Below, one piece after another: positions 1 to 64,000 of a DNA stretch of 64,000 nt (within the stretch, counting starts at the first letter, position 1; each line of letters begins with the position of its first letter). The position numbers and the translations under genes are program-made. Location: contig JAEEGU010000051.1 in NCBI GenBank assembly GCA_016280485.1, positions 82,166 through 146,165 of the forward strand, in the 5' to 3' direction. This DNA comes from Bacillota bacterium (GTDB lineage: Bacteria; Bacillota; Clostridia; Peptostreptococcales; Anaerovoracaceae). The notes under the pieces were generated by a model. That model ran no database searches and had not been told where the DNA came from. It saw only the letters and a program-made list of their open reading frames with translations.

Positions 1-1587
1 CCAGTAGTTATCTGTAGAATTCTGAATCTTGAAGTTTACGTTGCTGTAAACGCCGCGGCCGTCGCTGAATTCCTTGGTAAGCTCCAAAGCGTAGGTGTAA
101 ACGTGAGCATCGTCTACCAGCGTGTCGTAGTAGCTGGTGTTGGAACGCCGCCAAGTCAAAACGACTGTGTTGGGGTTGCCTTCATCGCCGAAGACCACAT
201 CAGCGTTGTGATTCAGCGTTGCAGAATATTCCACCCGCACGTAGCAGGAGGAGTAGCCCTTCTCAGTTGCGGTAGCAGAGGTGTAAACAGTGGTAGCGGT
301 GTTGATTTCGTTCAGGCCGGCAGGAAGCACAGTCACGTCCATTGTGGTTGAGGTGTTTCCACCGTAGGTTACGCTGAACTTCGGAGTCGCGTCGTTGAGC
401 GTCCAGGTGGCGATCTTGTCGGTCATGGCGGCGTTGCGGTAGAACGTGATCTTCACGTCGCTCGCGTTGTAATGGCCATTCAGAAGTCCAGCCTCTTCAG
501 CAGCCTGATTGCCGTTATACTCCAGGCCCTTGCTCAAAGTATCGCGCCAGCTCCAGGTAGTCAGGGCGGTTGCATCGGAGGTAATAACCGGCAGCTTGTC
601 CTCAAAGCGGTATTCTACCCGATCACCGGTGGAAGCGGTAGCGGTATGATGGAATTCACCGTCGGGAATGCCGCGGGTGCCGCTGACGTTATGGTTGATA
701 ATCGGATCATCAATGACGGGAAGCACGATGTTACCCATAGACCGGACCGTCTTTTCCAGGCTGGGAATGCCGGTCTCGTTTTTCGGATAGAGGGTTACTT
801 CGTACATCCACTGCTCGCCGCCATTGGTGGCGTTCGTACCGTTCACCGAAGTCATCGGGACGCTGACAAAGAAGGGCTTCGTGGTGGAGACTACCATTTC
901 GGGGACCTTGGTTTCAACCACGAGATACAGGCCCAGGGGAAGATCACTTGCGGAGGTGTGGCCGTGCGCGTCAGTCTCAGACATTTTGGGAGCGTTTTGA
1001 GAGCTCATGTAGGCTTCCAACGCATTCTTCACCGCGGTGGGATTGTAAGCCAAAGCAGCGGAAAGGGCGTCGATCAGGGTGTCGGACGTGAAGAAATGGT
1101 AGCCGTTCTGAGCGTAGGTGGATACGACGGGATAAGCGTCGCTGTTGGACAGCCCCAGGGCAGAAAGCAGTGCGGCGTCCGTAGAATCGTTGAATTTGTA
1201 GAGCACCATATCCCGATGCACGCCGTCAGACTCGGTCTCAGAATAGGTCACGATATCTCCAACCTTGAGGTAGGAGAATTCGACGCCCTTAATGGCGTAG
1301 CCGTAGCTCTGCTGGCCATTGCCCAGGTTGTTGACGGTTCCGTCATCCATGATTGCTTCCAGAGCGGTGTCCTTGACGCCGGTAGAAACGTAGGAATCCA
1401 GCATAGCCGCAACCGTGGAATCCGTGTTGGCCATAGTAAGGTCATACTTATAGATGTCGATAGAGCCGGTGCGGGTGAAGTCAATCGTGGCGGTATCCAC
1501 GGAAGCCGCAGTGACGCCGACAGAGATGGATGCCATGATCGTAACGATCATGAGCAAAGCCAGAATACGCGCAAAACTTCTTTTCAT
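1..1587 (-). CDS. LPXTG-type pilus backbone / isopeptide-forming fimbrial protein, partial (C-terminus outside window)
   Basis: Open minus frame from ATG at 1587 (MKRSFARILALLMIVTIMASISVGVTAA signal peptide, then TGSIDIYKYDLTMANT...) to the window edge without a stop; not in the supplied ORF list because it runs off the end. Fimbrial D1/D2-like text and position beside a second cell-wall anchored protein. Confidence 0.8.
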   Translation of the reverse strand, partial: MKRSFARILALLMIVTIMASISVGVTAASVDTATIDFTRTGSIDIYKYDLTMANTDSTVAAMLDSYVSTGVKDTALEAIMDDGTVNNLGNGQQSYGYAIKGVEFSYLKVGDIVTYSETESDGVHRDMVLYKFNDSTDAALLSALGLSNSDAYPVVSTYAQNGYHFFTSDTLIDALSAALAYNPTAVKNALEAYMSSQNAPKMSETDAHGHTSASDLPLGLYLVVETKVPEMVVSTTKPFFVSVPMTSVNGTNATNGGEQWMYEVTLYPKNETGIPSLEKTVRSMGNIVLPVIDDPIINHNVSGTRGIPDGEFHHTATASTGDRVEYRFEDKLPVITSDATALTTWSWRDTLSKGLEYNGNQAAEEAGLLNGHYNASDVKITFYRNAAMTDKIATWTLNDATPKFSVTYGGNTSTTMDVTVLPAGLNEINTATTVYTSATATEKGYSSCYVRVEYSATLNHNADVVFGDEGNPNTVVLTWRRSNTSYYDTLVDDAHVYTYALELTKEFSDGRGVYSNVNFKIQNSTDNYW

Positions 1588-1635
1588 AATTTGATCCTTT
1601 CCTTTGTTTTGATATTGATTAAAGCCTTGCTTTAA

Positions 1636-4600
1636 TTACATGTTATTCTTCCGCTTTTTCGGAAGATGCAGGAGAATGCCCAATGCCAACAGCACCGCCA
1701 GAACAGAACCGATTGCCGTCAGGGTGAAGCCACTGCCGCCCGTCAACGGCATTTCGAAGATGTGGTGGTTCACAACCTCATACGCAACTTCCGCCTGCTC
1801 CCCGGTCAGGAATCCTTCAAAGACGGGCTCGGCCAACAGCTCGTAGCCGCTCTGAGTTTCCACCTCGGTCAGCCTGTACTTGATCGTATGGAGTTGGTTG
1901 TTGACTGCCAGACCAGTGTATTCCACGATACCGTCCGGACCAGTCGGGAGCATGCCGTTTTCAAGGCCTTCACTGGTGCAATATCCAGCTTGTACCGGAC
2001 TTTCCGGATTGCGGTACTGCACGGGCAGCCAGGTGTTCGTATCATCCAGGGAGTATTCCAGCAGATAGGTGACGCGCCGCATGGCCTGGCCCTGATCGTT
2101 TTTCTTGAGCACGCGGATCAGACCGGGGATGATCTTATTTTCACGCTCGATCTCGATATCCGGGGCGTCCGGGGTCAGTTCCAGGGGGATTTCGGTTTCG
2201 TCCAGTTCAAATCCTTCCGGAGCTCTGAACTCTTTCACCGTGTAGGATCCAACGCGCAGATCCTCAAAGATCAGTTCGCCGTTTTCATCCGTAAGGCCCT
2301 TCCCTATTTCTTCCCCTCGCTCGTCGTAGAGCCGGAATCCGGCGCCTTCCAGCGGTGTCCTCGCGCCTTCTTCTACCTTGACAATCTTGATGCTGCCGAG
2401 GATCAAACGGTTAACGAAGGTTACGCTGTTCGTACCCAAATGGATCGTGACCTCTTGAGAGACATGCTCGTTTGTGTATCCGTAAGGCAGCGTTTCTGTG
2501 ATCCGGTAGATTCCGCCAACTTCCAAATCCTCAATATGGATCTGTCCGTTACGGCCAGTGACATACTCACCGACATAGGCGTAGTCTTCTCCGCCCTTTT
2601 TCTTTTCTACCGTAAATCTGATACCAGAAATATTTCCGTCATCGGATTGCTTCAGAATATCCAGGGATACGCCGGGCTTGTTTTCAAATTGGACTGTGTT
2701 TTCGCCTTTAACAAGCGTAATCCGCTGTGGGTTTTCGGAAAGACAGATGTAGTTTTCCGGGACAGTTTCGGTAATGCGAAGTTCGTCTCCGACGTGCAAT
2801 AGACCTTGTTCGTCAACCAGGATAATGCCGCCGTCAGCGGTTACATATGTGCCAATCCTTATCCAGCGATCCTTGTTGGAATGGGTGTTGCCGCTGGCGG
2901 CGCCTTCATGCCGTTCCACTGTAAACGATATGCCGTCCACTGCTCCATCCGTAGATGTCTTGACGATCCTCAGCGTGACGATTGGGTGATTCTCAAACGT
3001 CACGGTATTGGTGCCAAGCTGCGCTGTGAAGGTCTGCATGGGATTATCACAGTAATAGCCTTCCGGGACAGTCTCGGTAATCCGGTAAGTCGCACCTTGT
3101 TCCAGATCGGAAACGTAGATCTTTCCTTCCGCATCGGTGACGTATGTGCCCTGGGTGATAAAGATGCCAGCGAAGTTCCGCTTTGCCAGGATGAACTCAA
3201 TGCCCTCTATGTTGCCGTCGTCTGAATGCTTCACGAGCTCCAGCACTATATTGGGCTTATTCTCAAACGTGACCGTATTTTTACCTTCCACCAGCGTGAT
3301 TGTCTGCGGGTTCGTGGAAAGGCAGATGTAATTATCCGGGACAATTTCCTTGATTCGGAACTGAGCGCCGATTGCCAGATGCTCCGTCTCTATGGAAAAC
3401 TTACCGTTCGTGCCGGTGACGTAGGTTCCCAGCATTGACCAGCTTCCGCTTACGCGCTTTTCAACCGTAAACTGAATTCCGCTTACGTTTCCGTCAGTGG
3501 ATGTCTTGACGATTTCCAGGCTGATATCCTTATTCTCGAAGTTGACCGTGTTTACTCCTGCCGCCAGCGTGACAATCTGCGGGTTCTCGGAAAGGCAGAT
3601 GGATCCCTGGGGAACAATCTCTCTGATCCTAAACCTTGCGCCAAGCGCCATATGCTCAGGCTCCACGGCAATCTTACCGTTAGTTCCGGTAACGTAGGTT
3701 CCAAGCATCGTCCAGTTTCCGTTTACGAATTTCTCGACCTCGAACGATATATTCCGGATTCTGCCGTTGGAGGAGGTCTTGACGATTTCAAGGCTGATAT
3801 CTGCATTCTCAAAGTTGACAGTAGTTTTGCCAACCTGCAGCGTAACGGTCTGGGGGTTTTCGGAAAGACAGACAGAGCCCGTGGGGACAATCTCCGTGAT
3901 CCGCACCTGTGTACCGGCGGTGAGCTGCGGGATGTTGATTTTGCCGTCCGTATCTGTAACGTAGGTTCCTGTTGAACCAACCGGGAACCAGCCAACGCCG
4001 GTTATGAAGTATTCTACGGTGAAGGTGATATTGTCTACACGACCGTTAGACGAGGTCTTGACGATCTCTAACTCGTTGCTTGGCGTATTCTTGACCACAA
4101 GTACGCTGTGGTCTGAACTCAACACATAGGCGTCATTCCCATATGCGCTGGTTTGTACGCCCGAAGCGTCGCCCCAATAGCTCGTAACGGCAAAGGTAGT
4201 CGAGTTCGTGACCCGCATATACCAATAGCCGATCGTGTTCGACTTTTGGAATCCGGGAGGAGCGATAACTTCCTCAACCCGCATACAGCCAATGGGAATG
4301 CTGTTGATCGGGTAAAGGTCGTCCGATTGATACCCCCCCTCGTTATAGAGGTGCGCTTCGTCCAGCGTGAAATAACCGTCGCTGCCTGTCCGGAAATACC
4401 AGGTACGCTCAAATGCGGAGGCGCTTACCGTTTCGGAGTTATAGTAATCTACTTTGAAGACTGCGCCCTCCAGCGATACGTTTGACGGGTCAATTTTTCT
4501 GATAGAGAACGGTTGACCGGTGATCGGCACATTGGTAATCTCAATGGACATTGTGCCGCCATCGTTAAGACCGGTAACTGCAAGATTGCCCACAATGCAA

Positions 4601-7008
4601 TCTCCGTTAGTATCCCAGCCAAGATCGCTGCCCTCTAAGATAAGATCAATGGGCGCCGTACTTCCACCGCTGGTCGTAATGCGAATTCTTTGCGTCTTGG
4701 TATTCTGATCCTCCCGCAAGGAAAGCAACTCACGGATTGCGTAAGTGCCGTCCTCCATGCCCTCAAACGTGTAAACCCGCTGGCCTTCCGCTACGGCAGT
4801 ATGATTGCTGTTCGTCTTATAGATGTTGCCGTTACTGTCAGACCGGCCGTACCATGTGGTTTGACTCTCCAGGCGGAACACATTGAAGCAATATCCATCC
4901 TTACCGCCAGGAGCGTCATCAGGCAGGGTTTTTCGCATGGTCATCGTTCCGGTCTCTTCATTAACCGCGGTAACAGCGTCGTTCGTGATCGTGTACATAC
5001 CCAGGTTTGATGTGGAATTCCCCTGAGCGTCGCCCCAGGCTGCAGTCGTATCATTTCCACTCTGCCGGATATAAATGTACGCAGTACCGGCATTTCCGGA
5101 AGGGAGAATATACCCGTTTGCTGCTTTAATTTCTGTTACTTTAATACATCCGAGAGGAAACATAGCGCCTTGCGCATCGCCGTATGGTTTGAAAAGTTCT
5201 GATGACGTATAACCACTGGCAAAGTGATTGCCATCAAATTTAACCAAGCCATTTGAGTCAGATTGAAAATACCATGTGCGATCAGGCGTGCCTGTTGGAC
5301 GTGTCGAGGCATAAAATTCTGCCTTAAATATCGCTCCTGCGATGTATCTGTTGTCTGTTCCTGCCTTTTTGACTTCGAGGACTTCCGGGTCAAATGCTGG
5401 GACATCCGATACGTTAAAGACGTTTTGTGAATCATTAACCGATACTGTCAACGGAAATGATGTCGAGTTTAGCAGATACCCCGGAGGCGCTGTTATTTCT
5501 TTTGCGTAAAGCACAGTACCTATAGCGAATGTCTGTGCGCTCGTAGCCTCGCCGTTTGCGTTGGTAATTAGTGTAGCTACGACTGGGCCATTTTCTGATC
5601 CTTGGTGAATCTCATAGACGGCGCCCTGCAAAGAATATAGCGGGTTTCCCTGGATGCAAGCCAGCACACTGGCGGAGGCACTGGAGGTCTTCTTAATAGT
5701 GACGGTTTTAGGTGCATTATCAAAGGTGATCGCATTGGTCGCCCAAATGTAAATCTGGTTTCCGCTGGAATGGCTTTGGGTAATTTGGAAATACGACATT
5801 GAACTGGAAGAGGCTGTGCCAGATTTTACATACCACCCCGTCGTATCAGTAGGCGTATAGCTGAGCTTCGCCTTGAGACGATTTACCGTATTATCACCCG
5901 TCATGCTTCCAGTGAGCCCTTTTTCCTTGGAGTAGACCTCACAGCGTACCAGAATTTCTACCATCCTTTGATTGACAGCGTCGCTGGTTGTGCAAATAGG
6001 CAAGCCGTGGTACAGACCGTCAGAACCCAGCCCGATATACCCGAAGACGGTATTCATAATGAGCGTGGTCGCGGCGGCAGTGAGATTCGCATCACCGGAG
6101 TTTCCCCGCATTGCGCCCATGCCGTTCGCAACCGCGTAAATCAGATTGATTTGCGTGAATTCCGCTGATGTGTAGGTAGGGATCTGGCATGTTTTAAGGT
6201 TTTCCTGCAGATAGTTCGGAACGCCGTTGCTTATCGTATGAGGCTCCCAACTAAAATTAGGATCGGAATAATTGTGACCGTCTTCCTGGCTCGGACGGAT
6301 TGGAATGCCGAGGTAATACTCGGATCCAACCTCATACCACATATAATAACTCGGACCTCGGTTGCTGTACATGGCACCGATACAGACATAATGCTGTCCG
6401 TCAAAACTTAACTCTTTACTGACATCCGAGCTTCCAAGCGGGAACCAGGACTCTCCGTAGCCGAATGACAGATAGCTACCACCGGCTTTGACGTTAATGC
6501 CGTTCAAATCGCTGCTGTGAGCGCCGAAAATGTCGGAGTAGTATATTCCGGAGGGAACGTCTCTGGTATAGTTTGGCGCGTCTGCACCACTCAGCTTTGG
6601 GGTATAGGGAACAAAAGTTCCGTTTGCAAGAAGCGTCATCAGCGCGGGGCCATCCGCTTTGATTTCTTCCAGCTCGGTCGGATCCTGGATCTCCTCCGTA
6701 GAGGGATCAGCACCGTGCTCCGTAGTTTCCACGCCGGTTTCCTCTGTAGGCTCGGCCGGCTCTGCCGCGGGTTCGGTACTCAGTTCCGAGGGAGCCTCCG
6801 CGTCCTGAACGTCGGGTACATCTAAAAGTTCCTCCGTTTCCTGCTCTGTTTCTTGTGTCGGATCCACCTCGATAGGATCGACTGTGGTTTCGACTGCTTC
6901 CGTTGCTTCCTGCTCCTGGTCTGCAATTACGATCGCTGGAAAAAAACTCAACAGGAATGCAGCCAAAAGCAGCAAAGCAAGGATCCGCGGAATGTGTGAA
7001 GAATTCAT
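1636..7008 (-). CDS. Large Cna-B/SpaA multi-repeat surface adhesin with C-terminal sortase signal
   Basis: Signal peptide, TEP-rich segment, N-terminal adhesin region, at least 6 tandem ~90-aa repeats (xLEIVKTSxxGxxxxIxFxVE...GTYVTxxxGKI...RITEIVP...NTVxFENK), SpaA-like domain, C-terminal MPLTGGSG + TM + KKRKNNM. Confidence 0.9.
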   Translation of the reverse strand: MNSSHIPRILALLLLAAFLLSFFPAIVIADQEQEATEAVETTVDPIEVDPTQETEQETEELLDVPDVQDAEAPSELSTEPAAEPAEPTEETGVETTEHGADPSTEEIQDPTELEEIKADGPALMTLLANGTFVPYTPKLSGADAPNYTRDVPSGIYYSDIFGAHSSDLNGINVKAGGSYLSFGYGESWFPLGSSDVSKELSFDGQHYVCIGAMYSNRGPSYYMWYEVGSEYYLGIPIRPSQEDGHNYSDPNFSWEPHTISNGVPNYLQENLKTCQIPTYTSAEFTQINLIYAVANGMGAMRGNSGDANLTAAATTLIMNTVFGYIGLGSDGLYHGLPICTTSDAVNQRMVEILVRCEVYSKEKGLTGSMTGDNTVNRLKAKLSYTPTDTTGWYVKSGTASSSSMSYFQITQSHSSGNQIYIWATNAITFDNAPKTVTIKKTSSASASVLACIQGNPLYSLQGAVYEIHQGSENGPVVATLITNANGEATSAQTFAIGTVLYAKEITAPPGYLLNSTSFPLTVSVNDSQNVFNVSDVPAFDPEVLEVKKAGTDNRYIAGAIFKAEFYASTRPTGTPDRTWYFQSDSNGLVKFDGNHFASGYTSSELFKPYGDAQGAMFPLGCIKVTEIKAANGYILPSGNAGTAYIYIRQSGNDTTAAWGDAQGNSTSNLGMYTITNDAVTAVNEETGTMTMRKTLPDDAPGGKDGYCFNVFRLESQTTWYGRSDSNGNIYKTNSNHTAVAEGQRVYTFEGMEDGTYAIRELLSLREDQNTKTQRIRITTSGGSTAPIDLILEGSDLGWDTNGDCIVGNLAVTGLNDGGTMSIEITNVPITGQPFSIRKIDPSNVSLEGAVFKVDYYNSETVSASAFERTWYFRTGSDGYFTLDEAHLYNEGGYQSDDLYPINSIPIGCMRVEEVIAPPGFQKSNTIGYWYMRVTNSTTFAVTSYWGDASGVQTSAYGNDAYVLSSDHSVLVVKNTPSNELEIVKTSSNGRVDNITFTVEYFITGVGWFPVGSTGTYVTDTDGKINIPQLTAGTQVRITEIVPTGSVCLSENPQTVTLQVGKTTVNFENADISLEIVKTSSNGRIRNISFEVEKFVNGNWTMLGTYVTGTNGKIAVEPEHMALGARFRIREIVPQGSICLSENPQIVTLAAGVNTVNFENKDISLEIVKTSTDGNVSGIQFTVEKRVSGSWSMLGTYVTGTNGKFSIETEHLAIGAQFRIKEIVPDNYICLSTNPQTITLVEGKNTVTFENKPNIVLELVKHSDDGNIEGIEFILAKRNFAGIFITQGTYVTDAEGKIYVSDLEQGATYRITETVPEGYYCDNPMQTFTAQLGTNTVTFENHPIVTLRIVKTSTDGAVDGISFTVERHEGAASGNTHSNKDRWIRIGTYVTADGGIILVDEQGLLHVGDELRITETVPENYICLSENPQRITLVKGENTVQFENKPGVSLDILKQSDDGNISGIRFTVEKKKGGEDYAYVGEYVTGRNGQIHIEDLEVGGIYRITETLPYGYTNEHVSQEVTIHLGTNSVTFVNRLILGSIKIVKVEEGARTPLEGAGFRLYDERGEEIGKGLTDENGELIFEDLRVGSYTVKEFRAPEGFELDETEIPLELTPDAPDIEIERENKIIPGLIRVLKKNDQGQAMRRVTYLLEYSLDDTNTWLPVQYRNPESPVQAGYCTSEGLENGMLPTGPDGIVEYTGLAVNNQLHTIKYRLTEVETQSGYELLAEPVFEGFLTGEQAEVAYEVVNHHIFEMPLTGGSGFTLTAIGSVLAVLLALGILLHLPKKRKNNM
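2400..4082 (-). repeat. Tandem Cna-B-like repeat-coding region (6 copies, ~90 aa each)
   Basis: Repeated LEIVKTSS(N/T)DG ... CLSENPQ(T/I)VTL ... NTVxFEN(K/A) motifs in the 1790-aa protein. Boundaries approximate. Confidence 0.8.
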
Positions 7009-7106
7009 ACGTGTCCTCCTTCAAATTTTGAGTAGAATAGAAAAATAGCACGATTTATAAAATAAACCGTGCTATTTAATGTAAATGATTAAATTGATGT
7101 GAATGG

Positions 7107-8024
7107 TTACTTTACCGTACCGCAGCGAGAACATACATCATAGGCGGATTGGTCTACAATCCAATACTCATGACATTCAAAACCGGAATGATTACCCCAT
7201 TCCTCTCGTGGAAAAGATTCCGAGTGGCTATTCCATTCATCGTAAGTGTAGAACTGTGCTCCGCAACGACAGGTCAGGATTGGCTGCCAATGCCCTTCTT
7301 CATCGTGATGCACCCAGTCGTGGCCAAGAGCGGCAATATTCTCGCTGGCCCCACAGACCTTACAGGTCTTGGAACCGTTGGCCGTACAGGTGGGAGCAGT
7401 TTCCGTCCAGGAATGATTTCCGGTGGCGGCAACAGTATGGGTCTCGGTCAGGCTGCACCGGGAGCAGCTCCGGGTCTCCGTGCCGGCAGCGCCGCAGGTG
7501 GGAGCCTGGGTCTGCGTCCAGTTACCCCAGTTATGGCCCAGGGCATTGATCGTCCGGGTCTCCTTTGCGCCGCAGCCGCAGGTACGGGTCTCCTCTCCCG
7601 CGGTGGTGCAGGTAGGCGCCTTAGTCTGCTTCCAGCCGCTCCAGCTATGGGTGTGGGGTGGGTTCGTCGGCTCGGTAGGCTTCGGCTCAGTCGGTTGAGG
7701 CTCTGTAGGCTTAGGTTCAGTGGGAGCTTCGGTTGCGGGTTCCGTTACAATAGTTCCAGTCTCGCTGGGCTCAGAATTAGTAGGGGTCTCGCTGTTATTG
7801 GTTTCAGTCGGCTCAGTCACCGGAATGCCTTCCGTAGTGCCAACAGGTTCGCTCGTGGGAATTTCTTCCTCTGTACTCGTGACAACAGCAGTTTCGCCGG
7901 TGGTCACAACTCCGCCACTGTCAGTGGCCTCAGTCGTGCCAGGCGGGGCCGGATCGGGATTACACCCGGCCATCAGTGCGATCAGCATAATCAGAAGAAG
8001 AAAAAATGAAGTAAATCTCTTCAT
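7107..8024 (-). CDS. Lipoprotein with TEP(K/Q)P linker and Cys-rich repeats
   Basis: Likely start ATG at 8024 after AAAGGAG (MKRFTSFFLLLIMLIALMAGC lipobox), then PTEPKPTEPQPTEPKPTEP and repeated H(S/N)W..W..T.APTC...G...R.C..C units. Confidence 0.75.
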   Translation of the reverse strand: MKRFTSFFLLLIMLIALMAGCNPDPAPPGTTEATDSGGVVTTGETAVVTSTEEEIPTSEPVGTTEGIPVTEPTETNNSETPTNSEPSETGTIVTEPATEAPTEPKPTEPQPTEPKPTEPTNPPHTHSWSGWKQTKAPTCTTAGEETRTCGCGAKETRTINALGHNWGNWTQTQAPTCGAAGTETRSCSRCSLTETHTVAATGNHSWTETAPTCTANGSKTCKVCGASENIAALGHDWVHHDEEGHWQPILTCRCGAQFYTYDEWNSHSESFPREEWGNHSGFECHEYWIVDQSAYDVCSRCGTVK

Positions 8025-8320
8025 CTCGTTTCTCCTTTCGTTATAGCGCTCACCGCATACCAAAGCAGAAAATAGCAGGTTTGAACAATATAGATTGTCA
8101 AGGTGCAAGCCTGAGCAACAACATGCTCCGCGCTGGAATATGTCCTTAAACTCAGACTTCCACTTGACAGATTGTTCCAGCCATCACTTGTCTGGAACGA
8201 AAAACATTTCTGCTATTTCCGCCGTGATTCGGCGATGCTATTTTAGCATACATGAAAAACATTTGCAAGTGGATCTGGGGTATGGAACAGGACAATATGG
8301 TTGCCTTTATCTTCGGCCCC

Positions 8321-8349
8321 ATTATATAATCATTTTATCATCGTGTCAA
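8321..8349 (-). promoter_or_regulatory. Near-consensus sigma-A promoter
   Basis: Minus strand TTGACA - 17 nt - TATAAT upstream of the 7107..8024 lipoprotein, implying a ~290-nt leader. Confidence 0.6.
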
Positions 8350-8663
8350 CTCTGGCCGGATAATTTCATAACAAATTTTGGAAAATAGCCATAATTGAAC
8401 TTCCGGTTTTTCACTGAAAAATGCTTTTGTGTAGTTTTGCCCTAAAAATCGCAAGGAATTTCAGATTTATCTAAAATTCCTTTGAAAATTAAAGCGTTGC
8501 TGGATCGTGCAAGTCTGAATTGAAAGCCGCATTTCTTCCGGGTTATATATGCCGAATGATTCGTCATAAAGTATTGGAAAACATTTCTGGAACATTTTGT
8601 ATTGTTTGTTTCAAGTATATAGTATTTTTGTTATTAGATACATTCAAAGGGCAAAATAAAAAT

Positions 8664-8690
8664 TGCCCCTGGTTTCCCAGGGGCAAAGGT
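8664..8690. terminator. Hairpin, probable terminator
   Basis: TTGCCCCTGG-TTT-CCCAGGGGCAA inverted repeat. Confidence 0.5.
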
Positions 8691-8751
8691 GTAATTCACT
8701 GAGTTAAAAAATCTCGGAATTTTACTTTCAGAAAATCCTATAAGTGAAACG

Positions 8752-8782
8752 GCCCGATACATTCAATGTACCGGGCCGAACT
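8752..8782 (-). terminator. Probable terminator downstream of the 8789-9935 gene group
   Basis: CGGCCCGATACATT..AATGTACCGGGCCG inverted repeat just after the 8789..9061 stop. Confidence 0.45.
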
Positions 8783-8788
8783 GTTATT

Positions 8789-9061
8789 TTAGTGTTGTTT
8801 TTCCCACGATTCTACAGCTTCCAGAACAGAGAAATAATCGTCCGTCGTGTCGCAGCACGGTGTCACGCAGCAAACGGCCCAACAGTTTCTCATTGGAGGC
8901 CAAGCGTCATGCACTGTTAATCGTAAGCCTTTGGGCGGATCTGCACGTTTTCGATCAGAAACAATACGAACATCAGTATTGCCGCAGTATCGGCACGGGT
9001 GAAGGCGTGCCCGATACTTTTCACTGTATCGGGCTGCCATTTCAAACCGTTTCGCCATCAC
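8789..9061 (-). CDS. Small zinc-ribbon protein, Lar-like (restriction alleviation family resemblance)
   Basis: PCRYCGNTDVRI ... WAVCCVTPCCDTTDDYFSVLEAVESWEKQH resembles the Lar layout CxxCG...V.C..C......AI..WN; start overlaps the upstream stop (GTGATG/TGA coupling). Confidence 0.4.
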   Translation of the reverse strand: MMAKRFEMAARYSEKYRARLHPCRYCGNTDVRIVSDRKRADPPKGLRLTVHDAWPPMRNCWAVCCVTPCCDTTDDYFSVLEAVESWEKQH

Positions 9062-9234
9062 TCGCCCTCGTTGTAATGCGGGCAGGTTTCAGGTTCGCAG
9101 ATATTTTCCCAAGGCTTCGTGCAAAGCGGACACTGATCCAACTGCTCCGGACTGCGCTTTTCCTCGTCTGCGAGACATTTGGCGTCGTCCGGCAAGCAAT
9201 AGATCTGAATGCCTTCTGATGTACGAATTTTCAT
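9058..9234 (-). CDS. Small Cys-rich protein, paralogue of 58067..58246
   Basis: MKIRTSEGIQIYCLPDDAKCLADEEKRSPEQLDQCPLCTKPWENICEPETCPHYNEGE read directly; below ORF-track size cutoff. Confidence 0.65.
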   Translation of the reverse strand: MKIRTSEGIQIYCLPDDAKCLADEEKRSPEQLDQCPLCTKPWENICEPETCPHYNEGE

Positions 9235-9242
9235 AGTCCCTC

Positions 9243-9935
9243 CTATTCCGGGTTCACAAGGCCGGGCGTCAACTCGTCCTCAAAAACGTGGACCCTGCAG
9301 CCATCGTCGAAGACGACCTCATACATGTTTCCGACATCTGGGATATCGACTTCTTCGGCGGTCAGCATCCGCTCGATGCAGCACTTTTGTCCTGAGCGAG
9401 CGTTGAGTTCGCTGTCGGCGCCGCGGGAGTCATACGTTTTCTTCGCCAGCGCAGGATACGCAATGTATCCATCCTTGGTCAATACGAAGTGGTCGCTCTG
9501 CTTCATCAGAAATTCCTGCTGCAAACGAGTGACCTCGTCCTGGATCTCCTGGAGCTTAATGAACACTTCCTCCTGGGTTTCGGACTGGAGATCATATACG
9601 TAAATCTTCATGTACGCACTCGCCATATCTGTGAGCCGACGGACTTCTTCCAGATTCCAGGGAACGGATCCTGCGGGATACGGGTTCTCCGGAAGAATAT
9701 AGGCGCACTGGTAGAAGTCGTCTGTGGATACGGCATAGGAAAAGGAATGCTGATCGACTTCCGCCTCAAACGGAAGATCGTCATGCGGCCACTCCCCTTC
9801 TTCCAGCGTGTAGCCCGTCTCGTCGAGCATCCTATTGAGCTGCTCCTTCAGATGCTTCTCTACTTCTTCTTTAGTCATCGGCTCGGAGTCTTTGCAGCTC
9901 CAGGTTCCGATGCAGCGAACAAAAAACTTGTCCAT
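9243..9935 (-). CDS. Hypothetical protein
   Basis: 230-aa ORF in a co-directional minus-strand run with good spacing. Confidence 0.65.
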   Translation of the reverse strand: MDKFFVRCIGTWSCKDSEPMTKEEVEKHLKEQLNRMLDETGYTLEEGEWPHDDLPFEAEVDQHSFSYAVSTDDFYQCAYILPENPYPAGSVPWNLEEVRRLTDMASAYMKIYVYDLQSETQEEVFIKLQEIQDEVTRLQQEFLMKQSDHFVLTKDGYIAYPALAKKTYDSRGADSELNARSGQKCCIERMLTAEEVDIPDVGNMYEVVFDDGCRVHVFEDELTPGLVNPE

Positions 9936-9948
9936 CTTCTATCTCCTT

Positions 9949-10329
9949 TCAATTCTTGCTTGAATTACAGGGTCCGCAATTTCCGCAGTTGGATGATTTT
10001 GGCATCTCGCCAATGCGCATGAAATCTTGTGCTCGCTGCAGTCCGATGAAAAAATGAAATTGGTCATCGGGGAGCTGCGAGTAGATCTCGTAATACTCCT
10101 GTTTCAACAGTTCAAGGTTGTTCGGAGCATCATCCGAGACGCAGAAGCAGTGTCTCACCATTCCATGCGCAGTCGTTACGCAAACGGTTCTTGTGTCTAC
10201 CATATCATAGAAACGTCTTTTGAGGCATTCAAGCTCTTCAGGATCGGAAGTTGTTTTCATCCGCTCCCGCAACCTTGACGCCTCTTCTGACATTCTGGGC
10301 TTGTAATCCCAGTTCTGCATCATTTTCAT
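9949..10329 (-). CDS. Hypothetical protein with CxxCGxC C-terminus
   Basis: 126-aa ORF ending CGNCGPCNSSKN. Confidence 0.6.
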   Translation of the reverse strand: MKMMQNWDYKPRMSEEASRLRERMKTTSDPEELECLKRRFYDMVDTRTVCVTTAHGMVRHCFCVSDDAPNNLELLKQEYYEIYSQLPDDQFHFFIGLQRAQDFMRIGEMPKSSNCGNCGPCNSSKN

Positions 10330-10343
10330 AGAATATTACTCCA

Positions 10344-10661
10344 TTACCAGAGCTGAACATCCGCACTGACCTCTCGTTGAATCAGATGCGGCCAACTTCT
10401 CCTGGTATGCTTCCGACACATTTCGTCGATCTCTTTTTCGGAGCCTCCGGAAATAAAATAGCTTTCGCCACTTACGACGATTCCTTCTTCAGTCCGCATA
10501 TAGCGAATTTCACGTTTACCGTCGCTGTTCTCAATGGGTTCAATCACCATCTTAAATAGGCCGTACGGATTATCCGGATCAGCAAAGGAGTCATCGTAAT
10601 CCAGATCGGAAACGTAATTACCGGATTTCCGAATAGCATGTACAATCATTTTTCCTGTCAT
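10344..10661 (-). CDS. Hypothetical protein
   Basis: 105-aa ORF, AAGGAGAG ribosome binding site upstream. Confidence 0.55.
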   Translation of the reverse strand: MTGKMIVHAIRKSGNYVSDLDYDDSFADPDNPYGLFKMVIEPIENSDGKREIRYMRTEEGIVVSGESYFISGGSEKEIDEMCRKHTRRSWPHLIQREVSADVQLW

Positions 10662-10714
10662 AAGAACTCTCCTTTTTGGTCTTGCGCCGCCGGGAAACCG
10701 ACGGCGCTTTGTAA

Positions 10715-11026
10715 TTAACCCGCGGTAACGTAATAGGGGTCGATTCCCCTTTCCTCCGTTTCTCCTCGGAAGCAGTTGCCACAGTACTCCCAGACGCCGT
10801 TAATCCAGTCGCCTTCAATGCATCGGAAGGTCGCATAAGTTGGCCGGAGCCATCCCGTATCTGGATCTTGCCTGTGGGAATAAGGCTCTCCAACCTGCGC
10901 ACAACCGAGGCGCATCGTTGCCGGCGGCATAATATTCATGGCGTCCATGACTACGTCAGCAGTTACGAGATCTCCAACTTTTGCCGATTTGTATCGGAAG
11001 TTTTCAGGTGTTTTGATTTCCTGCAT
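10715..11026 (-). CDS. Hypothetical protein
   Basis: 103-aa ORF preceded by AAGGAGTAG. Confidence 0.55.
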   Translation of the reverse strand: MQEIKTPENFRYKSAKVGDLVTADVVMDAMNIMPPATMRLGCAQVGEPYSHRQDPDTGWLRPTYATFRCIEGDWINGVWEYCGNCFRGETEERGIDPYYVTAG

Positions 11027-11076
11027 TTTCTACTCCTTATTTAAGTTTCCGGGGCGAAAACGCCCCGGATTTTTGC

Positions 11077-13209
11077 TTACTGACCATCGCCGAGAAGCGG
11101 GATGCTGCTGGAATCAATAGTTGTCAGGTAATAGTCGGGATTCTGACAGACCTTCTCATACTCAGCACGCCGCTCTGAAGGATCCGAAATGTCGCTGTAG
11201 AAGCTGTCAATAACGGCCTTCCCCTCTTCGTCCATGTCATCGTATCGGACAGAGCCAAAAAAGGGCGGGAGCCAATTCTGGCCGTTCTTCTGATGTGTTG
11301 CAGCGAAGATGTTCAGACGGTCGATGATGTGCTTGGCGCTTTCGTGGAAGCAGATATGGGCGGTTCCCTTCTTGTAGAAGGTCGCATCAAAATACTTGGT
11401 ATGTACTTTTCTGCGCCCATTTCCGACGTTGGCGGCCCGGATCTCCATCATCAGATCCATAGACATGCCGGTTTCACCACGGTCCAGGAAGTCCATGACT
11501 TTAATCAAGTCGGACAAATACCGCGACACGTTGGTTTCGTCCAGCTTATCCGTCTTGTTCCAGGAATAAGAGCCAAAGGCGCTATAGAAAGGCAGAATCA
11601 CCTTCATGTTGACCTTATAGGCTTTGTTGGTTTTCCAGCCGTTATAATAATGGACGTTCTCACATCCATCATAAATGGCGTGGGAGGTCATTTCCAGGAA
11701 CAGACGCATAATCTCGTCTTCGATCCCCTGGCAAAGCTGGGACTGGATATCCAGAAGCAGCATACGGATGTTATACTCCGTGAAATCACGGTCCCGCATC
11801 TCGTGGATTTTGGAATCGTATTCTCGAAGGATATTATCCGTCATCTTGCCGATCGTAGGCTCCAGTTGCGGGTCGTGCAGCAGCTTATGCCAGAAATGTT
11901 CCCGCAGGCTCTCCAGCGCATCATTGATCGTTTCTGTATTGACTTTGGTAGTACCTTTGCTGTTTTTTCCCACAGAAACGGTAATGATTGCGGAATCGTA
12001 ACCGTTCGGGCTCGGTTCGAGGTAAGGCAAAAGGCCCTGGTACTCCTTCAGAATCCGAAAGATCACGTCCGCCTCGAAGTTGTAGCGTTGGATCAGCTCA
12101 CGGACGAAATCCCCCTTTTCCATCAGAGCAGTAGGAGAATACTCTCCGGTGTACTTCGGGGCTTTCTTCAGAAAGTCCACGATCCGGGATTTTGCCGGCG
12201 GTTCGGGAACTGTCAGCCAGATGATGACCGTTTCCACGTCGGATGTCCTTTCAGCATGACGGAACCCGTTCTTCACATACTCATACTGAGCGCCGTACTG
12301 GTCGAGCTTTTGAAGAAGCTCTTTCCTGCGTCTCGTGTACGGGATGCGAATCGTGTCCGCGTTCAGCAGGCAGCAGATCTGTCCGCCGTTCTGTTCCTGA
12401 AGCTCGATGGCTTTGAGCAGATGGGCGTCCCCGTCGGAAAAGGGCGGATTCATGATAATGGCGTCATACTTTTTGTAAGTATGGAACGTCAAAAAATCGT
12501 CCGCCACCACACGGTAGCCAAGTCCCTTCAGAAGCGCCTGCAGGTTCGGATCGAGCTCGATGCAGTCGATCTTTTTGTAGATACCGTCGCTGTCGTACTG
12601 GTTGTACAGGACGGACTTCCACGTATGTGAGCATTCCGACAGTGCTGCGACGATGTCTCCTTTTCCCGCCGAAGGCTCCAGAATTGTGTTTACGTGCCGC
12701 CAGTTGATCTTGCCGATCATTCTGCCGGCCAGGGCTTTTGGCGTAGGGAAAAAGTCATCAGATGCACCAAACGGGAGTGCTTGAACAGGGATGCGTTTCG
12801 AGCCGGTATTCCTTCTCGGACGGTTTTGCTCCGCCTCATTCTCCTGTTCTTTTCTGAAAAATTCCTCGCACTCGCGTTTTGCAGTCAGGATATCGCTGCA
12901 AAAACGCACCGCATATTCCGGCTTGGAAAAACCGAAGCTGCCTTTGTGCTGCAGCGCCCATTCGCCCTCGCCCATCTTATTATAGGACTGGGTCTGAACT
13001 TTTTCCGGATCGATGTGAATGATTCGGCCCAACAGTACGTCGCCGTCAAAGACGTGGATTTCCCGTTCCTTCGCCTTAGTTCCCGAAAATTGGATCTGGG
13101 TTTCTATGGTTTCTTTTCCGTAACTGCGATATTTTTCGCCTTGCCGGAAGCGTTTGCATTTCGGCACGTATATGGAATTTCGCGCCTCTTCAAATCGTAG
13201 TGTACACAT
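11077..13209 (-). CDS. Class I SAM-dependent DNA methyltransferase with C-terminal DUF4942-like domain
   Basis: SAM-binding text (ILEPSAGKGDIVAAL), catalytic NPPF (IIMNPPFSDGDAH), long C-terminal region typical of DUF4942 proteins. Confidence 0.85.
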   Translation of the reverse strand: MCTLRFEEARNSIYVPKCKRFRQGEKYRSYGKETIETQIQFSGTKAKEREIHVFDGDVLLGRIIHIDPEKVQTQSYNKMGEGEWALQHKGSFGFSKPEYAVRFCSDILTAKRECEEFFRKEQENEAEQNRPRRNTGSKRIPVQALPFGASDDFFPTPKALAGRMIGKINWRHVNTILEPSAGKGDIVAALSECSHTWKSVLYNQYDSDGIYKKIDCIELDPNLQALLKGLGYRVVADDFLTFHTYKKYDAIIMNPPFSDGDAHLLKAIELQEQNGGQICCLLNADTIRIPYTRRRKELLQKLDQYGAQYEYVKNGFRHAERTSDVETVIIWLTVPEPPAKSRIVDFLKKAPKYTGEYSPTALMEKGDFVRELIQRYNFEADVIFRILKEYQGLLPYLEPSPNGYDSAIITVSVGKNSKGTTKVNTETINDALESLREHFWHKLLHDPQLEPTIGKMTDNILREYDSKIHEMRDRDFTEYNIRMLLLDIQSQLCQGIEDEIMRLFLEMTSHAIYDGCENVHYYNGWKTNKAYKVNMKVILPFYSAFGSYSWNKTDKLDETNVSRYLSDLIKVMDFLDRGETGMSMDLMMEIRAANVGNGRRKVHTKYFDATFYKKGTAHICFHESAKHIIDRLNIFAATHQKNGQNWLPPFFGSVRYDDMDEEGKAVIDSFYSDISDPSERRAEYEKVCQNPDYYLTTIDSSSIPLLGDGQ

Positions 13210-13398
13210 TGTTTCTTTTGGTTGTCCTTTCTGCCTACGTGTCCATGTAGGCCGCTCTTGTGTCCTATCTTCGTGCTATATATGTAAAAAGAGACCTTCC
13301 CTACTTTTGTAGAAAAGATCTCCTGATTACAAAAAATACTTCATTGAAGACGCCAAGACGCCGTCTCGGGCCTAAGTAATCTCCATAAAGTACAGGTA

Positions 13399-13432
13399 CA
13401 GTATATACTATTCGTCACTATAAGTCAACATC
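13399..13432 (-). promoter_or_regulatory. Sigma-A type promoter for the methyltransferase unit
   Basis: Minus strand TTGACT - 17 nt - TATACT. Confidence 0.5.
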
Positions 13433-13536
13433 AATTTGTGAAGAAAATAGCGGTTATTGGAAGGGAGAAATTTCGATAAAACGTCCGGGTCGTTTTGGTT
13501 AATTCGTCTCATTATGACAAAAGATTTCTGTGAAAG

Positions 13537-13565
13537 TTGACAGATAATATTTCTTATTATATAAT
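13537..13565 (+). promoter_or_regulatory. Consensus sigma-A promoter for recG-like gene
   Basis: TTGACA - 17 nt - TATAAT. Confidence 0.7.
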
Positions 13566-13595
13566 ATTTCCAGATAGAAGATTGGTGGTGATTAC

Positions 13596-15608
13596 ATGGA
13601 AATCAGCGCTCTCTGCCTGCCTGAGAAGAAATTGAATCAGCTCCGAAGCAAGGGAATTGATTCCGTGGAATCCCTGCTTTGGCGCTTTCCAAATAAATAC
13701 ATGGACTTCACCCGCATTACAAGGCTGGTTCGCTCTAATGAAAACGTCCAGCTTCAGGGTGCTTTTTGTTGTACGGTTCAACGCCTCGAACAGTCTCCAA
13801 GGAACGCGAAAATTCCCTACGTTCTGATGAAGGCCCAGGACTCTGAAACCGGCGTCAATGTAAGCGTCTTCTGGTTCAGGCAATATCTCAAGTACGGCAC
13901 TTTCCATGACGTAAACGCCGGGGATAAGTATTTGATCTGCGGGACAGCGCAGTATTCTACCGAGTATAATTCGTACACTATTTCGAGCCCCTCGGTGTTT
14001 TCTCCTTTCAGCCCGGATAAACTCCGGCTGTATCCCTTTTATCGTAAGATCCCGCAGATGGCGGATGATTATTACAGATCTGCCGTGGCAAAAGCACTTG
14101 CGTTTAAGGCTGTCTGCAAAGAGCCCTATCCCACGCAGATTTCAGCCGGCCACGGATACCCGACTCTGGATTCCGCAATCCGAACCCTGCATAACCCTGG
14201 TTCATGTGAAGAACTGAAAGCGGCGCAGGAGAGAATTGTGTTTGATATTCTCTTCAAGTTCAGCCTTCAGCTTCAGAACGCGCAGTCCCGGCTTTCCAAA
14301 GGCAGCCAGTATAATCTTCGCTCGATGAAGATGATTCGGGATATTGAAGCGGCGCTTCCCTACTCCTTGACTGAGGGCCAGAGAAACGTGCTTTCTTCCA
14401 TGTTTGCCTCTATGCGGGACGGTCGAAGAATTCATGCTCTGGTGCAGGGTGACGTAGGCTCCGGCAAGACTGTTGTTGCCATGCTGTTCATGGCTGCGTT
14501 GGTTGACAGCGGCTTCCAGTGCGCTTTGATGGCGCCTTCCCGGGTTCTCGCCCAGCAGCATTACCAGGATATACGAAAAACCTTTGAGCCCTATGGCGTA
14601 AAGGTCGCTCTTTGCCTTGGTGCGTCCGGATTGAAGAAGGCGGATCTGAAAGCGATCGCAAACGGTGAAATCCAGATTGTAGTCGGCTCTCACGCAATCC
14701 TGTCTCCGAAGGTGCAGTTCAAGGAGCTCGCAGGTATCGTCGTAGACGAGGAGCACAAGTTTGGCGTCGCTCAGAGAAACGCTCTCGTAGAAAAAGCGTC
14801 TGCCGGTGTCCACAGTGTTACGATGTCTGCCACGCCGATTCCACGATCTCTGGCGCAGGTTGTCTACGGTGACGATGTGCAGCTCTGCACGATCAAGTCT
14901 ATGCCGAAGGGCCGCGTGCCGGTGAAGACCGCTTGCACACACCGGGTCGACAAGGCTCTGGAGGCAGTTGAACGGCAGCTTCGTCTTGGCCACCAGGCTT
15001 TTGCCGTCTGCCCGGCAATTGCGCCGAATGAAAAGACGGAACGGGCGTCTGTAACCGAGCTTGCGGAGCAGTACAAAGCTTATCTTGAACCGCGAGGTTT
15101 CAAGGTCGCAACCTTGACCGGCAAGGACAGCAAGGCTGCTATGGAAGAAACAATCCGGGCCTTCGCCGCGGGAGAAACACACGTTCTTCTTTCTACGACT
15201 GTTATCGAAGTCGGCGTAAACATCCCAAATGCTACGTTGATCGTCATTCATGACGCAGACTGTTTCGGCCTGTCCTCCCTGCATCAGCTCCGGGGCCGTG
15301 TCGGACGGTCAAGCTTCCCCTCGTATTGTGCGCTTGTTTCCGATCAGAAAGATAACGAGCGTCTGAAGACGATGGTGGAGACCAACAGTGGTTTTGAGAT
15401 TGCCAAGAAAGACCTTGAGATGCGGGGCGCCGGTGACTGGCTCGGCGCGGATCAGACCGGAAATACCGAGCCCGTGCAATTCATGCTTGCCTATCCGGAG
15501 ATCTACCAGATGGCCCGGGAGGATGCCTCCGCAGCCCTCCGCGCAGGCGTCAACTGGCCTATCGTCCAGGACGCTTTTAAAGATGCTGACGACAATTATA
15601 CTTTCTGA
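13596..15608 (+). CDS. recG-like: RecG-like ATP-dependent DNA helicase
   Basis: Walker A (QGDVGSGKT), DEEH box (VVDEEHKFGVAQR), SATPIPRSLA, HQLRGRVGRS helicase motifs in RecG order. Confidence 0.9.
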   Translation: MEISALCLPEKKLNQLRSKGIDSVESLLWRFPNKYMDFTRITRLVRSNENVQLQGAFCCTVQRLEQSPRNAKIPYVLMKAQDSETGVNVSVFWFRQYLKYGTFHDVNAGDKYLICGTAQYSTEYNSYTISSPSVFSPFSPDKLRLYPFYRKIPQMADDYYRSAVAKALAFKAVCKEPYPTQISAGHGYPTLDSAIRTLHNPGSCEELKAAQERIVFDILFKFSLQLQNAQSRLSKGSQYNLRSMKMIRDIEAALPYSLTEGQRNVLSSMFASMRDGRRIHALVQGDVGSGKTVVAMLFMAALVDSGFQCALMAPSRVLAQQHYQDIRKTFEPYGVKVALCLGASGLKKADLKAIANGEIQIVVGSHAILSPKVQFKELAGIVVDEEHKFGVAQRNALVEKASAGVHSVTMSATPIPRSLAQVVYGDDVQLCTIKSMPKGRVPVKTACTHRVDKALEAVERQLRLGHQAFAVCPAIAPNEKTERASVTELAEQYKAYLEPRGFKVATLTGKDSKAAMEETIRAFAAGETHVLLSTTVIEVGVNIPNATLIVIHDADCFGLSSLHQLRGRVGRSSFPSYCALVSDQKDNERLKTMVETNSGFEIAKKDLEMRGAGDWLGADQTGNTEPVQFMLAYPEIYQMAREDASAALRAGVNWPIVQDAFKDADDNYTF

Positions 15609-15620
15609 GAGGAGTATTTC

Positions 15621-15800
15621 ATGCCAAGAACAAAACAGTCGCTTCCAGCCGAACCGAAAGACCCCAAAAGCGTGAAGCACGGTTGCGCCTCCTGTACGCA
15701 TAAGGAGGATCCCGTTTCCAACTTTCCGTGTAAAGATTGCGGCGCCCCAAAGGGCCTCTGGCTGTACTGGGAGGACGCCGGCAGTAAAGGGAGGTTTTGA
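15621..15800 (+). CDS. Small Cys-rich (zinc-ribbon-like) protein
   Basis: MPRTKQSLPAEPKDPKSVKHGCASCTHKEDPVSNFPCKDCGAPKGLWLYWEDAGSKGRF after GAGAGGAG. Confidence 0.6.
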   Translation: MPRTKQSLPAEPKDPKSVKHGCASCTHKEDPVSNFPCKDCGAPKGLWLYWEDAGSKGRF

Positions 15801-15803
15801 CTG

Positions 15804-15980
15804 ATGCAGCAGGCGTGTGTAAGGCCCCGTGTCAACCTGGTTTTTTGCGATCATCTGCGTTGTCCGCACCGGAACTGCGAACACCATTGCTCCCGCATTA
15901 AGGACCTTTTTGCGTCACACAATTTCGATCATTTCCCCGGAACCCCAAAATGCCCAAGACATATTGCTGCATCGGAATAA
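15804..15980 (+). CDS. Small Cys/His-rich protein
   Basis: MQQACVRPRVNLVFCDHLRCPHRNCEHHCSRIKDLFASHNFDHFPGTPKCPRHIAASE, 3 nt after the previous stop, GGGAGG upstream. Confidence 0.55.
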   Translation: MQQACVRPRVNLVFCDHLRCPHRNCEHHCSRIKDLFASHNFDHFPGTPKCPRHIAASE

Positions 15981-16058
15981 TCTGAGCATAGCGGCGAGAG
16001 TTCTCTATTGCCATGTTCCAAAGCTTAAAAAATATAGATTTTCAAGAAGGATTACCTA

Positions 16059-16481
16059 ATGAGATTATATGGCATTTATCCAGATGGACGAGGCATTTAC
16101 CTTGATCCCTTTTTCATAACCGTCTTTGCGACAAACAATGGTTACGGCTTACTATTATCATCCGATATGTGTGATGCTTGTTTTCCAAAGGCGTTTTCTT
16201 CGCTGCAGGAAGCTAACGATTACCTTTGCATGAGCGTCAAGGAAGGCTTTATTGATGCATCTCAGCTCGGCAGCGTGATTACAATGCAGTCCCTTGCGGG
16301 ACTTAGAAGTTTTGTAACCGAAGAAGAATTTTCGCGTGTAATTCGTTCCCTTCAAATGAAATCAGAGGATTATAACGGCGATGAAAGCGTTCGATCCGGG
16401 TCAGACTTAAAGCATTCAAATCTGAAGCAACGTCCAATCCAACTCATTCGAAACGCAAGCGAAAAAGATGATCGGGAATAA
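16059..16481 (+). CDS. Hypothetical protein
   Basis: 140-aa ORF followed by a short inverted repeat near 16495-16515. Confidence 0.6.
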   Translation: MRLYGIYPDGRGIYLDPFFITVFATNNGYGLLLSSDMCDACFPKAFSSLQEANDYLCMSVKEGFIDASQLGSVITMQSLAGLRSFVTEEEFSRVIRSLQMKSEDYNGDESVRSGSDLKHSNLKQRPIQLIRNASEKDDRE

Positions 16482-16579
16482 GCTTTCAGCCGCACGCAGA
16501 AGTGTGCGGCTGTTTGCTTCTTCGTCTATTGTCCCCTGCTGATTAAACACGGAAAACTTCTCTTTTTCTCCGCTCAAAG

Positions 16580-16608
16580 TTGACATTTTTAAGGCGTTAT
16601 TATATAAT
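16580..16608 (+). promoter_or_regulatory. Consensus sigma-A promoter
   Basis: TTGACA - 17 nt - TATAAT. Confidence 0.65.
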
Positions 16609-16715
16609 CATCTTGTAGATAAGGATTTATTGTTTTATTTTTTTATTGTTTTGTTGTGTTTTGGGCGACAACCCGAAGAGCTGTTCAGAGTGCGCCAAAA
16701 GAAACGGAGAAAACC

Positions 16716-18692
16716 ATGACTACGACTGAAATTTTGAAGCGCTGGCTCACATATTCTGGATATGATCCAGAGCAGAGCAGTTTCAATCTGCTTAGCTCCA
16801 GCTATCTCTATCATAAAGCCGGCAAAGTCATGACCAAAGTGATGGAATATGATCCCTCCGGCGTCGTTGCTCTGATTTACGCCAAGGATGTGTTTCTGCA
16901 GGTGCTCAAGGACTCCAAGGTTGGGTTATACGATCTGTTCTCTGAGCCCGGTGGACTGGACGAGCACAAGGCGATGTGGGATATCTTTATGTCGGACGAC
17001 GTTGTTTCCATTGAGCAGCATTTCATGGACAAAATCAACGCTGTCGTCGAACGGGTTGTGATGGTCAAACAGATCGGTGAAAGGGATCTTGATTTGGAGC
17101 GCAAAGCACTGTTTGAAAGTGTCTCTTCCGTTGCAGAACAGCTTACCGTGTGCAAGACGGAGCTTTTCATGCGCGGCGGCCCTATTCTGCCGATCACGAA
17201 TTTCTCAACGAAAATCCACGTATTCGAGCGTGTTGCGGATTGTCTCCTTGCGATCGAAGCTGCACCCGACGGCATGTATCTTTGCTATATCAACTGCTAT
17301 GGCACCTCTGACGGTTATTTTGGGTTCTTTGTAAAGAGCAATGGTTCAGTCCTTTCCGTCTCTGAACGAGTAGATGAAGCCTATCCTGGGCAGCACAAGC
17401 ATAGCCGCAACGGGCGATGGACGGAAGCAAAAAAATACTCTCTGTTTCCTTACGCTTTCATCTTTTCTTTTTCCGAACACGATTACCTTGGCTATGCTTC
17501 AAAACACACCATTGATGATTCCAAGCTGGAGTTCCGGCAGTTGGAGCCGAACGCTTATATGCCGCTGATCCTGGCCATGGTGATGCTTTCCCATAAGCTG
17601 TCCCAGACAGATATCACCAGCATGAAGCTGTCGCTGGTAGATTCTATGTTTCAGCGCAACCTGGATGCTCCCCTGCCCGGAACAACAGGCCTGGTCATTC
17701 CTTCCAACAGCGCATTGGCGATCCAGAGCAGAACATATGAACCCTCCATAACAACCGCCGATGTTCTTGGTCGGGATCTTCCCCGAAAGCTGTCCGATAA
17801 TTCTCGCCCCTGGAGAGAGCAGGGTTCGTTCCCCGACAAGGAAAATTTCTTTGTTGAGATGTACGGAGACGGTTTTGAACTTGACTCAACAAAGCTGCTC
17901 GTTTCCAATCCGGAACTGAAAGCACTTCCAGCCGATAAATTGTCTGAAATTTCTGAGACTCCAGACGTAGAATTCGTTGGAACTGCGGATCGCATGGAAC
18001 TAATTGCCTATATGCAGGCAAGAAGGCAGCTTGCGGAATATGTCCGCAAGCGTATGTTTGAAGACTATAAAGCGTTTGGCGGCGCCGCAAAAGTTGATGA
18101 ATGGTTCGTCTCTGCTATTCTTGCGCGGAAAGAGTTTCTTTTCCAGCTATGCGTAAGGAAATACCTCAGTGAACAGGAAAACGCAGATCCGGCTATGGAT
18201 ACGACTGGGCTGGCTCTTGTGAACTATCATCCGGATGCGAAGAACGGATATGTTTCCGGCACATGGGGCGATCCTTTCCCATTCAACGAGCATCCCCGTG
18301 ATGACCGTAGCCGCGAAATTGAAGGACGCAAGTTATGCGCGATTACCGGGGCGAACGCCTCTGTTGCTTTCTACTTTAATCCAGAAACCTGGGAGGATAT
18401 CGAGTATCTTCTTGGCCCGGTTCCGAGGGTGCTTAAAGGCTGGCTCAAGCGTGGCCATGACGACTATGGAAACTGCCTGTTGAACGTGACTGATGCCTGC
18501 GCTGGTATCGGTAATCTGTTTGAGAAAGAAGAACACCGCACGAACCGACGTTTTCGTGGCTGCAGTTGGTTCACCGATGAAGACGAAACTATGGACGAAA
18601 GCGAGCTGATCCGCGATCACCCAAGAACGGAATTTTCTTTTGGCATCGCGTTTAGCAAGCGTGGATTGTCGAAGCTGTTGAAAATGAATTGA
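16716..18692 (+). CDS. Large protein of unknown function (658 aa)
   Basis: Start ATG 16716 after ACGGAGA; no family recognised. Confidence 0.75.
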   Translation: MTTTEILKRWLTYSGYDPEQSSFNLLSSSYLYHKAGKVMTKVMEYDPSGVVALIYAKDVFLQVLKDSKVGLYDLFSEPGGLDEHKAMWDIFMSDDVVSIEQHFMDKINAVVERVVMVKQIGERDLDLERKALFESVSSVAEQLTVCKTELFMRGGPILPITNFSTKIHVFERVADCLLAIEAAPDGMYLCYINCYGTSDGYFGFFVKSNGSVLSVSERVDEAYPGQHKHSRNGRWTEAKKYSLFPYAFIFSFSEHDYLGYASKHTIDDSKLEFRQLEPNAYMPLILAMVMLSHKLSQTDITSMKLSLVDSMFQRNLDAPLPGTTGLVIPSNSALAIQSRTYEPSITTADVLGRDLPRKLSDNSRPWREQGSFPDKENFFVEMYGDGFELDSTKLLVSNPELKALPADKLSEISETPDVEFVGTADRMELIAYMQARRQLAEYVRKRMFEDYKAFGGAAKVDEWFVSAILARKEFLFQLCVRKYLSEQENADPAMDTTGLALVNYHPDAKNGYVSGTWGDPFPFNEHPRDDRSREIEGRKLCAITGANASVAFYFNPETWEDIEYLLGPVPRVLKGWLKRGHDDYGNCLLNVTDACAGIGNLFEKEEHRTNRRFRGCSWFTDEDETMDESELIRDHPRTEFSFGIAFSKRGLSKLLKMN

Positions 18693-18737
18693 GGTAAATC
18701 AAATGGAAGAACGAATGCACAACAACGGCATAGTGAA

Positions 18738-18920
18738 ATGATACGCGAGACAGATCTCACCGCTTTTGAAGCAAAGTTTAAGCGCATCCTATCAGTGAAA
18801 CAACACTTAGCTGCTTCTGATGCAAAAGATGACAGCAATCGAGTGAGTGATGATCTACTCGAACTGGCGCTCACCAACTACAATACGGAATGTGAGGTAA
18901 TTATTAAATGGAAACTGTGA
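18738..18920 (+). CDS. Hypothetical small protein
   Basis: 60-aa ORF overlapping the next start; could be spurious. Confidence 0.35.
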   Translation: MIRETDLTAFEAKFKRILSVKQHLAASDAKDDSNRVSDDLLELALTNYNTECEVIIKWKL

Positions 18921-19336
18921 AAACGATTCTTTATATCTGCTTATCCCTTTTAGGTATTTTGGTTTCATACTGCGGTGTACAGGCAATGTTACACACGAAT
19001 GATGCCGTGCGCCATAGATATCTGGCCGTTTTTGTGGGCGGCAATTCAATTATTCTGGTTGGAATTCTTTTCCTTTTGGTCTTCGTTCCAGCTCTGGAAA
19101 ACGCATGGAGTACAAAGGGAAATGCTGAAATGCAGGTGTTCACAGCAGAGACAATTACCATAAAGGAAAAATACATTTCTGCAGACGGGCTTTTCACGGA
19201 TGGCGATTGCTATCTTGTCCTAACAGACGGCGAGGAAACAGTTCGGATCAAGGTCACGGATAGCATCTATGACAAGTACAAAGTGGGTGATGTATATGAG
19301 CACGATGCAGATCCTAAAGAATATCGAGAACATTGA
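18908..19336 (+). CDS. Small membrane protein with two predicted TM segments
   Basis: TILYICLSLLGILVSYCGV and SIILVGILFLLVFVPAL hydrophobic segments. Confidence 0.65.
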   Translation: METVKTILYICLSLLGILVSYCGVQAMLHTNDAVRHRYLAVFVGGNSIILVGILFLLVFVPALENAWSTKGNAEMQVFTAETITIKEKYISADGLFTDGDCYLVLTDGEETVRIKVTDSIYDKYKVGDVYEHDADPKEYREH

Positions 19337-19424
19337 TATTAACACCGTTTCTCGCAAAGACCTTATCATCCACTGATTCTTATTGATAAGGCGAAAAGGC
19401 TGCTTTAACAATTAGGAGTGAATC

Positions 19425-19736
19425 ATGATTAACGAAAATGCTTACGAGCGAAAGGATCTCATTGTGATGCATAATACGGGTCGAGACAGTACCACCGGTT
19501 ATGGCAAAGATAAGACACATCACTATTTCAGCGGCTATATGACTCCAAGCGGCGAAATTGAGCAGTCCGAGTGGCGACGTCTTGCTGAGGCCCTGGTCGC
19601 CCGTGAAGGCGGTGATGATGAATTGAAAGAGATTATCGCCGGTGTCGAATCGCATTGTGCGTGGCTCCGTAATGATACGGAGAGACGGGATTATGCTCTG
19701 CAACTATACATGCACGGCGCAAAATCTCAGAGGTAG
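19425..19736 (+). CDS. Hypothetical protein
   Basis: 103-aa ORF with TTAGGAG upstream. Confidence 0.6.
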   Translation: MINENAYERKDLIVMHNTGRDSTTGYGKDKTHHYFSGYMTPSGEIEQSEWRRLAEALVAREGGDDELKEIIAGVESHCAWLRNDTERRDYALQLYMHGAKSQR

Positions 19737-19741
19737 CAATT

Positions 19742-20167
19742 ATGTCGGAAATTCGGTTTCAGAGGCGTCTTCCCGGTGCGTGTCCGCAATACAAGAATTT
19801 CGTGATTCAGGATCGTTATATCGGTCGCAATCTGTACGGAAACGACTGCTACGAGTATTCGCTGTTTTATAAAATTGATTTTGAGATTGTCCGCCGATTT
19901 CGAACAAGAAAGCAGGCATACCAATATCTAAGCGATTTGACTGGCCTTAGTCGCTTAGATATAAAAATGGGCAGCGCCAGCATCATCCGCAACGATGGAG
20001 AATGCCTCGGTCTGATCTGGGGGAATACGATGTATCGTCTTTACAAAAGAACCCGGGTAGTTGAGAGAAGACCTGTTGAGGACGAGCAAATCACCGGTTG
20101 GTTCGAGAAATTCTCGGAATGCTTGGCGGAGGCAAAGGAAATCATCAGGAGGGACGGTGTTTCATGA
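19742..20167 (+). CDS. Hypothetical protein
   Basis: 141-aa ORF coupled to the next gene (ATGA overlap at 20164). Confidence 0.6.
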   Translation: MSEIRFQRRLPGACPQYKNFVIQDRYIGRNLYGNDCYEYSLFYKIDFEIVRRFRTRKQAYQYLSDLTGLSRLDIKMGSASIIRNDGECLGLIWGNTMYRLYKRTRVVERRPVEDEQITGWFEKFSECLAEAKEIIRRDGVS

Positions 20168-21048
20168 ACGATTGTTATGAGGACGAGAAAGGTGTTTTGC
20201 CCGGGAAACTGTCCGGCGTTCGGGTTTTGCCCTTCGAATGTAACGACCGTCCGATGTACGCTGTGTGGAACGAGGATACCGCATCGGAGGTCGAGCTTCA
20301 AAGGGAACTGCACCTCTACCCTTTCAGTTCCGATCCACGATTTCTATTCATCGAACAATCGACCTGGGATTGCATCTTTGGTACACCGAAAGGCTTAGAG
20401 CTCGCCGACAAGCCGCGCAAGGATTTCAACCAGATTAACGAGAGTATATCGAAGGATTCAAAACACAATCCCAAAACGCCTTCCTATAAGCTGGAGTACG
20501 CAGCGTATATTTCATTGGTTCTCGCAATAGTTTCCCTTGCTGTTTATTTGGTCATATCTTCGACGAAATCCATTATTGGTTTCCCAAAAGTTGTTCTTTG
20601 CGCTCTCCCCTGCCTGTTTTTTACCCTGTCAATCGTTTTCGTCTTTATAGGACATTGGTATTTTGATTTTCACCCCAAGAAGCTGGAACGATGTGCATTC
20701 ATCGCCAGGCGTATCGCTCATAATGTTGTTTCACAGTATGCCGGCCGTGGCAATGGCGATTATGAGATCGAGTTCTATTTGCCCTGCGTGGAATCCGTAA
20801 TCGTTGTCCTGATCTATGGGATAATCAAGCCAATTCAGGTTGTCTCGGAAGAAGAAATCCTTGATCAAGTGATGATTATCCTATCTGGGCCGACGTACGA
20901 TCTGCAAAATCTGTTGTACACCGAACACATCAATTACAGCAAAATAGCAAAGGAAATGGAAGTTATTGGAAAACATTCAAAAAGTTATCTCGGCCATGTT
21001 TCGGAACTTGCACACCAGATTATAGCGGCATACCTGGAAAAAAGGTAG
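20164..21048 (+). CDS. Membrane protein with two central TM helices, unknown function
   Basis: Start ATG 20164; hydrophobic segments YISLVLAIVSLAVYLVI and VVLCALPCLFFTLSIVFVFIG. Confidence 0.65.
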   Translation: MNDCYEDEKGVLPGKLSGVRVLPFECNDRPMYAVWNEDTASEVELQRELHLYPFSSDPRFLFIEQSTWDCIFGTPKGLELADKPRKDFNQINESISKDSKHNPKTPSYKLEYAAYISLVLAIVSLAVYLVISSTKSIIGFPKVVLCALPCLFFTLSIVFVFIGHWYFDFHPKKLERCAFIARRIAHNVVSQYAGRGNGDYEIEFYLPCVESVIVVLIYGIIKPIQVVSEEEILDQVMIILSGPTYDLQNLLYTEHINYSKIAKEMEVIGKHSKSYLGHVSELAHQIIAAYLEKR

Positions 21049-21138
21049 TATAATTCGTGGTGCGGTAAGTTGCATGATCGGGTTTGGCTGAAGTATTCCT
21101 TTAGACGCTATTTTCGATTTTTGAAGGTGAGATAGATA

Positions 21139-21687
21139 ATGAATAGAAAAGCTACTACGGCATTCCTTTCGGACGTTCTGATCCGCACCAGGCTGTCCGG
21201 GATGGGAAAATATTGGGCAAAAGAGGTTTCCCTGGATTATGGTTCGACGCAAGTGCGACGTATTGATTATCTCCAATTCTGTCCTGCACATCAAATAAGC
21301 ATTGACGGAATTGAGAAGGGCAGTTTTATTGTCTACGAGATTAAGTCATGCCTTGATGATATCTTCTCGGGAAACGGAGTGAATTTCGTAGCAGAAAAGA
21401 ATTACATCGTAACGTCAATGGAAACGTGGAAGCGTCTGATTCCCAAATATCAAAATGGAGATTTAACCAAACACATCAAGGAGCACAATCCGCCTGGCTC
21501 CGGCCATTTTGGGATCATGGTTGCCGTGCCGGATCATCGTACACCTGAGGAAGAGTTTGAGTCGCCAACGCCACTCGATCAACCTGGCATATCGTGGAAA
21601 TTGGTCGTAGTGGTTCCCTGTCGGGATGGCCATAGAAAACGGTCTATGTCGGAGCTGCTGTTTTGTATGCTGCGAGCAGGCCATTGA
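21139..21687 (+). CDS. Putative PD-(D/E)XK-type nuclease-like protein
   Basis: RRIDYLQF ... FIVYEIKSC arrangement matches D-(x)n-E-x-K core. Confidence 0.5.
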   Translation: MNRKATTAFLSDVLIRTRLSGMGKYWAKEVSLDYGSTQVRRIDYLQFCPAHQISIDGIEKGSFIVYEIKSCLDDIFSGNGVNFVAEKNYIVTSMETWKRLIPKYQNGDLTKHIKEHNPPGSGHFGIMVAVPDHRTPEEEFESPTPLDQPGISWKLVVVVPCRDGHRKRSMSELLFCMLRAGH

Positions 21688-21701
21688 TGGGGGGTATAAA
21701 A

Positions 21702-21914
21702 ATGGAAGGACAACTGAAATATAATTATATCACAGACCGTTTTGAGTTGAATGGGCAAGAACTGCACTGTGGTAATGCCTTGGAGGTGCTGATCGAGGAC
21801 GGCGTTTCCGGAAAGCCAGAATGGGTTTGGACCAGAATCGAACACAACGATACTGGGTGGTATCTCGTTGGCCTCCGCAGCTACCAAATTGACGGGCTTT
21901 TCGCCCGAGTATAA
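21702..21914 (+). CDS. DUF5348-like protein
   Basis: ELHCGNALEVLIEDG...WVWTRIEHNDTGWYLVGLRSYQIDGLFARV matches my recollection of DUF5348. Confidence 0.7.
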   Translation: MEGQLKYNYITDRFELNGQELHCGNALEVLIEDGVSGKPEWVWTRIEHNDTGWYLVGLRSYQIDGLFARV

Positions 21915-21936
21915 CAAATAACGCTTATGACGAATA

Positions 21937-21984
21937 AAACCGCTCCAGGAGCTTCAACGAGGCCCTTGAAGCGGTTTTACTTTT
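21937..21984 (+). terminator. Rho-independent terminator
   Basis: AAAACCGCT...CTTCAA..TTGAAGCGGTTTTACTTTT hairpin. Confidence 0.7.
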
Positions 21985-22068
21985 GCCGGAATTTTTTGAG
22001 GAACAGTATTTGATTAGCTCCAGCGACCATGCTCATTGGGATTTTTGCTCCAAAAGGAAAAAATAAGG

Positions 22069-22097
22069 TTGACATTTCTATCCTTCCGCGGTAGACT
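22069..22097 (+). promoter_or_regulatory. Sigma-A promoter for a short transcript
   Basis: TTGACA - 17 nt - TAGACT. Confidence 0.55.
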
Positions 22098-22314
22098 GCT
22101 ATAGACCTTTTGAGATAGTGGCAATACGGCACAGATTATTATATTTTTAGGAGGTGTGTTTTCTCAATGGCACCGTAGAAACCGATGACCAATGATCTGA
22201 AAATGCACTGCGTTATATACGCCAATTGTACACGCATTCAAGCGGATTGTTGATCGTCACTGGCCTGCTCAACTTTCTATCATTTGTGAGAGCTGACACG
22301 AAAGGAGTAATGAT

Positions 22315-22422
22315 ATGCACAATCCGAAGGACCTTCCCTCGCTGACTGACGAACAGTATATCGAGTTCGTAGAGAACCGCTTTGGCGAATTCGATCCCGA
22401 CGAGGATCAGAATCATACTTAG
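22315..22422 (+). CDS. Short acidic peptide (35 aa)
   Basis: AAAGGAGTAATGAT-ATG; MHNPKDLPSLTDEQYIEFVENRFGEFDPDEDQNHT; followed by a terminator. Confidence 0.45.
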   Translation: MHNPKDLPSLTDEQYIEFVENRFGEFDPDEDQNHT

Positions 22423-22426
22423 TCTC

Positions 22427-22473
22427 CAAAAACTGCTCCAGGAGTCTTCTCGTGGCTCCTGGGGCAGTTTTTA
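22427..22473 (+). terminator. Rho-independent terminator
   Basis: AAAACTGCTCCAGGAG...GCTCCTGGGGCAGTTTTTA. Confidence 0.8.
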
Positions 22474-22495
22474 TTTGGTTTTAACCTTCCCAATG

Positions 22496-22573
22496 GAAAA
22501 AGTTGTCCCCCGGGGAAAGGAACCCGGGGGACTGTGAAAGGATGTGATGAAACGAACTCTTGCGTTCTCCTGT
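22496..22573 (-). ncRNA. Candidate small RNA
   Basis: Minus-strand promoter at 22580..22609 (TTGACA-18-TATAAT) followed ~45 nt later by GTCCCCCGGG-TTCCTTT-CCCGGGGGAC hairpin and CTTTTT; no ORF inside. Confidence 0.5.
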
Positions 22574-22627
22574 GAGACTATTATATCATGTGTCCGCGGA
22601 TTTTGTCAAGATTTGCATACACCCTTC

Positions 22628-22656
22628 TTGACAACCTTCCTTCATATGAATATGAT
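22628..22656 (+). promoter_or_regulatory. Sigma-A promoter
   Basis: TTGACA - 17 nt - TATGAT upstream of the 22687 ORF. Confidence 0.55.
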
Positions 22657-22686
22657 TATCATAAGATGTATCAGGAGGTAATTGTC

Positions 22687-23139
22687 ATGTTTGCTGATGA
22701 ATTGAGGAACTTGAATGCTCACCCGTACTATGAAGTTGTTTGTGAAATAGCTGGAAGTATGGTTTATTATTTCAAAAATCGTTGCACCGCTGAAGCTTCA
22801 CTGGGTCGAAAAACATGTACTGCATTGGGAGAGTGTTTTTCGTCCGATGATTTTAGAGATACAGAAATCGCAGAGTTTAGCGGTGAAGCACGTGAGTATA
22901 ATTCCTTTTATTCCAAGTTATCCCAAAAAGTACCGAGAAATTATATTGATGTCGTATATGCTGAGGTAGTTGAAGAGCTTCAAAAGCGGTTATCGACAGA
23001 AGGGTTTTTAGCGGTTTCTGTTAAAAAGAATATTTGTCAGAAAAAGAGGAAAGATCCGGTTTATGTTTTTGGGCGCAGGATTGCCTGGAAAACTGTCCCC
23101 TATGAATCGAAAACTATCTCGATCAGTGTGAGTTGGTAA
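22687..23139 (+). CDS. Hypothetical protein
   Basis: ATG 22687 preceded by AGGAGGTAATTGTC; 150 aa. Confidence 0.65.
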   Translation: MFADELRNLNAHPYYEVVCEIAGSMVYYFKNRCTAEASLGRKTCTALGECFSSDDFRDTEIAEFSGEAREYNSFYSKLSQKVPRNYIDVVYAEVVEELQKRLSTEGFLAVSVKKNICQKKRKDPVYVFGRRIAWKTVPYESKTISISVSW

Positions 23140-23189
23140 CTTTACTTAAACTGAAATCCGCATATCTTTTGAGCTAAATTTATCCAAAG

Positions 23190-23235
23190 ACTACGGCCAG
23201 CCCTCTCGCTTGTGGAAGGCTGGCCGCTTTTTGCG
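23190..23235 (+). terminator. Rho-independent terminator
   Basis: GGCCAGCC...GGCTGGCCGCTTTTT. Confidence 0.7.
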
Positions 23236-23358
23236 CATTATTGGGTCATGACGGCTTCGGCGCAGTCTACGCTCAACACTCTGATCTGCCGGTTCACATG
23301 AATGACGGCGCCGAATACCGGGCAAATGTGCCTAATGCTGCGGTTGCGGCTGGCAGAT

Positions 23359-24261
23359 TTATTCTAAAGGAATTGTGCTGCATTTTCCTGTGTGAGCATA
23401 TTCTTCTGCTCTTTTTCTGCAAGCGATTTCGAATTTTCGGATAACGGACTTAAATTCATCGGGAAGGAAAGGGTCTATGTGATTCTCCTCAATAATCCTC
23501 TCACAGACCTTGGGCAGTTTATCTCTGGGAAACTCTTTGACCAGACCGTTTTCTTGACAGTTTACCCGATAGAACGCCCAGGCAATCCCGCCGGTAATCG
23601 CTCCCAGCGTGTCGGAATCACCGCCGAGGGAAACAGCGTTCCGGATCGCGTCCTCATAATCCGTTGACTCCAAAAACGCAGTAATAGCCTGCGGGACGGA
23701 GCCCTGACAGGTCACGTCAAATCCGTACGTTGGTCGTATTTGATCGAGCGTCTTTGAGAGAGGATAATAGTGGTCACGGATATAGCCAGCGATCGACTCC
23801 TTATCATACCCGGACTTTGCAAGAAACACGGCTGCAGCGGTTGCTTCTGCTCCCCTTATCCCCTCCGGATGATTGTGCGTGACTTCTGCGGAAGCTCTGG
23901 CGAGAGAAACAGCTTCCTCAAGCGTTACAGCTATTAACCCGCAGGGCGACACACGCATGGCGGATCCATTTCCGTATGAATAGTAGGGCTCCGGATTATC
24001 AGAGAAAATCCAGGAATGAAACATGCCTCCGTAGCCCAGATTCGGATAACTGCGGCCGATTCGCTGCATCTCTTTAACCAAGAGCCGTTTGAAAGGCTTC
24101 TTTTCTTCTAAACTACGCAGAATGGCGTTCGCAACAGCTACGGTCATGCCTGTGTCATCTGTGATGCTACAGGATTCGGTCACAAAAGCGAAATTCTTTG
24201 TCTTTATGCCCTGAAACTCAAATCTGCTGCCAACAATATCTCCGATAATTGCTCCGTACAT
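23359..24261 (-). CDS. ADP-ribosylglycohydrolase (DraG-like) family protein
   Basis: GAIIGDIVGSRFEF, TDDTGMTVAVANAIL, GNGSAMRVSPCGL, GGDSDTLGAITGGIAWAFY motifs. Confidence 0.92.
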   Translation of the reverse strand: MYGAIIGDIVGSRFEFQGIKTKNFAFVTESCSITDDTGMTVAVANAILRSLEEKKPFKRLLVKEMQRIGRSYPNLGYGGMFHSWIFSDNPEPYYSYGNGSAMRVSPCGLIAVTLEEAVSLARASAEVTHNHPEGIRGAEATAAAVFLAKSGYDKESIAGYIRDHYYPLSKTLDQIRPTYGFDVTCQGSVPQAITAFLESTDYEDAIRNAVSLGGDSDTLGAITGGIAWAFYRVNCQENGLVKEFPRDKLPKVCERIIEENHIDPFLPDEFKSVIRKFEIACRKRAEEYAHTGKCSTIPLE

Positions 24262-24342
24262 GATATAAAACCCTCGCTTGTATTTACAGTCAGATTATTT
24301 GGCAGGGACCACGAGACGGCTCCAGGTTCGATTATTGTGAGA

Positions 24343-25335
24343 TCAGGGAGTCAGTTTAATGATTTCCTCGAAGATTTCGTCTGCTGACCAGTCCTCGCTG
24401 TCGTGTACTCTGAAGGTCAACTCAATTTCCTCAACGGTAGTGATACCATTTTCCTCAAAGGAGGAACTGAGCCAGTTCATATTTTCAAACGAGGCTTTTC
24501 CCGGAGCGACAGTGGTGGCAAAAAGCGGATCGCACATAAAACCGTTCACGGATACATCTTTTACGCTGAACATCAGATAATTGTCAGTCTTGTTGATCAG
24601 GTAAAGATCCGCCGTATAGCCCCAGAGGTCGTCAACCCTGTAGCCGGTGACGATAATGGAAATTTGGTCATTATCCACGATCACCGTATCCGTTGACTGC
24701 TGCGCACGGACATAGTTCTCGGCTTTGTCTTTGCCAAGGGGATAAATATGGACGATTTCCTCTGCCACGTCGTCCGCACGCCAGTCGTCCGCATCGTGGA
24801 CCCGAAGGTGCAGTTCGATATCAGTGAATTCACCCAACAGCTCTTCCTTTTGATTATCCATGAAACTGATTTTTTCATTAGCTTTTTTCCCTGGTGCGAC
24901 TTTTGTGGCAAAAAGCGGGTCCCAGACAACACCATTTACGGCGCCGTCTTTCACTGAGTACATGAAGGTTTTGTCTGAGGACTTGTTTTCCAGATAGACG
25001 GTTAACGTATATCCCCAGATATTATCCAGCTCGATTCCGGTGATCTTCACGGTGCAGTAGTCATTGTCTATTGCGACAACTTCTTCAAATACAGCCGGAG
25101 GTTCTGTCGGTGCGGGTTCTGGCTTCACCGGTTCTGTTTTGATTGGCTCCGCAGGTTTATATGCGTTATCCTGGGAGGGCGGCTGATTGGCCTGCTGCTG
25201 CGCTTTCGTCGTGGTCGGCGTGGTCGACGTGGTCGGTGTGTTAGGCGTGTCAGCCTTTTGGGATCCGGTGGTATTGCAGCCTACCAAAGCAAAAATCAGC
25301 AACGCGACAAGCAAAAGTGCAAACGTCCGTCTCAT
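24343..25335 (-). CDS. Lipoprotein with duplicated ~100-aa domain
   Basis: Lipobox LIFALVGC; two copies of I.VTGYRVDDLWGYTxDLYLxNK...VNGxxxDPLFAT.VAPGK. Confidence 0.8.
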   Translation of the reverse strand: MRRTFALLLVALLIFALVGCNTTGSQKADTPNTPTTSTTPTTTKAQQQANQPPSQDNAYKPAEPIKTEPVKPEPAPTEPPAVFEEVVAIDNDYCTVKITGIELDNIWGYTLTVYLENKSSDKTFMYSVKDGAVNGVVWDPLFATKVAPGKKANEKISFMDNQKEELLGEFTDIELHLRVHDADDWRADDVAEEIVHIYPLGKDKAENYVRAQQSTDTVIVDNDQISIIVTGYRVDDLWGYTADLYLINKTDNYLMFSVKDVSVNGFMCDPLFATTVAPGKASFENMNWLSSSFEENGITTVEEIELTFRVHDSEDWSADEIFEEIIKLTP

Positions 25336-25433
25336 TACGGTATTCCTCCTTTGTCGTGATTTGTTTTACCGGCGACATGTCGCCCTTAATTTCAATATAC
25401 ACCCATGCGAGAGAATTGGCAATACGTTTATGA

Positions 25434-26324
25434 TTATTCTTTTTCTTTCCCGTCGGTCAGCGGAATCCCGTGCTCTATCGCATATTTGCCGGCCTTCGTC
25501 GCTTCGTTGGCCAGAAAAACCACATTCGGGCTGTCTTCAAACGCATCGTCGGCAATCACCTGGGTCTGGGCTCGAAGCTCAACGGTCGTCAGATTCGGGC
25601 AATCCGCAAAAGCCCCGGAATCAATTTGATAAGCGCTGGACAGCTTAACGGTTTCCAGCCCGGAGCCTCGGAACGCATCCTCTTCGATCAAAGGAAGGCT
25701 CGAAAGGAATGTCAAATTCTTCAGCGAACTGGTTCCAGCAAACCCCCGTTTCCCGACCTCGTGGATACCCCAGTTTCCGTTGATGACTGAAAGACTCTCG
25801 CAGCCTTCAAAGGCGCCTTCCCTGATGGTGGAAAGGTAGCCGGAATGTGTCACTTCCCGGAGGTTCCTGCAGTCGGCGAAGCAGTAATCCCCTATTGTTT
25901 TAACACCTCGCGGTATTACGACTGTCTCCATGTCTTTTCCACGGAATACTTCCGGCGCAATCTCCGTGATGTACAACTTATCGTATTTCTCTGGGATCAC
26001 CACGTCTTTTTCATTACCGTTGTACGACGTGATGATTACGTTTCCCCCAAATTCAAATACGGCGCCGAACCCGCCTCCTATGTCGACTTCTTCTCCCTCT
26101 TCTCCGGCGGCAATGTAGGAGGAAACCCTTTGATTGAATTCCTTTTGTTCCTGATGCCTCATTTCCTTGGCGGTCTCTTTTTCATTCTTCAAAATGATCA
26201 CGAGCAGCAGAAACACGATTCCAATTAAAATAATTGCGAAAATTGCCGCGCCGCGGCTGCCGATACTTTTTTGACCCTTATTACCCACGTATCTTTCCTC
26301 CGTCGTCAAGCCATTTCTGGCCAA
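25434..26324 (-). CDS. Membrane-anchored BspA-like (LRR_5) leucine-rich repeat protein
   Basis: N-terminal TM (AAIFAIILIGIVFLLLVII) then VVIPRGVKTIGDYCFADCRNLREV... repeats. Confidence 0.85.
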   Translation of the reverse strand: MARNGLTTEERYVGNKGQKSIGSRGAAIFAIILIGIVFLLLVIILKNEKETAKEMRHQEQKEFNQRVSSYIAAGEEGEEVDIGGGFGAVFEFGGNVIITSYNGNEKDVVIPEKYDKLYITEIAPEVFRGKDMETVVIPRGVKTIGDYCFADCRNLREVTHSGYLSTIREGAFEGCESLSVINGNWGIHEVGKRGFAGTSSLKNLTFLSSLPLIEEDAFRGSGLETVKLSSAYQIDSGAFADCPNLTTVELRAQTQVIADDAFEDSPNVVFLANEATKAGKYAIEHGIPLTDGKEKE

Positions 26325-26931
26325 AGGATTTGCTTATCAGTTCCAGCGTTTTACTCCTCTTTTCACTGTATGTCGTAACCGGCATTTCAAAGAGCGCGAG
26401 CTGATCGATCGACGGGAATTCCTCCTCCACTCGGGCCTGCTCCGCTTCCGCCTGGGTAATCACAGGGGGCTCCCCGCCGCAGAGATGATGCAGATTGATT
26501 CCGTCGTCCAGCAGATAGAAGCCAAGCAAAAAACGATGGCACTCGCGGAAATCATTTTGATACCCAAGCAGGCAGCTCCGGTAATCACGCTCGATGCCGG
26601 AACTGAGCTTTTTTGAGCAGGTCGTAAACGCCAGGGAGTGCCTGTATTTTTCAAGGTCAACATACCCTTTTGAGCAGAGGAACCTTCGATCGGTTACGTC
26701 CAAGGAAAACCCGTCCGTATAGTCCCGGTAGTGCAGGTTTGAAAGGTAGAAAAGCTCTCGAAGGGCGGTCTTCCCTGCCCTGGGCGTCGTCTCAATCTCT
26801 GCCTTATTTCGTACATCAATCACACACTGGATCCCGTAGGATTTCAGGACTGTAATCAGGTAACTGTAGTCCTGAAAGGCCTCAATTCCACAGGTGAAAA
26901 CGATCCCGTTCCCCGGCATTTCGCACGCCAC
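26281..26931 (-). CDS. DUF488 family protein
   Basis: CVIDVRNKAE ... CLLGYQNDFRECHRFLLGFYLLDDGINLHHL matches the DUF488 pattern; start could be GTG 26931 or ATG 26919. Confidence 0.7.
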   Translation of the reverse strand: MACEMPGNGIVFTCGIEAFQDYSYLITVLKSYGIQCVIDVRNKAEIETTPRAGKTALRELFYLSNLHYRDYTDGFSLDVTDRRFLCSKGYVDLEKYRHSLAFTTCSKKLSSGIERDYRSCLLGYQNDFRECHRFLLGFYLLDDGINLHHLCGGEPPVITQAEAEQARVEEEFPSIDQLALFEMPVTTYSEKRSKTLELISKSFGQKWLDDGGKIRG

Positions 26932-26975
26932 CCTTCCCTTTTTATAGTGTTTTTTCCCGTATCAATTACGTCACA

Positions 26976-27004
26976 ATTATATAGTATATCTATTAACTTG
27001 TCAA
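26976..27004 (-). promoter_or_regulatory. Consensus sigma-A promoter
   Basis: Minus strand TTGACA - 17 nt - TATAAT. Confidence 0.65.
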
Positions 27005-27102
27005 CTTTGCGAGGATCTGCGAAATGCACGTTCTTCCTGAATTCTCCGAAGAAAACCAAAATCGCTGCTTCTCGACCACGTCGAAAAACAGCGATTTCAG
27101 AG

Positions 27103-27131
27103 TTGACACCATGGGTAATTTTTAGTAGAAT
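27103..27131 (+). promoter_or_regulatory. Promoter of type I toxin mRNA
   Basis: TTGACA - 17 nt - TAGAAT. Confidence 0.65.
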
Positions 27132-27198
27132 AATGCCGAAGCCTCCCGGAGACGGAGGCGGCTCCCCTTTCTGACGTACAGGAAGGGAGGTGATCCGT

Positions 27199-27288
27199 AT
27201 GACGATTACGCTCTCTGAACTCTTTCAGCTCGGCACGCTTATCGTTGCGGTCATTACCTTGATCCATAACTGGAACAAGAAAAAGTAG
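27199..27288 (+). CDS. Holin-like small hydrophobic toxin of a type I toxin-antitoxin system (Hol_Tox/TxpA-BsrG type)
   Basis: MTITLSELFQLGTLIVAVITLIHNWNKKK; GGGAGGTGATCC SD; single TM + basic tail; convergent antisense RNA gene. Confidence 0.75.
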   Translation: MTITLSELFQLGTLIVAVITLIHNWNKKK

Positions 27289-27360
27289 CCGCCATCCACT
27301 CTCACACGGCAGCGGCTACTTATCGCAGATAGGGGTCGCCGCCTCTCGTTGGCTTCCTCT
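27277..27360 (-). ncRNA. Antisense antitoxin RNA 1
   Basis: Minus promoter 27367..27395 (TTGACA-17-TACAAT); AGTAGCCGC..GCGGCTACTTTTTC terminator overlapping the toxin 3' end. Confidence 0.65.
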
Positions 27361-27415
27361 GACCGTATTGTACACCGATTGACTCAGGTTGTCAATACTT
27401 CTCAGAGAAAATTCC

Positions 27416-27447
27416 GGGCCAGCCTTCGGGCTGGCCCAATTTTTTTC
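27416..27447 (+). terminator. Rho-independent terminator, copy 1
   Basis: GGGCCAGCCTTCGGGCTGGCCCAATTTTTTT. Confidence 0.75.
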
Positions 27448-27475
27448 GCTTATTACGGGTTATACATAGCTGGAA

Positions 27476-27557
27476 TAAAACGAAGTAGCCGCTCTCCCAG
27501 CCAAAGAGTGTCGGCTACTTCAACACACGAAGAACGCCGTCTTCTGAGGCTTCCTCT
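27476..27557 (-). ncRNA. Antisense antitoxin RNA 2 (orphan copy)
   Basis: Minus promoter 27564..27592 (TTGACA-17-CATAAT), AGTAGCCG...CGGCTACTTC hairpin; opposite only a remnant of the toxin 3' end. Confidence 0.6.
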
Positions 27558-27616
27558 GGTTGTATTATGCACCTTCCTTCAGAAGTTGTCAATATAAACC
27601 GGGAGAAAAAGTTTCT

Positions 27617-27648
27617 GGGCCAGCCTACGGGCTGGCCCAATTTTTTCG
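27617..27648. terminator. Rho-independent terminator, copy 2
   Basis: GGGCCAGCCTACGGGCTGGCCCAATTTTTT. Confidence 0.7.
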
Positions 27649-27664
27649 CTTATTACGTTTACTT

Positions 27665-29209
27665 TTATGCGTTTTCATTTGGGAAAACTATATCTGAGTC
27701 TTTGACATCTGATAGTATCTTCGGTTCTCCATTGTGGTTAATGCAAGTTATCGAACCACTTAACAGTAGCGTCCAATCCGGAGATATCTCTATTTCAGCA
27801 GTTTTATCAGGACTACATAGCCGCACTTTTCCGTCGGGGTACTTTATAATTTCAGTTGTTCCGTCAGGGCGTTCCAGCCGTATTTTGCCATCGGGGAACC
27901 TCACAATTTCATGTGTGCCATCTCGACGGCACAATGAAAAATTTCCGTCTGGTAGTATTATGAATTCAACAGAATTGTCCGGGCGGCTCATAATCAACTC
28001 TCCATCAGGAAGCCTAATAATTTCATCTGTTTCATCATCTCTGCTTAACACAACCTTTCCACTTGGGTTTATAACAATTATAGCAGATGCGCCAGGAACG
28101 CTCAACTCAACTTTACCATCGGGGTATTTCATTATTTCAGTTGTTCCGTCATGGCGTTTTAACTGAACTTTGCCATCTGGGTATTTATAAATCTCACTTC
28201 CGCCACGAAATTTCTCTTTTGTAATAATTCGCCCATCAACGTCGTAAATAACATAATTCCCCGTTTTATGATCCTCCATCCAATGTCCAGATATAATTAA
28301 GTCATTTAATTTTGCAACGCCGACGCCGTGCTTTAAGTCGGCCTTCCATTCTCCGTCATAACTACATTCTTCAATCAAATTACTATTCTTATTGTGACGT
28401 AGTATATATAAGCGTCCTTTTCCGTGTCGTTTTCCATTCTGAAAATCTCCATTATAAGATTCTTCTTCAATCACCCAACCGAGCTCGTCTTGCTCTTCTT
28501 CATGGCTCCATATCATAGTGCCGCGGCCGTGAGGCATACCGTTTTTCCATTCGCCGATGTAGGTTGTCCCATCTTCATAGACAACCGGTGCAGTAAGTTT
28601 CCCAATAAAATCTTTTAAAGCGTCTGGAGATTGATGAATGTCCCCTGTGCTCGACGATGTAACGTGTTTCAACACATCAAACATTATCTCTTTAAGTTCA
28701 TCAAGTTCTATCTTTCTGATTCCGGTATCTGTTCCTTCAAACGCTCCTGTCGGATTTCCATCCTTTTGAGTTTGATCTTTTAAAAGTTCCCCTCCTTCGT
28801 CGCACCGCCTCAAAGAAGGAATCGAATAAGAGCTTTTCCGGTCATTAACAAACAGTCTTTCATGCCGACAACCTTCTATCAAACTTAAATCGAATTTTTT
28901 GAGATTTTTAGTAAATACATCAGATATTGTTCTTTGAAACGCATTCTTATATGTTCTCCACATGCTTTTGTCGCCAGACAATCGTTCTGCAAGTTTCTTT
29001 TGTATCTCTTCGTAAGTCGCCTTTCCACCATTTTTTTCGAGAATCACGCTAAAAACTATCTTGGCAATTTCAGATTTTAGCACACAAATTTTTGAGTTTT
29101 CATCTAATTTGTTAAGCGGCTGTTCCGTAAATTGAATTCTGCCTGTATCTGTGTCTTCAAAAACATACAATCCATTTTTTGCATCAGTTATCTTGTAGCA
29201 TTTTGTCAA
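27665..29209 (-). CDS. MORN-repeat protein with C-terminal array of eight 19-aa repeats
   Basis: YIGEWKNGMPHGRGTM, YNGDFQNGKRHGKGRL, YDGEWKADLKHGVGVA (MORN), then (G/E/N)T.EI.(K/R)(Y/F/L)PDGK(V/I).L.RPD units. Confidence 0.85.
   Translation of the reverse strand: MTKCYKITDAKNGLYVFEDTDTGRIQFTEQPLNKLDENSKICVLKSEIAKIVFSVILEKNGGKATYEEIQKKLAERLSGDKSMWRTYKNAFQRTISDVFTKNLKKFDLSLIEGCRHERLFVNDRKSSYSIPSLRRCDEGGELLKDQTQKDGNPTGAFEGTDTGIRKIELDELKEIMFDVLKHVTSSSTGDIHQSPDALKDFIGKLTAPVVYEDGTTYIGEWKNGMPHGRGTMIWSHEEEQDELGWVIEEESYNGDFQNGKRHGKGRLYILRHNKNSNLIEECSYDGEWKADLKHGVGVAKLNDLIISGHWMEDHKTGNYVIYDVDGRIITKEKFRGGSEIYKYPDGKVQLKRHDGTTEIMKYPDGKVELSVPGASAIIVINPSGKVVLSRDDETDEIIRLPDGELIMSRPDNSVEFIILPDGNFSLCRRDGTHEIVRFPDGKIRLERPDGTTEIIKYPDGKVRLCSPDKTAEIEISPDWTLLLSGSITCINHNGEPKILSDVKDSDIVFPNENA
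27749..28204 (-). repeat. Tandem 57-bp (19-aa) repeat array, 8 copies
   Basis: GGSEIYKYPDGKVQLKRHD / GTTEIMKYPDGKVELSVPG / ASAIIVINPSGKVVLSRDD / ETDEIIRLPDGELIMSRPD / NSVEFIILPDGNFSLCRRD / GTHEIVRFPDGKIRLERPD / GTTEIIKYPDGKVRLCSPD / KTAEIEISPDWTLLLSGSI. Confidence 0.9.
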
Positions 29210-29661
29210 AGCATAATCATCTCCTTGTATAATTTATTTTTATTATATCATTTGTCTATGATGTTGTCCACAAAAAACGAATATTACGAACAAACAACGA
29301 AACTGTAACGAATTATTTCTCCAAATTATTTGCTATAATTTAACCATCGAAGGCATCACCCGGCGGCACGGCTCGGGACTGGCTGCTCTCCGTTTACCCC
29401 CCTCCTTTAACCACCTCTGTCCCTAATCCCCAAAGCTGCTGCCACCTCCGCCCCGTGCCGCCATCTTCATTCTTCATCAAGGTAGGATCCTCCAAGTATA
29501 TTCCATCTGTCAACGCATAAAGGAGGTGAAGTTGTCGATCGAAATCAACTGGCCTGACGCAAGATAATCTGACGTTCCGTTTCTCCTGGCAAGAATCTAA
29601 TAGGAAACGGGAAAAATGCAAAGAAGAAACCACAAAACGAAACAGTAAAGGAGAATTTGAT

Positions 29662-30126
29662 ATGAGAAAAACTAAGATTATTGTGACTATTATCCTTGTT
29701 CTGACAATGATTTATATGTTCTCGGGATGCAATAGCCTCTTTGGCAGTTCGCCCGAAAAACGAGCGCAGAAGTATCTAAACGCTTTGGTAGCCGGGGACA
29801 TGGAAACATTAGAGGACTTCGAGATGCCGTTACAGAAAGCCACCTCCAAATCCCTCAAGGGTTTGTCTAAAGGGATGATAAACTCGATGTTCAATTCAAG
29901 TATTGATGATAATGGTATGAACGCCATGGGTGGAGCTCTTGTTGCTTACATTTTTTCCGGGTACAAATTTAAGGTTACAGGATCCGAGGTCGAAGGAGAA
30001 TCCGCGAAGGTTTACTTCGACGTCTATATTGACGATCAACTGTCCAGAAGCAACGAATTCCTTCCAATGACCGAATACAACGGTGAGTGGTACGTTACAT
30101 TTAGTGATTATTTGAATTTGAAATAG
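29662..30126 (+). CDS. Small lipoprotein (DUF4878/DUF5105-like)
   Basis: Lipobox MIYMFSGC, NTF2-like layout; AAAGGAG upstream. Confidence 0.65.
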   Translation: MRKTKIIVTIILVLTMIYMFSGCNSLFGSSPEKRAQKYLNALVAGDMETLEDFEMPLQKATSKSLKGLSKGMINSMFNSSIDDNGMNAMGGALVAYIFSGYKFKVTGSEVEGESAKVYFDVYIDDQLSRSNEFLPMTEYNGEWYVTFSDYLNLK

Positions 30127-30167
30127 AACCGAAAATCCACTTATGCTATACAAATACAGAAACACTA

Positions 30168-30215
30168 CGGAGGACCCGATAAGCTCTTCGGGGCCTCCGT
30201 AACAATTCCAACTGA
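30168..30215 (+). terminator. Rho-independent terminator
   Basis: ACGGAGG...CCTCCGT inverted repeat. Confidence 0.45.
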
Positions 30216-30231
30216 AGGAGGAACGGCACGT

Positions 30232-30588
30232 ATGGTTAACTCAAACAGACAATACAATTTCGACAGACATTCCGTGTCGATCCATCTTAACAGTATCCTT
30301 GCATCCATTCGAGGCTCGAAAAAGGTGTCCGAAACAGACAGGATTGTAGTACAGGCAGTCTTGGAGATTATTGGGGACTTCCGCAATTACGGGCCTTTAT
30401 CTATCTCCATAAAGAGCGACGGATACTGCGAGGTTATTTCTGTCTTTTATGATAACGCTTGCGTTGTTACGATAATCCTTCGGGGACAAGATGTCGGTAT
30501 CAGCTATCTGAGAGACAGCGAACAGCACTGGATTTCTCCCCTGATAAGCATTGCAAGCGCTCACGCATCGCTGATACTCGGACAATAG
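30232..30588 (+). CDS. Hypothetical protein
   Basis: 118-aa ORF with GAAGGAGGA upstream. Confidence 0.6.
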   Translation: MVNSNRQYNFDRHSVSIHLNSILASIRGSKKVSETDRIVVQAVLEIIGDFRNYGPLSISIKSDGYCEVISVFYDNACVVTIILRGQDVGISYLRDSEQHWISPLISIASAHASLILGQ

Positions 30589-30752
30589 GTAAGGATTGTG
30601 AATACCATGCGCGGAAAATCTGTTGAATTATCTGGACTCGTATGCTAAATTATAAGTGATGCAACAAAAATTCTGACGCGCCAGACGTTGATGCAAATGG
30701 ATACTGTATTTTTCGTTTATGAACCATAAGAGTACATTAAGGAGGAACTATC

Positions 30753-30905
30753 ATGATTTACAAGGAAGGACGCAGTTCTTACGGTTACTGTTGGATTGAA
30801 GGCGACGGAATCAACTTTTATGTGTATGTCATGGATGGAAAATCAAAATATGGACCGTACTCGTCATTAAGCGATGCTATGCGTGAGTACGAGCGTTGGT
30901 GTTGA
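30753..30905 (+). CDS. Small hypothetical protein (50 aa)
   Basis: AAGGAGGAACTATC-ATG; MIYKEGRSSYGYCWIEGDGINFYVYVMDGKSKYGPYSSLSDAMREYERWC. Confidence 0.55.
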   Translation: MIYKEGRSSYGYCWIEGDGINFYVYVMDGKSKYGPYSSLSDAMREYERWC

Positions 30906-30924
30906 TGGGAGGTGTGGTCTTTTC

Positions 30925-31374
30925 ATGGGAATGTTCGACAAACTGTTCGGGCGAAAGTCAGGAGCTAAAAAAGTAGCTCGTCCAGAACCATCGCCCTTTA
31001 CCGATGAAGAGTTATCATCTCTTACACATGAAATAAACGTAGCATATAAACAGATCATTAGCTCCCATAAGGGTTTAGATAACCTTAAATACTTTTCGAA
31101 CTTTCCGGTAGGTGCGCTATTGAGCGCTTCTGAGATAGTAGAATTGTGCCAGAAAAATGAAAAAGACGCATATAAGTATATCATATCTTATTATGATGGC
31201 GGTGGGCAATTTCTCCTTCATCGAAAGCAGTGCCAATATATGCTGAGTATTCTGGCGTATAAGGAAGCAGGGGCCAATATTCCTAATGATGTGATCTCTT
31301 TCGTATATAACGCTGTGGGAGGAAAAGATCCTGATGACTGCACATATCTGATTAAGTTAGAGCATCTTTGGTGA
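30925..31374 (+). CDS. Hypothetical protein
   Basis: ATG 30925 after GGGAGGTG; 149 aa. Confidence 0.6.
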   Translation: MGMFDKLFGRKSGAKKVARPEPSPFTDEELSSLTHEINVAYKQIISSHKGLDNLKYFSNFPVGALLSASEIVELCQKNEKDAYKYIISYYDGGGQFLLHRKQCQYMLSILAYKEAGANIPNDVISFVYNAVGGKDPDDCTYLIKLEHLW

Positions 31375-31437
31375 TTTCTGCAATAGCGTTCCGCTATAGC
31401 AGGATAGTATTGATGATTATTGAGTATCGATACGCTA

Positions 31438-31478
31438 ATTCAGGGAGTCACGCGATTTGCGTGACTCCCTGAAATTTT
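31438..31478. terminator. Bidirectional terminator
   Basis: TCAGGGAGTCACGC-GATT-TGCGTGACTCCCTGA between convergent genes. Confidence 0.8.
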
Positions 31479-31485
31479 AGTGCAA

Positions 31486-34400
31486 TCAATTTTTGTTCTT
31501 ATTAGCTGCGTAAAGGAAAGTAACAACTTGGGCTCGTGTACATGTGTCCTTAGGACTGAAAGTAGCTTCTGAAGTACCTGCAGTAATTCCGTTTTCAACT
31601 GCCCAAAGAACAGGCTTGTAGAAAAAGTCTTTCTCTTTTACGTCATTGAATGGATTCTCCGTTATTGTAGGCTCTGGTTTGCCTGCCGCCGCCCAGAGGA
31701 ATGTTACCACTTGGGAACGGCTGCACTCAACGCCAACCCCAAACAATGTCGTGTCAACGCCTGCGGTAATCCCATTTTCAACTGCCCAAAGAACAGGCTT
31801 ATAGTAATACTTCCCTTCCGTCACATCTGTAAATGGGTTTTCCGTAGTCGTAGGTTCAGGTCTTCCATTGGCTGCCCAAAGGAAAGTCACAACTTGCTCA
31901 CGGGTACATGTCAGATTCGGTCCGAAGTGCGTTGCATCGACGCCGGCTGTAATTCCGTTATTGACTGCCCAGAGTACGGGATTGAAGAACCAGTCTTTCT
32001 CTTTCACATCTTCAAATGGATTCTGGCTCGGATCCCATTTGCCGCATCGGACGCAAACTCCGTTTTGGTAATCGTGTCCAAGCGCCGGAATAGTGTCACC
32101 AACATACGTATCTCCGCAAATTGAGCAAGTGTACGTTGTGAACCCATCTTCCGTGCAGGTAGGTGCAGTTACTTCACCAGTGTAATCGTGTTCGTGGGAA
32201 AGATTTGCCCCTACGAAATGCACCATGTTGCGGTACAAGGTAACATCTTCGCTATCCTCGGTATAGATCCTTCCTGTTGCATAGCCGAGCTTGATTTCAT
32301 AGTTACCAGCCTCAATTTCTTCTCCGGATTTCAACGGGAGCGTGAACAGCAAGCCATCGGTTGTGCTCGGATAAGAGCTTAGCCAGGTTATTGCCCAGCC
32401 AGATTCCTCATACTGTGAGACTGTAAAACTACCATACTTTGTAGTTTCGCCTGGCGTGCAAATACGATCGCCGTCTTCGACGTCAATGTAGTAAATGCTC
32501 CTGTCGCATTCCAAAATCAAAGTAAAACCAATCATGCCTGGATTCCCTTGTATTTCAACTTCAATAGGAACGTCCATATCCGGCACAGTATCGACGATCT
32601 TCGTATCAAGCGGAAGAACAATTGGTGGGGCTTCTTCGGTTGGTGTGTCATCATGAACAAAGAATATGTTGACGACCTCACTATCGTTTTTGCCATCAGT
32701 GACCGCTATTGCGCTTACAAGGGTAGTATTGGTTAGGTGAATTGGATCAGAATAAACTGCACTGTCCTTTGTTGGCGTCGTTCCATCGGTTGTGTAATAA
32801 ATTGTTGACCCAATCTCCGACTCCAATTCGAGGTCAATTTCAATTCCGACTTCGAAGAAGCCGATGTTAGATATGGGAGCAGCAACCGTTTCCGCAAACA
32901 CTACAATCGGTCGTACTTCAAGATCAGAAGTAACATTCCACCACGTAACGTCTGTAGACCAGCCAAGAAACACTTTTCCTTCTACGACAAGCGGCTCGGG
33001 TAAAACAGCGGAATCACCGTATGCGACTTGCTGCTCTTGATAAACATTGCCATTTTCATCCAAGAATCGAACCGTAAAGAGCTGCCTATCATACACTGCA
33101 GACACAACCATATTATCTTGAACCGTGGTATTTCCTTCCAGGATCGCGTCCCAGCCAATGAATACACGACCTTCTGCCGTTGGTGTGTAGGGTGCTGTGA
33201 TTGTGTCACCATAGTAATATTTTTGGAATCCGATATTCTCATTAACCCAGTCTACAAAAGCAACGATATACTGCTCTTTTTCAAACTGGGCGAATATATC
33301 AACATTCTTAAAAATATCCGTGGTGCGCTCGCTCCAGCCAACGAAGCGGTATCCTTGTTTTTCTGGAACTGGAGGAACAACAGCGTTTTGACCTTCCAAA
33401 ACGGTCTGCGTAGAAATCACGCTGCCGTCATCCATTAGAAACCGAACGGTATACTCCGGTTTTGGCGCGTCGAGTACGTCGACATTCAGGAGACCGGTCG
33501 TGCCCTGGATACCCAGCGCAACTATATAGTTTCCACTCTCTACGGAAGGCTGATTGATCGGGATGAAGTTTACAACATAAGAGTTGCCTTCACCAAGCGT
33601 AATCTGCCCAACGTACTGCATCTGATACTGGTTCGGATCCATATTCTTGGACTGATAGACCATTATCGTTGCAACTTTCCCGCTGAGATCCTCGTCCGGG
33701 CAAACAGTTCCGGTAAATCGGTAATTCTGGCCGCTGGTGTCTTCTGTTCCTGCGCTTGTATCATAGATAGGCACTTCATCTCTGTAACGATACACCGTGC
33801 GTGTTTGAACATTGCGGGTTGAAGAGGGCGTTACTTCGGTGTCACTCCAGCTCGACCAGTCAGTCCAACGGTAGAAATAGTACGTCCATACTTGATTGCG
33901 AGTGCGATATCTATATGCCGTTCGGATTACCGGATAAGCCCCTCCTGCATCAATCGTGCCCGGTGCGGTATCGTTCGTGTTTCCTGTACTGAAATTCCAT
34001 CGTTGAGCATCGCCGAGAGATTCCGTCCAGCGCTTTGCGCTGGTATAAGAGTATGTATGCCAGTTACTGTCCTTATAGGCCGTCGGGAACCAACCTTCAT
34101 TCCAGTCAGAGCTGGAAAGAGTATACTGGTGACAATCGCTCAAGCCCTGGAACGGCTCGTGGCCTCCACAGACAGGGCAATAGAAATAGTAGTATCTCCA
34201 TTCCGTTCGTGACTCCACCTGAACAGAATCGCTGCTCGACTGCGAAGATGTACTCCAACTGCTCCAGTCGCCCCAGGGGCCCCAAGCCCAGGAAGAGTCG
34301 TACAAGGTCCATCCGTTCATGCTGCTATTGGAGCTTGTAGTGGTTTCCTTGTCCTGATACCGATACTGCGTCTTGCTTTCTATCGTTCGCCCTTCCTTTT

Positions 34401-37257
34401 CTTCAGGCGGCGTGGTTTCCCATTCGGACCAGTTTGTCCAGCTTGTACTGAACACAACGCTTTCCCAGTCGGCCTTCGAGAACGCGCTTCCCGTCGTCCC
34501 ATCAGATTTCCGTTCGAGGGCAAATACTTCAACTCTCTTTGCAATACCGTTGTAATGCAACTCGATAGTCTGATTTTTTGTTTCTCCCGCAGCCAAAGTT
34601 ACCTGGACTCGCTCAGCACAAACGGTCTTCACTACGTCATTGTTTCTCGCTTCGGTTTTCAATACGGCGATTAAATAGATATTGCTCGTGGAGGACGGCC
34701 AGTTTGTCAGTTTTGTGGTCACAGAATAAACGGAATCATCCCCGACCGGTGCAACGCTGGCCGATGTGATTTGGGTTAAAACCGGAAGCTCCGCATTTTC
34801 CCAGCGTATAACGGCCTGCAGCTTCAGATTCGCGTCGACGCAGGTATAATCGCAGGCGCTGTCTGTCTCTGAAGCTTCAATTACTGTCCAGCCGGAAAAA
34901 ACATATCCTTCTGGCACTCTTGGCGTATAATCAGGGGCAACGGCGCTTTGCTGATAGGGAACCTTTTGCGTCTCCCCTATTTTGATCCCATCAACGTCAT
35001 AGAAAATCACGTCGTACTCTATCGGAGTATATGTTGCTGTGTATGTGACGTCTTGAGTTACTGGAATTTCAAAATAATTGTTGCTTGGATACCATCCGCT
35101 GAAATAGTGGCCCTTATGAGAAGGTTGATTTTGTCTGGGAACGTAATCGCCATATGCAACAGTGTATTCTGCGAGTAATGATCCGTCGTCATCCAGGAAT
35201 GTGACTGTTGACGGATCCATCGCCATGACAGCAACTTTTGCGCTTTCGCCGCTGTCCCCCAACGGGCTCAACGCTTTCACCGAAACTTCGTATTTACCAG
35301 CTTCAGATAATACGTAACTGAACACATTCGATTCTTGATTGGCTAATTCGATTAGCGTTCCGTCTTTGTAGACGGAAACAGCATAATTCTCTGCACGGAT
35401 ATCATCGTTCCACCTAAACGACGCTGTTTTACCAACGGCTATCTTCTCCTCCGTCTCAAATCGCTGAACGGTAGGTGTATCCGGCTTTGCCGCTTGAATC
35501 GTGCAGCTTGTTGTTTCACTTTTACGCATTCCCCACTTTACCGCATACGCATAAATCGTGATATTGCGAGTCTCGTTAAAGGGCTCGTGGTATTCGCCTT
35601 CTATGGTTCCGTCAAAACGATAATAAATCTGAGCTCCAGGTGTAGACGTGATAGTGACCCTTGTTCCGCCGTACCACTGCTCTGTGTGGAATTCCGGCGC
35701 CTGAACCTGGTCCACATAAACAGTTCTTGAAATAGTGTTGTCGGAATATCCACTTTTAGAAGTAGTTATCGTAAAAGTAGTGGTCTTATCGATGAACTTA
35801 CGAACGGTTCCTGTACCGTTACCGGAAGAGTCATCGCTGCAGGTGTAGCTTATTGAGGCGCCTGGACAGCTCATGACTACATATTTGCCGCCTGCTGAAT
35901 CTTCCGTCGTAACGATAGCTGCGTCACACGGGTATGATTCAGTATAGAAGGTTCGCACATATGCTTCGGTGCCGCCGTTTCGATCTTTGGCCACGATTTT
36001 CAAAGTGTGCCTGCCCGGATTCAACGTATTAAATTTTACTTTATAGTCTATTGCCGGAGAAGATAGATCATAAGTTGTAGAATTTGTTGAAACCGTGGCA
36101 ACATTGTTTCCGTCAACATACGCAGAAACGGTGCTTAAAGGAATGGTTGACCGCACCATTCCATACAGAGTGTGCGACGCCTTAGGTATAGTCTGGCCTT
36201 CGTATGGCCAAGTGATTTCTATAGAAATATCTGATGGTTGTTGGTCAGGCTCAATCCATGCAGAATAAGCATATCCCTTACTCGAATTACTTCCATAAGA
36301 AATATAGTACCATTTGTTTCCAAAAGCATTGATATATGAGCCTAAAATAGTTATAGTTGTCCCCTTTTTCAATTTTTGAGCGACATGTTCATCTGCATCA
36401 TATGGCTTGTTTTTACGTGGATAGAACCCATCGGACTTAATTACTTTTCCCGTATTCGCACATGAAGTATCATATGTTGCTCTCCAATCATAAGTCAAAC
36501 CGCAAGACGTACACTTTCCAACTCCATTCCAGTTATGGGAATGAACATAGCTATTTGCTTGTTCCGAATCCAGTGTAATCCAATCTACTTTATTTTGTGG
36601 ATAATAGCAGGACGCGCTGCTTTGAGTCCAGTCGTTAGAGAAGCTCGTATCCATAAAGAAAGCGTCCGGTGGGATCGTGTTGCCGCCACCACTGTTTACA
36701 TACGGCTGGTTTGCTGCGGTATATCCACCGTTACACCATTCAGCCCATGTTCCGCGAATAACAAGAATGTGAGTGTGATAAGCGGAACCACCTGCCGTAC
36801 CTGGGCGGCATAATGGGGCTCCTTGGTTTATGGTTACATTTTTATCATAAGTTGATGCAAGGTTGTCATGCCCAAATACAACCGTCATATAATCAACAAT
36901 TCCATTTGCATACTGAACTGGATTGTTGCTTTGAAATACAACACAGCCCCAACTCCCGTATGTTTCTACGATTTTACCAGTAAAAGGCGCAGAAATAATT
37001 CTTCCGTAATCTATGCCGCCTGCTGATGTTAATGGGAGACAGTCGATTGCAATCTGATTTTGATGCGAATCTCCAGGAACAAGCCATTTTTGTGATACAT
37101 GAAAATCACCGCCAATTGGGAAAATGGCGAACTCGTTTCCATTTGAGTTTCTTATTGAAGTATTCATTGTACCAGATGCGTTAACACGAGGAATAACGCT
37201 CGGCAACAATGATGCGCATAGACAGAACGCAATAATTATAGACACTATCCGTTTCAT
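31486..37257 (-). CDS. Giant secreted SLH-domain protein with N-terminal M23-like peptidase, SH3b, InlB-type repeats and chitobiase-C-like/cohesin-like domains
   Basis: M23-like FHVSQKW..DSHQNQIAID...SAPFTGKIV...GHDN...YHTHILV; several FxDxxGxxIxxxxVxYGxxAxxPxxPxxxGYxFxGW repeats; three SLH repeats at C-terminus (FxDVKEKDWFFNPVLWAVNNGITAG...CTREQVVTFLWAA). Confidence 0.88.
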   Translation of the reverse strand: MKRIVSIIIAFCLCASLLPSVIPRVNASGTMNTSIRNSNGNEFAIFPIGGDFHVSQKWLVPGDSHQNQIAIDCLPLTSAGGIDYGRIISAPFTGKIVETYGSWGCVVFQSNNPVQYANGIVDYMTVVFGHDNLASTYDKNVTINQGAPLCRPGTAGGSAYHTHILVIRGTWAEWCNGGYTAANQPYVNSGGGNTIPPDAFFMDTSFSNDWTQSSASCYYPQNKVDWITLDSEQANSYVHSHNWNGVGKCTSCGLTYDWRATYDTSCANTGKVIKSDGFYPRKNKPYDADEHVAQKLKKGTTITILGSYINAFGNKWYYISYGSNSSKGYAYSAWIEPDQQPSDISIEITWPYEGQTIPKASHTLYGMVRSTIPLSTVSAYVDGNNVATVSTNSTTYDLSSPAIDYKVKFNTLNPGRHTLKIVAKDRNGGTEAYVRTFYTESYPCDAAIVTTEDSAGGKYVVMSCPGASISYTCSDDSSGNGTGTVRKFIDKTTTFTITTSKSGYSDNTISRTVYVDQVQAPEFHTEQWYGGTRVTITSTPGAQIYYRFDGTIEGEYHEPFNETRNITIYAYAVKWGMRKSETTSCTIQAAKPDTPTVQRFETEEKIAVGKTASFRWNDDIRAENYAVSVYKDGTLIELANQESNVFSYVLSEAGKYEVSVKALSPLGDSGESAKVAVMAMDPSTVTFLDDDGSLLAEYTVAYGDYVPRQNQPSHKGHYFSGWYPSNNYFEIPVTQDVTYTATYTPIEYDVIFYDVDGIKIGETQKVPYQQSAVAPDYTPRVPEGYVFSGWTVIEASETDSACDYTCVDANLKLQAVIRWENAELPVLTQITSASVAPVGDDSVYSVTTKLTNWPSSTSNIYLIAVLKTEARNNDVVKTVCAERVQVTLAAGETKNQTIELHYNGIAKRVEVFALERKSDGTTGSAFSKADWESVVFSTSWTNWSEWETTPPEEKEGRTIESKTQYRYQDKETTTSSNSSMNGWTLYDSSWAWGPWGDWSSWSTSSQSSSDSVQVESRTEWRYYYFYCPVCGGHEPFQGLSDCHQYTLSSSDWNEGWFPTAYKDSNWHTYSYTSAKRWTESLGDAQRWNFSTGNTNDTAPGTIDAGGAYPVIRTAYRYRTRNQVWTYYFYRWTDWSSWSDTEVTPSSTRNVQTRTVYRYRDEVPIYDTSAGTEDTSGQNYRFTGTVCPDEDLSGKVATIMVYQSKNMDPNQYQMQYVGQITLGEGNSYVVNFIPINQPSVESGNYIVALGIQGTTGLLNVDVLDAPKPEYTVRFLMDDGSVISTQTVLEGQNAVVPPVPEKQGYRFVGWSERTTDIFKNVDIFAQFEKEQYIVAFVDWVNENIGFQKYYYGDTITAPYTPTAEGRVFIGWDAILEGNTTVQDNMVVSAVYDRQLFTVRFLDENGNVYQEQQVAYGDSAVLPEPLVVEGKVFLGWSTDVTWWNVTSDLEVRPIVVFAETVAAPISNIGFFEVGIEIDLELESEIGSTIYYTTDGTTPTKDSAVYSDPIHLTNTTLVSAIAVTDGKNDSEVVNIFFVHDDTPTEEAPPIVLPLDTKIVDTVPDMDVPIEVEIQGNPGMIGFTLILECDRSIYYIDVEDGDRICTPGETTKYGSFTVSQYEESGWAITWLSSYPSTTDGLLFTLPLKSGEEIEAGNYEIKLGYATGRIYTEDSEDVTLYRNMVHFVGANLSHEHDYTGEVTAPTCTEDGFTTYTCSICGDTYVGDTIPALGHDYQNGVCVRCGKWDPSQNPFEDVKEKDWFFNPVLWAVNNGITAGVDATHFGPNLTCTREQVVTFLWAANGRPEPTTTENPFTDVTEGKYYYKPVLWAVENGITAGVDTTLFGVGVECSRSQVVTFLWAAAGKPEPTITENPFNDVKEKDFFYKPVLWAVENGITAGTSEATFSPKDTCTRAQVVTFLYAANKNKN

Positions 37258-37394
37258 GATGTTACCTCCCTAAACAATAAAAGTATGGCGTACTTTATAG
37301 AAAAGATAAATCTGACACATCACGAGAGCAAATTTGCGCAGGGATATGTTCATATGATATGGTAGTCTGTATTATCAGATTCATCGTTGGTATG

Positions 37395-37423
37395 ATTATA
37401 CCATTTCGTGCGAATGTTATCAA
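37395..37423 (-). promoter_or_regulatory. Sigma-A promoter for the SLH protein
   Basis: Minus strand TTGATA - 17 nt - TATAAT. Confidence 0.6.
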
Positions 37424-37562
37424 GTGACGCAAATGATAATTTGTGTAATTTCATATAAAAATCACACGTTTCAGGGCTTGCTGATGCTTGGCCAATTTAT
37501 CTCAAACGGTATAATTATGTTATTTGCGCAAATAGAAGATAAACCTTTTCCTAATAGTGCAA

Positions 37563-37605
37563 AAAATCACTGCCCCAGAGTTCTCTTTGGAGCAGTGTTT
37601 TTTGC
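37563..37605 (-). terminator. Rho-independent terminator
   Basis: AACACTGCTCCAAAGAGAACTCTGGGGCAGTGATTTTTT on minus strand, downstream of the 2321-aa gene. Confidence 0.75.
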
Positions 37606-37608
37606 AAA

Positions 37609-40600
37609 TTATCTCAGATTTACGCCACGCTTCTTTTTGTGTTTCCTCGCAGCGACAATTAGTACGACGATTCCCGCACTTACAGCGATGATCCCAAACA
37701 ACGAACCAAAGAAGATCCAGGGATTTGCGTACCATCTTGTAAGCAGGTTCCGGGAAACCGTGATCTTGTCGGCAAACTCAAAAGCCGGCGCGTAGCCTTC
37801 TGCGTCACTGTCAATGACGTTTCCAGCCAGATCTACCACCACAACCCGAAGATGCTGACGGAGGCCTTCCTTGATAATCACTTCTTCGGAAGATTCCGTT
37901 TCGTTGTTCTCGAAGGTCTTGTTCAGAAGCTCCGCAGAGTTCCCGTCATGATCCGTAAGATAGACCGTAATGGCAGCCAGGCCAATGGCGTCATACACTT
38001 GGATATCAACCTTTTGGGAGCTCGCGTTGATAATGCTGTCCTCCATGCCCTTTATGAGCTGGATTTCCGGAGCCGTCGTGTCTACCCAGAAACGGATGTC
38101 CGGCGTCGCTTCGGTTCGGTTGTCTGCGCCGTCTTCGGAAGCGAATACCACCTTGTAGAGGCCGTCCTTGCCAAAGTTCTCGGGAGAAATGAGATACTTG
38201 TAATTGTACCACTTTTCTCCGTTTTCCCGCAGAGTTTCGTAGGTCCATGCGGGCTCAGCAAGCGGCGTACCGTCAACGGTGATCGTCATCGCTCTTTCAG
38301 AAACAGGACTTGGATTGTACTCCGTGATGAAGTATTCACCGTCCGCCACCATTACGTGCTGATCGAGAAGCGTCAGCAGATCCGGGCTGTACTCGAAGAC
38401 TGAGCCGTTACGGTTTACGGTGAAATCATACTTCCCTTCCGTGACGTGGCCTGCCTTATCCTGGAAAGAATATGTCAGGTGATAAATACCGTCCAGGTCT
38501 TTTTGTTTTGAGAAAGTCAGCTTGAGCTCCCCGTCCTGATCTCCGGAAACGATATCTTTGGTTACGTCAAGACCTGCCTGCTCCATGTTCGTAGCTTTGA
38601 GCTGAATATCGTACTTGTACATGTTGATATCCTGGAAGGTAATGACAGGCGCGAGATCGCCGTTGTAGGCGCAATGATTGTCAAGACCGTCCACGGTCAC
38701 AGAAACAGGCGTCGTGTCCACAGTGAAGCTCGTCGGGGCTGTTGCTGCGTGATAAGAGGTTCTGTCGGAGTGGTTGCCTGCACGGTCCGTACACTTGCAC
38801 TCAAGGGTGTAATCTCCCTCCTCAGAGAAGGTCACGGCTGCCTCGTGCTTGTCGCCCTCGTGCTTCCATGCGCTGAGTGTCGGGATCGCAATGTCAGCGC
38901 CGTCTTTTTGTGCCTTGATGTTCAGCTCTACCCTTCCCGGATCGAAGCAAGCGTCAGTGATAGTAATTGTTGCCGTGCGCTGGCCGTCAAAGAAGCACTC
39001 GTTAAACGCTGTGTTGTTGTCATAGCTCACTTCAACTGTAGGCTTGGTTTTGTCGATGATGAACTTTGACGTGGCAATGGAGGCATAGCTAAACCTGGTA
39101 TTGGCCAGCTTGCTGCCGGCGAGATCCTTCGCCTCGAACGACACGCCGTATTCGCCATCCTCACTAAAGGAGAAGGAAGCCTCGTATCTGGTATCGTCGC
39201 CGTTCTCCAGAACGCCAGCAGTCTTTACCCACTGCAGCGCGGCGGGATACGTTTCTCCGTTCCTGGTAACGATCAGCTTGTTGTCGCCAAGCGTTCTGTC
39301 AGTAATGATGATTTTGATCTTCCGGTTGGCGTCGAAGTAATAGCTGCCGCTGTCGTGGTTCGCCTTGTTGTTTTCATAAGAGATCTCCGCCACCGGAGCC
39401 GTTGTGTCGATTTTAACCGCACCGGACCGGGTTTCGGTTCTTCTTGTATTTCCGGCAACGTCGACGGCTGTAACCCGAACAATGATATTGTCCGAATTGT
39501 TCTCCGCCGCGAGGACGGTAATCCGGCCGTTCCAGTAATTGACCGCATTGTTGTTGCCCCGGGTCAGCTCGGTCTGCTTGATATTAACGCCGCTCTCCCC
39601 TACCCGGATCGTTTCATTTTGCGTCACGATGCCATCCCGGATGACCTCGTAGCTGATCGAGCGAAGGCCGGCGTAGGCTCCGTTCTTTTCCGGATCGATC
39701 ACCTTAACGTCAACCGTTCCGTTCCCGCTGAAATACCCGTTGGCATTTGCGCCAATTACGGAGAGTCCGATATCCGTGGAGTTAGGTCCGGAAGGCGCCG
39801 TTCTATCCAGGATCAGCCCGTCAGAATGGACAATCGTTGTGTTGCCTGCGTTATCTGTCACACGGAGGTAAATTACGCAGTTTTCGTCCGGGACGATCTG
39901 AAGGCCGTTTTGCGGCCAGGAAGTCCAGGTTCCGTTTGCGTTATATTGGGACATATCATAGACTTTTTGATAGCTCACAGAGAGCTGCCCGCTTACGTTG
40001 CAATTCGAGGAAGCCTGGACAGTGATCGACCGGCTGTAAATGTGCTTGTACTCGGCACTATTCTGGTTGCCGGCAAGAATGATTGTCCCGTCAACGGAGA
40101 GCCTGAGGTCGGTCGGGGCCGTGGTATCAACGCTGATGATCTGCGTGCTCTTGCCGCTGTAGTTTCCAGCTTCGTCAACCGTCCATACGACCAGCTCATA
40201 AACGCCGTCGCCGTGAATTACAGGCCGATTTACGCCATAGAGGAGATCTTCTCCTGCAGCACCAACGGCATGAAGATTGAACCAGGTCTTAATCTTTGCG
40301 TGGCCGGGGGCGGGAGTCGGCTCTGTAATGGCGATCCCGGGAATCGAGATATACCACTTGTTGATTCCCTGTGTCCCGGTGACTGTGACGACGGCATTTT
40401 GGGGAGGAGTCTTCTGTACCCGCACCGTCAGGTGGCTTGCGCGGCTTGCATTTTCCGCATAGGAAACTGCCCGGAAGTAGACGTCCACGTTGCTGTCGTT
40501 AGAGACCGTCACCTTGCCTCCAGGGGCCTCCTGCCAGGCGGTGTCATTACAGCTTGTGCCAGTCGATACGATTTGGAATTCATACCGCTTTACACCGGAA

Positions 40601-43600
40601 ATGGCTCCTTCCGCTTCTGCAGATACGGTTACGGATTGGTTCGTCCATACGCCTTCCACATAAACAGTGCCGTCCCCCGTCTTGGCTGACAAGGCCGGAG
40701 CTTCCGCACGCTCTTCATCGGTCTTCGGCGTGTTTTCCAGGACGATAATAAAGCTGTCGTCATTCTCCCTGTTGGTGGCATATTCAACGGCGTTTCCGCA
40801 GTTATCATAGGCTCTGACATGGAGATACCCGGCAAAATCGTCTGCTTTGACAATCGCTTTTGCAGATACCTTTCCGTCCTGCTCTACAAGGGTCATCTGG
40901 ATCCAGCCATTTTCCTGCGGGGCCTGATCCTTTTGGACGAACTGGTACTCGTAGTAAGCGACGCCGCTGGAAGGATCATCCGCATAGGCGTGGAATGTGA
41001 TGAAGTCACGGTACAGCAGGCCGTAATCGAACAGGTTCGTAAGGAAGGTAAAGAAGCCGCTGCCTTCGCCCTTGTCCATCTCCAGCACGAAATTTACGGG
41101 AGCCGAAACATCCACGCCAAATTCCATGAACGCCATATCGGACTTCCGGCCCACGTTGTCTTCCGCAACGATCAGGCAGATATCATGCCAATCCTTATCA
41201 TTCGGAATCGTAATCGTGAATTGTGTTTGACCGTCTGCAGCAAATACTTCATACCAGCTATCATCCTCAGATGAAGCGAAGCGATAAAGCATGGATCTGA
41301 TGCCGCTCTGCGAATCGCTCGTGGATACCGTGATTACAACGGAATTTGCAGTCCAGTCTGAATCCGGATTTTTCTGAACGCTTGTGATAACGGGCTTTTC
41401 CGTATCGATGTGGTCTACCGTGAAAGGCGTCAGGGACTCATTCCCAGCTTCGTCCACGGCCCGGACGGTATAGGCGCCGTTTTCCTGCGTGGAGAACGCA
41501 TAGCCCGTTCCCTGAACCGTGACGGGGTGCGCCGTGCCGTCTGCGTCCAAGACCTCCACAACAGCAATTGCGAATTCGTCCGTGACGGTGATCTGCACAT
41601 CGTTTTGCGCTGCGTCCCAGGTCTGCTGGGGCTGCACGGTCACAATGGGGGCGTTCCAGTCAATGTTGCTGACCACCACACTTACAGAGGTGGAGTTTCC
41701 GGCTTTGTCCGTGGCCTTCACCGTAACAGTCCCGTTGGACGTGGCAGCGAAAGCATATCGGTTTTCTTCATTGAGCGCCAAATCATGCTGCACGCCATCC
41801 GGAGACATCCAGCACACCGCGGCGATCTCGCCATTATCCGTCACAGAAAACGTATAGATTACCGCGTGAGTTCCGCCAACTGTAGAAGGAACGATTTCGG
41901 AAATGACCGGGTTTTCAATGTCAATCTTAAACCCTATTTCAGCCTGCTCGGATTTGCGGCCTACGTTGTCTTCAGCGACGATTTGACAGGAATCCGTATG
42001 ATTTTGGGCATTGGGGATCACAAAGGTAAATTCCGTCTGGCCTTCGGCTGCCTCGATCATGTTCCAGGAATCTTCGCCGGAGTCGGAAGCGAAGCGGTAA
42101 TACAGCGCCTTGATTCCGCTTTCGCCGTCGAACGTGTTTACGGTGATTGTAATGCTGCTCGCCGTCCACTCAGAGGCAGGCTCTTTATGAACCGCGGTAA
42201 TCACGGGGGCGTTTTGGTCGATGTAGGCTACGACAAAGGGCGCAAAAGCTTCGTTCCCTGCGTCGTCAACGGCCCGGACCCGGTAAGAGCCATTTTCCGT
42301 AGCGGTAAAAACGTAATCAGCTCCGTCGGCGACGACCTGATGTGCCGTCTCCATGGCGTCGATGACCTCCACAGTGGCCACGCCGAAATCGTCTGTAACA
42401 GAGATCCGAACCTCATTCGTTGTGGCGTCCCAGGTCTGCTGCGGCGCTACTGCAATCGTAGGAGGATTCCAGTCAATCTGATTGACAGTGGTATCAACGG
42501 ACGTGCTGTTGCCTGCCTTATCTGTCGCAGTCACGGTCAAAAGGCCATTTTCTGATACCGTTATGGCGTATAAGCCGTTCTCCGTGAGCTCCAGCACTTG
42601 CTGCTCACCTTCATTCAGGCTCCAGGCAATCGAGGCAAGCGCCCCGTTGTCCGTGGCGGTGAAGGTATAAGTAATCTCATGAGCGCCGGTATTCGTATTT
42701 GGGGTCAAAGAAGAAATCTGGGGTGCGTCTACGTCGATCTGGAAATAGATCTCAGTAACGTCGGAAAGTCTTCCAACATTGTCTTCGGCGATGATCTGGC
42801 AGTGGTCCATCAGGCTGCTTTCATTGGGAATCGTAAAACTAAAAACCGTTTGCCCTTCGTCAGCGTCAAGCTCCACCCAGGAACTATCTGAATCCGAAGC
42901 GAATCTGTAGCGAAGTCCCTTGATTCCGCTCTGCAGATCTTCCGTTGAAACCGTCACGACGATTGCTTCGGCGGTCCATTCCACGTCGGGATCCATTTGC
43001 GTATCGGTAATCACCGGGCTCTGCGTATCGATGTGATCGACAGTAAAAGGCACACTCGCTTCATTTCCGGCTACGTCAACGGCTCTTACAGAATATTGTC
43101 CATTGTGATTCGCCGTATAGCTGTATCGGCCGTCGGCGTTTTCAATTTTAGTTGCGGTTCCTTGGTCGTCAATAACCTCCACCACATAGATCGCCGAAGC
43201 GTCCGTGACGGCAATCTGGACGATATTGCTTTCAGCGTCCCAGGACTGCTGCGGCAGCACCGTAATCGCAGGTGGATCCCAGTCAATGTTCCCTGCAGTC
43301 GTGCTCACCGTTGTTGCATTCCCTGCGGCGTCTGTGACCTTTACGATCACTTCGCCATTTTCCGTCACGGAAAAGGAATAGTGATTGCTTTCATTTATCG
43401 CAAGCTCGTGTTCGCTTCCATCCTGGGCAATCCAAACGATAGACGCAATAACACCGTTATCTGTTGCTGTAAAGGAGTATTCGACCTCATGGGTTCCTTC
43501 TGATGTGGAAGGGGTTAATTCGGATACCACCGGGGCCGTATTGTCAATCTTGCTTACGGAGAATTCCGCGGAGCTCATATTGTTCGCTGCGTCAATCGCG

Positions 43601-44574
43601 TAAACGAAGATTGTGCCGTTTTCCGTAAGAAGAATTGCTCTATCCTGAACAGTTACGCCTTCGGAAATAACGTCCGCAGGATCATTCATGCTCTGTTCGG
43701 ACCAGTAAAGCCGAATCGCTGCTCCCGTAGAAATATTATCGTGTACGGTAATTGTGGCAATCTTACTCTGCGCCCAGTCCGTTTCGTTCGAAACTACGAT
43801 CCGGTCAATTTCGGGTGCGGTAATGTCCGCAGCGATTGCGACAATCGCCAGATCGCTCTGCGCTTCGACCGTGAACGACATGTTCGAATTGTTCATCGTC
43901 GGGCGTTCCCCGTTGCAGGTCACGGAGACCAGTTGACAACCGGCGGAGGCATGAATAGAAACCGTCAGCCGGTCTCCCTTCCGGATCAGAATTTCAGATC
44001 CGTTCGTGCAGAACCCTGACGTGGGTTCCTGTCCTTCAATGGAATAAGTGCCGGAGACGTTTGTGAACGACATCGTTGCCTTGAAGCGCATATAGGAAAT
44101 CCGGATGTTTCCGAGGTTCAAATCCCCTTCCAGGGTGATATCCGTAGCGTAGAGTGCGTAATCATCGCCGGCCGACACCGTGAGTTGAAGATCTCCGCCC
44201 GGTACTTCTTCAAGTTTGAAAAACCCTTCTCTGTCCGTGGATCCCTTTTTGATCCTTTCTCCGGTCACAGGATCGAAAAGCGTAACCGAGGCCTCGTTGA
44301 CAGGCTCTCCATCCTCATTTTTCACGACACCCTGAACAGAGTAATACTGAACGGGAGGCTCCACCGGATCCGTGACAATCGGCTCTTCTGGCTCCTCCGT
44401 GCCTGTCGGGTCCGGTTCCGTCGGATCACAGGATTCCGTTGATTTAACCGGTTCGGTGTCGGATGTATTCTTCTCCTGCTGATCACCTGACGCAGATACC
44501 ACAGTCCAACCCGGGTGAAGAATCATTACGATCAGCAGCACGACAAGAATTGCCGACATCAATCTATTATTCAT
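37609..44574 (-). CDS. Giant membrane-anchored Ig-like repeat surface protein
   Basis: Signal peptide, TEP linker, carboxypeptidase-regulatory-like domain (YSVQGVVKNEDGEPVNEASVTLFDPVTGERIKKGSTDREGFFKL), at least 3 ~250-aa repeats, C-terminal TM (IFFGSLFGIIAVSAGIVVLIVAARKHKKK). Confidence 0.88.
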   Translation of the reverse strand: MNNRLMSAILVVLLIVMILHPGWTVVSASGDQQEKNTSDTEPVKSTESCDPTEPDPTGTEEPEEPIVTDPVEPPVQYYSVQGVVKNEDGEPVNEASVTLFDPVTGERIKKGSTDREGFFKLEEVPGGDLQLTVSAGDDYALYATDITLEGDLNLGNIRISYMRFKATMSFTNVSGTYSIEGQEPTSGFCTNGSEILIRKGDRLTVSIHASAGCQLVSVTCNGERPTMNNSNMSFTVEAQSDLAIVAIAADITAPEIDRIVVSNETDWAQSKIATITVHDNISTGAAIRLYWSEQSMNDPADVISEGVTVQDRAILLTENGTIFVYAIDAANNMSSAEFSVSKIDNTAPVVSELTPSTSEGTHEVEYSFTATDNGVIASIVWIAQDGSEHELAINESNHYSFSVTENGEVIVKVTDAAGNATTVSTTAGNIDWDPPAITVLPQQSWDAESNIVQIAVTDASAIYVVEVIDDQGTATKIENADGRYSYTANHNGQYSVRAVDVAGNEASVPFTVDHIDTQSPVITDTQMDPDVEWTAEAIVVTVSTEDLQSGIKGLRYRFASDSDSSWVELDADEGQTVFSFTIPNESSLMDHCQIIAEDNVGRLSDVTEIYFQIDVDAPQISSLTPNTNTGAHEITYTFTATDNGALASIAWSLNEGEQQVLELTENGLYAITVSENGLLTVTATDKAGNSTSVDTTVNQIDWNPPTIAVAPQQTWDATTNEVRISVTDDFGVATVEVIDAMETAHQVVADGADYVFTATENGSYRVRAVDDAGNEAFAPFVVAYIDQNAPVITAVHKEPASEWTASSITITVNTFDGESGIKALYYRFASDSGEDSWNMIEAAEGQTEFTFVIPNAQNHTDSCQIVAEDNVGRKSEQAEIGFKIDIENPVISEIVPSTVGGTHAVIYTFSVTDNGEIAAVCWMSPDGVQHDLALNEENRYAFAATSNGTVTVKATDKAGNSTSVSVVVSNIDWNAPIVTVQPQQTWDAAQNDVQITVTDEFAIAVVEVLDADGTAHPVTVQGTGYAFSTQENGAYTVRAVDEAGNESLTPFTVDHIDTEKPVITSVQKNPDSDWTANSVVITVSTSDSQSGIRSMLYRFASSEDDSWYEVFAADGQTQFTITIPNDKDWHDICLIVAEDNVGRKSDMAFMEFGVDVSAPVNFVLEMDKGEGSGFFTFLTNLFDYGLLYRDFITFHAYADDPSSGVAYYEYQFVQKDQAPQENGWIQMTLVEQDGKVSAKAIVKADDFAGYLHVRAYDNCGNAVEYATNRENDDSFIIVLENTPKTDEERAEAPALSAKTGDGTVYVEGVWTNQSVTVSAEAEGAISGVKRYEFQIVSTGTSCNDTAWQEAPGGKVTVSNDSNVDVYFRAVSYAENASRASHLTVRVQKTPPQNAVVTVTGTQGINKWYISIPGIAITEPTPAPGHAKIKTWFNLHAVGAAGEDLLYGVNRPVIHGDGVYELVVWTVDEAGNYSGKSTQIISVDTTAPTDLRLSVDGTIILAGNQNSAEYKHIYSRSITVQASSNCNVSGQLSVSYQKVYDMSQYNANGTWTSWPQNGLQIVPDENCVIYLRVTDNAGNTTIVHSDGLILDRTAPSGPNSTDIGLSVIGANANGYFSGNGTVDVKVIDPEKNGAYAGLRSISYEVIRDGIVTQNETIRVGESGVNIKQTELTRGNNNAVNYWNGRITVLAAENNSDNIIVRVTAVDVAGNTRRTETRSGAVKIDTTAPVAEISYENNKANHDSGSYYFDANRKIKIIITDRTLGDNKLIVTRNGETYPAALQWVKTAGVLENGDDTRYEASFSFSEDGEYGVSFEAKDLAGSKLANTRFSYASIATSKFIIDKTKPTVEVSYDNNTAFNECFFDGQRTATITITDACFDPGRVELNIKAQKDGADIAIPTLSAWKHEGDKHEAAVTFSEEGDYTLECKCTDRAGNHSDRTSYHAATAPTSFTVDTTPVSVTVDGLDNHCAYNGDLAPVITFQDINMYKYDIQLKATNMEQAGLDVTKDIVSGDQDGELKLTFSKQKDLDGIYHLTYSFQDKAGHVTEGKYDFTVNRNGSVFEYSPDLLTLLDQHVMVADGEYFITEYNPSPVSERAMTITVDGTPLAEPAWTYETLRENGEKWYNYKYLISPENFGKDGLYKVVFASEDGADNRTEATPDIRFWVDTTAPEIQLIKGMEDSIINASSQKVDIQVYDAIGLAAITVYLTDHDGNSAELLNKTFENNETESSEEVIIKEGLRQHLRVVVVDLAGNVIDSDAEGYAPAFEFADKITVSRNLLTRWYANPWIFFGSLFGIIAVSAGIVVLIVAARKHKKKRGVNLR

Positions 44575-44608
44575 AGGCTTTAACTCCTTTCTCGCTTGGT
44601 CTGGACGC

Positions 44609-45040
44609 TTATATCCTGATTGGGCCGTCTAAAGCGCCGCATTTGGCGAACTGAATATTGCATCCCTCACGCTGGAAAGCGTCGATCGCTATAGGGAGGT
44701 TTGTTCGGATGATTTCCCTCTGGGCAGCGGTAAGTGATAACTCCATTTGAACGGCTGGCCACTGATTTTTTAACTCCTCGCCTGTTTTAATCTCCTGAAA
44801 CACCGGCATTTCCGTAACGACGAGCTGCTGGTATTTCGTTTCAGCGGTTTTCGTGTACTGCTTGATGATGGGTGCAGCCTGGCTTTTCGTGTTGCCGGCG
44901 CGAAGGATTTCTTTCGATTCCTCCGTCTTTAGTTCTCTCCTCGCGTTTTTTATATCGACAGAAAATCCAAAAATCAAGGCGAGAAGAATAAAAATCCCTG
45001 CCAGGAAAAATAGCCCGGCAATCAAAAAATCCAGAGACAT
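44609..45040 (-). CDS. Single-pass membrane protein, unknown
   Basis: N-terminal TM (FLIAGLFFLAGIFILLALIFGF). Confidence 0.65.
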   Translation of the reverse strand: MSLDFLIAGLFFLAGIFILLALIFGFSVDIKNARRELKTEESKEILRAGNTKSQAAPIIKQYTKTAETKYQQLVVTEMPVFQEIKTGEELKNQWPAVQMELSLTAAQREIIRTNLPIAIDAFQREGCNIQFAKCGALDGPIRI

Positions 45041-45954
45041 TATTCTTCACCTCCGAGCGCGAAAACAATAGCAGCACGATATTTTTCTTTATTTTCGAGC
45101 GTTTGTGTTTTCACGTAGACTGAATCCGGACGTGATACGTTCGTGCTCTCCGCCAGCTCGTAGGCCCTATCCAGGATGCTCAGGATTGATTGGGATTTAT
45201 CCGGGGCTGCCTTCGCAAGCTGCTGCCGCTGGTCAAAGATGAAATTGCAAAGCGCCGCGGCAAACATCAGCTTATCATGATCCGTCGCTCCAGACAGAGA
45301 ATTCAGCACGTTATCCGCCGCCTGCAGAATCTCTTGTATGTCAGCCTGCGTGAGCTCTTTGGTTTCTGCGCTGGAAAAAATGAAGTCCTTGTAGTAGCGG
45401 CAAATCAGATGATAACAGGAGGCCAGCATCGCCTTATTCTGGTCGTCCGGAGGATTTTGGGTGCAGGCTTGAAAATACGAGGCGGCTTTCGTGACTCTTG
45501 TGCTCATGCCGGCCGCTTCTCCGTTTTCCGTGTAGAGGACGAAATACATCCGTCCTGCCAGATACGTCAGCTCTCCGCTCCCCTTTTCCTGGCCAAGGTT
45601 TTTCGCGCCATTATACAGAGCAGTAAACTCCGCGCTTTGCGCCAGGTCAAAGTTGCCTTCGCTCTCATAAGCCTCCAGTAAACGGATATATGCCGCCGGC
45701 CGTTGCGGACAGAGCCGGATCGCTTCCTTGAAGCGGTCTACCCGCTCCTGGTATGGGGTGCTGTCGGTGGTCCCTACCAGGACGGCGTAGCGGTTGTTTA
45801 TCTGGGTGTTTTTATAGAACAGCACGCCGACGGCTCCCGCAATGCAAAGGGCCGCAGCGAACAGCAGTGTGTAATAAAACCGGACTTGTCTTCGCCTCTT
45901 GCGCAAATAAGTCAGTCTGGTCTGCTCCGCCACGGCATTTTTCGTGTCTGTCAA
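45040..45954 (-). CDS. Membrane-anchored helical-repeat (TPR-like) protein
   Basis: TM (YTLLFAAALCIAGAVGVLFY) then Ala/Leu-rich helical repeats (AAYIRLLEAYESEGNFDLAQSAEF); overlaps neighbours by 1-4 nt. Confidence 0.6.
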   Translation of the reverse strand: MTDTKNAVAEQTRLTYLRKRRRQVRFYYTLLFAAALCIAGAVGVLFYKNTQINNRYAVLVGTTDSTPYQERVDRFKEAIRLCPQRPAAYIRLLEAYESEGNFDLAQSAEFTALYNGAKNLGQEKGSGELTYLAGRMYFVLYTENGEAAGMSTRVTKAASYFQACTQNPPDDQNKAMLASCYHLICRYYKDFIFSSAETKELTQADIQEILQAADNVLNSLSGATDHDKLMFAAALCNFIFDQRQQLAKAAPDKSQSILSILDRAYELAESTNVSRPDSVYVKTQTLENKEKYRAAIVFALGGEE

Positions 45955-46685
45955 TCAGCGTCCCCTCCGATCTGAGCGAGGAGCACCGCGTCACCACAGC
46001 TAATTCCTCTTTTTTGCTCGATTAAATCAATCGCGGAAAACGGAGCGATCAGGCTGTCCGACGTGTCCCGGATCAGCGTAATCACGTCGTCCTTAAAACG
46101 CAAAAATCCGTCACTCAACAGGTACACGGAGGACCCCGGTTTTAACATGACGGAGCTTGCCCGTATCCGGGGCGTTTCGGATACGCCAAGCGCGGATACG
46201 ATAATCTCCCGGTCGCTGGCATAGATACTCTTTTCCCCGTCGTCGCCGGATTCTTCGCAGTTGCCCAGGACATTTCCTTTGTAGACCTCAGAGCCGACTT
46301 TAATCAGGCTCAGTGCGGCGCCGGCAGAGATAATAGACAGTTTCTTATCCGGGGAGATCAAGACTAATACGGACGATACGATGATCGGCGCCCCTACGCC
46401 GTCCTCAACCGCAAGGATCCTACGATTCGTTTCCCGCAGCAGCTTAGCAACTGCTTGTTTCCAATCGGCGATCGTCACCCGTGCAAGTTCGTCGCTGCCG
46501 AATAGTTCGCTGAACCCTGATATCAAGCTGTTTGCAGCGCGAGGTCCGAGACCCGCCGGGCCGTTTCCGCTGGCCAGCGCCATTACTGAGTATTCCTGGC
46601 CGTCCAAATCCAAGCTGCAGGTATAGATCGCCGTTCCTTCCGATACATTTTTCTGGCTACCGGCACTACGAAATGTGACGCCCAT
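45951..46685 (-). CDS. PP2C-like (PPM) phosphatase fold protein, possibly degenerate
   Basis: ASGNGPAGLGPRAANSLISGF and SSVYLLSDGFLRF in PP2C order, lacking obvious metal-binding DG(M)GGH. Confidence 0.5.
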   Translation of the reverse strand: MGVTFRSAGSQKNVSEGTAIYTCSLDLDGQEYSVMALASGNGPAGLGPRAANSLISGFSELFGSDELARVTIADWKQAVAKLLRETNRRILAVEDGVGAPIIVSSVLVLISPDKKLSIISAGAALSLIKVGSEVYKGNVLGNCEESGDDGEKSIYASDREIIVSALGVSETPRIRASSVMLKPGSSVYLLSDGFLRFKDDVITLIRDTSDSLIAPFSAIDLIEQKRGISCGDAVLLAQIGGDAD

Positions 46686-46707
46686 AGTCTACTCCTTTCG
46701 GCGATCG

Positions 46708-47514
46708 CTAAATTATATCATCATCTTCCGTTAATTCAGGGAAGACATTTTCTTCTGGCATTTGGAATTTCTCCGTCCCATCGAAGATTACGGCGCTGGG
46801 CTGCGCAAAAAAGCTTGGCGCAGACTGCACCATGCTGAAATGATGCTCCTTTTTGGGGGGCTGCTGGGCTTCTTCCTTACTGGCTGCTTTTTCCGTGGCC
46901 GGCATCGCCGCATTCCCTGCCAGGACGAGTTTGCCGGTTTTCTTTTCCGGCAGTTTCGGTTTTGTGATTCCGTAGAATTTCTTTGACCGGTTCACGATTT
47001 CCGGGAAAACCTCTTTGAATCTCGTGTACTGGGCCGGAACGAAGCCGAAACCGCCCAAATCGCTGGGGATTATCCCCTGCTTATAGTCCTCATAGGAGAT
47101 AAGCTGCGCATTCCGCACCTCTTCTTCCTGCATGACGATTTCCTGGATATCAATTTTGTCGACAAAGGCAACGTAAGTATCGCGCAGGACACAGTCCTTC
47201 CGCTCCTGCCGCAGCAGGTGTATCTGCTCCGGCCGCAGCACAAGCCCGGTCTCCTCGTTCAGTTCCCGGATCATGCCCTGGATGCTGGTCTCTCCGTGGA
47301 TGATTGACCCAGTCGTACACTCCCACCAGCCGGCATGATGTTTCCCTTCCGCACGCTGAAGAATCAGGATATTGTCCCGATCTGCGACCATGCATTCTAC
47401 GACGATGTGGTAAAGCCCCGCCGGAATGTTCCACTTTGCGTCCTTACGCTTAACCGTCATTCCGGTGGCTCTGCGGTTTCTATCATAAAGGTCCCATAAT
47501 TCTTCGCTGTCCAA
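46708..47514 (-). CDS. NUDIX hydrolase with C-terminal extension
   Basis: Exact Nudix box GSIIHGETSIQGMIRELNEETGL; acidic C-terminal tail. Confidence 0.92.
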   Translation of the reverse strand: MDSEELWDLYDRNRRATGMTVKRKDAKWNIPAGLYHIVVECMVADRDNILILQRAEGKHHAGWWECTTGSIIHGETSIQGMIRELNEETGLVLRPEQIHLLRQERKDCVLRDTYVAFVDKIDIQEIVMQEEEVRNAQLISYEDYKQGIIPSDLGGFGFVPAQYTRFKEVFPEIVNRSKKFYGITKPKLPEKKTGKLVLAGNAAMPATEKAASKEEAQQPPKKEHHFSMVQSAPSFFAQPSAVIFDGTEKFQMPEENVFPELTEDDDII

Positions 47515-47652
47515 ATCGTTTCCTCCTGTCTTGAATACCGGATGTACGGTTTGTGTTGATTTAGAAAATGGGGCGAGCCCGGAGGCCCGCCCCGTTGTCA
47601 GGGTTTTAACTTTGTGGAAACACTGAAAAAACTGTAATCTATTGCCGTGGTT

Positions 47653-47681
47653 ATTATATAATGATTATTTTATTTTGTCAA
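47653..47681 (-). promoter_or_regulatory. Consensus sigma-A promoter for the NUDIX-PP2C-surface protein operon
   Basis: Minus strand TTGACA - 17 nt - TATAAT. Confidence 0.7.
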
Positions 47682-47784
47682 CTTTGCACAGAACATTTTT
47701 GCACGCAAAAAGGCGGCTGGGATTGTTTCCCAACCACCTTTTTCCTTGTGCGGTTTTTTCTTTACTTAGCAAAATCGGATCTGC

Positions 47785-48705
47785 CTATGCTAACGAATCG
47801 CTCGAACGAGAATCACGGCATATTGATGTTGCCTCGTCTTCTTTCTTGTCTCTTCTCGCCTGCTCGATTATTGTTCGATCCTCTTCTGTAAGAGTATTTT
47901 GGGAGAAAATCCAGGATCGTGCGTTGTATGCTGTAGTCCGTTTTACGAAATCCAAGTCTTCTGTTTTGAGTGGAAACAATCGATTTCTTTCGTGTTGCTT
48001 CGCTGCCTCTCCCCCGAGTAGAACAAGGACCAGTTTTGGCGATAGCGGCATTACTACTTCGTCATATTCCGTTATCTCGTTCAAATTATCTCTATGGGAA
48101 GTATAGCAATAAACAGGGTTGTCCGAAGTGAAAATCGTGCCTCCTTCATCTACGCCCAGAGCCATTGACATATTCAGCAAAGGCTTTAGAAAAAAGTTAA
48201 AAGCTGTCTTATCCTCTGGTTTAATTTCATCAAAAAACGGAAGGCATTGGGATATTGCAAATGCTTGGATCTTATTTGGGCTTAGTTGACTTTCAAAAAA
48301 TTCTTTCGTAACGTCGACCGATGCTTGAATAACGCTCGGACTGCGTATTATTTGAACAGCAATGTACGTTTTCCAGAACACTTTTTCTTCCGTTGTGAAG
48401 AAACATTTCGTCTTATAGTTTTCCCTATGGAATGCTTTTTTCTCTAATGCACTGAGATTTGTCGCAAACATACCCTCAAGACCGCCAAGGATCTTTTCGA
48501 TCCAATTTGGAGCAATCAAATTGTCGTTATCGTCTCTGACTTCATAAAGGAAATTTACACGGCAGACAGATTCAATCGGAACTAATTTGCCGCTGTCCAT
48601 GGGATCAAGGGAATAGCTCCAGATCCTTTTGGGGTCGGGCGAAAAGCCGCGAAGGTATGTCCTCGGAACATAGTGTTGCTTTTTTGTGATTTGCTTCTCA
48701 CACAC
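47785..48705 (-). CDS. DUF4238 family protein
   Basis: KKQHYVPRTYLRGFSPDPKRIWSYSLD N-terminus and later motifs typical of DUF4238. Confidence 0.8.
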   Translation of the reverse strand: MCEKQITKKQHYVPRTYLRGFSPDPKRIWSYSLDPMDSGKLVPIESVCRVNFLYEVRDDNDNLIAPNWIEKILGGLEGMFATNLSALEKKAFHRENYKTKCFFTTEEKVFWKTYIAVQIIRSPSVIQASVDVTKEFFESQLSPNKIQAFAISQCLPFFDEIKPEDKTAFNFFLKPLLNMSMALGVDEGGTIFTSDNPVYCYTSHRDNLNEITEYDEVVMPLSPKLVLVLLGGEAAKQHERNRLFPLKTEDLDFVKRTTAYNARSWIFSQNTLTEEDRTIIEQARRDKKEDEATSICRDSRSSDSLA

Positions 48706-48784
48706 GTTAACGACACACCTCCGATTATTTTAGCTTTATGCCCTATCTTTGAACCACGTTTTTTATGAATTACGCACCTTTGTA

Positions 48785-50092
48785 TTACGCCTCTTTATTT
48801 TGCGGTGTTACTTTTACTTGCCCATTCATCAGCATTGGGAGCAAGAAATCGCGAAGAGAAGCAAGCTGCTGATTCTCAAGTATGATCTCGCTCTTCTTTC
48901 TCTCAATTCCCAGAATCCTTTCGCCAAATGCTTTTAGTACTTCAGTTGACGGAATTTCAACCAGATAATCCTCGACACCATTAAACGATAATCCCAGAAT
49001 GTTCGTTCCATTGGTAAATCCAGAGATGTACTTATGATAGTAGTCCGAGTTAAACAAGAACAGCAGATAGTATTTCATATTCTCTACGCTTGTTCTAATA
49101 ACGTTAACATGATGTGAGAAAACAACATCTCCAGCGAAGATATCTGGAACAAGCATAGCTCGTCCAATGATATCCGTTTCAAATTTGATAGCCGTCTGTT
49201 GTGTATTACACATAATCAATTCAAACGGTTTCAAAACCTTATTCTTCGGATAATCACCAAGAAAATGCTTCAAGCCATCTGCTTTGTAACTTCCGCCACC
49301 CGGCATAAATGTTGCCAAGTTCAGCATCGGAACTCCATTTCCCGTCATAATATTCGGGGTACTATACGAAATTCCGCGTTCTGTGGTAATCATATCACCA
49401 ATTCTACCAACTTCCCACCCCGCAGGAATCTCTCTTTTCAGCTCCTCATTCCAGACCATCTTCCCACCAGAAGATTTGTACGGCTTGCCGTTCTCAACAG
49501 GAAAATCGAACTGGACAAACCAGTAGTCATAGAGCAGTTTTGCCATGGCTTCGAGATTAGAGCAGATTGTGTTGTTGTTTTCGATTTTCTCTTCAATACC
49601 AGACAAGATTCCTTCCACAACATCTTGTACACTCTTGTCAGGCAATAATACCGATATAGATTTAAGAACATCTGAATTCATAGATGGCATCGTAGAGCCA
49701 ACCGCACCATTTATGAGTTGTTTCTTAACGCTATCCAGTTTTAGGTAATGAGATACATATCTCGGATTTACATCAGAATTCTGTATTCTCACACGAATGC
49801 AATCAGAACCTTGCATCCATCCATCATATCTTTTATCTATAAACGCATGCCTATCTATAGACCCTTTTCGGCCAAAAACAATATCATTCTCGCATAATTT
49901 GTGTTCAGATAAGCGCGATACAGTTTCTTCTGAAACCATATCTATATCATCCGCTAATATATTTCCATACCCAATGTTTCTAACATTTATAACCGGAACG
50001 CCCTCACTAACATATTCGTCAGCATGTAGTTGCGTTCCAAAAGGGCCCGTCTTTAAATCTGCAATACTACCAAGCAATACTTCTTTACTCAC
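48785..50092 (-). CDS. hsdS: Type I restriction-modification specificity subunit
   Basis: Two target-recognition halves with GWEVGRIGDMI, SGIEEKIENNNTICSNLEAMAKLLYDYWFVQFDFP; overlaps hsdM. Confidence 0.95.
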   Translation of the reverse strand: MSKEVLLGSIADLKTGPFGTQLHADEYVSEGVPVINVRNIGYGNILADDIDMVSEETVSRLSEHKLCENDIVFGRKGSIDRHAFIDKRYDGWMQGSDCIRVRIQNSDVNPRYVSHYLKLDSVKKQLINGAVGSTMPSMNSDVLKSISVLLPDKSVQDVVEGILSGIEEKIENNNTICSNLEAMAKLLYDYWFVQFDFPVENGKPYKSSGGKMVWNEELKREIPAGWEVGRIGDMITTERGISYSTPNIMTGNGVPMLNLATFMPGGGSYKADGLKHFLGDYPKNKVLKPFELIMCNTQQTAIKFETDIIGRAMLVPDIFAGDVVFSHHVNVIRTSVENMKYYLLFLFNSDYYHKYISGFTNGTNILGLSFNGVEDYLVEIPSTEVLKAFGERILGIERKKSEIILENQQLASLRDFLLPMLMNGQVKVTPQNKEA

Positions 50093-51743
50093 CGTATTTC
50101 AGCCCTCCCATCTGTTTCATGATGCTTTCTTCCAGTTCCCTTCCTCTCTGAAACTGCTCGGAGAGCTTCGTCATGTAATCATCCATGCGGCGCTGAAATT
50201 CCTCGGGCGTAATGTCCACATATTCGATTTTGACCTCGAAATACTGTCCGGCAGAGAAGGAATAATTCTTTTCCTCCAATCCGTCAAACGGAACCAGAAC
50301 CGAGAAGTCCTCGACCTCTTCACGCTTGATGAAGGTGTCAATGATCCGGTTAACTTCATCTGGCCGAAGAACCGTTCTCTGGTTTTTGCCTTCCTTAACC
50401 TTTTCGCCCAGCTTGGATGCATCGATCAGAATGATATTATCCTCGGTATTGGCCCGGTCAAGGAAAACTACAGAGACGTTGGTGCCGGTGTTTGCAAAGA
50501 TGTTGGAGGGCATGGAGATAACGCCTTTGAGCATCTTCTCCTCGACCATTTTGGTGCGGATCGCCATCTCAATGCCGCTCTTTGCTGTCAGGAAGCCGGT
50601 GGGAACAACAATGGCCGCCTTTCCCTTGGGTTTCAAGCTGTACATGACGTGCTGAATGAACAGAAGATAAATCGCCATGGACTCTTTCTTTGCGTTGGGG
50701 ATCTTCGGGACGCCGGCAAAGAAGCGGTCGGTATTCTGCCACTTCTGCTCGATGTCATTCCTGGTGCTGCTGAAATCGAGCTTAAAGGGAGGATTGATTG
50801 TCTGGTAGTCGAACTTTTTCAGCCCGGAGTCGGGTTCATGCTCTACGTTAAAATGGGCGGGAGAGAGCATGGAGTCGCCTTGGATGATGTTGCCAAGGGA
50901 CTCGGAGAGTCCGTTGAGCATCATGTTCAGGCGGAGGAATCGGGTGGATTTGGCGGAAATATCCTGGGTGTAAACGACTGCCCGGTTCATGCCTGCTTCC
51001 TGGCCCAGTTCATGCGCCAGGTGGAGAATCAGGCTGCCGCTGCCGGCGGCCCAGTCGCAGATCTCGGCGGCGTCGATCTTGTCGCTCATACCGACAAGGC
51101 ATTTTGCGATAATAGAGCTGATGGCCTGCGGAGTAAAGTATTCGGCGTAGGTGCCGCTTGCCACGTTGTAATCCTTGATCAGATATTCAAAGATGGCGGA
51201 GTAGAAATCGAAGCTCCCGTTGAAGGCGTCGGAGAAGTCGAACTTGTCCTGGCCGATAATGCCGAAAATGGCCTTTGCGAAGCTGTTTCTCCGTGCCGGC
51301 TCTACCATCACCGTCAAAGGCTCAAACAGGGGCTTATGCTCGCCGCCAGCGGTCTCGACGGAGAACGCATCGTTTCTCACGCTTTTGGAAATGCGCTCCA
51401 ATGCGGAGTCAAACTGTTTTGCGAAATCAGCCTGTTCCACATGGTTGATCAGGTACTGGATCGTATCTTCGTAGCCGAAGGATACGTCCGTGGAGTTGGC
51501 GTCATAGAAAGCATCCAGCTCGTCGTTCTCGTTCTGAAGCACTTCCTGCACGGTCATGCCGATCTCCTCCGCAAACTTGCCGAGGTTGTACATGAATTTG
51601 TCGTTCAGGAACTTGTAAAGGAAAACGCTTGTTACGACGACTTCCTCGTTGGCGGTATTGCTCAATCCGTTTTGGGAGCAGAGGCCTTTCAGTGAGTCGA
51701 TGATTTCCTTTATCTTCTTTTCTGTTGTATGGATGTCAGTCAT
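50085..51743 (-). CDS. hsdM: Type I restriction-modification methyltransferase subunit
   Basis: AEYFTPQAISSIIAKCL, AAGSGSLILHLAHELG, INPPFKLDF, KGKAAIVVPTGFL. Confidence 0.95.
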   Translation of the reverse strand: MTDIHTTEKKIKEIIDSLKGLCSQNGLSNTANEEVVVTSVFLYKFLNDKFMYNLGKFAEEIGMTVQEVLQNENDELDAFYDANSTDVSFGYEDTIQYLINHVEQADFAKQFDSALERISKSVRNDAFSVETAGGEHKPLFEPLTVMVEPARRNSFAKAIFGIIGQDKFDFSDAFNGSFDFYSAIFEYLIKDYNVASGTYAEYFTPQAISSIIAKCLVGMSDKIDAAEICDWAAGSGSLILHLAHELGQEAGMNRAVVYTQDISAKSTRFLRLNMMLNGLSESLGNIIQGDSMLSPAHFNVEHEPDSGLKKFDYQTINPPFKLDFSSTRNDIEQKWQNTDRFFAGVPKIPNAKKESMAIYLLFIQHVMYSLKPKGKAAIVVPTGFLTAKSGIEMAIRTKMVEEKMLKGVISMPSNIFANTGTNVSVVFLDRANTEDNIILIDASKLGEKVKEGKNQRTVLRPDEVNRIIDTFIKREEVEDFSVLVPFDGLEEKNYSFSAGQYFEVKIEYVDITPEEFQRRMDDYMTKLSEQFQRGRELEESIMKQMGGLKYGE

Positions 51744-51757
51744 AATTGATTCTCCTA

Positions 51758-54700
51758 TCAGAAAATCTTCATGTTGGCGTAGGTTTCGTTCAAGAGATCG
51801 GTGTACCAGTTTTTGATGCCGAGCTTCTTATAGAGCCCGTTTTTCAGAAGCGTTGCGGTGGTGTTTTTCTTTACGATGCCGACGAAGTTGTCCCGCTGCT
51901 GGATGGTGAGGATATTGGTGTCTCTCACGTCCTTTACGGCGGCGTAGACAACGTCTATGACGGCGGCAATGTCTTCTTTATCGTATTCAGGATGCACTTC
52001 TACGGCGTCCGTATAAGTCTTCACGAAGGCGTAATCGCCATCGTAACGGGCGGAAAGACGTTCGTTCTCAGCGTTGATTTTCCGTATTTCTTCCAGTGCC
52101 TTCGCCAGTTCTGCGTTGACGGAGGCAAGGTTGTCGATATCGGCAATCTCAAGCATGGCGAAGATCTGTTGCAGAAGTTCGTCCAGCTTTATCATTTCAA
52201 GCTGATTATGATTCCGATTATTTTTGATCTCACTCTGAATTTTGGCAATCGTATCGGTCAACTGGGAATAGTTTGGCGAGTCGCTGAACTTGTCCAGGAG
52301 CTCCTGATATTTTCCAAGATCCAGAATCGAGATCTTTGTTTTGAAGAACTCGTAGATGATACTTACGATATCATGGTTGTCGATGATCGCCAGGAGACTT
52401 GTCGGGGTCGTCTTCAAGTTGATGAAGTCGATCCTGTCCTGGACAATCTTCAGCAGCTTCTTGATATGTTCGATATCAATCTGTTTCGCGTAGTCAACCG
52501 CACGGGAGAGCAGGAACTCCGTATGGCAATCCTTGATGCCATTGAGATAGCGCCGGATCGTCAGCAGACCGTCCTTGTTCATGAACGTCAAAATTTTGGC
52601 GAACATTTCAAGGTTGCTGGTGTCTACGATGCCTGCGAGCTCGGATTTCAGTTTCTGATACTTGGCGTTAATATCTTCCGGACCGATGACAAGCCCGTTC
52701 ATATTGCCGGTGTCTTCATCCTCGTTAAATTCTTCATTGATTTCCTTGAGGTACATTTCGATTGTCCGGTCATACTCTGCCTCAATATCAACGAAATCCA
52801 CGATATACCCGTACTGGTAATTCCGGCCTGTCGGGCTGCGATAAGGCCGGTTGACACGGGAAATCGTCTGGAGCAGGCTGTGCTCGTGAGCGTTACGGAG
52901 CAGATACATCTTCTTCAGCCGGTTGACGTCGTAACCCGTAGTGAGCATCAGGTGTACAACAAGAATATCCGGCTGGAGGGTGGTCTTGAAGGCGATCTGC
53001 GTAGCTTTGTTGGCAGCGGTTGGGATTTCTTCATCGGAAATCACAATGCCAGCCGTAAGGGTGCTGCGGTCGTCAAACCACCGCTTGATCTTCTTTGCCT
53101 GCTGGTTGGAGCAGCAGACAATCATACCTCCGATGGTACTGTCATTATTTGTAAGTCTGAAATACTGGAAGTCCTTTTCCACGAACTTACAGAGGGCGTT
53201 AATGTAGTCATCGGATTCCAGAACGTCATCCTTTAGGGGCTTTCCGTCCTCCAGCTCAAGGTTTTTGCGGATTTCGGCCCGGGCCGTTGTGTCGATCTGT
53301 TCCTTCTTGATGCGGAGAGTATATCCGTCGGCAATGGATTTGTCATAGAAATACTTATGGATGTAATCGCCGAATTTCAGGCTGGAGCGCTCTTTCTTTG
53401 ACAGAAGCGGGGTTCCGGTCATTGCCAGGTATACCGCATCCGGGTCAATGAGCATGAGGTTTTTGAAGAATTCCCCGTGCATCGCATAGGAACGATGGGC
53501 TTCATCCACAAAGATCACACGCTGTATTTTGGCGTTGTAATCATTCTTCGCTTCCGGCATCTTGCTGCCGAACTTGTGAATGTTTACGACGGTGATCTCA
53601 CCATTCGTATCTCCGCCCATGTGTTTACTGAGAGGCCGGTCCAGTTCTCGCTGGAATGCAGCTTTGCTGTCCACATTGATTGTCAGAAGACCTCTGGCCC
53701 GCATTTCACTGGAAACCTGGGTAAGGAGGTCAAGGCGGTCCACAACGTAATAGAATCTCGCTGTGACGCCTTTCTTTGCGTAGTAGTCACGTAATATTCG
53801 GACGCTGAAGCCCGCCAGACCGGTCTTGCCGCTGCCCTGGGTATGGAAGATGATTCCGGCCTTTCCGCCCTTCTCCAGCCGTTCCAGCGTTGCCTGAGCA
53901 GCAAAGTATTGGGGATAGCGCATGATGAACTTCTGCTTTACGGTTCCGTCAACGTATGTAATACCGTATTGCAGATAGAACATCAGGCGTTCCCATGTAA
54001 ACAGCGAGGTAATAAAGCGATTGCAGGGCGTGTCGGGGCTGAGATTGGTTTTGAATTCCGGCGTGTCAGCTTCCGCAGGAGAGTAACGGTTGTCCTTCAG
54101 AACATACTTCACCACATCGTCGGTCACAACACAGAATCCGTCGGTACGTTTCTTTTCCTCCCGGAAGAACGAGAATGTGGTCTTCTGCCCGTTTGGAGTC
54201 GTATAGAAAGAGCCTGCCTTTACTTCCTCCGCTGGGGCTGCATCGTCCACGTTCTCATACTCCATATTGTTGCTGAAGCAAACGACCTGGAGCATATTGA
54301 AGAACTTCCGGTACTCCGGCTTTTCGAGGCGCTTATTCAACATACGCTCAAATTCGACCTGGATGCCGCCTTCATTGTTTGGCTTCTTGACTTCAAGAAA
54401 CGCAAGCGGGATTCCGTTGATCAAAACGGTAATGTCCGGGCGGAAGGAGCCACCCTTTTCCCCCTCGGCGCCTTCTTTTCCGAAGGACAACTCAGCAACA
54501 ATAGCAAAATCGTTGTTTGAAATATCTGTGAAGTCAATCAGTTTTATTCTATCTTGAGGGTCAATCAGCCAGTTATAGAACGCCTGACCCATATCGTTGT
54601 TGCGGATTGTAACGTGGATATCATCCAGAATGGCTCCAATTTCAGCATCGGAAAAATCCCTGCAGTTGATGCGTTCAATGGCAGGCTTGAAGCGGTTGAT

Positions 54701-54832
54701 TGCAATTCTGGTTTCGGTATGTAAATCGATGTCCTTGAGCGACTGATACTCGTATTTATTCCGCAAAAATTGAACTACTGCAGGAATTTTGACTCTTGTA
54801 TCTTCGTTAAAAACCGGCATAGCAATTACCAT
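51758..54832 (-). CDS. hsdR: Type I restriction endonuclease subunit
   Basis: FRPDITVLINGIPLAFLEVKKPN nuclease core; HTQGSGKTGLAGFSVRIL, VFVDEAHRSYAMHG, LAMTGTPLL translocase motifs. Confidence 0.95.
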   Translation of the reverse strand: MVIAMPVFNEDTRVKIPAVVQFLRNKYEYQSLKDIDLHTETRIAINRFKPAIERINCRDFSDAEIGAILDDIHVTIRNNDMGQAFYNWLIDPQDRIKLIDFTDISNNDFAIVAELSFGKEGAEGEKGGSFRPDITVLINGIPLAFLEVKKPNNEGGIQVEFERMLNKRLEKPEYRKFFNMLQVVCFSNNMEYENVDDAAPAEEVKAGSFYTTPNGQKTTFSFFREEKKRTDGFCVVTDDVVKYVLKDNRYSPAEADTPEFKTNLSPDTPCNRFITSLFTWERLMFYLQYGITYVDGTVKQKFIMRYPQYFAAQATLERLEKGGKAGIIFHTQGSGKTGLAGFSVRILRDYYAKKGVTARFYYVVDRLDLLTQVSSEMRARGLLTINVDSKAAFQRELDRPLSKHMGGDTNGEITVVNIHKFGSKMPEAKNDYNAKIQRVIFVDEAHRSYAMHGEFFKNLMLIDPDAVYLAMTGTPLLSKKERSSLKFGDYIHKYFYDKSIADGYTLRIKKEQIDTTARAEIRKNLELEDGKPLKDDVLESDDYINALCKFVEKDFQYFRLTNNDSTIGGMIVCCSNQQAKKIKRWFDDRSTLTAGIVISDEEIPTAANKATQIAFKTTLQPDILVVHLMLTTGYDVNRLKKMYLLRNAHEHSLLQTISRVNRPYRSPTGRNYQYGYIVDFVDIEAEYDRTIEMYLKEINEEFNEDEDTGNMNGLVIGPEDINAKYQKLKSELAGIVDTSNLEMFAKILTFMNKDGLLTIRRYLNGIKDCHTEFLLSRAVDYAKQIDIEHIKKLLKIVQDRIDFINLKTTPTSLLAIIDNHDIVSIIYEFFKTKISILDLGKYQELLDKFSDSPNYSQLTDTIAKIQSEIKNNRNHNQLEMIKLDELLQQIFAMLEIADIDNLASVNAELAKALEEIRKINAENERLSARYDGDYAFVKTYTDAVEVHPEYDKEDIAAVIDVVYAAVKDVRDTNILTIQQRDNFVGIVKKNTTATLLKNGLYKKLGIKNWYTDLLNETYANMKIF

Positions 54833-54895
54833 CCAATCAACTAAATTTGAGAGAGATTTACTGCATTTTTCAAAGCAATTCTATGTACTGGCAAT

Positions 54896-55252
54896 TTATA
54901 GCGTAGGATATTTTGACTGAAGCGCATCCATAATCAACTTGGATAGATTCCCTCCGGCATATTTCTGAGCAAGAAGTTCCAGCATAGCACGCTCATTTGG
55001 CGTACACCTGAATCGGATCGTCTCACTTCTTGTTTCGCTTTCCGCGGTCTTTTGCTCCGGGATAAGCTCCCGCAATTTGGCTCGGTCTTCTTCGGATAGA
55101 TCACCGGCTTCATCAACGGCAATCCGAATCAGTTTTTCAGCCCGGGACGCCGCCAAAGGGCTGCCTGAATCGATTGATTTGAGGATCTTGGCTGCTTCGG
55201 TAACACGCGATGTCTTGTCAATAAGCAGCAGCATAGCTTCTCGGTAAGTCAT
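54896..55252 (-). CDS. Small protein with ribbon-helix-helix-like C-terminus
   Basis: ETIRFRCTPNERAMLELLAQKYAGGNLSKLIMDALQ. Confidence 0.5.
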   Translation of the reverse strand: MTYREAMLLLIDKTSRVTEAAKILKSIDSGSPLAASRAEKLIRIAVDEAGDLSEEDRAKLRELIPEQKTAESETRSETIRFRCTPNERAMLELLAQKYAGGNLSKLIMDALQSKYPTL

Positions 55253-55809
55253 TCATTGTCGCCTCCCGTAAGTGAAATCAAATGGTTCCTCCTAAGATCA
55301 TCTGTGGTGTACCGTGCGTAAATCATATTGACTCTACCGTAGTATTCCTGCAAGCTCATTTCAGGCTGCTGATTTGCAGCATGAAGGAGCGTTACAGAAA
55401 GGTCATGGTCCAAGCCAATCAGCCGTTGCTGAAGTAAAATGCCGGTAGCAGCATCGATAAACATGAAGTGCATGGCAATCCCTTGGCCCGGACCGGGTAC
55501 AACGAGAGTCTTCGGCTCCAATCTGGAGTAATATGGCGCATCACACCAAGGGCCTGTTCCAAATCTAAAAATAAAGAATATGATATCATCGACCATAGCT
55601 AATTTAGCCTGAAAGACACCATTCTTGACTTCGCGTTTCTCGGATGCTGTTGGGTTCTGCAGCTTATAGAGAAGAAGTGCTCCTTCATCCGTCAGCGTAA
55701 AGCGGGTTTCATCATTACTGGGAGCGCAAACCTTCTCCCCTACCACTAATAAAGCTGGCTGCTTGAAATCGTCCATAATAACCTCCGTGTTCTCTGCGGC
55801 ATTTGACAT
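55249..55809 (-). CDS. Hypothetical protein
   Basis: 186-aa ORF overlapping the next by 4 nt. Confidence 0.65.
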   Translation of the reverse strand: MSNAAENTEVIMDDFKQPALLVVGEKVCAPSNDETRFTLTDEGALLLYKLQNPTASEKREVKNGVFQAKLAMVDDIIFFIFRFGTGPWCDAPYYSRLEPKTLVVPGPGQGIAMHFMFIDAATGILLQQRLIGLDHDLSVTLLHAANQQPEMSLQEYYGRVNMIYARYTTDDLRRNHLISLTGGDNE

Positions 55810-55813
55810 GAAA

Positions 55814-56863
55814 TCATTTCACAGGGACTTGTAAAACAACGTCTTTTGGGGCGTCGTCCGCATGGATAAATGTCGGCGAAGTCCATTTTAACAGCAAAGA
55901 TCGCTCACCGTCTCTTGGCCCCGCCCAATAATGATGCCAGTGTCCGCGTCTGCTGTGCGGCCGCTTCGCGCTTCCTGTTCCTGGAGTCTCAGGTGACTTA
56001 ACGTAAATTGCTTTGGGCTGTGTTGCATGGCGAATAGCTGCGCCCAGTCGGACGCCAACATCAAAGGCTGCAACATCTGACGCCTTCGATTCCTTCTTCA
56101 TTTTCCGTTGCTTTTCAGAACCCTGTATCTCGATTTTGGGTTTTTGACGGGTCTCTATCTCCGCGTTCGTCGCACAGAGATAAAGCGTAAGCTGGAGTGG
56201 CCGCAAAATGAGCTGCGTCATATCCTTCATGACAGCTTCTAAAACATCTGGAGGAACCTTTGATTGGTCTACGTATTCTCTGAAGTTGATTCTGGTTGTT
56301 TTCTTTGTGTCCTCCAGACAATCGCCCAAAGTAGCACCAGGGAGTAAATGTATGGAAAACGGCATGGTATTGTCCATGCCATTATCGAGAGTTTGGATTC
56401 GCAGCTCAAGCGTCTCCCTGTTCAGATCCTTTTCGATCCATGCAAAGAAACCATCAATCGTTTGCCTCATATCAGGGGCCTTGATATATACGCATGGGTA
56501 AGGCAAACGCAATAAAACCTCCCAGGGCAGAGTTTGCTCCTCGTCCATGTCGTCAGCTTGCTCATAAAGCATAGCGGCAAGATCTGCGTCAAAATCGTAA
56601 ATAACCGGCGTTTGCCTCCATAAATAACAAGCGGTAATCGCCGGCGAAAGTTGGGCCGCGTCCATATCTGTTGCCTTGTGGACTTCAATCAGGTAGGTAT
56701 ATGCTGCAGAAATTGGCAGTTCGCATCTTGGATCATAATCCGGCATATTGCGCCAAGTCTGCTGAAGATTACTCAGTTGTTCATAAATGCCAGGAATGTC
56801 ATGGCTAAGACTTCGAATTAAACGCAAAGGAGTCTCTTTATCAGTAAGTTTTCGCTCCGCCAT
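55814..56863 (-). CDS. AcrVA2-like (anti-Cas12a family) protein
   Basis: C-terminal KRPHSRRGHWHHYWAGPRDGERSLLLKWTSPTFIHAD closely matches my recollection of Moraxella AcrVA2 (KRPHIRRGHWHGYWQGTG...RVRWQPAVFVNS); also LPYPCVYIKAP and VRLGAAIRHATQ aligned with LPDWCVYVDIS and ERLGGEVRRYQ. Confidence 0.75.
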   Translation of the reverse strand: MAERKLTDKETPLRLIRSLSHDIPGIYEQLSNLQQTWRNMPDYDPRCELPISAAYTYLIEVHKATDMDAAQLSPAITACYLWRQTPVIYDFDADLAAMLYEQADDMDEEQTLPWEVLLRLPYPCVYIKAPDMRQTIDGFFAWIEKDLNRETLELRIQTLDNGMDNTMPFSIHLLPGATLGDCLEDTKKTTRINFREYVDQSKVPPDVLEAVMKDMTQLILRPLQLTLYLCATNAEIETRQKPKIEIQGSEKQRKMKKESKASDVAAFDVGVRLGAAIRHATQPKAIYVKSPETPGTGSAKRPHSRRGHWHHYWAGPRDGERSLLLKWTSPTFIHADDAPKDVVLQVPVK

Positions 56864-56913
56864 TACATGACCTCTTTCATTTTTTGAAAAAAACTATTTA
56901 TCCAAACAACTAC

Positions 56914-56949
56914 AGTATACCAATGTGTAGCCATATTGTCAAGCGATTG
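56914..56949 (-). promoter_or_regulatory. Sigma-A promoter for the acr-like/hsd operon
   Basis: Minus strand TTGACA - 17 nt - TATACT. Confidence 0.6.
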
Positions 56950-57007
56950 TGGCTACAAAACGGCAAAATAAACAGCAATCTATCCTTGCCTAATCTCTAT
57001 ATTTTAG

Positions 57008-57045
57008 ACAGAAAACTCCCAGACGTTTTCACGCCTGGGAGGATG
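57008..57045 (-). terminator. Strong rho-independent terminator
   Basis: CTCCCAGGCGT-GAAA-ACGTCTGGGAGTTTT on minus strand. Confidence 0.85.
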
Positions 57046-57590
57046 ATTGTACTCTTTCGGGCTGAGATTTGCACTCAGCATGATCCGCCCAGGAAGACGG
57101 ACCTGGCGCGGGAGCGGCCCGCTTACCTGCGTCTACTGTTGCATTCCGGCTTAAATGGCCGGCGCATTGCGCAATACTGCTTTACCACGGTTCTTCTCAC
57201 AACAGCAAGGTTGATCTCGAAGCGACCGTGTCTATTCCGCCACCGAAAGATTGTTGCGCAGCGGTGGATTTGAACCACATTAGGCCCGGGAGTCCTGCGG
57301 AAACTCTGTCCTGCTGCACAATTTTTTTGAAATGCCCGGTTTTGCACCTTGCGCCGGCAGGATTTGAACCTGCCGGCTCAGGGACTCGAACCCCTCTGCA
57401 CCGGGCGCCGTGTCCCACACGGCAACGTACTCCCCGCTTTGAACGATTCATAGTCGTCCTCAGCTTCGCTGTCGTTGCATCGCCCCGTTCCGCGGTTGGG
57501 ACCGCTCTTCGAACAGTTACCTGGCACTGGTTCATCCCCGATGGCCGGCGGGTGTGTCGCTTACGGGGAGTGCGTTGTTTTGCCCTTTCG
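57008..57590 (-). ncRNA. Large structured non-coding RNA candidate (ROOL/GOLLD-like class)
   Basis: No plausible CDS; dense hairpins: GCCCGAAAGGGC, GCGGTCCCAACCGC, CCGTGTGGGACACGG, GCCGGCAGGTTCAAATCCTGCCGGC, GTGGTTCAAATCCAC, CCGGCCATTTAAGCCGG, GCGGGCCGCTCCCGC, CCAGGTCCGTCTTCCTGG, GCTGAGTGCAAATCTCAGC; flanked by tRNA-like element and terminator. Confidence 0.55.
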
Positions 57591-57593
57591 GGC

Positions 57594-57678
57594 TGGCGCC
57601 GGTAGGTGGAATCGAACCACCGGCTTACCGCATTTGCGTATTGCAAATCAGATGCTCTACCTGCTGAGCTATACCAGC
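57594..57678 (-). tRNA. tRNA-like element with encoded CCA, anticodon arm abnormal
   Basis: GCTGGTATAGCTCAGCAGGTAGAGCATCTGATTTGCAATACGCAAATGCGGTAAGCCGGTGGTTCGATTCCACCTACCGGCGCCA: acceptor GCTGGTA/TACCGGC, D-arm GCTC/GAGC, T-arm GGTGG-TTCGATT-CCACC, GCCA end. Confidence 0.55.
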
Positions 57679-57736
57679 GTGATCATAGGCTTTCCGCTTT
57701 ATCACATCGCATGGGTTTATCTTTTTGCGTCGAAAA

Positions 57737-57766
57737 GGGGCGTAGACTCTACGCCCCTTCCCGGCC
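57737..57766 (-). terminator. Hairpin with T-tract, possible terminator within the RNA unit
   Basis: AGGGGCGTAGA-TCTACGCCCCTTTT on minus strand. Confidence 0.45.
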
Positions 57767-57918
57767 GATGGAATGTGGTACACGGATGTTGGCCCCCGCT
57801 TTGGGAATTTCACCCATGCGGACGCGCCGCCCTTGGCCAATGCGGCGCCATTAAGAAGGAGGAGAAAAAATGAAGAAAGCACACGGTTCAGGAATGGCAG
57901 GATCTTTCCTGTGATTAT

Positions 57919-57947
57919 ATTATATAATACATATATTTTTCTGTCAA
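57919..57947 (-). promoter_or_regulatory. Consensus promoter for the tRNA-like/ncRNA unit
   Basis: Minus strand AGTTGACA - 17 nt - TATAAT. Confidence 0.75.
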
Positions 57948-58066
57948 CTCTGAGCGAGCTTTTTCTTTTTCAGAGTTGACTTTTTATTTCTAATGCTATA
58001 TGCTAAACATGAAAGTAGGTTGATGACGGATCTAAATGTTTTTCAGCTTCACGAGGAGGAATGTAC

Positions 58067-58246
58067 ATGAAAATAATTATGCCGGATGGATCTCCAATGC
58101 TTCTTCCTGAAGAAGCGGAATGTCTTTGCTCGGGTGATTCACCGGAACGGATGCACGATTGTCCGATGTCCATGTTTGATGATTGGGGCAACACCTGCAT
58201 CCCGCTCAAGTGTCCGCATTATCGAAACCCAGAGAATCTTCAATAA
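58067..58246 (+). CDS. Small Cys-rich protein, paralogue of 9058..9234
   Basis: MKIIMPDGSPMLLPEEAECLCSGDSPERMHDCPMSMFDDWGNTCIPLKCPHYRNPENLQ; GAGGAGG upstream of ATG 58067. Confidence 0.65.
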   Translation: MKIIMPDGSPMLLPEEAECLCSGDSPERMHDCPMSMFDDWGNTCIPLKCPHYRNPENLQ

Positions 58247-58288
58247 AAATCAGCCGGAAAGAACTTCTCCTTTCCGGCTGATTTTTCT
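58247..58288. terminator. Rho-independent terminator
   Basis: AAATCAGCCGGAAAG-AACTTCTC-CTTTCCGGCTGATTTTT. Confidence 0.85.
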
Positions 58289-58305
58289 ATTACACGGTCT
58301 TTTTC

Positions 58306-60009
58306 CTATTTCTCCGGTTCTATTTCAAGGGCATCGATCTCCCGGAGGATTTCGTATAACTGCCGCGAGCAGTTTTCAACGCCGGCTTTTTCAAAGTAAT
58401 GAACCGTAATCCCGCTCTTTTCGGCGATTGACTTTACAGAACCGTAGCTGCTGTGGGAAATGGCGTTTGGCTGGAAAATGATAATATCCGCCGTTGAAGC
58501 CGCACTGTAGTTGTAGGATTCTCTGTCATAGAGAAACGTGCAATCCGGGAACCGCTGCCGCATCGGAGCTGCCCACGTCGCATGGCCGCCATATATGACG
58601 ACCTTCCTATTCGATCTGACGGGAAAAACAATCTTATCTTCTCCCGGATCATCTGCTTCTTCCTCGCCTTCCTCCGCGGGAGGCAGCAGCTCTTCCAACG
58701 CTTTGCACTCACGACGCAGCGCCTTAATGTCTTCGGCCATTTGCTCCTTCTCAGCGGCCAGTCGTGAAATTTCCTCTTTTGCGATCGAAAGTTCCCTTTG
58801 CGCTGCCTGTGCTTCCTTGCTTGCGTCCGTTGCCTTCCGCTCCGCGGCCGCAATCCTCTGATCTGCCTCTTTCTGTATTTGTCCGGAGGTTTTCACGGTC
58901 TGTTTCAGTTCGAGCAATTCCCCAAGGCAAGCGTCTTTAATCATCGTATTGATGCGAGCCACGGACCATATGATTTTCTCGTTAAAATAGATACTGTCTT
59001 CATCGAAGAATTTTTCTTCACAGCGGGAGTATATGTAACAGGAGTGAAATTTCGCAAGGTAAATCCAGAACAGCGATCTCTGCGAGATACCAAGGGCAGG
59101 AACGGCTCCAAACAGATAATACAGGTTATCTAACGCTTCAAAATGTTCGATGCACTTTTTGAGTCTTTTATCGGTTTCTTCCTGGGACATTTTCAGCGTG
59201 TTCTGGATTACTGCAAAGCCTGGATTTTGGTGTTTAATCAGGTCTTCAGGGTAAATTGCTTTTGTAGTTTGACCGTATTGGCTATTAGGGTCCTTAAAGA
59301 AACGATCCTGAAATTCTCTTTTGAAATACTGCCGCTCTATTTTGATTCGCTTGCAGAAATCGTACACGAGATAAACGTACAGATGGGTCATTGCTTCCGC
59401 GAATTTTTCTCGCGTATTTTTGTTTTGCAAGGTCTCGAAGGAAAGCAGCGTAGCAAGGCTTGCGGACGTTCTCGGTAGCTTTGCTGCTTTTGGGCTTAGG
59501 TGCAGGTATTCTACAATCAGGGAAGGAATCGTGTAATGGAATTCTTTTTTCAGGTTTTGTGGGCTCTCTCCGCCCGACAACACTTCACTTATGATCGTAG
59601 TGAAATTAGACCTTTTATCCTTTTCTGAAGCCTTTATCAGCCGGTCTTTATAATCCTCAAAGGAATCCTCTAATTCCTGGCATAGTAGATCCAGGTATAT
59701 TGCGATTGAAACTTCCTGGTTTGGTTTGGAGATAAGCTCCCAAGCTCCGATATTGCGCAGCGGTATTCCGAGCAGCAGTCTGGAGGCGTCAGTGAAGTCC
59801 TTTCCGTACTTCTCAAAACATTCCTTCTTCCAGAAGTTGTAGCTTTCTTTGATGTGTTCAGAGCAGTCCTTCAGCCACACGGGATCGATCGCATCTGACA
59901 GGCTTGGCTTTTTTGTTTCGACTGCGAGCTTCAAGGTAATCTGGGATATTTCTGTCCAAAAGCTCGAAATCTGTCGTGACCGGTAATCATGCTTTTTCTT
60001 TTTTGCCAC
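58306..60009 (-). CDS. Coiled-coil protein with C-terminal DUF2325-like domain
   Basis: Coiled-coil AERKATDASKEAQAAQRELSIAKEEISRLAAEKEQM then VVIYGGHATWAAPMRQRFPDCTFLYDRESYNYSAASTADIIIFQPNAISHSSYGSVKSIAEKSGITVHYFEKAG. Confidence 0.65.
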   Translation of the reverse strand: MAKKKKHDYRSRQISSFWTEISQITLKLAVETKKPSLSDAIDPVWLKDCSEHIKESYNFWKKECFEKYGKDFTDASRLLLGIPLRNIGAWELISKPNQEVSIAIYLDLLCQELEDSFEDYKDRLIKASEKDKRSNFTTIISEVLSGGESPQNLKKEFHYTIPSLIVEYLHLSPKAAKLPRTSASLATLLSFETLQNKNTREKFAEAMTHLYVYLVYDFCKRIKIERQYFKREFQDRFFKDPNSQYGQTTKAIYPEDLIKHQNPGFAVIQNTLKMSQEETDKRLKKCIEHFEALDNLYYLFGAVPALGISQRSLFWIYLAKFHSCYIYSRCEEKFFDEDSIYFNEKIIWSVARINTMIKDACLGELLELKQTVKTSGQIQKEADQRIAAAERKATDASKEAQAAQRELSIAKEEISRLAAEKEQMAEDIKALRRECKALEELLPPAEEGEEEADDPGEDKIVFPVRSNRKVVIYGGHATWAAPMRQRFPDCTFLYDRESYNYSAASTADIIIFQPNAISHSSYGSVKSIAEKSGITVHYFEKAGVENCSRQLYEILREIDALEIEPEK

Positions 60010-60080
60010 CGCTTTTATCTCCTTTCTCTCGTACTGCCGGCAGCGGAATGAGAATCTTTGCGCCTCCTATGAAAACCTCT

Positions 60081-61046
60081 TCACTTTTTCTTCCCGTAAT
60101 TCTTGGGAAAGTACTCCTTGCCCAGAAGCCAGATGTACTTATCAATTTGCTTCAGATTGTATTCCGACAACCCATAAAAAGTTCGGAAATCAATCAATAT
60201 CTGTTTGAAACGAACATAATTTTTCAATGCATCATTTCTAAATGATGAAAATCTATCCTGATTTCTAAATTGTCGAAGCACTAAATCCACATAGCTATCG
60301 TAAATTGGATAATCGAGAGGATTGTGGTGGCTGCAGTATTTTGAAGCAAACGAATAGAAGTTCTTTCCAGTTCCGCTTATCGTGATCTCCTTGATGTCAT
60401 CCACCAGCGTAACATCTCCAGCTTTCAATCTGGAGTCAATTGCTAAAGATAGAATGTGCTTTGCCACAGGATATACAGAGTAAATATTGGTGCTGTAAAA
60501 ATCGTTCAGTGTAGAAACCTTCAGCAGAACGTCTGTAATATCTGAATTCTGGGGGCACAGTTTGTTGAACAGCTTATCCAGTGCGTCTTCCTGAAGATGA
60601 TAATTCTCCAGGGAGTCCCATTTGGCAAGATAGAGTTCTACCTGCTCCACGGAAGGAGTCGGAACATTCTTGCGGGTCTTTTTGCGTGACTGTACTGCTA
60701 CCGGCTTCGGTTGTTCTGCTGACTTATCCTCTGTCATTGCATCTATTCCATTTGAAGCGAGAAAAGACCGAAACCTCCGGATGTGCGACAAATAGCCGTG
60801 AACCAGCCTCCCGGGATCGCCACTGGAATTCTTTCGAAGTACATCTAACAGCATGGCCTTTGCTTCTTCGTCACTGCCATCAACCGCTTTCCAGAAAAGA
60901 TCATGGTCTCCATTGAGCCACAAATAAAATGAATCCGAATATGCTGTCTGTATCGTGTTTGCGCTAATACTCTGGCTTTGCAGAAATGGCTTGTAAAGAG
61001 ACCGGACTTCTTCAAAGGACATCTGCTTTAGAGCGTTCTTATCCAA
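60081..61046 (-). CDS. Hypothetical protein, likely partner of the downstream/upstream nuclease
   Basis: 321-aa ORF, 6 nt from the Mrr-like gene; conserved-looking NFYSFASKYCSHHNPLDYPIYDSYVDLVL. Confidence 0.65.
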   Translation of the reverse strand: MDKNALKQMSFEEVRSLYKPFLQSQSISANTIQTAYSDSFYLWLNGDHDLFWKAVDGSDEEAKAMLLDVLRKNSSGDPGRLVHGYLSHIRRFRSFLASNGIDAMTEDKSAEQPKPVAVQSRKKTRKNVPTPSVEQVELYLAKWDSLENYHLQEDALDKLFNKLCPQNSDITDVLLKVSTLNDFYSTNIYSVYPVAKHILSLAIDSRLKAGDVTLVDDIKEITISGTGKNFYSFASKYCSHHNPLDYPIYDSYVDLVLRQFRNQDRFSSFRNDALKNYVRFKQILIDFRTFYGLSEYNLKQIDKYIWLLGKEYFPKNYGKKK

Positions 61047-61052
61047 ATCCTA

Positions 61053-62048
61053 TCACTCCTCTTTCGGCACAGGAATGTAAACCATCTTCAGCGGAATCAT
61101 CTTCCGGTACTTCTCATCCAGATCCTCATAGTATTTCAAAATCAGATCCACCAGCTCCGTACCGTTAATGCCGCGGATAATCGGTGTGTTCTCCAGATAT
61201 TTCTGCGCATTCTTCGTGTAATTGGAAAGTGTTACGAACAAACCGTAATCACCCTCACGCATTGCCCCTCTCAGAGATTGGATAGTCGTCTCTTTTATAT
61301 CGCTATCCTGGCTCTTTACCTGGACTAAAATGCGCGGAGGCAATTCATCTTTGTATGCCGTGATATCAATTCCACTGTCGCCGCCCTGGGAAGAAACGAT
61401 TGTCCGATATCCCATCGCGTGAAGGAGGTCTGCGACGAACGGCTCCAGATCATAGCCTTTTAGCTGGCGGCTCAGTTCCTTCAAAATAAAGTCTTTTGTG
61501 CTCTCAACGATATCTTCGGCGGTTGCTCCTACCGTATCGTCCTCGTCATTCACAGCGGTTGCCTTTTGGAAGCCCTTGTCCAGAGCTGCCATATATTCAT
61601 CTGCGTAATTTTTCACAGCAAAAAGCGACATTGCGGAGCCGATTTCATATAGGGCGCCCTGCGAGAAATACATACGAGGCATATGTTTCAGCCATTTCAC
61701 TTTCCTGGTCTGGACATATTCTGTCTGAGAAGGATCATAGATATAGTCGCTGTCTACTACTCCGATGTTTACCTCACGATTGCTCTTGGATGGGAAAACC
61801 ACGTAATCGCCGATTTGAATTTCATAGCAAAAACGATACAGCATACCTGCCCCAGTGGCAACGCTGCCCTTTTTTGCGTCTGGATACACCTGAACGTATT
61901 TATCCTTAAAGGCATCCCTGCTTACGCCGATTAAGCGGAGGTCGCCCATTTTCGGCCAGCCGATAGCAATCACGTTCTCTTTGAGAAATAGATTATCGTT
62001 TTGTGTATGTATCCCCCAGATTTTCTTTTCTTCGTTTGCCATAATCAA
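61053..62048 (-). CDS. Mrr-type restriction endonuclease
   Basis: FVADLLHAMGYRTIVSSQGGDSGIDITAYKDELPPRILVQVKSQ: Mrr_cat D...QVK core. Start likely ATG 62042. Confidence 0.85.
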   Translation of the reverse strand: MIMANEEKKIWGIHTQNDNLFLKENVIAIGWPKMGDLRLIGVSRDAFKDKYVQVYPDAKKGSVATGAGMLYRFCYEIQIGDYVVFPSKSNREVNIGVVDSDYIYDPSQTEYVQTRKVKWLKHMPRMYFSQGALYEIGSAMSLFAVKNYADEYMAALDKGFQKATAVNDEDDTVGATAEDIVESTKDFILKELSRQLKGYDLEPFVADLLHAMGYRTIVSSQGGDSGIDITAYKDELPPRILVQVKSQDSDIKETTIQSLRGAMREGDYGLFVTLSNYTKNAQKYLENTPIIRGINGTELVDLILKYYEDLDEKYRKMIPLKMVYIPVPKEE

Positions 62049-62447
62049 ACTCCTCCCTATTTTTTATTGACTGCGAATATATTACCACAACTTCTTCGTA
62101 AAAGCACCTGCTATAAAAGCAGTAATTAGATGGCTGCTTCTGTTTTTTTCGAAATCCAGGTAGAAAAACACTCTTTGCAATCTGAATTATTGCATTACAT
62201 AGAATCGACCGTGCAGAAGAGCTTAGCCACCGTCATATTCCTGCGCGAACAGATCGCAAAGAGTATTATCTGAGATAGATCGAATTCTTCTGCAATGAAG
62301 AGCTTGTCGAAAAATCATCTATCTGCAGTATATATGATATTTTCACTTTTGGCAAGTAGTTCCTCTTTCTTAACTTCACCAAGCTTGGCCGCTTTCTGCG
62401 TCGCCGAGTTTACAGTTTAGATCCTTGCCACATCCTATATAGAATGT

Positions 62448-63533
62448 TTACCTGTTGCTCTTTCGCTCCTCTTCTTCAGATTCGATGATTTTGATCATAT
62501 ATCGCATCGGATAAGGCAGGTTTTTCTTCAGGTTCGCCTTCAGCACGATTTCCCGTAGATAGTCATAGAGATCCGTCGTGGTAAATGACGTGGAGCTCTG
62601 CGCCTTTGCGATAACCAGGTCCCGCTCTTCCAGCGTCAAATGGAAATTGCACTTATCGAAAATCGATCGATACAGTTCTTGCCAGGATTCTTCGCCGTTG
62701 GAACCGTTATCGATCATATTGCTCTCAGAGCTGCTCTCAAATGCGTCCGGTGCCGTCTCTCTGACCAGCTTTTCCCCGGCGTCGTTGAGATCGATGAAGG
62801 GGCCCCGGTCGTCTGCTTCATCCAGCGCGTTGCTCTTTTTAGACACCGTGATCTCCACGCCAATAACCGATCGAGCGTCGTTCGGATCCTTCGTCTTGGT
62901 GACGCTGCAATTGAGATCTGTCTTCTCGTTGATCTCTTCGATCGCAGCAGTAAAGATTTTATCCAGGAATCTGCGCTGCTCAGGATATTTGTCTTCACAA
63001 TCAAGAATCTTACGGAGATCGTCGATACTGATTTTAATGACGCGCTTGTAGTTATTCCGGACCAGATAGGTGTACAAGTTGTAGGTGGATTCTCGCTTCA
63101 TCCTGGAAATGTTCTGGAGCGTATATTTGATGTACCCGGAATTCGCCAGGTTGAAGAATAGCGCTGACCCGGTTTGGGAGCACTGGATGACGACCGTTTG
63201 CTTTTCATCTGCCTTCACAAGCGCAACATACTGAAAAGCAGGGGTGAAGAACACAGGCATCTTCTCTGTGCTGCACTTCATTGATATTCTCGACAGAGCG
63301 CCGAGCTGCTTTTCCAATGTTTTTAGATTGATCGACTTGTATGGCAGCCCGATCAGATTTGCAAACTCGCGTACAGTAAACTGCACCGGCTCCGTTGACG
63401 GTTTCAGTGGGTTGATTTTTGCCAGGTACGCATTCAGCAGCTTAATGGAATTCAATTCGAGTTTTGCTCGGTTTACCAGCTCCGTCAATTCGTGTCCCTG
63501 AGAAACCAGTTCCTTACCTGTAAATCCTGACAT
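62448..63533 (-). CDS. rep: Replication initiator, Rep_3 / RepB family
   Basis: Winged-helix Rep_3 text (YNLYTYLVRNNYKRVIKISIDDLRKILDCEDKYPEQRRFLDKIFTAAIEEINEKTDLNCSV) and adjacent iterons. Confidence 0.85.
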   Translation of the reverse strand: MSGFTGKELVSQGHELTELVNRAKLELNSIKLLNAYLAKINPLKPSTEPVQFTVREFANLIGLPYKSINLKTLEKQLGALSRISMKCSTEKMPVFFTPAFQYVALVKADEKQTVVIQCSQTGSALFFNLANSGYIKYTLQNISRMKRESTYNLYTYLVRNNYKRVIKISIDDLRKILDCEDKYPEQRRFLDKIFTAAIEEINEKTDLNCSVTKTKDPNDARSVIGVEITVSKKSNALDEADDRGPFIDLNDAGEKLVRETAPDAFESSSESNMIDNGSNGEESWQELYRSIFDKCNFHLTLEERDLVIAKAQSSTSFTTTDLYDYLREIVLKANLKKNLPYPMRYMIKIIESEEEERKSNR

Positions 63534-63589
63534 CTATCATCCATCCTTCTCTCTCATAGGCAGGCAGACATATTGTTTACCTGCTTGTT

Positions 63590-63655
63590 ATAGAAACCTG
63601 TTTATATCTTGTTTATTATCTATGTTTATAATGCTTGTTTATTATCTTGTTTAGG
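63590..63655. promoter_or_regulatory. AT-rich repeat block, candidate DNA-unwinding element
   Basis: Repeated TTGTTTATTATC-type motifs between iterons and rep. Confidence 0.6.
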
Positions 63656-63697
63656 GAAACTCGGGAGATATTGCCACATCCCAAATTTCAACTATAT

Positions 63698-64000
63698 GTG
63701 ACCCCTCTTTTCAGAAGGAATGTCCCCATTTTTCAGACGATTTGCCCCCGGTTTTCAGAAAGTGCGACCCTGCTTTTCAGAAGGTCTGACCCCAGTTTTC
63801 AGAGGATGTGTCCCCGCTTTTCAGAAGGTCTGACCCCAGTTTTCAGAGGATGTGACCCCGGTTTTCAGACAATGCGACCCCGCTTTTCAGAAGGTCTGAC
63901 CCCGGTTTTCAGAAGATACGACCCCAACTTTCAGAAGGTGTGACCCCATTTTTCAGAAGATGCGACCCCGCTTTTCAGAAGATGTGTCCCCGGATTTCAG
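63698..64000. repeat. Iteron array, 22-bp period, at least 14 units, continues beyond window
   Basis: Consensus (G/C)TGACCCC(A/G)NTTTTCAGAAGRT repeated head-to-tail at exactly 22 bp. Confidence 0.95.

Follow-up and report, generated by a model that had tools for sequence, protein, structure and literature searches.

At positions 27103-27657 of the window (i.e., the whole 64,000-nucleotide stretch of Bacillota DNA analyzed here), our data point to a type I toxin-antitoxin module followed by a tandemly duplicated and since diverged gene for the antitoxin only, whose most likely role is that of a spare antitoxin. We hold this explanation as a whole with moderate confidence. The initial annotation had proposed a type I locus with an antitoxin-only duplicate, and at the level of sequence that proposal is well supported, as a covariance model built without knowledge of the window finds both antisense RNAs and the layout recurs in other genomes.

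The toxin gene and its convergent antisense RNA

We found every element ascribed to the first unit by the initial annotation at the position given for it (i.e., a toxin promoter, a Shine-Dalgarno (SD) sequence, a 29-aa open reading frame, a convergent antisense promoter, and a hairpin). The toxin promoter (27103..27131, plus strand; TTGACA-17-TAGAAT) agrees with the consensus at 11 of 12 positions, and its -10 box places the start of the toxin mRNA at approximately 27138. A leader (27138..27199) precedes the open reading frame MTITLSELFQLGTLIVAVITLIHNWNKKK (27200..27289, plus strand), which encodes a short, hydrophobic, holin-like peptide of 29 aa with a start codon and the SD GGGAGG. The same arrangement is found in the sister loci, with whose toxins the window peptide shares 18-59% identity. 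In size, in its single hydrophobic stretch, and in its lysine-rich end the peptide resembles Hol_Tox (PF16935), ComI, and PepG1 (sprG1), but it remains below the cut-offs of both Hol_Tox (E 5.7e-4, 20.1 bits, gathering cut-off 23.3) and NCBIfam ComI (NF052249; E 2.4e-6, 27.2 bits, curated cut-off 55). Three sister-locus toxins (L086, L061, and L010/L106) pass the Hol_Tox cut-off, one sister-locus toxin matches PepG1 at 1e-8, and all relatives stay below the cut-off for PepG1. Genome matches to the ComI model were mostly weak. The toxin mRNA likely ends at an intrinsic terminator (GGGCCAGCC..GGCTGGCCC followed by a T-run; terminator 1, 27416..27446, plus strand).

The SD lies inside a local hairpin in the predicted fold of the leader. 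Furthermore, a motif at the 5' end of the leader (A) is complementary to a region near the 3' end of the mRNA (A'). The duplex of the leader with A' of the first unit (A'1) has a calculated energy of -41.8 kcal/mol (p 0.003 compared to shuffles), whereas the corresponding region of the second copy (A'2) reaches only -29.6 kcal/mol (p 0.05). Among 99 intact loci, drawn from L064-L147 and L182-L219, complementarity of leader and A' over a long stretch was found in 95 (p <= 0.02 compared to shuffles), with a median of -45 versus -24 kcal/mol. These calculated energies suggest that closure of the toxin mRNA between its 5' and 3' parts (leader with A'; 27138-27362 in the window) is conserved across the group.

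Convergent with the toxin gene, a minus-strand promoter (27395-27367; TTGACA-17-TACAAT, 11/12) precedes a predicted antitoxin RNA of approximately 85 nt, referred to here as as1 (approximately 27360-27276), that overlaps the toxin mRNA and comprises a 5' domain and its own terminator hairpin (27283-27321). The locus contains five promoter-like sites, while 0.8 would be expected from shuffles. In the mechanism that we propose, the toxin mRNA would start near 27138 with its SD masked by the local leader hairpin, and the leader could also pair with the A' region of the same mRNA. The antitoxin as1, transcribed head-on from approximately 27360 and perfectly complementary to part of the 3' half of the mRNA, would block translation or bring RNase III, by analogy with BsrG/SR4 and TxpA/RatA. 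We regard either outcome as the likely action of as1 since complementarity to the 3' part of the mRNA matches the arrangement of these two systems, and since our covariance model recognizes plasmid loci that have been assigned to BsrG.

Directly upstream of the toxin promoter lies a hairpin with a 20-bp stem (27056-27100), which has the look of a minus-strand terminator and would shield the neighboring DUF488 gene (26281-26931). A perfect sigma-70 consensus promoter (27004-26976, minus strand; 12/12) stands before that gene. The DUF488 gene is absent from both same-genus genomes, and because of this there is no empty site to compare. On its other side the locus adjoins a minus-strand gene (27665-29209) for a MORN-repeat protein (Tcp10_C match) in which PDGKV-type repeats form a long run. 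Two very large open reading frames also lie on the minus strand (31486-37257 and 37609-44574; 1923 and 2321 aa, respectively), and the 1923-aa frame has a signal-peptide-like start and end repeats that are S-layer-domain-like in appearance.

A tandem repeat and its antitoxin-only copy

As had been claimed, the antisense promoter, the terminator, and the 3' end of the toxin gene are repeated approximately 200 bp downstream. Positions 27245-27455 align with 27444-27657 at a score of 179, compared to 42 +/- 6 (maximum 62) for mononucleotide shuffles, and 160 of the 190 aligned bases are identical. The repeat starts within the toxin gene, spans the antisense gene and the GGGCCAGCC terminator, and extends to CGCTTATTACG. 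The toxin promoter, leader, SD, and start codon are absent from the second copy, which bears out in sequence what the initial annotation had said of promoter, SD, and start. A terminator block is indeed present at both units, terminator 2 (27616..27646, plus strand) being a copy of terminator 1. However, it does not form one block around both units, as had been supposed, but belongs to the tandem duplication, because the repeat itself includes the GGGCCAGCC..GGCTGGCCC-T terminator and CGCTTATTACG. Outside the window, 34 kb off on the same contig, a third copy of this terminator and its flanking sequence (95% over 44 bp; L003:1501-1544, contig positions 75060-75103) sits after an unrelated lipoprotein-like gene; since it follows an unrelated gene, the GGGCCAGCC..GGCTGGCCC terminator is not specific to toxin-antitoxin loci.

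At the duplication junction (27447..27490, plus strand) CGCTTATTAC stands against CGGTCATTAC of the toxin gene. The toxin remnant found here ends in VIHSWNKTK*, and its frame is shifted by 1 nt with respect to the leading ATTAC. This comparison suggests that the duplication occurred via ATTAC microhomology. Such an event would have copied the complete antitoxin gene and the terminator along with the toxin 3' end, and would have left behind the toxin promoter, leader, SD, and start. The last codons of the toxin may be present in the extra copy because they overlap the terminator of the antitoxin. The product would be an antitoxin-only gene that is still transcribable, a spare antitoxin that was presumably redundant at birth and has since diverged.

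The second antisense gene has its own promoter (27592-27564, minus strand; TTGACA-17-CATAAT, 11/12) and a predicted RNA, as2 (approximately 27557-27476), with a hairpin at 27481-27521. For the hairpins of as1 and as2, none of 200 dinucleotide shuffles folds as well (z -5.0 and -5.3, respectively), and the whole as2 RNA has a z of -3.35. Our covariance model, R1, was built with the window excluded, on 40 antitoxin RNAs taken from other loci, and in its alignment 8 of 11 stem pairs show change on both sides. R1 matches as1 with 34.8 bits (E 5.3e-8) and as2 with 24.5 bits (E 3.4e-5), each over model positions 1-87 of 87; part of the conserved antitoxin 5' domain is missing from as2. Judged by this model, as2 is a genuine member of the R1 group of predicted antitoxin RNAs. 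An Rfam search at gathering thresholds left the antitoxin unmatched in the window and in the Clostridia loci tried, and two candidates for the window, HIV_FE and ctRNA_pT181 (E 0.2-0.9), scored far below their gathering thresholds and were dismissed.

Recurrence in related bacteria and comparison with known systems

R1 has matches in 123 of 298 genomes of the window's family. The antitoxin 5' motif GCTGCCNNTAGACGGTTNNCCC retrieves at least dozens of loci from Lachnospiraceae, Oscillospiraceae, and other groups that share one anatomy. Their peptide ends in KKK* or a similar stretch, the stop codon is covered by a hairpin, and a sigma-70-type promoter lies convergent to the toxin gene. A few matches to the motif (e.g., in Streptomyces and Pseudomonas) were set aside since this anatomy was absent. 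By the anatomy of these loci, the parent type I locus is of a kind that is widespread in Clostridia. Members of the R1 group also occur on viral contigs, and one genome of the window's family (G116) has a locus in common with a Mogibacterium record, from which we take this family to be probably the one to which Mogibacterium belongs. A whole-locus DNA search of 60 relatives found no copy, and neither did a distant search of phage records; a permissive pattern for the antitoxin 5' domain of the window, applied to viral sequences, was too unspecific and was left out of the results.

The initial annotation had suggested that relatives be searched for one toxin with two antitoxins, and we found this layout in L122 (uncultured Firmicutes), L078 (Oscillibacter), and L213 (genome G214). 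In each of these, one intact toxin with its antitoxin precedes a further antitoxin, which starts within a 3' stub of a toxin gene. L212 (G005) probably has the same layout, with the toxin cut by the contig edge. Furthermore, L106 has a lone antitoxin approximately 1 kb from a full locus, and L217, from the window's own genus, is a lone antitoxin whose toxin stub is longer. As read from these sequences, antitoxin-only second copies beside a toxin-antitoxin pair arose repeatedly in related bacteria. Loci in which the whole pair is duplicated (L214, L215, L131, L136, and L051) were excluded from the antitoxin-only count. In L216 (G146), two tandem antitoxins each follow a toxin gene that apparently misses an internal stretch of its open reading frame, such that the antitoxin is kept and the toxin is broken.

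A survey of 144 R1 matches detected an intact toxin in 101. With duplicates removed, 37 of 130 antitoxins, one of them in the window's genus, were toxin-less, an upper estimate in a sample chosen by antitoxin sequence since a few intact toxins (e.g., L014) probably escaped detection. Promoters matching at 9 or more of 12 positions were found at 29 of the 37 toxin-less and 84 of the 93 toxin-bearing antitoxins, compared to 1 of 124 control stretches. Since promoters were outside the selection criteria, they provide an independent indication that transcription of toxin-less copies is possible. Overall, promoters are somewhat weaker at toxin-less loci (Mann-Whitney p 0.01).

Two type I systems of Bacillus subtilis, BsrG/SR4 and TxpA/RatA, resemble the window locus in their small membrane toxin. 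In both systems the antitoxin and the 3' part of the toxin mRNA are complementary, and the SD of bsrG is masked by structure (PMC6562991); sequence and predicted structure place the same arrangement in the window. R1 also picks up Bacillus plasmid loci classed as BsrG by Rfam, on their antisense side (E ~1e-5). In the reverse direction, the Rfam BsrG model (RF01412) matches these plasmid loci and gave no match to the window up to E 5. The Bacillus systems differ in their complementarity, reported as 100-140 bp (PMC6562991) compared to approximately 85 bp in the window, and the window has in addition the second, antitoxin-only copy. In Fst/par of pAD1, the toxin and antitoxin RNAs likewise converge around a hairpin close to the stop codon. 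However, Fst uses the DNA direct repeats DRa/DRb (PMC7472228), whereas in the window, as in 95 of 99 loci, the leader and the antitoxin 5' domain are repeats in inverted orientation. The plus-strand hairpin of the window is without a T-run.

The layout itself has a counterpart in zor/orz of E. coli, in which approximately 30% of genomes are antitoxin-only, six genomes carry a full locus with an extra antitoxin, and expression of the orphan antitoxin OrzPmg was confirmed by northern blot (PMC11264685). Like the locus described here, zor/orz has a 29-aa toxin and occurs as one intact locus plus a toxin-less antitoxin ("1.5 copies"). It belongs to another bacterial phylum and involves another RNA, and its antitoxin-only loci keep a piece of the toxin leader, while unit 2 of the window keeps the toxin 3' end. 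Since this layout was already reported, we consider the present locus a variant in another bacterial group and not a new kind.

Selection, decay, and the role of as2

Since loss of a toxin is harmless, neutral decay would also be expected to produce toxin-less copies, and there is a substantial, if lesser, chance that unit 2 is a relic (i.e., a neutral tandem duplication now decaying, in which promoter and hairpin are still present). In every case compared (the window, L078, L122, L213, L212, and L106), the R1 score of the toxin-less copy is below that of its toxin-bearing partner, as expected from relaxed constraint. The extra copy in L078 has lost its -35 box, the extra hairpin in L213 looks eroded by eye, and the weaker promoters at toxin-less loci fit the same reading. 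However, the promoter hexamers and lower stem are identical at 28 of 30 positions between the window copies despite an identity of 58% outside these functional sites (84 of 144; Fisher p 1e-4), and the as2 hairpin folds as stably as that of as1. If only as1 were constrained, approximately 6 changes in the 30 positions would be expected; we found 2, both in the -10 box (p ~0.03, for sites chosen post hoc). This pattern of identity suggests selection on both antitoxin copies of the window.

The initial annotation had proposed that as2 may raise the antitoxin dose or neutralize related toxins, roles which the pairing calculations favor weakly. The predicted duplex of as2 with the window toxin mRNA (-78 kcal/mol) exceeds those of shuffles (mean -56, best -68 kcal/mol) and is equalled by only 1 of 88 non-cognate family antitoxins, such that action in trans on this mRNA is possible. 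A present contribution to antitoxin dose by this route nevertheless seems to us rather unlikely: cognate as1 reaches -189 kcal/mol, nested cofolding of as2 with the toxin mRNA brought no gain over shuffles, and the longest perfect match of as2 to the toxin mRNA (approximately 11 nt, from the copy alignment) is below the 15 nt of complementarity reported to be sufficient for Orz (PMC11264685). It would be more surprising if antitoxin-only copies, repeatedly born by duplication of the toxin 3' end, were kept by selection for a role away from their neighbor, for instance in immunity against incoming toxins or in the control of another mRNA. Least probable is that as2 itself serves as an immunity (anti-addiction) RNA to counter related toxins carried in by mobile elements. 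Family members on viral contigs and the frequency of toxin-less antitoxins would fit that role, but as2 pairs better than as1 with only 19 of 94 foreign toxin mRNAs and worse with most, and the assembled genome (78% complete) is without another strong R1 locus. A partner toxin for as2 elsewhere in the genome was considered and is unsupported, its three R1 matches being as1, as2, and a weaker sense-strand echo.

The reading of unit 2 as a duplicated spare antitoxin places the locus within a group that bears on why cells keep antitoxins without toxins. The R1 group offers natural cases side by side: toxin with antitoxin, antitoxin-only tandem, and lone antitoxin. Since the cases are many and the RNA, unmatched in Rfam, can be aligned, both selection on solo antitoxins and cross-talk between loci are testable.
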